This document shows, in pieces, positions 1 through 37,993 of a stretch of 37,993 bases of DNA. The DNA is from Acidimicrobiales bacterium. GTDB lineage: Bacteria; Actinomycetota; Acidimicrobiia; Acidimicrobiales; AC-14. A model generated the notes under the pieces. It did not search any database, was not told the origin of the DNA, and saw only the letters and a list, made by a program, of their open reading frames with translations. The DNA is taken from positions 1 to 37,993 of the forward strand of contig JAODBK010000020.1 in the NCBI GenBank assembly GCA_025463925.1. Direction: 5' to 3'. Within the stretch, counting starts at the first letter, position 1. Each line of letters begins with the position of its first letter. The position numbers were made by a program, and so were the translations under genes.

Positions 1-618
1 CGACGACTCCGGCGCGGGCGGCGCGACGACCGGCGCGACCGGCGCGTCGAGGGTGTTGGTGTCCGGCAGCGGCACCGCCACGCGGAACGGCACCGGGCCC
101 TGCGGCAACAGCACGACGTCGTACGACGTCGGGTCCGGCTGGAACGATGGCCCGAGCTTCCACGCCATCGCGTCGCCGGCCGCCGACGCGATCCCCTTCA
201 CCCCGCCGCCGGCTCGCGCGCAGTCCGCTTTCGGTTGCGCGTCCCAACCACCGCCGGTCGCGGGGTTCCACGTGCCGGTGATCGGGCACGCGAGGATCGC
301 CGCCGTGGCGTACGTCGAGCCGGTGGCGGCCTTGAGGGTCAGCGTGGCGTCGCCGGCGCCGGTGCCGTTGAAGTGCAGCGCCGACACCGCCGCCGGGCCA
401 GCGGGACCGGCCGCGAGGTAGAGGCCGCCCGGCGGGGCGTCCGGCGGGACCGGCGCGGTGTCGCCGAGCGGCGGGGTGTTGAGCTCGTACCACCACCCGA
501 AGTACGTGGGGCCGGTCGGCGCGGTGTCGGCGACCGCCGGGGCCGCCGGCGCCGCCGCCAACGCGATCGCGGCGGCGAGAAAGAAGCCCGACGCCCGGCG
601 CGCCGACCGCCGGTTCAT
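1..618 (-). CDS. Secreted protein of unknown function, cut by the left window edge
   Basis: Open from the ATG at 618 to the window edge with no stop, so at least 206 codons; the C-terminus is missing. The N-terminus is a classic signal peptide: Arg-rich (MNRRSARRAS), then an Ala/Leu/Phe core, with probable cleavage near AVA-D at about residues 27-30. The mature part opens with a Trp/Tyr-rich stretch (YFGWWYEL), has Pro-rich linkers and a Gly/Thr/Ala-rich beta-type composition, and contains a pair of Cys about 25 residues apart. I do not recognise the family. The ATG overlaps the stop of the upstream ATPase gene by ATGA, so it is almost certainly translated as the last visible gene of the ABC uptake operon. 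A cell-surface role linked to that transporter is inference from position alone. Confidence 0.75.
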   Translation of the reverse strand, partial: MNRRSARRASGFFLAAAIALAAAPAAPAVADTAPTGPTYFGWWYELNTPPLGDTAPVPPDAPPGGLYLAAGPAGPAAVSALHFNGTGAGDATLTLKAATGSTYATAAILACPITGTWNPATGGGWDAQPKADCARAGGGVKGIASAAGDAMAWKLGPSFQPDPTSYDVVLLPQGPVPFRVAVPLPDTNTLDAPVAPVVAPPAPESS

Positions 619-2255
619 GCCCGCGTCGCCCGCAGCGGGCGCGGGCGCGACGGCTGGCGCGTCGCCGCTTCCTTGCTGCTGCCCGAGCGGTGGATGACGT
701 CGATGTCGCCGCCGAGATACGCCGAGATCACCCGCGGGTCCGAGAGCACGTCACCGGGCGCGCCGCGCGTGACGACCGCGCCGAGCTCGAGGGCGATGAT
801 CTCGTCGGAGACGCTCGTGATCAGCGGCATGTCGTGCTCGATCACGAGCATCGCGCACCCGGTCTCGCGCTGGATCCGCCGCAGCAGCGGGCCGAGCGCC
901 TCGGTCTCGCGTTGCGCGATGCCGGAGCTGGGCTCGTCGAGGATGAGCACCGTCGGGTCGTGGGCGATGGCCATCGCCAGGTCCACGATGCGCCGGCTGC
1001 CGGTCGACAGCTCGGCCACGAACTTGTCGCGGAACGCGCCCAGGTTCATCAGTTCGATGAGGTCCTCGACGGTGAAGGCGACGTCCTCCTCCGACTCCTG
1101 GGCCGCTGGGAGGTTCAGCAGCGCGGCGATGTGGTCGCGCACCTCGATGTGCCGCTCGAGTCCGATGGCGACGTTCTCGGCCACCGTCATCGACGGGAAG
1201 ATGCGGGCGTCCTGGAACGAGCGGCCCAGACCCAGCGCGGCCCGCTTGGGCGCGCTCATGTCGGTGACGTCGACGCCGCGGAAGTCGATCCGGCCACGGT
1301 CGAGCGGGAGGTGGCCCGAGAGCAGGTCGAAGATCGTCGTCTTGCCGGCGCCGTTGGGCCCGATCAGGCCGAGGATCTGGCCGGGGTCGAGGGTGAACGA
1401 GACGTCGTCGACCGCGGTGATGCCGCCGAACCGCTTGGTGAGGCCGTCGACGGCGAGGATCGGGCCGCCACCCTCGTCCTTGGCCAGCACCGGCGCGGCC
1501 GACGCCTTGCTGTCCATGCTGGTGCCGCCGGCCGCGCCCTCGAGGAACACCGACCGCAGGATGTCGCCCCGCTCGAGCAACTCCTCGGTGGGGCCCGAGA
1601 ACCGCACCTCGCCCTTCTCCATGAAGTAGGCCCGGCTGGCGACGGTGAGGGCCACGTTCACCGACTGCTCCACGAGGATGATCGTGCAACCCTGGTCGTG
1701 GATCTTGCGGACGATCTCGAGCAGCTTCTCGACGACGGTCGGTGCCAGACCGAGCGACAGCTCGTCGATGATCAGCAGCTTCGGCTGGGCGACGAAGGCC
1801 ATGCCGAGCGCGAGCTGCTGCTGCTCTCCGCCCGACATGTTGCCGGCCATCTGATCCCACCGCTCGCGCAGCCGCGGGAACCGCTCGAGCACCTCCTGAA
1901 CCCGCGCGTCGACGTCCGCCGGGTCCTCCTTGGCGAACATCCACGTGCCGGCCTTGAAGTGCTCGGCGACGGTGAGCGTCGGGAACACCGCCTTGCCGCC
2001 GGGGACCTGCACGATGCCCATCCGCGCCGACTTGACCGCGCTGGTGTGGGTGATGTCCTGGCCGTCGAAGACGATCTGCCCGCCGATCGGGTCGACCAGC
2101 CCGGAGATCGCCTTCAACAGCGTCGACTTCCCGGCGCCGTTGGTGCCGAGCAGGGCCACGATCTCGCCGTCGGCCACCTCCATGTCCACGCCGAAGAGGA
2201 TCTGCACCGGGCCGTAGGCCACCTCGACCGCGCGGCATTCCAGCATCGGCGTCAT
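615..2255 (-). CDS. Fused LivF-LivG ABC transporter ATPase (two NBDs in one chain)
   Basis: 546 residues carrying two complete nucleotide-binding domains of the branched-chain amino acid (HAAT) family, which is normally two genes. NBD1 (about 1-240) is LivF-like: Walker A GTNGAGKST at 37-45, signature SGGEQ at 141-145, Walker B LLIIDE ending at E165 (followed by Leu where Pro is usual), then SLGLAP. A linker of about 25 residues (241-265) leads to NBD2 (about 266-520), LivG-like: Walker A GPNGAGKTT at 299-307, Walker B LILDEP around D440-E441, H-loop VIEHD. NBD2 has LSTGS at 416-420 instead of LSGGQ. The C-terminal 25 residues are Arg/Ser/Pro-rich. The start at 2255 overlaps the permease stop by ATGA. 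An internal ATG at 1517 in the linker could start a separate LivG, but no stop separates the two halves. The substrate cannot be read from the ATPase. Confidence 0.93.
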   Translation of the reverse strand: MTPMLECRAVEVAYGPVQILFGVDMEVADGEIVALLGTNGAGKSTLLKAISGLVDPIGGQIVFDGQDITHTSAVKSARMGIVQVPGGKAVFPTLTVAEHFKAGTWMFAKEDPADVDARVQEVLERFPRLRERWDQMAGNMSGGEQQQLALGMAFVAQPKLLIIDELSLGLAPTVVEKLLEIVRKIHDQGCTIILVEQSVNVALTVASRAYFMEKGEVRFSGPTEELLERGDILRSVFLEGAAGGTSMDSKASAAPVLAKDEGGGPILAVDGLTKRFGGITAVDDVSFTLDPGQILGLIGPNGAGKTTIFDLLSGHLPLDRGRIDFRGVDVTDMSAPKRAALGLGRSFQDARIFPSMTVAENVAIGLERHIEVRDHIAALLNLPAAQESEEDVAFTVEDLIELMNLGAFRDKFVAELSTGSRRIVDLAMAIAHDPTVLILDEPSSGIAQRETEALGPLLRRIQRETGCAMLVIEHDMPLITSVSDEIIALELGAVVTRGAPGDVLSDPRVISAYLGGDIDVIHRSGSSKEAATRQPSRPRPLRATRA

Positions 2256-4534
2256 GTCGGCGCGCCGACGCGGAGGTGCTCGTGGTCGGCAGCCGCATCG
2301 AGGCTGAGGTGCTCGCCGCACACCGGGCAGACGATCGAGCGCTCGGCGACGACGTCGAAGCTGTCGACCTCCTCGACGCGGTGCTCGGCCTGGATCACCA
2401 CATCCCGCTCGGCCTGGGTCTCGACCCGGCGATCGGCGACGAGCGACGGCACGTTGATCGCGTGCTTCATCGCGACGCGGCGGAGGAACCAGTCGCGTAT
2501 GCGGTACATGCCCTCGGCGAAGCCGCCCGGCAGGAACAGCAGCACCAGCAGCAGCCCCGGCCCGGTGGTGAGCAACGACAGGTTCTTGACCCCGGTGAAG
2601 TCCTCCCCGAAGAAACGGATGCACTCGAGCAGGACGGTGCCGAAGATCGCACCGGACAACGACGTGAGCCCACCGATCACCACGATCAGGAAGATGCTGA
2701 TGCTCTTGTCGATGCCGTACGTCGCCGGGTCCACCGCGCCGCTCTGGTACGCCAGGAGCACCCCGGCCAGCCCGGCGATCGCACCCGACACCGCGAACGC
2801 CGCCAACTTGGTGCGGATCGGGTCCACGCTGTACGAGGACGCGGCCCGCACGTTGTCCCGCACCGCCATCACCGCTCGCCCGGCCCGGTTGCGGCGATAG
2901 GCGCGCGCCATCAGCACCGCGGCGCCGAGGAAGGCCAGGCACACGTAGTAGTAGGCGCGGGCCGGGCCGAGGTCGCTGCCCAGCTTGATGCGCTGCCAGA
3001 GGACCGGCGTCCTGATCTGGCTGTAGGTCGCCGGGGCGAGCGCGCGACTGATCGCGTAGCTGCGATCCAAGAGGACGTACTGCACGAAAGCTCCGAGCGC
3101 GAGGGTCGTCACCGCGAGGTACAAGCCCGGCAGTCGCAGCGCCGGCAGTCCGATCAGCACCGCCGCGAGCGCACCGGCCAGCACGCCGGCGCCGACGGCC
3201 ACGAAGAAGTCGACGTTGTGGCCGGCGGCCAGCTTGCCGCCGATCGCGGCGCCGACGCCGACGATGGCGAACTGCCCGAGGCTGATCTGCCCGGCCCAGC
3301 CGGTGAGCATCACCAGCGACACCGCGACGATGCACTCGATGATGACCAGCTCGGTGAACCCGACGCGGTTGTTGCCGACGATGTACGGGAAGCCGAGGAA
3401 GAACGCGGCCACGACAACCGCGACCGTGCCGCGGAACCATCGGACCTCGCGCACGTCGCGCAGCTCGTGGGGCACCGGCCGGAACTCCTTGACCGCCTGC
3501 CACGACGACACGCCAGTGTCATAGGCCCGCGACCGGCGGCCCCGCTGCAACAGCAGCGCGGCGAGGATCACGACGAGCATGTACGCGTTGGCCAGCGAGT
3601 CCTTGCCGGTCTTCACCAACGTCGCCTCGGCGATGATGCCGATGGCGACACCGGCGACCAGCGCGGTGCCGATGTTCTCCATCTTGGCGATCACCGCCGC
3701 CGCCAACACGAAGATGAGCACCTTGAAGCCGAGTGACCCGTCGGTCGGCACGCCGACAACGGACGCCCGCAGGAAGATCGCCAGCGACGCCAGCAGCCCG
3801 GCGATCATCCACGCCACCGTCTGCACCTGCGCGACCGGGATCCCCAGCAACGACGCTCGGTCGGCGTTCTCGGCCGATGCCCGCAGGGCGATGCCGATGC
3901 GGGTGTAGCGGAGGAATGCCGCCAGCAACGTCACCACGACGAGGATGACGACGACCGCGAAGAGGTAGTCGTAGCTGAAGCGCTCGTTGCCGATCCGGAA
4001 GTGGTGGGTGCTGAACGGGGTCTGGAGGGCGGCGACGTTCTTGCCCTTGCTGCCCATCCAGATCGGGATGTAGACGCCGATGTAGGCGAGGATCTGCGAG
4101 ATGCCGATCGTCGCCACGGTCAGGATGAGCCGCGGCGCGTTGGCGAACCTGCGGATGACCGCGAACTCCACCACCGCGCCGAGCACCACACCCATGACGA
4201 GGCAGAGCGGGAACGCGACGTACCACGACCAGTGCCGGAAGTTGATGAGCAGCGCGCAGAAGATCCCCGGCACCGCGCCCAGACCGGCGCACGCGAAGTT
4301 CACGATCCGGTTGGTGCGGTAGATGAGGATGACGCCGACCGCGATCAGGCCGTAGAGCGCGCCGGTGACCGCGCCGTTGAAGAACGAGCCGATCGGCGGG
4401 TTGAGGTAGGCCTGGACCGCGACGCAGAAGGCAACCGCGCCGACGACCCACATGCCGGCCCGGCGCGCCGCGTCGGTCGCACGGTTCCCGGTCGGCGCGG
4501 CCAGCTTCTGGACCCGCTCGAGCACGCTCGTCAT
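2252..4534 (-). CDS. Fused LivH-LivM ABC permease with C-terminal Cys/His tail
   Basis: 760 residues. The N-terminal half (about 35-345) is LivH-like (FFNGAVTGALYGLIAVG, then YRTNRIVNFA); the second half (about 370-690) is LivM-like (LTGWAGQISLGQFAIVG). Together they give a complete membrane domain with many hydrophobic helices, so one polypeptide replaces the usual heterodimer. After the last helix comes a cytosolic extension of about 75 residues, acidic and charged, ending in CPVCGEHLSLDAAADHEH (C736, C739, H751, H753), which resembles a small zinc-binding module and is not part of LivM. Gene overlaps are ATGA on both sides (4534-4531 with the binding protein, 2255-2252 with the ATPase), so the stoichiometry is probably set by translational coupling. 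The family transports branched-chain amino acids, amides, urea or aromatic acids; which one here is unknown. Confidence 0.93.
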   Translation of the reverse strand: MTSVLERVQKLAAPTGNRATDAARRAGMWVVGAVAFCVAVQAYLNPPIGSFFNGAVTGALYGLIAVGVILIYRTNRIVNFACAGLGAVPGIFCALLINFRHWSWYVAFPLCLVMGVVLGAVVEFAVIRRFANAPRLILTVATIGISQILAYIGVYIPIWMGSKGKNVAALQTPFSTHHFRIGNERFSYDYLFAVVVILVVVTLLAAFLRYTRIGIALRASAENADRASLLGIPVAQVQTVAWMIAGLLASLAIFLRASVVGVPTDGSLGFKVLIFVLAAAVIAKMENIGTALVAGVAIGIIAEATLVKTGKDSLANAYMLVVILAALLLQRGRRSRAYDTGVSSWQAVKEFRPVPHELRDVREVRWFRGTVAVVVAAFFLGFPYIVGNNRVGFTELVIIECIVAVSLVMLTGWAGQISLGQFAIVGVGAAIGGKLAAGHNVDFFVAVGAGVLAGALAAVLIGLPALRLPGLYLAVTTLALGAFVQYVLLDRSYAISRALAPATYSQIRTPVLWQRIKLGSDLGPARAYYYVCLAFLGAAVLMARAYRRNRAGRAVMAVRDNVRAASSYSVDPIRTKLAAFAVSGAIAGLAGVLLAYQSGAVDPATYGIDKSISIFLIVVIGGLTSLSGAIFGTVLLECIRFFGEDFTGVKNLSLLTTGPGLLLVLLFLPGGFAEGMYRIRDWFLRRVAMKHAINVPSLVADRRVETQAERDVVIQAEHRVEEVDSFDVVAERSIVCPVCGEHLSLDAAADHEHLRVGAPT

Positions 4535-6279
4535 CGCGGCTTGGGTGGCAGCGCGATCAGGCCGGATGGGTACTGGCCGACGCCGTACCAGTGACCGCCG
4601 TCCAGTGACATGTACCGCCCGGGCACACCATCATGGGGCGACGGCCGGGCCGGGCTGAAGTAGATCTCGCGGTACGTGTCGTTCCACGTGTAGTCGCCTG
4701 GGCCGAGGCCGCGGGTGCCGAACAGCGGTCCGGTGTTGTTGGTCGGCGACAGCTTGCCGATGCCCTGCGCGCCGGCCTGCACGTCCTGGGGCGTCAGGTG
4801 CGGGCCGGCCGCCTGGATCAGCGTGGCGATCATGGCGTAGTAGTCGAAGTCGTTCGAGGCCGAGCTGTACGGCGCCGCCCCGGCGTTGCCGGCGGACTGC
4901 CAGACCCGCGCCGCTTGATCCGACGCCGCCGGCTCCATCTGCGGGTCCTGGGCCAGGCCGAACGCGTTCTCGAACTCGGGGTACTGGTTCTTGGCCGTCA
5001 GTGGGGCCAGGTCGTGGTCGTACGAGTGCGTCGACGTGTCGTCGTCCATGTTTCCGGTGCCGACCATCACGTGCTCGGGGTAGTAGTTCTGGTCCCGGCA
5101 CTGCTGGTAGAGGAACAGCGGCGCGACCTGGTCGCAGAAGCACATGATGCTGGTGGCGATCGGGCCCTTGCGCATCTCGGCCACTGCGGCTCGACGCTGC
5201 GAGTCGGCGGTGGTGATGTCCTGCGCGTAGTAGTACTCGTGGGTCACGCCGGCACCGCACTTGGCGAGCTCGCGCTTCAGCAGCGAGATCGTCGCCTTGT
5301 TCTCCGGGTCGTCGGTGCTCAGCACGCCGAGCACCCGCTTGCTCCCGGCCATCGACTTGCCGTTGCCGTCCTGCCCGGCGTACACCGCGTTGCCGCCGTT
5401 CATCCGCTTGCACCACCACTCGCCGACCTCGGCGGCCATCTTGTCGCCGTCCATGAGCACGTCCCAGTGGTACGGCGCGTGGGCCTGGTTGAACGCGTTG
5501 GTGAAGCCGAACCCGCCGATGTTCACGACCTTGAGCCTGCTCAGCTCGTCATAGGTCTCCGACGACACCGGGTTGTTCCAGAGCACCGCGAACGGGTTCT
5601 CCTGGCCGACCATCGTGCGCATCTCGTTGCGGAGGCAGCTGTTGTCCGGCGGGCCCTGGCCGCCGGTGCCGCAGGAGATCTGGTACTGCTTGAACACGAT
5701 CTTGCGGCCGTAGAGCTCGTAGTGGTCGTTGATGTACTTCTGCGCGGCGCCGAGGAACTGGTCGAACTGCTGGTGGCTCGGCAGCGCGCCCTGGGCGGTG
5801 AGGATGGCGTTGACCGCCTGGCCGTAGTTGCCCCGCATGTAGACAACCTTGATGGTGTCCTTGGTGACCCCGCGGTACGTCGCGCCGCCGTTGTCGCCGG
5901 TGAACTTCGGGACGCACGCCGGCGCCCAGCCGTACACCTTCGGGTCGAACTGACGGCCGCCGACGCAGTGGCTGGTGTCGCCCTTGGCGGTGACGCCCGG
6001 CGGCAGCGCGCCATTTCCGCCCGCGGTGCCGCTCGTCGACCCCGCGCCGGTGGACCCACCCGCCCCGGTGTCGACAGTCGCGCCCGGTGTCGTGTCGCCG
6101 GTGGTGCCGTTGTCGACGCCGTTCACCGAGCTCCCGCCACCCGCGCCGGCGCCGCGTCCGGTCGCGGCCGACACCAGCTGGCCGGGTGCCGTCGACGGCA
6201 CCACGGCGATGATGAACAGCTGGACGGCCAGGACAGCGGCCAGCGGCAGATACCGCTTCGCCAAGGTCGTGCGATTCAT
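4531..6279 (-). CDS. Periplasmic-binding-protein-like (type 1) substrate-binding protein of HAAT ABC system
   Basis: 582 residues from the ATG at 6279, chosen because AGGGGAG lies about 12 nt upstream; the in-frame TTG at 6291 abuts that motif and is a worse start. An N-terminal hydrophobic segment (about 9-32) acts as signal peptide or membrane anchor. There is no lipobox Cys, so unlike most Gram-positive binding proteins it is not a lipoprotein. A low-complexity Gly/Ser/Thr-rich linker follows (about 37-95), then the binding-protein domain with motifs of the Peripla_BP_6 group (IKVVYMRGNYGQAVN, NPFAVLWNNPVSSETY, VLGVLSTDDPENK). Several Cys suggest extracytoplasmic disulfides. It is the first gene of the operon with the fused permease and fused ATPase. 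The ligand is unknown; the domain is longer than a simple leucine-binding LivK. Confidence 0.88.
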   Translation of the reverse strand: MNRTTLAKRYLPLAAVLAVQLFIIAVVPSTAPGQLVSAATGRGAGAGGGSSVNGVDNGTTGDTTPGATVDTGAGGSTGAGSTSGTAGGNGALPPGVTAKGDTSHCVGGRQFDPKVYGWAPACVPKFTGDNGGATYRGVTKDTIKVVYMRGNYGQAVNAILTAQGALPSHQQFDQFLGAAQKYINDHYELYGRKIVFKQYQISCGTGGQGPPDNSCLRNEMRTMVGQENPFAVLWNNPVSSETYDELSRLKVVNIGGFGFTNAFNQAHAPYHWDVLMDGDKMAAEVGEWWCKRMNGGNAVYAGQDGNGKSMAGSKRVLGVLSTDDPENKATISLLKRELAKCGAGVTHEYYYAQDITTADSQRRAAVAEMRKGPIATSIMCFCDQVAPLFLYQQCRDQNYYPEHVMVGTGNMDDDTSTHSYDHDLAPLTAKNQYPEFENAFGLAQDPQMEPAASDQAARVWQSAGNAGAAPYSSASNDFDYYAMIATLIQAAGPHLTPQDVQAGAQGIGKLSPTNNTGPLFGTRGLGPGDYTWNDTYREIYFSPARPSPHDGVPGRYMSLDGGHWYGVGQYPSGLIALPPKPR

Positions 6280-6336
6280 GCGCTCGGACAACTCCCCTGC
6301 CGACGGCTCGGCCGTCCATCGGTCGCGCGGGCCACG

Positions 6337-6350
6337 GTGACACCCGTCAC
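6337..6350. promoter_or_regulatory. Crp/Fnr-like palindrome GTGA-N6-TCAC
   Basis: GTGACACCCGTCAC is a perfect 5-bp inverted repeat (GTGAC-ACCC-GTCAC) that also fits the GTGA-N6-TCAC core of Crp-family sites. It lies in the divergent intergenic region, 57 bp upstream of the binding-protein ATG and about 67 bp upstream of the SCP2 -10 candidate. Assignment to a cAMP-receptor-like regulator is by pattern only. Confidence 0.4.
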
Positions 6351-6392
6351 TCGGGGTGAACTACGACGCCGGGGCCACGAGTCCCTGCCCAG

Positions 6393-6422
6393 TGGGACCA
6401 CCTGGTTACCGACGGGTAGGGT
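6393..6422 (+). promoter_or_regulatory. Candidate promoter of the SCP2-like gene
   Basis: A TAGGGT hexamer (6417-6422) is preceded 18 bp upstream by TGGGAC (6393-6398). This spacing would place transcription start near 6429, giving a short leader with the GAGGGAG ribosome-binding site at about 6440-6446. It is one of the few leadered starts in the window. Confidence 0.45.
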
Positions 6423-6453
6423 GCGGCCGTTCCGTGAGCGAGGGAGCACGAGC

Positions 6454-6861
6454 GTGGCGAAGCATCCGTTCCTGTCCGACGAGTGGCTGTCCGAGGCCCA
6501 CAAGGTGCGCGAGGAGTTCGCCGGCCAGGGCGGCCCGCCCCCGCACAACATCCGGATGAACCTCAACATCACCGAGGTGCCGTTCGGTGAGGGCATGAAG
6601 GAAGCCCACATGGACACCAGCAGCGGCGAGCTGCAGATGGACACCGGTCACATCGACACGCCCGACCTCACCGTCACGATCGACTACGAGACCGCCAAGG
6701 CGATCTTCGTCGAGGGCAACCCGCAGGCCGGCATGCAGGCCTTCATGGCCGGCAAGATCAAGGTGCAGGGCGACATGACCAAGCTCATGGCGATGCAGGC
6801 CGCGGCTCCCGATCCCACCTCGCTGGCCGTCGCGGCCCGCATCAAGGAGATCACGGAGTAG
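6454..6861 (+). CDS. SCP2 sterol-binding-fold protein
   Basis: 135 residues from a GTG at 6454, with GAGGGAG ending 7 nt upstream as ribosome-binding site. The C-terminal half carries the sterol-carrier-protein-2 pattern: LTVTIDYETAKAIFVEGNPQAGMQAFMAGKIKVQGDMTKLM, split here as LTVTIDYETAKAIF, an acidic turn, then AFMAGKIKVQGDMTKL. SCP2 domains bind lipids, acyl-CoA or sterols in the cytoplasm; single-domain forms like this are common in actinobacteria next to lipid metabolism genes. There is no signal peptide or membrane segment. It is transcribed alone, diverging from the ABC operon and converging on the GNAT gene. The ligand is not deducible. Confidence 0.88.
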   Translation: MAKHPFLSDEWLSEAHKVREEFAGQGGPPPHNIRMNLNITEVPFGEGMKEAHMDTSSGELQMDTGHIDTPDLTVTIDYETAKAIFVEGNPQAGMQAFMAGKIKVQGDMTKLMAMQAAAPDPTSLAVAARIKEITE

Positions 6862-6872
6862 TCGCCGCGCAA

Positions 6873-6913
6873 CTTGGACGGGAATGCACCGTGAGCGTGC
6901 GTGCCAGTCCAGG
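6873..6913. terminator. Hairpin between convergent genes, likely bidirectional terminator
   Basis: The gap between the SCP2 stop (6861) and the GNAT stop (6920) holds a long imperfect hairpin. CTTGGAC at 6873-6879 pairs with GTCCAGG at 6907-6913 (one G-T pair), continues through two single mismatches, and closes with GCAC/GTGC around a 7-nt loop (6890-6896). No T-tract follows on either strand, as is usual for GC-rich actinobacterial terminators. Confidence 0.55.
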
Positions 6914-6919
6914 ACGGGC

Positions 6920-7954
6920 CTACATGTGGTCGAGGTCGCCCCACGCGACGGCCCAGGGATGGTCGGCCATCGCCTCGCCCGACTGCATGTTGTCGGTGAC
7001 GCCGAAGTGGAGCGGCTTCGGTTCGAGCCGGCGCGGCAGCGCTCGCAGACCGACGGCGCGCGCCAAGCGGGCCAACGCCGATCCCTCGAGGGCCACGAGG
7101 GCCAAGCCGGATCGATCGGAGAACTGCTCCGCTATCGCGGCGAGCAATGCCCGCCCGGCGGTCGGGTCGACGGCGAGGAACTCCATGACGAAGCCGAACG
7201 CGCCGCCGAAGGCATCCCGCGGCAACACCACGGCGCAGCCCGCGAGGGTGTCGCGCCGGCGCAGTGCGAACATCTCGTACGCCGGGTCCGGGCAGTCCTC
7301 GTACCGCCAGCGCCACCACGCCGCGCCCCGGCGGATGCCGAACTGCGTGCCGTCCGCCTCCAGGCCCCAGAGGTCGTCGACATCGTGCGGCGTCGACCCG
7401 CCGGCGACGACCGGACCTTCAGGGACGGGGCGGCGGAAGGCGACTCGGACCGCGGCCCGCCCGACGGCCGTCGGCACCCGGAAGCGCTGCGCGGTCCATG
7501 CCGGATCGAGCGGCCACACGAACGTCCGCAGCCGACCGACCGGGAGCCCGCCGGCCTTGACGAACCCCCGGAACGAGTTGTCGTTCGGGTAGCAGAGTGT
7601 GTACGGCATGCCCTCGCGGCCGCAGTCGGCGTACACCGCCTTCGCCAGCGACTCGAACAGTCCCTGGCCCCGGGCCGACGGCGCCACCGCGGCGTCGATG
7701 CCGACCGCGGCGGTCACATCCCGGCCGTGGAAACGGGCCGGCACCGGCATCCCGGCGTAGTGACCGACGATCTCCCCGTCGGCTTCGGCGACCCACGCGA
7801 CCGGCTCGGCGAACGGGTTGTTCCAGTACTGCCACGCGGTGACCCGCGCATCCACCTTGGGGCTGGCCGGAAACGCCGCCCCGAACAGCGTGCGGATGGC
7901 GGCGTCATCGGCAGGGCGGGCCCGCCGCAGTGCCGCCCGATCGCCGTCCGTCAT
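6920..7954 (-). CDS. GNAT-family N-acetyltransferase
   Basis: 344 residues; the ATG at 7954 overlaps the PIG-L stop by ATGA, which fixes the start. The N-terminal GNAT domain (about 8-150) has a beta-strand followed by the acetyl-CoA pyrophosphate loop RGQGLF at 95-100, then YPNDNSFRGFVKAGG. The C-terminal half contains a Trp/Arg-rich element (AAWWRWRYEDCPDPAYEMF) and a second GNAT-like region, so the protein is longer than a single GNAT domain (about 150 residues) and resembles the two-lobed acetyltransferases found with exopolysaccharide genes. Acetyl-CoA is the expected donor. Coupling to a predicted deacetylase suggests an amino-sugar or glycolipid acceptor, but that is inference. Confidence 0.85.
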   Translation of the reverse strand: MTDGDRAALRRARPADDAAIRTLFGAAFPASPKVDARVTAWQYWNNPFAEPVAWVAEADGEIVGHYAGMPVPARFHGRDVTAAVGIDAAVAPSARGQGLFESLAKAVYADCGREGMPYTLCYPNDNSFRGFVKAGGLPVGRLRTFVWPLDPAWTAQRFRVPTAVGRAAVRVAFRRPVPEGPVVAGGSTPHDVDDLWGLEADGTQFGIRRGAAWWRWRYEDCPDPAYEMFALRRRDTLAGCAVVLPRDAFGGAFGFVMEFLAVDPTAGRALLAAIAEQFSDRSGLALVALEGSALARLARAVGLRALPRRLEPKPLHFGVTDNMQSGEAMADHPWAVAWGDLDHM

Positions 7955-8739
7955 CCGCGACTCGCCAACTGATCGCCGAACGACCGCACGTACTCGTCGA
8001 ACGGCGCCGCGTGGAACGCTTCGGCGTAGCCCCGCCCCATGAGGCCGTGCACCGATCGGTACCGGTTCAGTCCCAGCACCGCCGACACGTCGAACGCGAG
8101 GTGGGCGGTGCGATGGGCCGCGATCGCCCGCTCCTTCAGCTCGACGACCGCCGAGATGTCGACGATCCGGTTGGGCTCCAGCGGCGTCCACACCTCATAG
8201 CTCCAGAGCTCGGCCGCCGATGTCCGCGGCGACGACACCAAGGCGCGGGCGACCGCTCGGTGGTCGGCGTGCCCGTCGAGCCACCACGGCACGAACATCA
8301 CGTCGGGCCGGACGTGATCGACGGCGGCCCAGATCTGCTCCCCGAGCTCGCCGAGGTGGTCGTCGAGCGCGCCGTCGGGACAGCCCGCGAAGCGCGGCGT
8401 CACCCCGAGGATCGCGCACGCGGCCCGCGCTTCGGCGCGGCGCGTCTCGGCCACCTCGATCGCCGGCGCCGCGGCACCGCGCGTGGATTCGCCGTCGGTG
8501 GCGAACAGCACCGTGACCTCCGCGCCCGACGAGGCCAGCAGGCGGAGGGTTCCTGCGCAACCGACGCTCTCGTCGTCCGGGTGCGGCGCCAGGGCCAGCA
8601 CGCGTGCCGCCCGCGGCAATCCGACGATCGGGCCGGAACCGGCGAGCGAGCGGATGCTGAGCAACAGCGGCCATGCCGCGTCTGGGATCGCCGGCTTCAG
8701 GCGGGCGACCATTCGAGTGAGGCGGCGCGGCACCCGCAT
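7951..8739 (-). CDS. PIG-L/LmbE-family deacetylase
   Basis: 262 residues. The PIG-L metal site is present: PHPDDE with H53, D55 and D56, plus the distal HADH at 157-160. Members hydrolyse N-acetyl groups from GlcNAc-containing substrates (MshB, GlcNAc-PI deacetylase) using zinc. The N-terminal 40 residues are basic with a mildly hydrophobic patch and may associate with the membrane. It starts its own transcription unit (TAGCTT 6 nt before the ATG) and is translationally coupled to the GNAT gene. Deacetylation followed by acyl transfer to the freed amine would be the simplest joint role, as with MshB and MshD in mycothiol synthesis. Nothing else from mycothiol synthesis is nearby, so I do not call it mshB. 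Confidence 0.88.
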   Translation of the reverse strand: MRVPRRLTRMVARLKPAIPDAAWPLLLSIRSLAGSGPIVGLPRAARVLALAPHPDDESVGCAGTLRLLASSGAEVTVLFATDGESTRGAAAPAIEVAETRRAEARAACAILGVTPRFAGCPDGALDDHLGELGEQIWAAVDHVRPDVMFVPWWLDGHADHRAVARALVSSPRTSAAELWSYEVWTPLEPNRIVDISAVVELKERAIAAHRTAHLAFDVSAVLGLNRYRSVHGLMGRGYAEAFHAAPFDEYVRSFGDQLASRG

Positions 8740-8745
8740 GGCAGC

Positions 8746-8751
8746 AAGCTA
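8746..8751 (-). promoter_or_regulatory. -10 box TAGCTT, leaderless start of PIG-L gene
   Basis: TAGCTT on the minus strand is followed by exactly 6 nt and then the ATG at 8739, placing the expected transcription start at or next to the start codon. No Shine-Dalgarno sequence is visible. Confidence 0.55.
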
Positions 8752-8787
8752 ATGGGCATCGACCGCGCCGTCGGCCAGGCCGTCCCG

Positions 8788-10290
8788 CTACGCCGCCTCG
8801 AAATGGCTGACACCGCGGCTGCGCCGCAGCGCGCCACGCGGCGTGCTCTGCACGAACGCCGAGCAGACCAGCCCCATGGTGCACACCAGGCCGAGCGTGA
8901 AGTAGGCGTCGTGGAACGACGCGGTGAGGCCGGCGCCGGCGCGCGACGCCTGGATCGTCTCGGCGACCTGGATGCCGACGACTTGGCCGACCTGGGCGAT
9001 GAGCTGCTGCGCGGCGCCGGCGATGCCGAGCTTGGCGTCCTCGACCGCGTTGGCGATGCTCGCCGCCAGCGACGGTGACGACACGCCGAGCCCGACGCCC
9101 GCCAGCGCGAGCGCGCCGATCACATGGGCGTCGCTCGCGCCCGGCGACACCCGCGTCCAGACGAGCATCGACGCGATGACGAACGCCGATCCGGCAATGG
9201 CCGCGGTCCGCTCGCCGACCTTGACCGCGAGGTAGCCGGCGATCGGCGCGGTCAGCGCGAACGCCGCCGGCCGGCCGATGGTGAGCAGTCCGGCCCTGGT
9301 CTCGCCGTAGTGGAACGCCTGCACGAGGAACAGCGGCGTGAGGAAGAAGCTGCCCATGTACGCGAAGTTGGTGAAGAACTGCACCGCGATCGGAAGGCTG
9401 AAGTTGCGACGCCGCAGCCACTCGAGGGGGACGAGCGGCGATGGCGCCGCCCGCTCGACCATCACGAACGCGAGCAGCGCCCCCGGCGCGACCAGCAGGC
9501 CGGCGAGCACCACTGGGTGCGACCAGCCCCACGAGGGACCACGGTTCACCGCGAAGAGCAACGCCGTCATCCCGGCGCCGAGGGTCACCACGCCGGCCCA
9601 GTCGAGCCGCTCGCTGGCGCGCCGCTCGGTCTCGGGCAGCACGAGCAGGGCGAGGACCAGCGCCACGATGGTGAACGGCACCTGGGCGACGAAGATCGGC
9701 CGCCAGCCGAACTGCTCGACGATCGGTCCGCCGGCGACCACGCCGATCACCGGCGCGCCGGCACCGACGAGCGACCACCATCCCATCGCCTTCACCCGGT
9801 CCTCGTCCGGGAACGCCCGCATGATCAGCGCCATGGAGGCCGGGCCGGTGGCCGCGCCCTCGGCCACGCCGAGCACCCGGAACACGATGAGTGACGTGGC
9901 GTCCCAGGCGAGCGCGCTGAGCGCCGCGAACACGATCGACCCGACGAGACCGAACACGAACAGGTGGCGGTAGCCCCAGACGTCGCCCGCCTTGCCGAGC
10001 AGTGGCCCGACGACGCCGTACGCGAGCATCGGCCCGGTGATGACCCACGTGATGGTGGGGACGTCGGTGCGCAGGTCGCGGGCGATGCGGGCCAGCGACA
10101 CCGACAGGATCGTGATCGTGAAGCTCACCGACCAGACGCCGAGCAGCGCGACCGCCAGCACCCACCAGCGGTACCGGTCGCTCCGTTCGACCCGCGCCGC
10201 GACCCGCTGCCGGAACAGCAGCGGCCACGGGACCACGACCACCTCGTCGGCGCCCGGGGCGTCGATGCCCAAGCGCTCGACGTCGTCCAC
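8788..10290 (-). CDS. MFS transporter, DHA2-type (14-helix) drug/proton antiporter
   Basis: 500 residues from a GTG at 10290. After about 40 cytosolic residues come roughly 14 hydrophobic helices. The MFS motif A lies in the loop after helix 2 (GPLLGKAGDVWGYRHLFVFG), and the antiporter-type motif C region (GWWSLVGAGAPVIGVVAGG) is in helix 5, both typical of the EmrB/QacA group of proton-coupled exporters. It ends 48 bp before the PIG-L gene and has its own leaderless-type promoter and an upstream palindrome, suggesting control by a repressor encoded elsewhere. Substrate unknown; export of a drug, a lipid or the product of the neighbouring PIG-L/GNAT pair are all possible. Confidence 0.9.
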   Translation of the reverse strand: MDDVERLGIDAPGADEVVVVPWPLLFRQRVAARVERSDRYRWWVLAVALLGVWSVSFTITILSVSLARIARDLRTDVPTITWVITGPMLAYGVVGPLLGKAGDVWGYRHLFVFGLVGSIVFAALSALAWDATSLIVFRVLGVAEGAATGPASMALIMRAFPDEDRVKAMGWWSLVGAGAPVIGVVAGGPIVEQFGWRPIFVAQVPFTIVALVLALLVLPETERRASERLDWAGVVTLGAGMTALLFAVNRGPSWGWSHPVVLAGLLVAPGALLAFVMVERAAPSPLVPLEWLRRRNFSLPIAVQFFTNFAYMGSFFLTPLFLVQAFHYGETRAGLLTIGRPAAFALTAPIAGYLAVKVGERTAAIAGSAFVIASMLVWTRVSPGASDAHVIGALALAGVGLGVSSPSLAASIANAVEDAKLGIAGAAQQLIAQVGQVVGIQVAETIQASRAGAGLTASFHDAYFTLGLVCTMGLVCSAFVQSTPRGALRRSRGVSHFEAA

Positions 10291-10296
10291 GTCAGG

Positions 10297-10302
10297 AACC
10301 TA
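10297..10302 (-). promoter_or_regulatory. -10 box TAGGTT, leaderless start of MFS gene
   Basis: TAGGTT on the minus strand lies exactly 6 nt before the GTG at 10290; there is no ribosome-binding site. The hexamer position supports the GTG rather than an internal start. Confidence 0.55.
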
Positions 10303-10347
10303 CCGGGCGAGCGCGACCGGCCAGCCACTCGATTCTGGAGACCGCCA

Positions 10348-10364
10348 GTGTCGGATACCGACAC
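10348..10364. promoter_or_regulatory. Operator-like palindrome upstream of the MFS gene
   Basis: GTGTCGGATACCGACAC has perfect 7-bp arms around a 3-bp centre. It lies 57-74 bp upstream of the MFS start codon and about 45 bp upstream of its -10 box, the size and symmetry of TetR- or MarR-family operators. No regulator gene is adjacent. Confidence 0.45.
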
Positions 10365-10402
10365 CAACGGCCATGAGAACCGGCGGGCCGACGGGGCCGA
10401 CG

Positions 10403-10454
10403 GGGGTGGTGCCGCGCCACGGTGGCTGGGGAACACCGCGAGCGGCACCACCCC
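10403..10454. repeat. Perfect 13-bp inverted repeat between the SDR and MFS genes
   Basis: GGGGTGGTGCCGC (10403-10415) is exactly complementary to GCGGCACCACCCC (10442-10454) across a 26-nt loop that itself holds a GCCAC/GTGGC pair. It is about 95-145 nt past the SDR stop and 113 nt before the MFS start, both minus strand. It could be a factor-dependent or T-less terminator for the SDR gene. The rest of the 257-bp gap (10291-10547) holds the palindrome at 10348 and a relatively AT-rich patch near 10496-10547; I see no convincing gene there. Confidence 0.55.
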
Positions 10455-10547
10455 GGTCGGCCCCGAGGTCCATGCCTACTCTGCCCTCCCACCGTACTTA
10501 TGTCAGCGCAGGTGGTGAAGTACCAAAAGCTTCGTGGTCACAAAGAA

Positions 10548-11444
10548 CTAGCGCGCTGTCGCGTCCTCGTTGAGCAGCTTCGGCATGTCGGCGGCCAGCT
10601 CGTCGACCGTCCACCGATCGCTCCGCTCGATCGTCTCGGTCATCGTCCAGGGCTGGAACAGCCGGACGGTGCCGCCCTGGACGAAGAACACCTTGCCGGT
10701 GGCCGGGCAACTCTCGGTGGCGAGGTACGCGACCAGCGGCGAGACGTTGGCCGGGTTCCACACGTCGAACTTGGCCGGGTCGTCGGGTGGCTGGACGATG
10801 TCGCCCAGGCCCGGCGTGGCCTCCGTCATGCGGGTGCGGGCCGCCGGGGCGATGGCATTGGCCCGGACGCCGTAGCGCCCCAGCTCCATCGCGATGATCT
10901 GGGTGAAGCTGGCGATCCCCGACTTGGCGGCGCCGTAGTTGGCCTGGCCGGGGTTGCCGAGCAGGCCCGACGTCGACGACGTGTTGATGATCGACGCCTT
11001 GACCTCCTTGCCGGCCTTGGTCTGCTCGCGCCAATGGGCGGCGGCGTGGCGCGTCGGCACGAAGTGGCCCTTCAGGTGGACCTGGATCACCGCGTCCCAT
11101 TCGTCCTCGGTCATGTTGACGAGGACCCGGTCCCGCAGGATGCCGGCGTTGTTCACCAGCACGTGCAGGTCGCCGAAGGCGTCGAGGGCCGACTGGATCA
11201 GCCGCTGGCCACCCTCCCAGTCGGCGACGTTGTCGGCGTTGGCGATCGCCTCGCCTCCCATCGCTTTGATCTCGTCGACGACCTGCTCGGCCGGCGAGCG
11301 ATCGTCGCCGGACCCGTCGATGGCGCCGCCGAGGTCGTTGATGACCACCTTCGCGCCCTCCTGGGCGAACAGCAACGCGTGCTCACGGCCGAGGCCGCGG
11401 CCCGCGCCCGTGATCACCGCGACGCGTCCCTCGAGTGCACCCAT
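10548..11444 (-). CDS. SDR-family oxidoreductase (MFE-2 / 17-beta-HSD-like)
   Basis: 298 residues. Rossmann fold with TGAGRGLG at 12-19, NNAG at 98-101, and the catalytic set Ser156/157, Tyr170 and Lys174 (YGAAK). The sequence around VVINDLGG and INTSSTSGLLGNPGQANYGAAK is typical of the dehydrogenase domain of peroxisomal multifunctional enzyme type 2 and its actinobacterial single-domain relatives. These oxidise 3-hydroxyacyl-CoA or steroid substrates with NAD(P)+. The C-terminal part (about 250-298) extends past the core fold. It follows the kinase gene by 12 bp and could be co-transcribed, but it also has its own -10-like hexamer. The substrate is inferred from family only. Confidence 0.9.
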   Translation of the reverse strand: MGALEGRVAVITGAGRGLGREHALLFAQEGAKVVINDLGGAIDGSGDDRSPAEQVVDEIKAMGGEAIANADNVADWEGGQRLIQSALDAFGDLHVLVNNAGILRDRVLVNMTEDEWDAVIQVHLKGHFVPTRHAAAHWREQTKAGKEVKASIINTSSTSGLLGNPGQANYGAAKSGIASFTQIIAMELGRYGVRANAIAPAARTRMTEATPGLGDIVQPPDDPAKFDVWNPANVSPLVAYLATESCPATGKVFFVQGGTVRLFQPWTMTETIERSDRWTVDELAADMPKLLNEDATAR

Positions 11445-11453
11445 AGTGGCGTG

Positions 11454-11459
11454 AGGCTA
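11454..11459 (-). promoter_or_regulatory. -10-like TAGCCT that includes the kinase stop codon
   Basis: TAGCCT on the minus strand starts with the TAG stop of the kinase gene (11459-11457) and lies 9 nt before the SDR ATG at 11444. The spacing is a little long for a leaderless start, so confidence is modest. Confidence 0.4.
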
Positions 11460-13337
11460 TCGGACGAAGAGATCGACCGAAGATCCGCGCGACAGGGTCG
11501 CGCCGGCACTCGGGCTGGTGGCGAACACCCGCCGGCCGCCCCGGGTCGGCCCGTACACCGACCCCACGGCGAGGCCCACCTGCGTCAATGTCGCCTGCGC
11601 CTGCTCGACCGTCATGCTCGTGAGGTCGGGCACCTGGACGTGGAGCTTGCCCTTCGACACCTTCACGGTGATCTGGCCGCCCTCGGGCACCGCCGACCCG
11701 GCCGGCGGGTCGGTGCCGTAGACCTGACCGGGCTGCACGTCGTCGGTGTAGTCGTCGGCCTCGACCGCGGTCAGCCCGAGCGCCTTGAGCGCGGCCTGCG
11801 CGTCGGCGAACGTCTTGCCCTTGAGGTCGCCCGGCACGCGCCGCGGCCCGGCCGACACCACCAGGTCGACCTTGGTCCCCTTCGGCTGGCTTCCCTTGGG
11901 CGACCAGTCGAGGACGATGTTCACACCGGCGCGGTCGTCGAACCGCTTGGTGACGGCGCCGGGCTGCAAGCCGGCGGCGGCGAGCGCCTTCGACGCCCCG
12001 TCGACCGTCGCGCCGGCCAGCGACGGCACGCCGACGAGCGTCGGCCCGTCGGACACGTCGAGGGTGACGGTCGTGCCCTCCTTCACCTTCTCGCCGGCCG
12101 GGAAGGACTGGTGGGTCACGAGGCCCGCGGTCGTCCCGTCGATGCGGACGTGGCGCGGGCTGACGTTGAACTTCAGCGGGGCGAGCTGCGCCTGCGCGTC
12201 GGCCAAGGTGTGGCCCTCGACCGCGGGCATGGGGTGGGTCGGTGTGGCCGACTTCGCCGCGGCCGCGAAGACGGCCCCGCCGAGGCCGAGCGCGGCGAGC
12301 ACCGCCACGACGATCCACGGCCAGCGCCGCCGGCGGCGGCGGCCGTCGATCGGGCCGCCGTCGATCGGGGGCGGCGCGGTCGCGGCGGTGACGACGGTCG
12401 GGTCGGGCGCGGGCCGGGCCGGCGCCATGATGGTCTGGTCCCGCTCGACCGCGACCGCGGTCTCGTCCAGTCCCATGGTGCCGGCCAGTGGGAGTGGCTC
12501 CGGACGGGACAGCTGGCGCGCGGTGGCGTCGAGCGCGGCGCCGAGCTCGCCGGCGTCCGGTCGCTGGGCCGGGTCGGTGTTGCCGACCGGCGCGAGCACC
12601 TGCTGCAGCGGCCCGAGCGCGTCGGGGATCTCGAGCGGCCGGTCGACCCGTGCCATCAGCGTCGCGATCGTGGTGTCGGCGGCGAACGGCACGGTGCCGG
12701 TGACGGCCTCGACCAGCACGACCGCGAGCGCGTAGACGTCGGCCTTGCCGTCGAGCGCGGTGCCCCGCACCTGCTCGGGCGCGGCGTACCGGGCGGTGCC
12801 GAGCACCGCGCCGACCGGCTCGGTCCAGGCCGCTTCGGCCAGCGCGCGGGCCAGGCCGAAGTCGGCGATGCGGAGGCGGGCGTCGTCGTCGAACAGCAGG
12901 TTGGCCGGCTTGATGTCGCGGTGGACGAGCCCGCGCCGGTGGGCGAAGTCGAGGCCGCGGCAGGCCTGGAGCCCGACGAGCAGCGCCTGACTCGGGCTCA
13001 GGAGCGTGCCGCGGTCGAGCATCGTGCGCAGACTCCCGCCGCCGAGGTACTCGGTGACGAGGAACGGCGCGCCGCCGTCCTCGCCCCAGTCGAACACCGC
13101 CATGACGTTGGGATGGTTGAGGCCCGCCGCGACCTGGGCTTCCGACCGAAATCGGCGCAAAAAGCCCTCGTCGTCGGCCAGCGCCGGGTGCAGCAGCTTG
13201 ACGGCGACGCGGCGGCGCAAGGTGATGTCGTCGGCGAGGAAGACCTGGGCGCTGGCGCCGGTACCGATCGGCGCGAGCAGGCGGTACCGGCCGCCCAGCA
13301 CGCGCCCGACCAGGTCGGCGCCGCGAGTGGTGGCCAC
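11457..13337 (-). CDS. PASTA-domain Ser/Thr protein kinase (PknB-type)
   Basis: 626 residues. Cytosolic kinase domain (about 18-280): ATP-binding Lys47 (VAVKLL), catalytic loop HRDIKPANLL with D141 and N146, DFG at 159-161, APE at 186-188. The activation loop has few phospho-acceptors (Thr172, Thr181). A Thr/Pro-rich juxtamembrane linker (about 285-325) and an Arg cluster precede one membrane helix (about 340-360). Four extracellular PASTA domains follow (about 368-431, 433-497, 498-563, 566-626); these bind muropeptides or lipid II in relatives and couple cell-wall state to cytosolic phosphorylation. I chose the GTG at 13337 because TATCCT lies 6 nt upstream; an in-frame ATG at 13376 would add 13 residues. 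The usual pknB partners (rodA, pbpA, FHA genes) are not adjacent. Confidence 0.94.
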   Translation of the reverse strand: MATTRGADLVGRVLGGRYRLLAPIGTGASAQVFLADDITLRRRVAVKLLHPALADDEGFLRRFRSEAQVAAGLNHPNVMAVFDWGEDGGAPFLVTEYLGGGSLRTMLDRGTLLSPSQALLVGLQACRGLDFAHRRGLVHRDIKPANLLFDDDARLRIADFGLARALAEAAWTEPVGAVLGTARYAAPEQVRGTALDGKADVYALAVVLVEAVTGTVPFAADTTIATLMARVDRPLEIPDALGPLQQVLAPVGNTDPAQRPDAGELGAALDATARQLSRPEPLPLAGTMGLDETAVAVERDQTIMAPARPAPDPTVVTAATAPPPIDGGPIDGRRRRRRWPWIVVAVLAALGLGGAVFAAAAKSATPTHPMPAVEGHTLADAQAQLAPLKFNVSPRHVRIDGTTAGLVTHQSFPAGEKVKEGTTVTLDVSDGPTLVGVPSLAGATVDGASKALAAAGLQPGAVTKRFDDRAGVNIVLDWSPKGSQPKGTKVDLVVSAGPRRVPGDLKGKTFADAQAALKALGLTAVEADDYTDDVQPGQVYGTDPPAGSAVPEGGQITVKVSKGKLHVQVPDLTSMTVEQAQATLTQVGLAVGSVYGPTRGGRRVFATSPSAGATLSRGSSVDLFVR

Positions 13338-13343
13338 GGATCG

Positions 13344-13349
13344 AGGATA
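13344..13349 (-). promoter_or_regulatory. -10 box TATCCT, leaderless start of kinase gene
   Basis: TATCCT on the minus strand lies exactly 6 nt before the GTG at 13337. It decides the start codon over the upstream ATG at 13376, which would be transcribed from elsewhere. Confidence 0.55.
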
Positions 13350-13388
13350 CGCGGGCAGGACCGAATCGCCGTACATCCCGCCATTTGC

Positions 13389-13394
13389 CAGGAT
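13389..13394 (+). promoter_or_regulatory. -10-like CAGGAT before the 13401 gene
   Basis: CAGGAT, one mismatch from TANNNT, sits exactly 6 nt before the GTG at 13401. The AGGA inside it could alternatively be read as a weak ribosome-binding site. Confidence 0.35.
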
Positions 13395-13400
13395 GACCCG

Positions 13401-13742
13401 GTGCGTGAGGAGATCGTCGACGAGCTCGAGGAGTTCGTGCGTCGCGGCAAGCTGTGGCACGCCGAGGACCTCGGTGTGCTCATCGCCCGGCTGGAAGCCG
13501 AGTCGGACGCGACCGACGATCCGCTCCCGCGCACCCTCGGGAACACGCTGCGTTCGCTGCTGCTGCGGATGAAGCTCGGCGACGTCCCCCCGCGCCTGGC
13601 GTCGGAGGTGGAGGGCATCGTCTACCCGCGCTTGTGGAAGGTCATGGAGGCGGTGCGCGACGGCATGCCCGACTCGGAGATCCGGATCCGGATCGAGGTC
13701 TTCAGCCGCCGCCTCTCCCGCACGTTCGCGGAGGAGACGTGA
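13401..13742 (+). CDS. Small alpha-helical protein of unknown function
   Basis: 113 residues from a GTG at 13401. It is highly charged (Glu/Arg-rich) and predicted mostly helical: VREEIVDELEEFVRR, then EDLGVLIARLEAE, and a C-terminal helix rich in Ile/Arg. It has no Cys pair, signal peptide or membrane segment. I do not recognise the family. It diverges from the kinase gene with 63 bp between start codons and overlaps the next gene by GTGA, so it opens a four-gene cluster ending in a HIT hydrolase. A helical adaptor or kinase substrate would fit the position, but there is no motif to support that. Confidence 0.75.
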   Translation: MREEIVDELEEFVRRGKLWHAEDLGVLIARLEAESDATDDPLPRTLGNTLRSLLLRMKLGDVPPRLASEVEGIVYPRLWKVMEAVRDGMPDSEIRIRIEVFSRRLSRTFAEET

Positions 13743-14092
13743 CGGCGGGGCCGGATCGAAGCTGGAGCCTCCCGGCGGCGTGCGGGCTGGCGGCGTTCGA
13801 GGCCATCGTGGCCATCGCGATCCTGATGTTCCGCAGCCATCGCGCCGCGCCCGGCGCCTTCGTCGTGCTGGCCGCCAAGCTCCCGGTGTGCTGGCTGGTG
13901 CTCAAGCGCCACGCCGCGGCCGTCATCTTCCTGTTCATTTGGGAGGTCACGGTCCTGTTCGCGGTGCTCGTCGGGCCGGGGCTGTCGATCTGGCTGCGAC
14001 TGCTCGACATCGCCGTCGCGTCCGGCGTCATCGCGCTGCTGGCGATGTCGGTGCACCTCTTCCCCACGCCGCAGCTCCCCCATCGATCGTGA
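13739..14092 (+). CDS. Small integral membrane protein, unknown function
   Basis: 117 residues from a GTG at 13739 that overlaps the previous stop (GTGA). It has about four hydrophobic segments (near residues 11-30, 38-54, 57-78 and 85-105) separated by short loops with few charged residues, leaving almost no soluble domain. The first loop is basic (FRSHRAAPG), pointing to a cytosolic side. No family recognised. It ends in GTGA overlap with the next gene, so the two are coupled and probably made together. Confidence 0.72.
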   Translation: MTAGPDRSWSLPAACGLAAFEAIVAIAILMFRSHRAAPGAFVVLAAKLPVCWLVLKRHAAAVIFLFIWEVTVLFAVLVGPGLSIWLRLLDIAVASGVIALLAMSVHLFPTPQLPHRS

Positions 14093-14493
14093 CCAAGGGT
14101 CAGCGCAACGCGCTCGTCCTGGTCGCCATCGGCAGCATCGTCGGGATCGTCTTCGGCTTCTCGCTCGGCCAGACGGGCTCGGCCAAGGTCAACCTGCCGG
14201 CGCCGTTCGTGTCGGTGTACCCGACCACCGGCGACTTCGACCTGCGCCAGACGACGATCAACGTCGTCGTCCGGGCCGGCTACACCGCCGACCTGGAGAT
14301 CGACGGGAAGGAGGTGGTCGAGGACGACGTCCGCCGGGTCGAGAGCCTGCACAGCGTCACCTACCAACCGAAGCCGGACAGTGACATCGGCCACCTCGGC
14401 GCCGGCCGCCACTGCGTCAGTGCCCGCGCCCGCGGGGAGACCGACCACCTGTACGACAACGCCGTCTACCGCTGGTGCTTCAACCTCCATTGA
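14089..14493 (+). CDS. Membrane-anchored small protein, unknown function
   Basis: 134 residues from a GTG at 14089 (GTGA overlap). One N-terminal hydrophobic helix (about 8-27) acts as anchor or uncleaved signal; the remaining 105 residues are an extracytoplasmic beta-rich domain (NVVVRAGYTADLEIDGKEV) with two Cys (in RHCVSARA and YRWCFNLH) that may form a disulfide. The repeated D/E-V-V pattern and conserved-looking aromatic end suggest an Ig-like or copper-chaperone-like beta sandwich, but this is only a fold guess. It lies between the small membrane protein and the HIT gene. Confidence 0.72.
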   Translation: MTKGQRNALVLVAIGSIVGIVFGFSLGQTGSAKVNLPAPFVSVYPTTGDFDLRQTTINVVVRAGYTADLEIDGKEVVEDDVRRVESLHSVTYQPKPDSDIGHLGAGRHCVSARARGETDHLYDNAVYRWCFNLH

Positions 14494-14495
14494 CG

Positions 14496-18189
<3,694 letters not shown>

Positions 18190-18196
18190 GCAAGGG

Positions 18197-18202
18197 TTTC
18201 TA
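18197..18202 (-). promoter_or_regulatory. Weak -10-like TAGAAA before the 63-aa ORF
   Basis: TAGAAA on the minus strand, 7 nt before the GTG at 18189. It lacks the final T of TANNNT, so this is the least convincing of the start-proximal hexamers. Confidence 0.3.
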
Positions 18203-18240
18203 TCGCACCGCGCCGTGGCCTGGACAATTGGGACGGCCGG

Positions 18241-18246
18241 TAACGT
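18241..18246 (+). promoter_or_regulatory. -10 box TAACGT, leaderless start of 18253 gene
   Basis: TAACGT lies exactly 6 nt before the GTG at 18253, with TGGACA at 18221-18226 as a possible but closely spaced (14 bp) -35. GCCGG/CCGGC arms flank the hexamer (18236-18252). Confidence 0.55.
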
Positions 18247-18252
18247 GCCGGC

Positions 18253-19110
18253 GTGCCCGAACGGTTCACCCGCACGCGCGCGGTGCCATGGCTCGTGCGC
18301 GCGCTGTGGGTCGCGCTCCCGTTCACCGCCGGTCCCGCGCTCGCGCACGCGTTGCGCGATGCCAGCCGGCCGGTGCAGATCGTCGCGTCGGTCGGCCTGT
18401 GGCTCGGCTGGGCGATCGGCCTGATCGCCACCGTCGCGCCCCACCCGATCGGGTTGACCGCGCTCCGCCTGCTGGCGCCGGCGGCCGTGGTCGGCGCGAT
18501 CGCGACCGGCCGGCCGCTCGCCGTCGGGTGGACCGCGGTGACCGCGGTGTGGGCCTTCACGCCAGTGACGGGCGCGTGGGCGGTGAATGGTCCGGCGTAC
18601 CCGAACGAGCGGCGCTTACCGTTGCGCGCGCCCGGCGCGCTGCTCGCCGGGCCGCTGGTGCTGGCCTGGGCGCTCGTCGCCGCGGGCGTCGCCGCCGGAC
18701 CACTGTTGCTGGCGGCGCGGCAGTGGGCCGCGGGTGCGGTCGCGGTCGTCGTCGGATTCCCGCTGGCCTTCCTGTTGGCCCGCGCCATCCACGGGTTGTC
18801 CCGGCGTTGGGTGGTGTTCGTGCCGGCGGGCGTCGTGATCCACGACCCGCTCTCACTCGTCGACCCGGTGCTCGTCCGCCGCCAGCTCGTCGCCCGCTTC
18901 GGTCCGGCGCCGGCCGACACCACCGCCCTCGACCTCAGCCAACGCAGCCCCGGCCTCGCCCTCGAGCTCGACCTCGTCGAGCCGATCGACCTCATGCTGC
19001 TCGCGCCCGGGCGCCGCACCGGCCGGTCGACATCCACCGCGGCGCTGCTGATCACGCCGACCCGCCCCGGCGACGTCATCACCGAAGCCCGCGCCCGCCG
19101 CATCCGCTGA
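18253..19110 (+). CDS. Multi-pass membrane protein, unknown function
   Basis: 285 residues from a GTG at 18253. The N-terminal two thirds hold about six hydrophobic segments (near residues 14-32, 42-60, 65-85, 88-108, 130-150 and 155-178). After WVVFVPAGVVIHDPLSLVDPVLVRR comes a soluble C-terminal domain of about 80 residues with a PH-like beta pattern (FVPAGVVIHDP resembles bacterial PH domains of the YdbS type). Family not firmly recognised; similar proteins are common in actinobacteria. It is monocistronic, diverging from the 63-residue ORF and converging on the mnmA cluster with a 23-bp gap. Confidence 0.78.
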   Translation: MPERFTRTRAVPWLVRALWVALPFTAGPALAHALRDASRPVQIVASVGLWLGWAIGLIATVAPHPIGLTALRLLAPAAVVGAIATGRPLAVGWTAVTAVWAFTPVTGAWAVNGPAYPNERRLPLRAPGALLAGPLVLAWALVAAGVAAGPLLLAARQWAAGAVAVVVGFPLAFLLARAIHGLSRRWVVFVPAGVVIHDPLSLVDPVLVRRQLVARFGPAPADTTALDLSQRSPGLALELDLVEPIDLMLLAPGRRTGRSTSTAALLITPTRPGDVITEARARRIR

Positions 19111-19133
19111 CTCGCCCTCGAAGATCTGCCGGG

Positions 19134-19259
19134 TCAGACGGTGCGGCCGAGGAGGAAGCCGACGGCCACGCCGACGAGGAAGACCAGCGCGATGGCGACC
19201 AGCACGGCGCGGCCGCCGGGCGGCGGCGCGACCGGCGCGGCCGGGCCATCCTCCGACAT
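19134..19259 (-). CDS. Single-pass membrane peptide (41 aa) downstream of mnmA
   Basis: 41 residues. The ATG at 19259 shares one base with the mnmA stop (TGATG), the same coupling used between cysteine desulfurase and mnmA. A Pro/Gly-rich cytosolic head of about 16 residues is followed by one hydrophobic helix (AVLVAIALVFLVGVAVGFLLG) and a short basic end. The coupling and clean helix argue for a real gene. Function unknown. Confidence 0.55.
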   Translation of the reverse strand: MSEDGPAAPVAPPPGGRAVLVAIALVFLVGVAVGFLLGRTV

Positions 19260-20290
19260 CAGCGCGCGATGCCGCCGCCCAGCACGGCGTCGCCGCGGTA
19301 CAGCACGACCGCCTGGCCGGGGGCTACCCGTCGCTGGGGCTCGGCGAACGTGACGACCAGCTCGTCGTCGACGGTCGCCACGATCGGCCGGCCGTGGGCG
19401 CTGGTCTGCGCGAGGACGGCGCCGGTGACCGGCCCGTCGACCCACGTCACCGACAGCAGCGCGACACGATCGGTGAGCAAGTCGGCCATCGAGCCGACGA
19501 TGACGGTCGCGGTGGCCGGGTCGACGTCGATTGCGTAGCGCGCCGGCCCGCCGCCCGACGAGAGGCCGCGCCGCTGGCCGACCGTGACCAGCTCGACCGC
19601 GTCGACCGACCCGACGGCCGCGCCGGTGGCGTCGACGACCCGGCCGGCGTGCAGATCGATGCGCGGCTCGAGGAACGCCCGCCGGCCGCCGGTCGCGCTG
19701 ATGAAGCACACGTCCTGGCTGTCGGGCTTGGCCGCGGTGCGCAGGCCGCGCTCGGTCGCGATCGCCCGCACCTCGGCCTTCGTGATCTCGCCGACCGGGA
19801 AGCGGACCTTGGCCAGCCGCGACTGGTCGAGGACCGCGACGACGTACGACTGGTCCTTGGCGGCGTCGATGCCTCGCCGCAGTTGCCACCGGCCGGTCGC
19901 CGGGTCGAGCCCGGTGCGGGCGTGGTGTCCCGTCACCACCACGTCGAAGTCGAGCTGCTCGGCCCGCTGCAGCAGCCGGTCGAACTTCAAGTGCCGGTTG
20001 CACTCGACGCACGGGTTGGGCGTGCGGCCGGCGGCGTGCGCGGCGACGTAGGGCGCGACGACGTCGGCGTCGAAGCGATCCGAGAAGTTGAACACCCAGT
20101 GGTCGATGCCGAGCTGCTGCGCGACGCGGCGAGCGTCCTCCACGTCGGCCACCGAGCAGCAGCCGGAGTCACTTGGCCCGGCCCACAACTTCATCGTGAC
20201 GCCGACGACGTCGTGGCCGGCGTCGATCATCAGCGCGGCCGCGACGGACGAGTCGACGCCACCCGACATGGCGACGAGCGCGCGCGCCAT
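19259..20290 (-). CDS. mnmA: tRNA-specific 2-thiouridylase MnmA
   Basis: 343 residues. PP-loop SGGVDSS at 9-15 binds ATP and activates U34 of tRNA Lys/Glu/Gln. The catalytic cysteines are Cys94 in NPCVECN and Cys195 in SQDVCFI. The C-terminal beta-barrel (about 260-343) ends as usual with GQAVVLYRGDAVLGGGIA. MnmA installs sulfur at C2 of the wobble uridine, and here the sulfur donor gene (cysteine desulfurase) lies directly upstream, overlapping by TGATG at 20290. The arrangement matches Mycobacterium. Confidence 0.96.
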   Translation of the reverse strand: MARALVAMSGGVDSSVAAALMIDAGHDVVGVTMKLWAGPSDSGCCSVADVEDARRVAQQLGIDHWVFNFSDRFDADVVAPYVAAHAAGRTPNPCVECNRHLKFDRLLQRAEQLDFDVVVTGHHARTGLDPATGRWQLRRGIDAAKDQSYVVAVLDQSRLAKVRFPVGEITKAEVRAIATERGLRTAAKPDSQDVCFISATGGRRAFLEPRIDLHAGRVVDATGAAVGSVDAVELVTVGQRRGLSSGGGPARYAIDVDPATATVIVGSMADLLTDRVALLSVTWVDGPVTGAVLAQTSAHGRPIVATVDDELVVTFAEPQRRVAPGQAVVLYRGDAVLGGGIAR

Positions 20291-21411
20291 CAGCTGCCCC
20301 GCAGGCGCGCCACTGCGGCCGGCACCGCGGCCAGCGCCAGGTCGACGTCGGCCGCGGTCGTCGTCGGCCCGAGCGAGAGCCGCAGTGAGCCGAGGGCGCG
20401 ATCGGCGGGCACGCCCATCGCGACCAGCACGTGGCTCGCCTCCATCGCGCCGCTCGTGCACGCCGAGCCGGCCGACGCCGCGATCCCCGCGCCATCGAGC
20501 AGCACGAGCAGCGCCTCGCTCTCGACACCACCGAACGACACGTGGCAGTTGCCGGCGATCTTTCGGGACCGGTCACCGGTCTCGACGGTGTCGGGAACGG
20601 CCGCGAGCAGTCCGTCGGCCAGCCGGTCGCGCAGCGCGCCGACCCGCGCGACATCGGCGGCGCGCCCGTCGACCGTCGCCTGCACCGCGGCGGCCAGCGC
20701 GGCGATGCCGGCGACGTTATGGGTGCCACTGCGCAGGTCGCGCTCCTGGCCACCGCCGTGGATGACCGGGCGCACGGTCGCGCCTTCGCGTACGACCAGC
20801 GCGCCGACGCCCTTGGGCCCGCCGAACTTGTGCCCACTGATCGCGACGAGGTCGGCCCCAGCCGCGAGCTCGGCCACGTCGACCCACGGGAAGGCCTGGA
20901 CCGCGTCCGTGTGGAGCAGCGCCCGGGGCGACTGCTCGCGCACGAGGGCCGCGACGGATGCCAACGGCTGGATCGTCCCGACCTCGTTGTTGGCGAGCAT
21001 GACCGACACGACGGTCACGTCCGGGCCCAGCAGCGCCGCGAGCCGGTCGAGGTCGACGACGCCGTCGCCACCGACCGGCGCGGTGACGCCGCCCACGGCC
21101 TGCGTGGCGTGCAGCACCGCGTGGTGCTCGACCGCCGAGCAGACCACCCGGCCGCCGGCCGCGGTGTGCGCCCCGAGCACCGCGAGGTTGTCCGCCTCGG
21201 TGCCGCTGCCGGTGAACACGACCTCGTGCGGCCGCGCGCCCAATCCGGCGGCGACGACCTCGCGCGCCTCTTCGATCGCCTTCTTGGCGTCGCGGGCGGT
21301 CGCGTGCGAGCCGGACGGGTTGCCGAACCGCTCGGTGAGGAACGGCAACATCGCCTCGACCGCCTCGGGCCGCATCGGCGTCGTCGCGGCATTGTCGAGA
21401 TACGCGGGCAC
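20290..21411 (-). CDS. iscS: Cysteine desulfurase (NifS/IscS class)
   Basis: 373 residues from a GTG at 21411. PLP-dependent fold: Lys195 in SGHKFGGPKG forms the Schiff base, His97 (EHHAV) stacks on PLP, and catalytic Cys318 lies in SACTSG on the mobile loop. It takes sulfur from L-cysteine as a persulfide and hands it to MnmA and possibly to Fe-S assembly. The symbol iscS is by similarity and neighbourhood; no iscU, suf genes or iscR are in the window, so a dedicated role in tRNA thiolation is plausible. The start is supported by TACGCT 6 nt upstream. Confidence 0.95.
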   Translation of the reverse strand: MPAYLDNAATTPMRPEAVEAMLPFLTERFGNPSGSHATARDAKKAIEEAREVVAAGLGARPHEVVFTGSGTEADNLAVLGAHTAAGGRVVCSAVEHHAVLHATQAVGGVTAPVGGDGVVDLDRLAALLGPDVTVVSVMLANNEVGTIQPLASVAALVREQSPRALLHTDAVQAFPWVDVAELAAGADLVAISGHKFGGPKGVGALVVREGATVRPVIHGGGQERDLRSGTHNVAGIAALAAAVQATVDGRAADVARVGALRDRLADGLLAAVPDTVETGDRSRKIAGNCHVSFGGVESEALLVLLDGAGIAASAGSACTSGAMEASHVLVAMGVPADRALGSLRLSLGPTTTAADVDLALAAVPAAVARLRGS

Positions 21412-21417
21412 GGCACC

Positions 21418-21423
21418 AGCGTA
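21418..21423 (-). promoter_or_regulatory. -10 box TACGCT, leaderless start of cysteine desulfurase gene
   Basis: TACGCT on the minus strand lies exactly 6 nt before the GTG at 21411; no Shine-Dalgarno sequence is present. Confidence 0.55.
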
Positions 21424-21437
21424 CGCGCCGTCCCCTC

Positions 21438-21465
21438 GCGTGTCGGTCGAGTGGCGTGTCGGTCG
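21438..21465. repeat. Two direct copies of GCGTGTCGGTCG at the cysteine desulfurase promoter
   Basis: GCGTGTCGGTCG occurs at 21438-21449 and again at 21454-21465 (period 16 bp), covering where the -35 element of the desulfurase promoter should be. This is compatible with a tandem-site regulator binding; nothing identifies the protein. Confidence 0.4.
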
Positions 21466-21479
21466 GGCCGCGCCCGACC
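21461..21479 (-). terminator. GC-rich hairpin after the RDD gene
   Basis: GGTCGGGC (21461-21468) pairs perfectly with GCCCGACC (21472-21479) around a 3-nt loop. It starts 8 nt past the RDD-protein stop on the minus strand. No T-tract follows. Confidence 0.5.
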
Positions 21480-21487
21480 CCCGCCCA

Positions 21488-22354
21488 TCAGGACGGCGGC
21501 GCGAAGTCTCCCGGCGGGTTCGGCGCCGGCGTCTCCGCCGACGCGGCCGGCCAGGGCTGGTCCGGCTGGGGCTGGGCCGGCTGGGGCTGGGGCGGCGGAA
21601 CGTACGTGGCCGGCGATGCCCCGCCGCGCTGGTACGCCGCGGCCAGGCATGCGAGGTACGTCTCGGGGTGCAGCCCGGCGGGCGGCTCCGGGCGCAGCCG
21701 GCGAGCGAGCGGGTTCGCCAGCCGCAGCGCGAGGTCGGCTCGGATCGCGAACGGCAGCGACGGCGCCCGCATGAGGAAGGCGCGCACCGCGGCGTAGTCG
21801 TCGGCCGTCATCGCGGCGGTGTCGACGCTCGCGGTGTAAGCCTCGAGCCCGGGCGGCGACCCGAACATGACCGACACCGGCGCTCGCAGCCCGGAGCGCT
21901 CCCGCAGCACCAACGTCCCGGCGGCCATGTCGCCGAGCCGCTGGTTGCGCTTCGAGAACAGCACGGTGACGATCGCGATGGCGCCGGACAGCGCGTAGAT
22001 CTCGAACAGCGCCAGCACGGCGCGGATCGCGGCGTGCCGGAAGCGCACCGGCCCGCCTTCGACGGTGACGACCCGCAGGCCGAGCGCCGACTTGCCGACC
22101 GTGCGACCGCGCCAGAGCGTCTCGAGTGCGACCGGGTACGCGAACAGCAACAGGAAGAACATCAGGAAGACCAGCGCGACGGTGACGCCACCCGGGAAGT
22201 TGCCGACCGCGGCGTAGGCGATCAGCAACGCGGTCAGGACCGCCGCCTGGATGACACCGTCGATCAAACGGGCGAGGATGCGTGACGGCAGCCCGGCCGG
22301 TTCGAGCTCGAGCGGCACCGCTTCGGGCGTGACCATGACGTTCGCCGATGCCAC
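21488..22354 (-). CDS. RDD-family membrane protein with Gln/Pro-rich tail
   Basis: 288 residues from a GTG at 22354 (TACCGT 7 nt upstream), or 282 from the in-frame ATG at 22336. It has the RDD signature: Arg-Asp in LARLIDGVIQ, then two long helices, TVGKSALGLRVV, and a third helix near RAVLALFEIYALSGAIAIV followed by KRNQRLGDMAAGTLVLRE. The cytosolic C-terminal half ends in a tail rich in Gln-Pro pairs, encoded by a short DNA repeat near 21550-21600. It pairs with the SpoIIM-like gene across a 21-bp divergent promoter and lies beside the MoxR/DUF58 cluster, as in Mycobacterium. Role unknown; transport or envelope maintenance is assumed for the family. Confidence 0.88.
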   Translation of the reverse strand: MASANVMVTPEAVPLELEPAGLPSRILARLIDGVIQAAVLTALLIAYAAVGNFPGGVTVALVFLMFFLLLFAYPVALETLWRGRTVGKSALGLRVVTVEGGPVRFRHAAIRAVLALFEIYALSGAIAIVTVLFSKRNQRLGDMAAGTLVLRERSGLRAPVSVMFGSPPGLEAYTASVDTAAMTADDYAAVRAFLMRAPSLPFAIRADLALRLANPLARRLRPEPPAGLHPETYLACLAAAYQRGGASPATYVPPPQPQPAQPQPDQPWPAASAETPAPNPPGDFAPPS

Positions 22355-22360
22355 CGGCCC

Positions 22361-22367
22361 TACGGTA
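22361..22367. promoter_or_regulatory. Divergent -10 boxes on both strands of TACGGTA
   Basis: The 7-bp sequence TACGGTA carries TACGGT on the plus strand (9 nt before the SpoIIM-like ATG at 22376) and TACCGT on the minus strand (7 nt before the RDD GTG at 22354). Both genes appear to be driven from overlapping, mutually exclusive promoter cores. Confidence 0.5.
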
Positions 22368-22375
22368 GAGGGCCG

Positions 22376-23401
22376 ATGGACCTCGACCGGTACCTCGCCG
22401 TCAACGGCCCGACGTGGGCGCGGTTGGGCGAGCTCACCGATCGAGCCGGGCGCGGCGTCGGCCGCTTGTCGGCCGCCGAGCTGGACGAGCTGGTCCGGCT
22501 GTACCAGCGGGTCTCCACCCACCTCTCCGTCGCGCGCACCTCGTACCGCGACCCCGCGCTGGTCGCGCAGCTCAGCCGGCTGGTCGCCCGCTCGGGCGCG
22601 GTGATCTACGGCACGCGAGCCCGGACGGTTCGCGCCCTGGGTCGCTTCTTCGCGTTCGTCTTCCCGGCCGCGGTGTGGCACAACCGGCGCTTCGTCGCCG
22701 CCGCCGCCGCCCTCACCTTCCTGCCGGCGATCGCATTCGGCACCTGGATCGCCAACTCGCCGAAGGCGCTCGATGCCACCGGGCCGAAGGCGGTACGCGA
22801 CGAGTACGTCCACCAGCGATTCGAGGACTACTACCGCGATCGACCGGCGGCCGCCTTCGCGTTGCAGGTGCAGACCAACAACGTTCAGGTCGGGTTCATG
22901 GCGTTCGCACTCGGCATCGCGTTCTGCATCCCGGCGGCGTTGCTGCTCGCGTTCAACGGCGCCAACCTCGGGTTCGCCGCCGGGCTCTTCGCGGCCGCCG
23001 GCGAGCAGGGGAAGTTCTGGAGCCTGATCATCCCCCACGGCCTGCTCGAGCTGTCGGCCGTCGTCCTCGCCGGTGCCGCCGGGCTCCGGTTGGGTTGGAC
23101 GATCATCGAGCCGGGCGACCGCACGCGCGGGGCCGCGCTCACCGAAGAGGCGCGGCGGTCGTTCGCCATCAGCCTGGGCCTCATCCTGGCGTTCGTCGTC
23201 GCCGGCACCATCGAGGGCTTCGTGACCGGCCACGTCGGGCAGCCGGCGATTCGCGTCGCGGTCGGCGTCGTCGTCGAGGCGCTGTTCGTCATCTACCTCG
23301 TCGGGCGCGGCCGGGCCGCGGCCGCGCTCGGGCTCACCGGCGCCATCGGCGAGGCCGACGCACTGCTCTACAAACGCCCGGTTGCCTTCACCCGCAGGTA
23401 G
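22376..23401 (+). CDS. SpoIIM-like (stage II sporulation protein M family) membrane protein
   Basis: 341 residues. After a helical cytosolic N-terminus (about 1-90, VNGPTWARLGEL, then LYQRVSTHLSVAR), it has the family core of about six helices: NRRFVAAAAALTFLPAIAFG, an extracellular loop with YYRDRPAAAFALQVQTNN, then FNGANLGFAAGLFA and the motif PHGLLELSAVVLAGAAGLRLG. SpoIIM in Bacillus belongs to the peptidoglycan-degrading engulfment complex; in non-sporulating actinobacteria the relative always sits near RDD, DUF58 and MoxR genes with unknown envelope function. Its 3' end overlaps the DUF58 gene by 34 bp, converging. Confidence 0.9.
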   Translation: MDLDRYLAVNGPTWARLGELTDRAGRGVGRLSAAELDELVRLYQRVSTHLSVARTSYRDPALVAQLSRLVARSGAVIYGTRARTVRALGRFFAFVFPAAVWHNRRFVAAAAALTFLPAIAFGTWIANSPKALDATGPKAVRDEYVHQRFEDYYRDRPAAAFALQVQTNNVQVGFMAFALGIAFCIPAALLLAFNGANLGFAAGLFAAAGEQGKFWSLIIPHGLLELSAVVLAGAAGLRLGWTIIEPGDRTRGAALTEEARRSFAISLGLILAFVVAGTIEGFVTGHVGQPAIRVAVGVVVEALFVIYLVGRGRAAAALGLTGAIGEADALLYKRPVAFTRR

Positions 23402-24675
23402 GCGTCGGCGAGCTGGGGCGCCAGCTCGCCGGGCGGGGCATCGACGACGGTCGCGCCCAGGCCTCGCAACCGCGCGATCGTCCGTCGCCGCTCCTCGAGC
23501 GCCGCGGCCGCGGCCGCCCGGCGGTACGCCTCCGTCGCGTCCCGGGGAACGGCGCGGGACCACGCCAGCACTTGCGGATCGCGGACGCTGGCGATGATCA
23601 CGAGGTTGTCACGCGCCACCATCGGCAGCGCCGGGAGCAGCGTCTCCGCCATGGCCTGCTCGGCCAGCTCGGTGAACACCACCAGCAGGGCCCGCCTCCG
23701 GAACCGCGTCAGCGTCTGCCCGAAGGCGCCGCGGTAGTCGCTCTCGACGAGCTGCGGCTCGAGCGAGTACATCGCCTCGGTCACGCGACCGAGCTGGTCC
23801 GGCGCGTGCCCCGGCGGCACGATGGCGCGCACCTGCTGGTCGAACGCCACCAGGCCGGCGCGATCGCCGAGGCGGGTCGCGACCGCGGTCAGCATCATCA
23901 CCGCGTCCATCGCGTGGTCGAGCCGCGGCACGTCGGCGACCCGGCCGGCCATCATGCGGCCGGCGTCGAGCAACAGCAGCACGGTCTGGTTGCGCTCGGC
24001 CCGGTACGTGCGGACGATCGCCTTGCCAGCGCGCGCGGTGGCCGCCCAGTCGATGCGCCGGCTCTCGTCGTCGACGCGGTACTCGCGCAGCTGGTCGAAC
24101 TCCGTCGCGCCTCCGTGCCCTCTCGCCGATCGCAGGCCCACCTCGAGGATGCGCGCCTTGTCGATCCGGAGCTCGGCCTCGTTCCGCGACGTGAACGGCG
24201 GGTACACGCGGATCGTCGCCGGCAGGCGGCGGCGGGCCTGCCGGGCCGCCAGCCGCAGCGGCCCGTCCACCCGCACGGTCAGCTCGTTCATGTCGAATCG
24301 GCCGCGCCGCGCCGGGCGGATCGACGTGGCCGCGGTGGCCGAGCCGCGCGCCGGCACCAAGACCGCGACCCGCCGGGTGGTGGCGCGCAGTGACGGCGCG
24401 AGCTGATCCGCGAGGCGAACGCGCACGGCGTGGTCGGTCGGGTTTCCGACCCGCCACGTCACTCGCGCCTCCCGGCCCAGCGGCACGACGCCCGGCGTTT
24501 CGCGTTCGACCGGGACCGCATCCGGTGCCGGCGCCCGCGCCGCGTCCACGGCGGCGGCGACCAGCACGAGACCGTCGACGACGACGAGCATCCATCCCGG
24601 CCAGCCCGGCGCGGCCAGCACGAGCAGCGACACCACCGCCGCGATGACCGCGAGACGCCGCGTCGGGACCGGCAT
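23368..24675 (-). CDS. DUF58 protein with degenerate vWA-like metal site
   Basis: 435 residues from the ATG at 24675 (a GTG directly before it at 24678 is equally possible). Two N-terminal hydrophobic helices (about 8-45) anchor it; a beta-sandwich region follows, then the DUF58 signature LREYRVDDESRRIDWAATAR and a vWA-like fold. The first MIDAS motif, usually D-x-S-x-S, reads LLLLDAGRMMAG, so the two Ser metal ligands are absent. DUF58 proteins work with MoxR AAA+ ATPases, which are thought to load metal or remodel clients through vWA domains. The gene is 12 bp downstream of moxR and is the last of the operon. Confidence 0.9.
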   Translation of the reverse strand: MPVPTRRLAVIAAVVSLLVLAAPGWPGWMLVVVDGLVLVAAAVDAARAPAPDAVPVERETPGVVPLGREARVTWRVGNPTDHAVRVRLADQLAPSLRATTRRVAVLVPARGSATAATSIRPARRGRFDMNELTVRVDGPLRLAARQARRRLPATIRVYPPFTSRNEAELRIDKARILEVGLRSARGHGGATEFDQLREYRVDDESRRIDWAATARAGKAIVRTYRAERNQTVLLLLDAGRMMAGRVADVPRLDHAMDAVMMLTAVATRLGDRAGLVAFDQQVRAIVPPGHAPDQLGRVTEAMYSLEPQLVESDYRGAFGQTLTRFRRRALLVVFTELAEQAMAETLLPALPMVARDNLVIIASVRDPQVLAWSRAVPRDATEAYRRAAAAAALEERRRTIARLRGLGATVVDAPPGELAPQLADAYLRVKATGRL

Positions 24676-24690
24676 CACCGCGTCACCGTC

Positions 24691-25671
24691 TCATCGCGGC
24701 ACCGGCACCGACGCGAGGATGCCGTCGAGCACCCCGTCGGCGGTGCCGCCTTCCAGCTCGACCTCGGCGCGCAACTCGACGCGATGTCGGAGGCACGGCT
24801 TGGCCATCGTCTTCACCTCGTCGGGTGTGACGAACGGCTTGCCGGCGAGCCAGGCCCACGCCTTCGACGCGCGGAGCAGCATGGCGGCGGCGCGCGGTGA
24901 CGCGCCCAGGGACAGCGACGGCGAGTCACGCGTCGCCCGGCCGATGGCGACGATGTAGGCCATCACCGCGTCGTCGACGTCGACGGCGTCGACCCGCGCC
25001 CGCGCCGCGGCCAGGTCGGCGGCGTTCGCCACGGGACCGACTCCGAGGCTCGCCAGATCGTGTGGATCCATGCCGGCGTGGTGGCGGGCCAGCACCTCGC
25101 GCTCCTGCTCCTCGGTCGGGTACGCCACGACCAGCTTCAGCAGGAAGCGGTCGAGCTGCGCTTCCGGCAGCGGGTACGTCCCCTCGTACTCCACCGGGTT
25201 CTGCGTGGCCGCGACGAGGAACGGGTCCGGCAGCGGGCGGGCCTCGCCCTCCACCGAGACCTGTCGCTCCTCCATCGCCTCGAGCAACGCCGCCTGCGTC
25301 TTCGGAGGTGTGCGGTTGATCTCGTCGGCGAGCAGCAGGTTGGTGAACACCGGGCCCGCCCGGAAGCGGAACTCGCCCGTTCGCTGCTCGTAGATGACTT
25401 GTCCCGTGACATCCGAGGGCATGAGGTCCGGCGTGAACTGCACCCGGCTGAAGTCGAGGTCGAGCGCCGCGGCCACCGCCTTCACCAGCAGCGTCTTCGC
25501 CACGCCGGGCACGCCTTCGAGCAGCACGTGGCCGCGGACGAGCAACGCCACGATGACGCCCGTCATGACCGCGTCCTGGCCGACGACGGCCTTCGCGACC
25601 TCGTCGCGCACCGCGAGGACTGCGGTCCGCGGGTCGGCGTGCGCCGGTCGGGGCGATTTCCTAGGGGGCAC
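24691..25671 (-). CDS. MoxR-family AAA+ ATPase
   Basis: 326 residues. Walker A GVPGVAKT at 53-60, Walker B LLLADEINR at 112-120, sensor 1 region VAATQNPVEYEGTYPLPEAQLDRF, arginine finger region after it, and the C-terminal lid with SLGASPRAAAMLLRASKAWA. The MoxR group acts as chaperone for vWA-domain partners, here DUF58. Start: the GTG at 25671 lies inside the end of the DUF4350 gene (11-bp overlap) with GGAGG 7 nt upstream, a strong and unusual internal ribosome-binding site for this window; that decides the start over longer readings. Confidence 0.95.
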   Translation of the reverse strand: MPPRKSPRPAHADPRTAVLAVRDEVAKAVVGQDAVMTGVIVALLVRGHVLLEGVPGVAKTLLVKAVAAALDLDFSRVQFTPDLMPSDVTGQVIYEQRTGEFRFRAGPVFTNLLLADEINRTPPKTQAALLEAMEERQVSVEGEARPLPDPFLVAATQNPVEYEGTYPLPEAQLDRFLLKLVVAYPTEEQEREVLARHHAGMDPHDLASLGVGPVANAADLAAARARVDAVDVDDAVMAYIVAIGRATRDSPSLSLGASPRAAAMLLRASKAWAWLAGKPFVTPDEVKTMAKPCLRHRVELRAEVELEGGTADGVLDGILASVPVPR

Positions 25672-26764
25672 TGGTGACCTCCGTGCGAAGTGATTCGAGG
25701 GAACGGGCCAGCTCGACAAGCGCGGCTTCGTCGACCGGAGCCGGTCCGGTGAGCAGGGCAACGACGTCGTCGGCCGGGCGCCGGGCGCGCCCGGCGACCG
25801 CGCCGGCCAGGGTCTCGGGTGGCGCGGTCGGCGGCAGGCCGAGCCGCTCGGCGAGCTGGCGGCGCACGTCGTCGCGGAGCAGGCCGGCCGCCTGGGCCCG
25901 GCCGCGGGCGCGCTGCATGAGCTGCCCGACGGCACCGACCAGCTCGGAACCGGGAATGGCGACCAGCTGCGACTCCGGCACCGGGCGGCCGAGCCGGCGG
26001 GCCCGCCACGCGACCACGACGAGGAACGCGATCACCAGCTGCCACAGCGCGAGCTTCACCCGCCGCGGGATCAGGTCGACGAGGCTCTTCCGCCCGCCGC
26101 CGGCGCGTGGCGGGAGCAGCACCGCGACCCGGCTGGCGGCGGTCGGCGCCAGCAGGTCGACCGCCACCGCGGCGTTGTCGGCCCGCCCGAGCAGGGCGTT
26201 GAGGAACGGAGACGCGCCGCCGAGCGCGACGATCGTCCCCCGGCCGCGATCGACGGCGACCAGGAAGGGGTCGTTCCCGGCGGTGAAGCAGCCGACGCCC
26301 AGCCCACTCTTCCGGAACACGACGCCGCCGGCCGGCTCGAGGGTGCCGACGTCGCGCAGCGCCGGAAGGTCGCAGTTCCGATGGAGCAGCGGCGTGATCC
26401 CGCCCAACAAGCCGATGGCGCCTGCGATCCGCAGCGGCTTCGTCAACGGCGAGCGCGGGTCGGCGACGACGAGGGTGCCGCCGCGCTCCACCCATTGCGA
26501 CGACGCCTCCCGGGAGGCGTCGTCCATCTGGTCGACCAGCACGAGCGCGGCGGTGTCGCCGGGCGCGGGCGCGCCGTTGACGAGATCGACCGCCACGCCC
26601 AGGTGCCGCAAGGTGTCGACGACCCCCTTGGCGCCGCTGCGCTCGGGCGACCGCGGATCGTACGGCTCACCCGCTCCGCCGCCGGGGCCGAGCACGAGCG
26701 CCACCGCGACCAGCCCGACCGCGAGCGCGGCCCAAGGCAACCAGCGTCGGCCCGTCGGCCTCAC
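25661..26764 (-). CDS. DUF4350-type membrane protein
   Basis: 367 residues from a GTG at 26764 (GTGA overlap with DUF4129 stop). One N-terminal helix (about 8-26), then a Rossmann-like extracytoplasmic domain: RSGAKGVVDTLRHLGVAVDLV, DTAALVLVDQMDD, RGGTLVVADP, resembling a ThuA/glutamine-amidotransferase-like fold without its nucleophile. A second helix (about 220-240, KLALWQLVIAFLVVVAWRARRLG) leads to a cytosolic helical tail rich in Arg/Leu/Ala. The family is found between DUF4129 and MoxR in actinobacteria and is untested. Confidence 0.87.
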   Translation of the reverse strand: MRPTGRRWLPWAALAVGLVAVALVLGPGGGAGEPYDPRSPERSGAKGVVDTLRHLGVAVDLVNGAPAPGDTAALVLVDQMDDASREASSQWVERGGTLVVADPRSPLTKPLRIAGAIGLLGGITPLLHRNCDLPALRDVGTLEPAGGVVFRKSGLGVGCFTAGNDPFLVAVDRGRGTIVALGGASPFLNALLGRADNAAVAVDLLAPTAASRVAVLLPPRAGGGRKSLVDLIPRRVKLALWQLVIAFLVVVAWRARRLGRPVPESQLVAIPGSELVGAVGQLMQRARGRAQAAGLLRDDVRRQLAERLGLPPTAPPETLAGAVAGRARRPADDVVALLTGPAPVDEAALVELARSLESLRTEVTSAP

Positions 26765-27412
26765 CGGCCGGCCCCGGTCAGCACGCGGCCGGCGAGGGCG
26801 TCGAAGCGCACCGCGTCGTCCGCCCCGGTCACGCGGTGGCCGTACCACGCCAGCTCGAACAACTCGGTCGCGCCGGCGAAGTCGACCGCGGCCGCCGGGA
26901 CCGCGCCCGCGACGTCGCGCCGGTACTCGCCAGCCGTCCGGCCCGGGACCTCGTCGACCAGCCCGCGCTCCGCGAGCTCGGCGACGAGGGCGCGGTAGCG
27001 ACAACGCAGCCCGCCGCGCCAGTCGCCGGTCCGCTCGCGGTCGTCGGCGTCGGACCGCCACTGCGCGGCGGTGCGCCGCGGGATCGCGGCGCCGGTCAGC
27101 GCGACGCCTCCCTCGGCAGTGACGCCGCGACCGACCCGCACGCTGACGATGATGACGAACAGGAGCAGGAGGACGAACAGCCCGACACCGAGCAGGGTCG
27201 GGCCCTGGAACGCGCCGGCCAGCATGCGCCCGATGACATCGGTGACCTTGGTCCAGAAGCGGTCGAGGACGTTCGGGTCGTGCCGGTGGTACTCCGGCCG
27301 GGCGAGGACCTGACGGGCGGCCCGCCGGATCTCGCTCGCCGATCGCGCCGGCGGTGGCAGGTCGGCGCGTCCGGCACGGGCGGCGGTCGCGATCAGCGCG
27401 ACCGCGGCCCGG

Positions 27413-27429
<17 letters not shown>
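26761..27429 (-). CDS. DUF4129-type protein
   Basis: 222 residues from a GTG at 27429, overlapping the upstream gene by 17 bp. A short N-terminal hydrophobic stretch acts as signal or anchor; an extracytoplasmic helix-rich part (SEIRRAARQVLARPEYHRHDPNVLDRF) precedes one clear membrane helix (about 80-97, LLGVGLFVLLLLFVIIV). The C-terminal cytosolic domain has the DUF4129 pattern RYRALVAELAERGLV, then GRTAGEYRRDV and LFELAWYGH. In related bacteria DUF4129 is often fused to a transglutaminase domain; here it stands alone beside DUF4350. Confidence 0.87.
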
Positions 27430-28405
<976 letters not shown>

Positions 28406-28412
28406 GACCGGC

Positions 28413-29711
28413 TCAGTCTCGCAGGTCGACGAGGCGCCGACCGCCGTGCTCGTCGAGTCGGAGGTCGAGCTCGTCGCGCGGCACGACGACGTACTGCGTG
28501 GCCGCCAGGTGACGATCGAGGTCGCGGACCAGGCGGCCGGGGTGGCCGGTGGCGGTCGGCGCGAAGAAGACGAGCAGCTCCTCGACGCCGTCGACGGCGC
28601 GGAGCTCCGCCTGCCACGCCGCGATGCCCGGGTGAGCCGAGAGCACGGCGGCGAAGGGCGGTTCTACCGCGGTGAGCATCACCCGGCCGGTCGCGCGGCC
28701 GCACGCCGGGCAGGGCGCGTCGTCGAGCCGGCCGTAGGCCGCGGTGCGCAGGCGGAGCAGCACGCTCCCGCGCCATCCGATGGCGCTCCACACGATCTCG
28801 CCGTCGGCCCGACCGGTGACCGGTACGCCGGACAACGGGTCGACGATCTCGACGAGCTCGCTGTCGGGCGCGATGTGGAACCCGTCGCCACCCCGGCACT
28901 CGCTCCACATCGCTCGCGCGCCGGGCGGCGACCACGCGGCGACGACGACCGCGCCGGCCGGCAGTCGCGCGAGCAGTCGTTGCCGGGTGGCGTCGTCGAG
29001 CCGCTCGCCGGCCACCAGCGCGGTGTGCACGCCGCGCACGGCGCGACCGGCGCGGTCGTCCCCATTGGCGGGCTCGAGCAGTCGCACGAGGTCGGAGGGC
29101 CGGCCGGCGATCACCGTCGGCGCGACGGCCGCGACCTGCTGGGCCGTCGCAGCGGCGCCGAGATGGATGGCCGACACACCGGCGTGCCGGCACCCGAGCA
29201 CGAGTTGCCAGTACGGAAGGTTCGGGCCCGCCGGCAGCAGCCCGGCAACCACGTCGTACGGCTGGAGACCGGCCCGCTCGAGCCAGCGCCGCCCGAGCTC
29301 GCCGAGCCGCTCGAGGTCGTCGGGTGACGACCCGATCGGGATGCCCTCGTCGACGTGCCAGTGCACCGGCTTGAACATGGGGTCGATGAAGCGCTGGTTG
29401 ACGAGCGACTGCGTGCCCCGGAACTTGGCCCAGGCCACGCGCGCGACGAGGCCGAACCTGGCGTACTTCTGGATCGTCGCTTCGTCCGGCCGCAGGACGA
29501 TCGCCGCCGGGTCGTCGATGTCGGCGAGCGTCGTCATCGACAGCCGCGGCAACGCCCCGCGGGCGCCGACGTCGCGGTGCCCGAGCCCGGCGGCCTGGAA
29601 CCGGGCGCGGTAGAACGCCGAGTACGGGAACACCTCCCGGCTGAGGTAGCTGCGCACCGCCTTGTCCTGCTCCGACCGGATCCATTCCGGGCGTCGCCGT
29701 TCCCACGTCAC
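28413..29711 (-). CDS. Phenylacetate-CoA-ligase-like protein lacking ATP-binding motifs
   Basis: 432 residues, the usual PaaK length. It aligns by pattern along the whole fold: FPYSAFYRARFQAAGL (28-43), GLQPYDVVAGLLPAGPNLPYW (148-168), ECRGGDGFHI (271-280), ELVEIVDPLSGVPV (285-298), CPACGR (334-339) and the C-terminal subdomain. But the SSGTTG ATP-phosphate loop expected near residues 95-130 is absent (the region reads HVDEGIPIGSSPDD), the YGxTE motif is replaced by AWSPPGAR (259-266), and the YRTGD motif reads LRTAAYG (321-327). It is probably a pseudoenzyme or has changed chemistry. It heads the operon with MoxR/DUF58 (TACTGT 6 nt before the GTG). Confidence 0.8.
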   Translation of the reverse strand: MTWERRRPEWIRSEQDKAVRSYLSREVFPYSAFYRARFQAAGLGHRDVGARGALPRLSMTTLADIDDPAAIVLRPDEATIQKYARFGLVARVAWAKFRGTQSLVNQRFIDPMFKPVHWHVDEGIPIGSSPDDLERLGELGRRWLERAGLQPYDVVAGLLPAGPNLPYWQLVLGCRHAGVSAIHLGAAATAQQVAAVAPTVIAGRPSDLVRLLEPANGDDRAGRAVRGVHTALVAGERLDDATRQRLLARLPAGAVVVAAWSPPGARAMWSECRGGDGFHIAPDSELVEIVDPLSGVPVTGRADGEIVWSAIGWRGSVLLRLRTAAYGRLDDAPCPACGRATGRVMLTAVEPPFAAVLSAHPGIAAWQAELRAVDGVEELLVFFAPTATGHPGRLVRDLDRHLAATQYVVVPRDELDLRLDEHGGRRLVDLRD

Positions 29712-29717
29712 GGACGA

Positions 29718-29723
29718 ACAGTA
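29718..29723 (-). promoter_or_regulatory. -10 box TACTGT, leaderless start of the six-gene MoxR operon
   Basis: TACTGT on the minus strand lies exactly 6 nt before the GTG at 29711. The opposite strand carries TAGACA at 29722-29727, 9 nt before the methyltransferase GTG at 29737, so the two -10 regions overlap by two bases. Confidence 0.5.
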
Positions 29724-29736
29724 GACAGTGGGGCCA

Positions 29737-30456
29737 GTGGACTACGACGACCGGCGGGCCGCGGCCTACGACGCCGATCGCCCCGAGCGGGCGGCCGAGG
29801 CCGGCGCGGTCGCCGGAGTGATCGCCGACCTCGCCGCCGGCGGCGCGGTGCTCGAGCTCGGTGTCGGCACCGGTCGGATCGCGCTGGCGCTCGTCGAGCG
29901 GGGCGTCGCCGTCACCGGCATCGACGCCAGTGAGGCCATGGTCGCCCGTCTCAGGAACAAGCCCAGCGGCGACAAGGTGCGCGTGGTGATGGGTGACTTC
30001 GGCGACCCGGCGGCACTGGTCGACGCACCGTTCGCGGTCGTGCTCGTCGCGGCGAGCACATTGTTCGAGCTCGACGATCAGGACGCGCAGTTGCAGTGCC
30101 TCACGCGAGCGGCGACGTTGATCGGCCCGGACGGTGTCGTCGTCGTCGAGGCCTTCGCGCCCGACGTCACCCGCGCCGACCAGAGCCTGTCGGTCACCGG
30201 AAGCGCCGACGGTCGCGTCACGTTGCGAGCCGTCCGTCACGACCCGATGACGCAGGTCGTCCACGGTCACGACGTCGTCGTCGACGACGCCGGCACCCGG
30301 CTGGTGCCGTACCGCATCCGGTACGCGACGGTGCCCGAGCTGGACCTGATGGCCCGCCTCGCCGGGCTGCGACTGCGGGCCCGCTGGGGCGGTTGGCACC
30401 GGCAACCGTTCACCCTGGCCAGCGACCGCCACGTCTCGGTCTACGAGCGCGCGTGA
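29737..30456 (+). CDS. Class I SAM-dependent methyltransferase
   Basis: 239 residues from a GTG at 29737 (VDYDDRRAAAYDADRPE); an in-frame GTG at 29728 would add three residues. Motif I VLELGVGTGRIALAL (about 38-52) binds SAM, motif II GIDASEAMVARLR follows, and motif III VRVVMGDFGD. The C-terminal half is beta-rich, ending RWGGWHRQPFTLASDRHVSVYER, as in small-molecule methyltransferases of the UbiE/Methyltransf_25 type. Substrate unknown. It diverges from the MoxR operon across a 25-bp spacer and is followed 31 bp downstream by the SRPBCC gene. Confidence 0.88.
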   Translation: MDYDDRRAAAYDADRPERAAEAGAVAGVIADLAAGGAVLELGVGTGRIALALVERGVAVTGIDASEAMVARLRNKPSGDKVRVVMGDFGDPAALVDAPFAVVLVAASTLFELDDQDAQLQCLTRAATLIGPDGVVVVEAFAPDVTRADQSLSVTGSADGRVTLRAVRHDPMTQVVHGHDVVVDDAGTRLVPYRIRYATVPELDLMARLAGLRLRARWGGWHRQPFTLASDRHVSVYERA

Positions 30457-30487
30457 GCGCGCGGACGGCCGACCGGATCGGCAAGCG

Positions 30488-30928
30488 ATGAAGGTCGGCA
30501 TCCTCATCCGCGCGTCCAAGGCGGAGGTGTGGGACGCGATCAGCGACATCGCCGACCACGTGTCGTGGATGGCCGACGCGGAGGCGATCACGTTCACGTC
30601 CGAGCGGACGTCCGGGGTGGGCACCACCTTCGACTGCGACACGCGGGTCGGGCCCTTCCGCCTCACCGACCGGATGGAGATCACCGAGTGGGACCCCGGC
30701 CGCACCATGGGGGTGCGCCACGTCGGGATGGTCAGCGGGACCGGGCAGTTCCGATTGAAGCGGCGGCCCGGCGGCACCTTGTTCCTGTGGGAGGAGCGAT
30801 TGGTGTTCCCGCGGTGGATGGGCGGCGCCGTCGGCCGGGCGGTCGCCACGCCGCTGCTCCACCGGCTCTGGCTCGGCAACCTGCGCCGCCTCAAGGCCCG
30901 CGTCGAGCGCCGCCCCGTCGGTCACTAG
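30488..30928 (+). CDS. SRPBCC/START-like (polyketide cyclase/COQ10-type) protein
   Basis: 146 residues. It has the helix-grip pattern: MKVGILIRASKAEVWDAISDIADHVSWM (beta1 and the two short helices, split here), GTTFDCDTRVGPFRLTDRMEITEWDPGRTMGVRH, and a long C-terminal helix (LLHRLWLGNLRRLKARVE). Such proteins bind hydrophobic ligands in a deep pocket. There is no signal peptide. It probably shares a transcript with the methyltransferase; no start-proximal -10 hexamer is seen. Its TAG stop forms part of the next gene's -10 box. Confidence 0.87.
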   Translation: MKVGILIRASKAEVWDAISDIADHVSWMADAEAITFTSERTSGVGTTFDCDTRVGPFRLTDRMEITEWDPGRTMGVRHVGMVSGTGQFRLKRRPGGTLFLWEERLVFPRWMGGAVGRAVATPLLHRLWLGNLRRLKARVERRPVGH

Positions 30929-30931
30929 GGT
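30926..30931 (+). promoter_or_regulatory. -10 box TAGGGT formed from the SRPBCC stop codon
   Basis: TAGGGT begins with the TAG stop (30926-30928) of the SRPBCC gene and lies 7 nt before the lipoprotein GTG at 30939. It decides that start over the in-frame GTG at 30930, which overlaps the hexamer. Confidence 0.5.
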
Positions 30932-30938
30932 GACGGCC

Positions 30939-32369
30939 GTGACCCGCATTTCCATCGGTGGTGCGGTCGCGCTCGTCCTGGCCGGGTCGCTCGCCGGCTG
31001 CACGAGCTCGAGCCATCGCCAATCACCGCCCGCCGCGTCCGTCGTTCCGCCCGACGCGATCGCGTTCGTCTCGTACGCCGTCGACCCGCCCGAGAGCCAG
31101 CGGGGGGCGCTCACCACCGCCCTCACGCCGAAGGGTGGTCATCGGCCGACGTGGGCCGACGGCCGGGCCCAGCTGCTCGCCGGCTTCGGCCGCCGCTTCG
31201 GCATCGACGTCAGCAAGACCGTCGTGCCGTGGGCCACCGAGGAGATCGCGATCGCGGTGCTGCCCGACCGCACCGCGGTGCTGATCGCGAAGGCGGGCAG
31301 CAAGCCGCGCGCCGAAGCCGCACTGAAGGGCACCAACCTGGTCCACTACCTGATCAAGGATCACGAGGTCATCGCGAAGGCCGGCAAGACGCTCGACCAG
31401 CTCGTGACCACGGGCGCGACGCTCGCCGAGACCGACCGGTACCGGCGCGCGGTGGCCGCGGCTCCCGCGGTGCGCCTCGGTGTCGGCCTCGTCGACACCA
31501 ACGCGTGCCGAACCAAGAGCGCGAGCCACCTCGACTTCAGCGTGCGGGCCGGTCGGGGCGCGCTCGTCGTGGAGGGGATCGCCGGCGGCGCGATGACCGA
31601 CGTGACGCCCGGGCAGCCGAGCGCGACCGACAGCTTGCCGGTCGACACCCTCGCGTCGCTGACGACGTTCGACGGCCGCACGATCAACGACGTGGCCGAC
31701 GCCGCGCTGGGGTGCGTGCCGAGCGTGGCGTCGACGCCATCGACGTCGGCGGTGCTCTCGGCCGGGTTCCCGACGGGCATCCCGACCAACTTCGGCATCA
31801 ACGTCGACCGCGACATCGTGCCGTGGCTCCGCGGCGAGTCGGTGTTCGCGCTCGGTCCGCCGCGCAGCCCGATCGCGGTGGCCGACGTCGGGCTCGTCGC
31901 CCGCCCGGTCGACAGCCCGCGGGCCGCCGGCGCCCTGCCGCGCATCGAGGACGCGCTGGCGCTGTACGGCCAGTTCCAATGGAGCGAGCGCGACCAGGGC
32001 GGCGTCCACTTCCTCTCGGTCCCCCAGCCGATCGCCGGCGTCCCCGGCCTGCAACCGGCGGTCGGGATCGTGAACGGCCGCGTCGTGTTGGCCAGCTCGC
32101 CCGACTACTTCGTCGCGTTGGCCAAGCCGAAACCGCCGACGCTCGGCTCGGGCGCGGCCTACCAGTCCGACATCGACCGGCCGGTCGGCCAGACGGTGGC
32201 GCGCGCGGTGTTCCACCTGGCGGCACTGCGCGACCTGTTCGGCGGCCGCCTGCCCGTCCTGGCGACCATCTCCGACCCGCTCATCGCCCGCGCCGACACC
32301 GTCGTGTTCACCCTGGCGCGTGACAACGCGGTGAACCGCTTCCGCCTGCTCATCCGCTACGGCAGCTGA
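30939..32369 (+). CDS. DUF3352-like lipoprotein
   Basis: 476 residues from the GTG at 30939. Lipoprotein signal peptide with lipobox LAGC and lipidated Cys21, followed by a Ser/Pro-rich linker. The body matches the actinobacterial DUF3352 pattern: PPDAIAFVSYAVDPPESQRGAL, LLAGFGRRFGIDVSKTVVPWATEEIAIAVL, and a second repeat with GINVDRDIVPWLRGESVFAL, so the protein contains two related halves (about 40-230 and 270-470), each with a D-x-x-K/R-D/T-V-PW element. The function of the family is unknown; it would lie outside the membrane. Its 3' end overlaps glgB by 13 bp, converging. Confidence 0.85.
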   Translation: MTRISIGGAVALVLAGSLAGCTSSSHRQSPPAASVVPPDAIAFVSYAVDPPESQRGALTTALTPKGGHRPTWADGRAQLLAGFGRRFGIDVSKTVVPWATEEIAIAVLPDRTAVLIAKAGSKPRAEAALKGTNLVHYLIKDHEVIAKAGKTLDQLVTTGATLAETDRYRRAVAAAPAVRLGVGLVDTNACRTKSASHLDFSVRAGRGALVVEGIAGGAMTDVTPGQPSATDSLPVDTLASLTTFDGRTINDVADAALGCVPSVASTPSTSAVLSAGFPTGIPTNFGINVDRDIVPWLRGESVFALGPPRSPIAVADVGLVARPVDSPRAAGALPRIEDALALYGQFQWSERDQGGVHFLSVPQPIAGVPGLQPAVGIVNGRVVLASSPDYFVALAKPKPPTLGSGAAYQSDIDRPVGQTVARAVFHLAALRDLFGGRLPVLATISDPLIARADTVVFTLARDNAVNRFRLLIRYGS

Positions 32370-34561
32370 CCGAACCAGACGACGCCGAGCGGCGGGAGGT
32401 CGAGCGGCGCCGAGTGCTCGAGCCCGTGCCACGGCACCGGCTCGGCCCATCGCTCGCCGCCGGAGCCGACGTTCGAGCCGCCGAAGACCTCGGCATCGGT
32501 GTTGAGCAGCTCGACCCAGCGCCCGCCGCGCGGCAGGCCGACGCGGTACGCGGGCCGCGGCACCGGCGTGAGGTTGGCCACGCAGACGAGGACGCGCGCC
32601 CCGCCGTCGGAGAACCGCGCGAACGAGAGCACGCTCTGGTCGCTGTCGTTGGCGTCGATCCAACGGAACCCGTCGGGAGTGAAGTCGCGCTCCCACAGCG
32701 CCGGCTCGGCTGCGGACACCCGGTTGAGCTCGGTGACCAACCGGCGCATGCCGGCGTGCCCGGGATCGGCGAGCAGGTGCCAGTCGACGCTGCGGTCGTG
32801 GCTCCACTCGCGCTCCTGCGCGACCTCGCCGCCCATGAACAGCAGCGGCCGCCCGGGGTGGGCCCACATCCAGCCGTACAGGGAGCGGAGATTGGCCAGC
32901 TGCTGCCACCGGTCGCCCGGCATCTTCGTCAGCAACGAACCCTTGCCGTGCACCACCTCGTCGTGTGAGAGGGGCAGCACGAAGTTCTCGCTGAACGCGT
33001 AGAGCAGACCGAACGTCAGCTCGTGGTGGTGGTACCGCCGGTGGATCGAGTCGTGCTCGAAGTAGTCGAGGGTGTCGTGCATCCAGCCCATGTTCCACTT
33101 GAAGCCGAATCCCAGCCCACCGAGGTAGGTCGGTCGCGAGACCGCGGGCCACGCGGTCGACTCCTCGGCGACCGTCATGACGCCGGGATGGCGGCGGTAC
33201 ACCACCTCGTTCATCTCCTTGACGAACGCGACCGCGTCGAGGTTCTCCCGGCCGCCGAACACGTTCGGGACCCACTCGCCTTCCTTGCGCGAGTAGTCGA
33301 GGTAGAGCATCGACGCGACCGCGTCGACTCGCAGCCCGTCGACGTGGAACTCCTCGAGCCAGTACAGCGCGTTCGCGATCAGGAAGTTGCGGACCTCGTG
33401 CCGGCCGAAGTTGAACACGAGCGTCCCCCAGTCGGGGTGCTCGCCCTGCCGGGGGTCGGAGTGCTCGTACAGCGCGGTGCCGTCGAAGCGGGCCAGCGCG
33501 AAGTCGTCCTTGGGGAAGTGGGCCGGGACCCAGTCGACCAGGACACCGATGCCCGCCTGGTGCAGCGCGTCGACGAGCGCGCGGAAGTCGTCCGGCGAGC
33601 CGAAGCGCGACGACGGCGCGTAGTACGAGGTGACCTGGTAGCCCCACGAGCCCTCGAACGGGTGATGCGCGACCGGGAGGAACTCGACGTGGGTGAAACC
33701 CATCTCGGTGAGGTACGCCGGCAGTTGCTGGGCCAGCTCGCGGTACGTCAGGGCCCGGTCGCCGTCCTCAGGGACGCGGCGCCACGACCCGAGATGGCAC
33801 TCGTACACCGACATCGGCGCCCGCAACGGATCGACCGCCGCTCGGCGCGACAGCCACTCGCCGTCGCCCCAGTCGTAGTCGGGCGCGTGGTCGACGATGC
33901 TCGCGGTCGCCGGCGGGACCTCGGCCGCGAACGCGAACGGATCGGCTTTCAGCAGCCGGGCGCCGTTGGCGGTGATGATCTCGTACTTGTAGTGGGCGCC
34001 CGGCTCGACCTCCGGCAGGAAGAGCTCCCACACGCCGGAGGACCCGATCGAGCGCATCGGGTGGATGCGCCCGTCCCACGAGTTGAAGTCGCCGACGACG
34101 CGCACGCTGACCGCGGCCGGCGCCCAGACCGCGAACGCGGTTCCCCACGCGCCCTGGTGCACCCGATGGTGCGCGCCCAGGACTCGCCACAGCGACTCGT
34201 GGCGGCCCTCATTGAACAGGTGCAGGTCGAGGTCGCCGAGGGTCGGCCAGAAGCGGTAGGGATCGTCGATGGTGAAGGTCGACCCGTCGCGGTACTCGAC
34301 CTCGACGCGGTAGTCGGGGATCTCGCGCGCCTTGATGCGCCCCTCGAAGACACCCGCGGGATGCAGGTGCATCATCTCGACGGGCTCGGCGCCCTGCGGC
34401 ACGAGTCGCATGGCCGCCGCGTCGGGCCGCCAGACCCGCACGACCACGTCGCCGTCGTCCACGTGGGGCCCGAGCACGCGGTGCGGGTCGCCGAGGCGAC
34501 CGTCGACCAGCGCCTGGACCTCCGGTGCCGGAGTGCTCACCTCGCGCGCCGCCTCTGCCAT
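32357..34561 (-). CDS. glgB: 1,4-alpha-glucan branching enzyme GlgB
   Basis: 734 residues. N-terminal N1 domain (about 20-110) and CBM48 (about 130-220, TAFAVWAPAAVSVRVVGDFNSWDG), then a GH13 subfamily 9 barrel with HPFEGSWGYQVTSYYAP at 300-316, nucleophile Asp413 (GLRVDAV), acid/base Glu466 (VAEEST) and Asp534 (LSHDEVVHGKGS), and a C-terminal beta domain. It creates alpha-1,6 branches in glycogen or in the GlgE-made alpha-glucan. The ATG at 34561 shares a base with the maltokinase stop (TGATG). With treS and mak upstream, a role in the trehalose-to-glucan route is likely. Confidence 0.97.
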   Translation of the reverse strand: MAEAAREVSTPAPEVQALVDGRLGDPHRVLGPHVDDGDVVVRVWRPDAAAMRLVPQGAEPVEMMHLHPAGVFEGRIKAREIPDYRVEVEYRDGSTFTIDDPYRFWPTLGDLDLHLFNEGRHESLWRVLGAHHRVHQGAWGTAFAVWAPAAVSVRVVGDFNSWDGRIHPMRSIGSSGVWELFLPEVEPGAHYKYEIITANGARLLKADPFAFAAEVPPATASIVDHAPDYDWGDGEWLSRRAAVDPLRAPMSVYECHLGSWRRVPEDGDRALTYRELAQQLPAYLTEMGFTHVEFLPVAHHPFEGSWGYQVTSYYAPSSRFGSPDDFRALVDALHQAGIGVLVDWVPAHFPKDDFALARFDGTALYEHSDPRQGEHPDWGTLVFNFGRHEVRNFLIANALYWLEEFHVDGLRVDAVASMLYLDYSRKEGEWVPNVFGGRENLDAVAFVKEMNEVVYRRHPGVMTVAEESTAWPAVSRPTYLGGLGFGFKWNMGWMHDTLDYFEHDSIHRRYHHHELTFGLLYAFSENFVLPLSHDEVVHGKGSLLTKMPGDRWQQLANLRSLYGWMWAHPGRPLLFMGGEVAQEREWSHDRSVDWHLLADPGHAGMRRLVTELNRVSAAEPALWERDFTPDGFRWIDANDSDQSVLSFARFSDGGARVLVCVANLTPVPRPAYRVGLPRGGRWVELLNTDAEVFGGSNVGSGGERWAEPVPWHGLEHSAPLDLPPLGVVWFGQLP

Positions 34562-35934
34562 CAGCCTGCCTCCGTCAGCCGCCGGACCGCCTCCAGCGGG
34601 ATCCCTACCCAATCGGGCCGGTGGGCCAGCTCGTAGGCGACCTCGTAGATGGCCTTGTCGAGCTCGAACGCCGCGAGCACGACGCGGCGAGCCGCCGGGT
34701 CCGCCGGAAGCAGCCCGGCGGCGTCGGCGACCCCCGTGTAGCCGTCGAGGAACGCCGACCGGTTCACCGCCTCCCATTCGGCGGCGTCGTCGGCGAACAG
34801 CTCGGCCTCCGATCCGCCGCGGTCCGCCATGGCGACGCGTGACGCGTAGTGCAACGAGCGCAGCATGCCGGCGACGTCCTTCATCGCCGACGTCGGCCGG
34901 GTGCGCTCCTCGAGCGGGCGCGCCGGCTCGCCCTCGAAGTCGAGCACGTACCAGCCGGCATCGGTGCGCATCACCTGACCGAGGTGGTAGTCGCCGTGCA
35001 CGCGGATCGCCGGCCCCGGGTCGGCGATCCCGCGCAGCCCCGCGAACACTGCGGCCGCCGCGTCGCGGTCGAGATCCGGGGCGCGGACGCTCGCCAGTCG
35101 CGCCTCCATGGCGTCGGCCCACGCGCCGGCGTCGCCGGACCGGCGGCCGAACGCCTCGCCCATCGCGACGTGCAGCTCGGCGGTCACCTCGCCCAGTCGC
35201 CGAGCCTCGCCGGAGAAGTCGCCGCCCGCGGACGTCGGACCGCTGAGCATCTCGGGCGGCTCTTCGATGTTGGAGATCACGGGCACCCGCTGCGTGTCGC
35301 GCAGGCCGAACAGGTCGCGCAACGACGTCAGCGCGAGTGCCCAGCCCTCGGTCGCGCCGGCGAGGAACTCCTGCGCGACCGCGAGATCGAAGTCGAGCCC
35401 TTCGGCGCGGCGCCGCCCGAGCTGGCGGGCCACGTGGGTGAAGCCGACGTCGAGCAATCGCGGCGGGACCTCGGCGTCGGGGTTGGGTCCCGGGCTGAGC
35501 CGGCGGAACAGCTTGACGATGACGCAGTCGTCGTAGACCAGCGACGAGTTCGACTGCTCGACGCCCGCCGGGCGGACCCGCTCGACCGGCTCGGCATCCG
35601 GAGCCAGCTGCGGGAGCAGGGCCAGCATCAGATCGGGGTCGACCACGGCGTCGTAGTAGAAGCGCTCGCCCACCTCGCCGATCACCGCGTTCTCGTGCCC
35701 GCGCAGGAACTCGGCCGCCTCGCCCAGCGGCCGCGACCCGACGAGCAGCTGGTACCGCGACCCGTCGGCGTCGACGGCGAAGTGCGCGACGTCGGGCAGG
35801 TCGAAGGCGCCGTCGGCCAGGTCGACGGCCTCGACCGCGCCGGGCTCGTCGACGCCGCCGTACCAGCGCTGGCGGGCCAGGTAGCCCGGCAGCTGCTTCA
35901 GCAGCTCGGTGTCCGGTGCCACGGGGCGGGTCAC
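34561..35934 (-). CDS. mak: Maltokinase
   Basis: 457 residues from a GTG at 35934 that overlaps the treS stop (GTGA). The N-terminal cap domain (about 10-110) has LPGYLARQRWYGG, typical of maltokinases; the kinase lobes follow the aminoglycoside-phosphotransferase fold, with Lys141 in VIVKLF, Brenner motif HGDYHLGQ (catalytic Asp315) and metal-binding Asp332 in YVLDFEGEPARP. It phosphorylates maltose to maltose 1-phosphate using ATP, the substrate of GlgE. In some actinobacteria treS and mak are one fused gene; here they are separate but translationally coupled, which fits the known TreS-Mak complex. Confidence 0.94.
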   Translation of the reverse strand: MTRPVAPDTELLKQLPGYLARQRWYGGVDEPGAVEAVDLADGAFDLPDVAHFAVDADGSRYQLLVGSRPLGEAAEFLRGHENAVIGEVGERFYYDAVVDPDLMLALLPQLAPDAEPVERVRPAGVEQSNSSLVYDDCVIVKLFRRLSPGPNPDAEVPPRLLDVGFTHVARQLGRRRAEGLDFDLAVAQEFLAGATEGWALALTSLRDLFGLRDTQRVPVISNIEEPPEMLSGPTSAGGDFSGEARRLGEVTAELHVAMGEAFGRRSGDAGAWADAMEARLASVRAPDLDRDAAAAVFAGLRGIADPGPAIRVHGDYHLGQVMRTDAGWYVLDFEGEPARPLEERTRPTSAMKDVAGMLRSLHYASRVAMADRGGSEAELFADDAAEWEAVNRSAFLDGYTGVADAAGLLPADPAARRVVLAAFELDKAIYEVAYELAHRPDWVGIPLEAVRRLTEAG

Positions 35935-37589
35935 GGGCTCTCCACCAGCTCGAACCAGTAGAACGCGTGAGGGCCGAGGGTGAGCAGGTACGGCAGGTCG
36001 CCGACCTTCGGGAAGGAGACGCGACCCATCAGCTCGATCGGCGTCTTCCCCGCGAACCGGCCCAACTGCAGCTCGACCGGCTGCGCGAACCGGCTGAGGT
36101 TGTTGACGCACAGCACGATGTCCTCCTCACCGTCCTCGCCGACGCCCGCCCGCAGGAAGGCCAGCACCGACGGGTTCTCCGCCGACAGGACCTCGAACGT
36201 GCCGGTGCCGAACACCGGATGCTTCCTGCGGACCTCGAGCATCCGCTTGACCCAATGGAGGAGCGAGCTCGGGTTGCGCAACTGGGACTCGACGTTGACC
36301 GCTTGATAACCGAACACCGAGTCCATCAACGGCGGCAGGTACAGCTGCGCGAAGTCGGCCCGGCTGAACCCGGCGTTGCGGTCGGGCGACCACTGCATCG
36401 GCGTGCGGACGCCGTCGCGGTCCTTGAGGAACAGGTTGTCGCCCATCCCGATCTCATCGCCGTAGTAGATGACCGGTGTGCCGGGCATCGACATCAGCAG
36501 GCCGTTCATCAGCTCGATGCGGCGCCGGTCGTTCTCGAGCAGCGGCGCGAGCCGCCGCCGGATCCCCGCGTTGATGCGCATCCGCGGTTCGACCGCGTAC
36601 ACTGCGTTCATCCGCTCGCGCTCGCGTTCGCTGACCATCTCGAGCGTCAGCTCGTCGTGGTTGCGCAGGAAGATCGCCCACTGGCAACCGTCGGGGATCG
36701 GCGGCGTCTGGCGCAGGATGTCGTGGACGGGATAGCGGTCTTCGTCCGCTACCGCCATGAACAGCCGCGGCATCAGCGGAAAGTGAAAGCACATGTGGCA
36801 CTCGTCGCCCTCGCCGAAATACGACGAGAGATCTTCGGGCCACTGATTCGCCTCGGCCAGGAAGATGCGGTCGGGAAACTCGTTCTCGAGGACCGCGCGC
36901 AGGATCTTGATGATGGCGTGCGTCTCGGGGAGGTTCTCGTTGTTCGTCCCCTCGCGCTCGCACAGGTACGGGACCGCGTCGAGCCGGAAACCGTCGACCC
37001 CCGCCTTCGACCAGAAGCGCATCGCGTCGATCATCGCTCCGATCACCGCCGGGTTCTCGAAGTTGAGGTCGGGCTGGTGCGAGAAGAAGCGGTGCCAGTA
37101 GTACTGGCCCGCGACCGGATCCCAAGACCAGTTCGACATCTCGGTGTCGGTGAAGATGATCCGAGTCCCCGAGTACGCGCGATCGTCGTCGGACCACACG
37201 TAGAAGGCGCGCTCGGGCGAGTCGCGCGGCGCCTGGCGGGCGCGCTGGAACCACGGATGCTGGTCGGATGTGTGGTTCACCACCAGTTCGGCGATGATGC
37301 GGATGCCGCGCGCGTGCGCCTCGGTCACGAGCCGCTGGACGTCCTCGAACGTGCCGTACGACGGGTGGACGCCGGTGTAGTCGGAGATGTCGTAGCCGTC
37401 GTCGCGCAGCGGCGACGGGAAGAACGGCAGCAGCCATAGCGCGGTCACGCCGAGCTCGGCGAGATAGTCCAGCCGCGAAGTGAGGCCGCGCACGTCGCCG
37501 ATCCCGTCGCCGTTGGAGTCCTGGAACGCTTTGACGTGGGTCTGGTACACGACCGCGTCGCGGTACCAGAGCGGATCGGGAGGAAGCAC
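35931..37589 (-). CDS. treS: Trehalose synthase TreS
   Basis: 552 residues from a GTG at 37589, 2 nt past the upstream transporter stop. GH13 subfamily 16: WYRDAVVYQTHVKAFQDSNGDGIGD at the start (split: WYRDAVVYQ, then DSNGDGIGD at 24-32), ELVVNHTSDQHPWF (101-114), nucleophile Asp204 (GFRLDAVPYL), Glu246 (LAEANQWP), Asp312 (RNHDELTLEM), and the C-terminal beta domain. It interconverts trehalose and maltose. No Shine-Dalgarno sequence precedes the GTG, so translation probably depends on reinitiation after the transporter gene. First of the treS-mak-glgB series. Confidence 0.96.
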   Translation of the reverse strand: MLPPDPLWYRDAVVYQTHVKAFQDSNGDGIGDVRGLTSRLDYLAELGVTALWLLPFFPSPLRDDGYDISDYTGVHPSYGTFEDVQRLVTEAHARGIRIIAELVVNHTSDQHPWFQRARQAPRDSPERAFYVWSDDDRAYSGTRIIFTDTEMSNWSWDPVAGQYYWHRFFSHQPDLNFENPAVIGAMIDAMRFWSKAGVDGFRLDAVPYLCEREGTNNENLPETHAIIKILRAVLENEFPDRIFLAEANQWPEDLSSYFGEGDECHMCFHFPLMPRLFMAVADEDRYPVHDILRQTPPIPDGCQWAIFLRNHDELTLEMVSERERERMNAVYAVEPRMRINAGIRRRLAPLLENDRRRIELMNGLLMSMPGTPVIYYGDEIGMGDNLFLKDRDGVRTPMQWSPDRNAGFSRADFAQLYLPPLMDSVFGYQAVNVESQLRNPSSLLHWVKRMLEVRRKHPVFGTGTFEVLSAENPSVLAFLRAGVGEDGEEDIVLCVNNLSRFAQPVELQLGRFAGKTPIELMGRVSFPKVGDLPYLLTLGPHAFYWFELVESP

Positions 37590-37591
37590 GG

Positions 37592-37993
37592 CTATGCCGC
37601 TTGGGTCAACGGCGCCGCGATGTCCTCCAGCGACTTGCGTTCGGCGTCGACCCCCAGCACGATCTCGACGATCCCGCCCACGATCATGAGCGCGGCGCCG
37701 AACAGCCAGCCCCGCGCCAGCATCTCCCGGCTCCCGGTGGCGATCAGATGGCCGTAAACGAGCGGGGCGATGGCGCCGCCGACCAGCGTCCCCACGGCGT
37801 ACACCACCGCGATCGCGGACGCCCGCGTCTCGAGCGGGAAGATCTCGCTGACCGTGAGGTACGCGGCGCTCGCTCCGGCGCTGGCGAAGAAGAACATCGC
37901 CGACCAGCACAGCGCGATCGACGTCGCCGTGAGGCTGTTGTTCAGGAACAGGACGGTCGTGACGATCAGCAGGAGCCCGCTGATGATGTAGCA
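37592..37993 (-). CDS. MFS transporter, cut by the right window edge (C-terminal part)
   Basis: The last 133 codons of a gene whose start is outside the window. It shows the final helices of an MFS protein: LLLIVTTVLFLNN, a helix with MFFFASAGASAAYLTVSEIFP (split), the motif SEIFPLETRASAIAV characteristic of the sugar/metabolite-proton symporter branch, and two more helices with GWLFGAALMIVGGIVEIVLG. A cytosolic tail with AERKSLEDIA follows. It stops (TAG) only 2 nt before treS, so both are on one transcript; uptake or export of a sugar such as trehalose is plausible but unproven. Confidence 0.85.
   Translation of the reverse strand, partial: CYIISGLLLIVTTVLFLNNSLTATSIALCWSAMFFFASAGASAAYLTVSEIFPLETRASAIAVVYAVGTLVGGAIAPLVYGHLIATGSREMLARGWLFGAALMIVGGIVEIVLGVDAERKSLEDIAAPLTQAA

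Follow-up and report, generated by a model that had tools for sequence, protein, structure and literature searches.

LivHMFG-type importers are commonly presented as a bare permease together with an ATPase. In the window considered here (the whole analysed stretch of 37,993 nucleotides, contig JAODBK010000020.1 of an Acidimicrobiales bacterium, assembly GCA_025463925.1), the permease of such an importer ends close to a cluster of two cysteines and two histidines, raising the question of whether these residues form a genuine module and, if so, what that module would do at the end of a membrane protein. Among the titles and abstract openings listed for the open-access literature, none described an ABC or LivHM permease that bears a zinc finger. 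The first-pass annotation had proposed a small Cys2His2 module with a loose likeness to UBZ fingers, and had set conservation among orthologues beforehand as the test by which that proposal could fail. Judged by comparison of homologous sequences, the tail finger is real and conserved: a LivHM permease here bears a Cys2His2 site whose H-x-H end is unusual.

The importer and its neighbours

The permease gene occupies 2252..4534 on the minus strand and encodes a LivH-LivM fusion of 760 amino acids with two BPD_transp_2 stretches (E 4.8e-56); the corresponding Pfam family, PF02653, exceeds its cut-off in both halves, at 190.3 bits for the whole protein against 26.8. The halves fit LivH/UrtB and LivM/UrtC as in the LivHMFG and UrtBCDE systems (importers of the branched-chain amino acid type and of the urea type), with the LivH, LivM, UrtB, and UrtC models hitting the protein below their own cut-offs (those for LivH and LivM are equivalog or subfamily models). 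The next gene, at 615..2255 on the same strand, carries two Walker A motifs in a single frame, starts with an ATG at −4 that overlaps the permease stop (ATGA), and is fitted by the UrtE/LivF and UrtD/LivG models, one in each half. Going by PF02653 and this adjoining LivF/LivG-type ATPase, the protein of 2252–4534 is classed as a LivHM-type permease, and since LivF and LivG share one open frame, the importer core consists of two polypeptides, LivHM and LivFG. The system thus differs from LivHMFG and UrtBCDE in both fusions, as well as in a finger tail that is absent from the LivM model.

Directly upstream of the permease, a frame of 586 amino acids (4531..6291, minus strand) is likely a LivK-type substrate-binding protein by its position and the look of its sequence, a name we infer because NCBIfam gave no match at E 0.01. 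On the opposite strand, the end of an open reading frame at 4633-6861 (about 6340-6861) resembles, by eye only, a small SCP2 sterol-carrier-type protein. Matches to the permease occur at 34 places in the window's own 4.08-Mb genome, which amounts to a large expansion of LivHM-type importers.

The C-terminal tail and its finger

The match of the NCBI LivM model (418 positions) to the permease ends at residue 672, and the remaining tail is therefore an extension beyond LivM, as had been proposed from the first reading. Past the final predicted long helix, the alignments reveal a conserved VPSLVAD segment (residues 695-701; 2432..2452, minus strand), followed by a tether (residues 702-735; 2330..2431, minus strand) that comprises a low-confidence helix at 707-722 and an acidic linker, variable in length among homologues and with pLDDT <50. 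The finger core, CPVCGEHLSLDAAADHEH, runs from C736 to H753 (2276..2329, minus strand), and a direct read of codons 736-753 places the ligands exactly where the first-pass annotation had put them, in the layout C736-P-V-C739-x11-H751-E-H753. A further histidine, H742, was considered as a ligand and rejected because it is unconserved, the position at +6 from the first Cys being V in 7, H in 5, and E in 5 of 25 finger-bearing homologues, with other residues in the rest.

Conservation among homologues

Homologous permeases that reach the C-terminal part formed a pool of 112 distinct sequences, after 42 that were too short, 23 duplicates, and one with unknown residues had been dropped. Of these, 60 lack a CxxC in the tail, 26 unfused ones have it, 25 run into a fused nucleotide-binding domain, and one is cut off. 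In 25 of the 26 unfused homologues that show any CxxC there, the pattern C-P-x-C-x11-H-x-H-[LF] recurs at identical spacing. We regard this as the fairer count, because sequences in our alignments A1-A4 were picked for bearing the motif and their invariance is thus partly by construction. Within the first 60 genomes, among the matches listed, ten besides the window reach query residue 754 or beyond, and all ten tails carry the motif. The conservation set in advance as the decisive test has thus held, and with all four ligands kept in orthologues, sequence comparison supports a small module of the general Cys2His2 type.

Beyond the ligands, the 25 finger sequences share the consensus [ILVY]-x-C-P-x-C-x3-[LVMI]-x7-H-[EDPA]-H-[LF], in which the hydrophobic positions −2, +7, and +18 are conserved throughout (25/25), and all 25 carry [VA][PA]SL[VLI]AD upstream. 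What surrounds the finger is much freer, with 29-56 residues of linker between VPSLVAD and the first Cys and 6-50 residues between the last His and the C-terminus. Synonymous codons alternate at the five invariant positions, in most cases the GC-rich one and a single alternative. In five homologues (L110, L112, L114, L119, and L128) the finger is succeeded by a basic stretch rich in Arg and Ala, which the window's permease lacks. The sole exception to the spacing, L002 (G000:C26), is a paralogue from the window's own genome in which the Cys pair is present and the His pair absent, with the end CPSCGEPLAVAAAVTP; from its sequence, it is a candidate for a decaying finger.

Related knuckles were also found in other proteins. 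Another protein of the order (L088, L089, and L091) carries CPxC-x11-H-x-G followed by more Cys and His, agreeing at three of the four ligand positions, and such a knuckle is therefore not confined to permeases. Other weak matches were rejected as the same finger, namely L090 and L092 (CPWC-x12-H-x-H), L104 (C-x2-C-x11-H-x3-H), L215 (a different Cys pattern), L093 (CPHC with no His pair), and L216 (no such pattern). The exact motif is absent from every one of the weak extra matches of the order profile that were read (L088-L093, L104, L215, and L216).

Occurrence and history

Tail-profile searches covered overlapping samples of the order, class, and phylum, with up to 17, 23, and 14 candidates per genome scored, respectively. 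In the order, at least 22 places in at least 15 of 298 genomes, representing 12 family codes, fit the profile to the finger end and all carry the motif on reading, while a 23rd full-length match (G005:C326) lacks the finger. In the class sample (247 genomes), the finger was found, among the matches listed, only in the window's genome and one other (G023), both within the order; of the class matches from outside the order that were taken up as loci (L190-L199), nine tails were inspected and none has the finger, and the remaining matches cover the linker only. The phylum sample (396 genomes) added two carriers outside the class, G490 and G504, among the matches listed. Finger-bearing named records are metagenome-assembled genomes labelled Actinomycetota, Acidimicrobiaceae, Frankiaceae, Frankiales, and, in one case, Chloroflexi.

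The finger is nonetheless dispensable, to judge from the 60 of 112 homologues that have no tail CxxC, including the nearest homologue (62% identity). Its distribution is patchy: a tree built from the core of the permease (112 sequences, tail excluded) requires 13 changes of finger state, and a single clade of fingered sequences was rejected (AU p 6.8e-5). With midpoint rooting, the tree admits one gain and 18 losses, or 17 gains and no loss, and both an early gain with many losses and several gains are possible histories. Where sequence was available, no remnant of a finger was found within 400 bases past the stops of fingerless genes, only four chance CPxC without the His pair.

Predicted structure and comparison with known modules

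AlphaFold2 modelling of the tail alone (22 sequences) gave a mean pLDDT of 66, with values of 75-88 in the 10-residue blocks that cover the finger. For the full-length protein the mean pLDDT was 79 (pTM 0.78), with 73-79 in the finger blocks, 61 in the final block (where both His lie), and less than 50 in the linker over 701-713 and 715-730. The full model places strands at 733-735 and 742-744 and a helix at 745-749, so that H751 and H753 are predicted to lie after the helix end. Histidines two residues apart can face the same side in an extended turn, not in a helix. Fold searches with the tail model returned no significant match (Foldseek, best E 1.0; VIA-align, none at Z 2), and the full model had one match under E 0.001, FhuB of FhuCDB (6.7e-5). 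Compared with PDB sequences, the tail profile found mainly zinc proteins among its better matches, led by the Aart zinc-finger protein at 4.3e-5, in which no individual stretch reached significance, and by a LysW-type lysine-biosynthesis protein at 2.1e-4.

No Pfam model scored above its cut-off on any of 19 finger tails searched singly. The Pfam family hit by more tails than any other was zf_UBZ, found with 6 of 12 (best E 4e-4); the scores seen were 14.9-20.4 bits over 18 finger tails taken singly, against a gathering cut-off of 25.6, and the window's own tail gave no match to it at E 10. Over the first three ligands the UBZ of WRNIP1 can be aligned gaplessly (E 0.13), and the likeness extends to the CPxC knuckle, the C-x2-C-x11-H in WRNIP1 register, and two strands followed by a helix. 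The fourth ligand differs. In the permease finger it is a His at H+2 and the H-x-H follows the predicted helix, whereas UBZ fingers, with CCHC or CCHH ligands, carry the last two on the same helix, the fourth being a Cys or a His farther on; the last ligands of the FAAP20 UBZ, H166 and C170, stand four apart on a single helix (PMC4267625). The UBZ likeness noted at first reading was thus recovered independently, while membership was rejected, and we do not file the finger as UBZ, given scores under the Pfam threshold and a fourth ligand that is out of place.

A Cys2His2 site that includes a beta-beta-alpha portion is known in bacteria from Ros/MucR proteins, the Ros ligands being C79, C82, H92, and H97 (PMC9779718). 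As described there, Ros is a DNA-binding regulator with the spacing C-x2-C-x9-H-x4-H, which the window does not share, its C-x2-C-x11-H-x-H being on a membrane permease. Among importers, MetNI and ModABC resemble the present case in having a cytosolic add-on near the ATPases; theirs, according to PMC10710835, is borne by the ATPase subunit and binds substrate, whereas here a metal-type finger sits on the permease.

Side of the membrane and link to the ATPase

An ATPase domain follows the permease in the same frame in 25 homologues, 13 of which keep a recognisable VPSL-type segment ([VA][PA]SL) at the junction. An ATPase domain is necessarily cytosolic, and since it follows in-frame at the same end, the tail likewise lies in the cytosol, close to the ATPases, in keeping with the cytosolic placement that the first-pass annotation had assigned to the extension. 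Among the 25 fused sequences are L146, L152, L153, L155, L169, and L175, with some frames exceeding 1400 amino acids, and these proteins are candidate single-chain importers by sequence. None of the 25 fused linkers carries the finger. A tail beside the ATPases together with finger-free fused linkers suggests a tethering or docking role, although the mutual exclusion of finger and fusion is no independent test because both cluster on the tree.

A downstream ATPase was readable in 23 of the 25 fingered cases, and in 17 of these 23 the two genes overlap, the ATPase start codon falling at −4 or −1 relative to the stop of the permease; in the other six (L116, L038, L140, L110, L113, and L118) about 1.3 kb more separates the two genes. 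Both arrangements, overlap and ~1.3-kb gap, also occur among fingerless homologues. Such a gap leaves room for an extra gene, and a fragment in L205 resembles by eye a major-facilitator transporter. Covariation between LivFG and the finger was assessed over 61 sequences (22 with the finger) and 531 columns. Raw Fisher p values reached down to 6.5e-7 across these columns; with phylogeny taken into account, none of the 30 most associated columns tracked the finger (lowest sign-test p 0.0625), in a test of low power because just 8-9 independent pairs were available in the columns with a stated number.

Weighing the explanations

That the motif is accidental, or that it is conserved through DNA signals near the LivF start, is scarcely credible. 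Most homologues do lack a finger (60 with none against 25 with), which would suit an accidental origin, but the pattern C..C.{11}H.H arose in only 2 of 100,000 residue-shuffled finger tails and the exact spacing recurs in 25 of 26, and a DNA-level cause was rejected given the 6-50 codons between finger and stop and the synonymous codons at all five invariant positions. A finger of UBZ kind that recognises bacterial proteins by a ubiquitin-like or Pup-like modifier attached to them would make sense of the zf_UBZ hits and the gapless WRNIP1 alignment; the sub-threshold scores and the His pair two apart after the predicted helix, against four apart on one helix in FAAP20, render it highly improbable.

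Two further explanations deserve more weight, and both appear unlikely. The thiols and His pair might form a metal or redox sensor, binding zinc reversibly, or oxidising and releasing it, and thereby switching the importer. The chemistry of two Cys and two His would suit such a role, the site lies beside the ATPases, and the logic would be that of the cytosolic regulatory domains of MetNI and ModABC as described in PMC10710835; those domains, however, sit on the ATPase and bind substrate, a second conserved metal or redox site was not found in the 25 finger sequences, and a Cys2His2 with CPxC looks in all of them like an ordinary structural site. Alternatively, the knot could act as a partnerless cap, shielding the C-terminus from proteolysis or aiding permease folding, as its nearness to the C-terminus and the repeated changes of finger state on the tree would allow. 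A flexible tether of 29-56 residues suits capping poorly, and invariant ligands with a conserved L/F after the last His (25/25) suggest more than a random plug.

We consider that the finger very probably binds zinc, and the reading that we prefer for the whole, with about even confidence, is a structural Zn(II) module acting as a knob onto which a cytosolic protein docks. The ligands stay fixed though the linker varies in length, and this was counted in favour of that reading. The finger would be an autonomous unit of ~20 residues on a flexible acidic tether, folded as two short predicted strands, a CPxC knuckle, and a short helix, with one structural Zn(II) held through C736, C739, H751, and H753, where a His pair spaced i,i+2 would fit an extended turn past the helix rather than the helix itself. 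It may then dock a cytosolic protein beside the ATPases, a step for which we see an even balance of probability. The first candidate partner would be the transporter's own LivF-LivG, the product of the overlapping next gene, and this assignment is tentative.

Conclusions

A bolder possibility, which we think improbable, is a previously undescribed docking switch gated by zinc or redox state. The metallated finger would hold LivFG or another cytosolic protein, and oxidised thiols or scarce zinc would release it, so that import would follow the metal or redox state; where permease and ATPase are fused, a finger would be superfluous, and its absence from all 25 fused homologues would thereby be accounted for. 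Finger-bearing, finger-free, and ATPase-fused relatives provide a natural comparison for how importers hold or control their ATPases.
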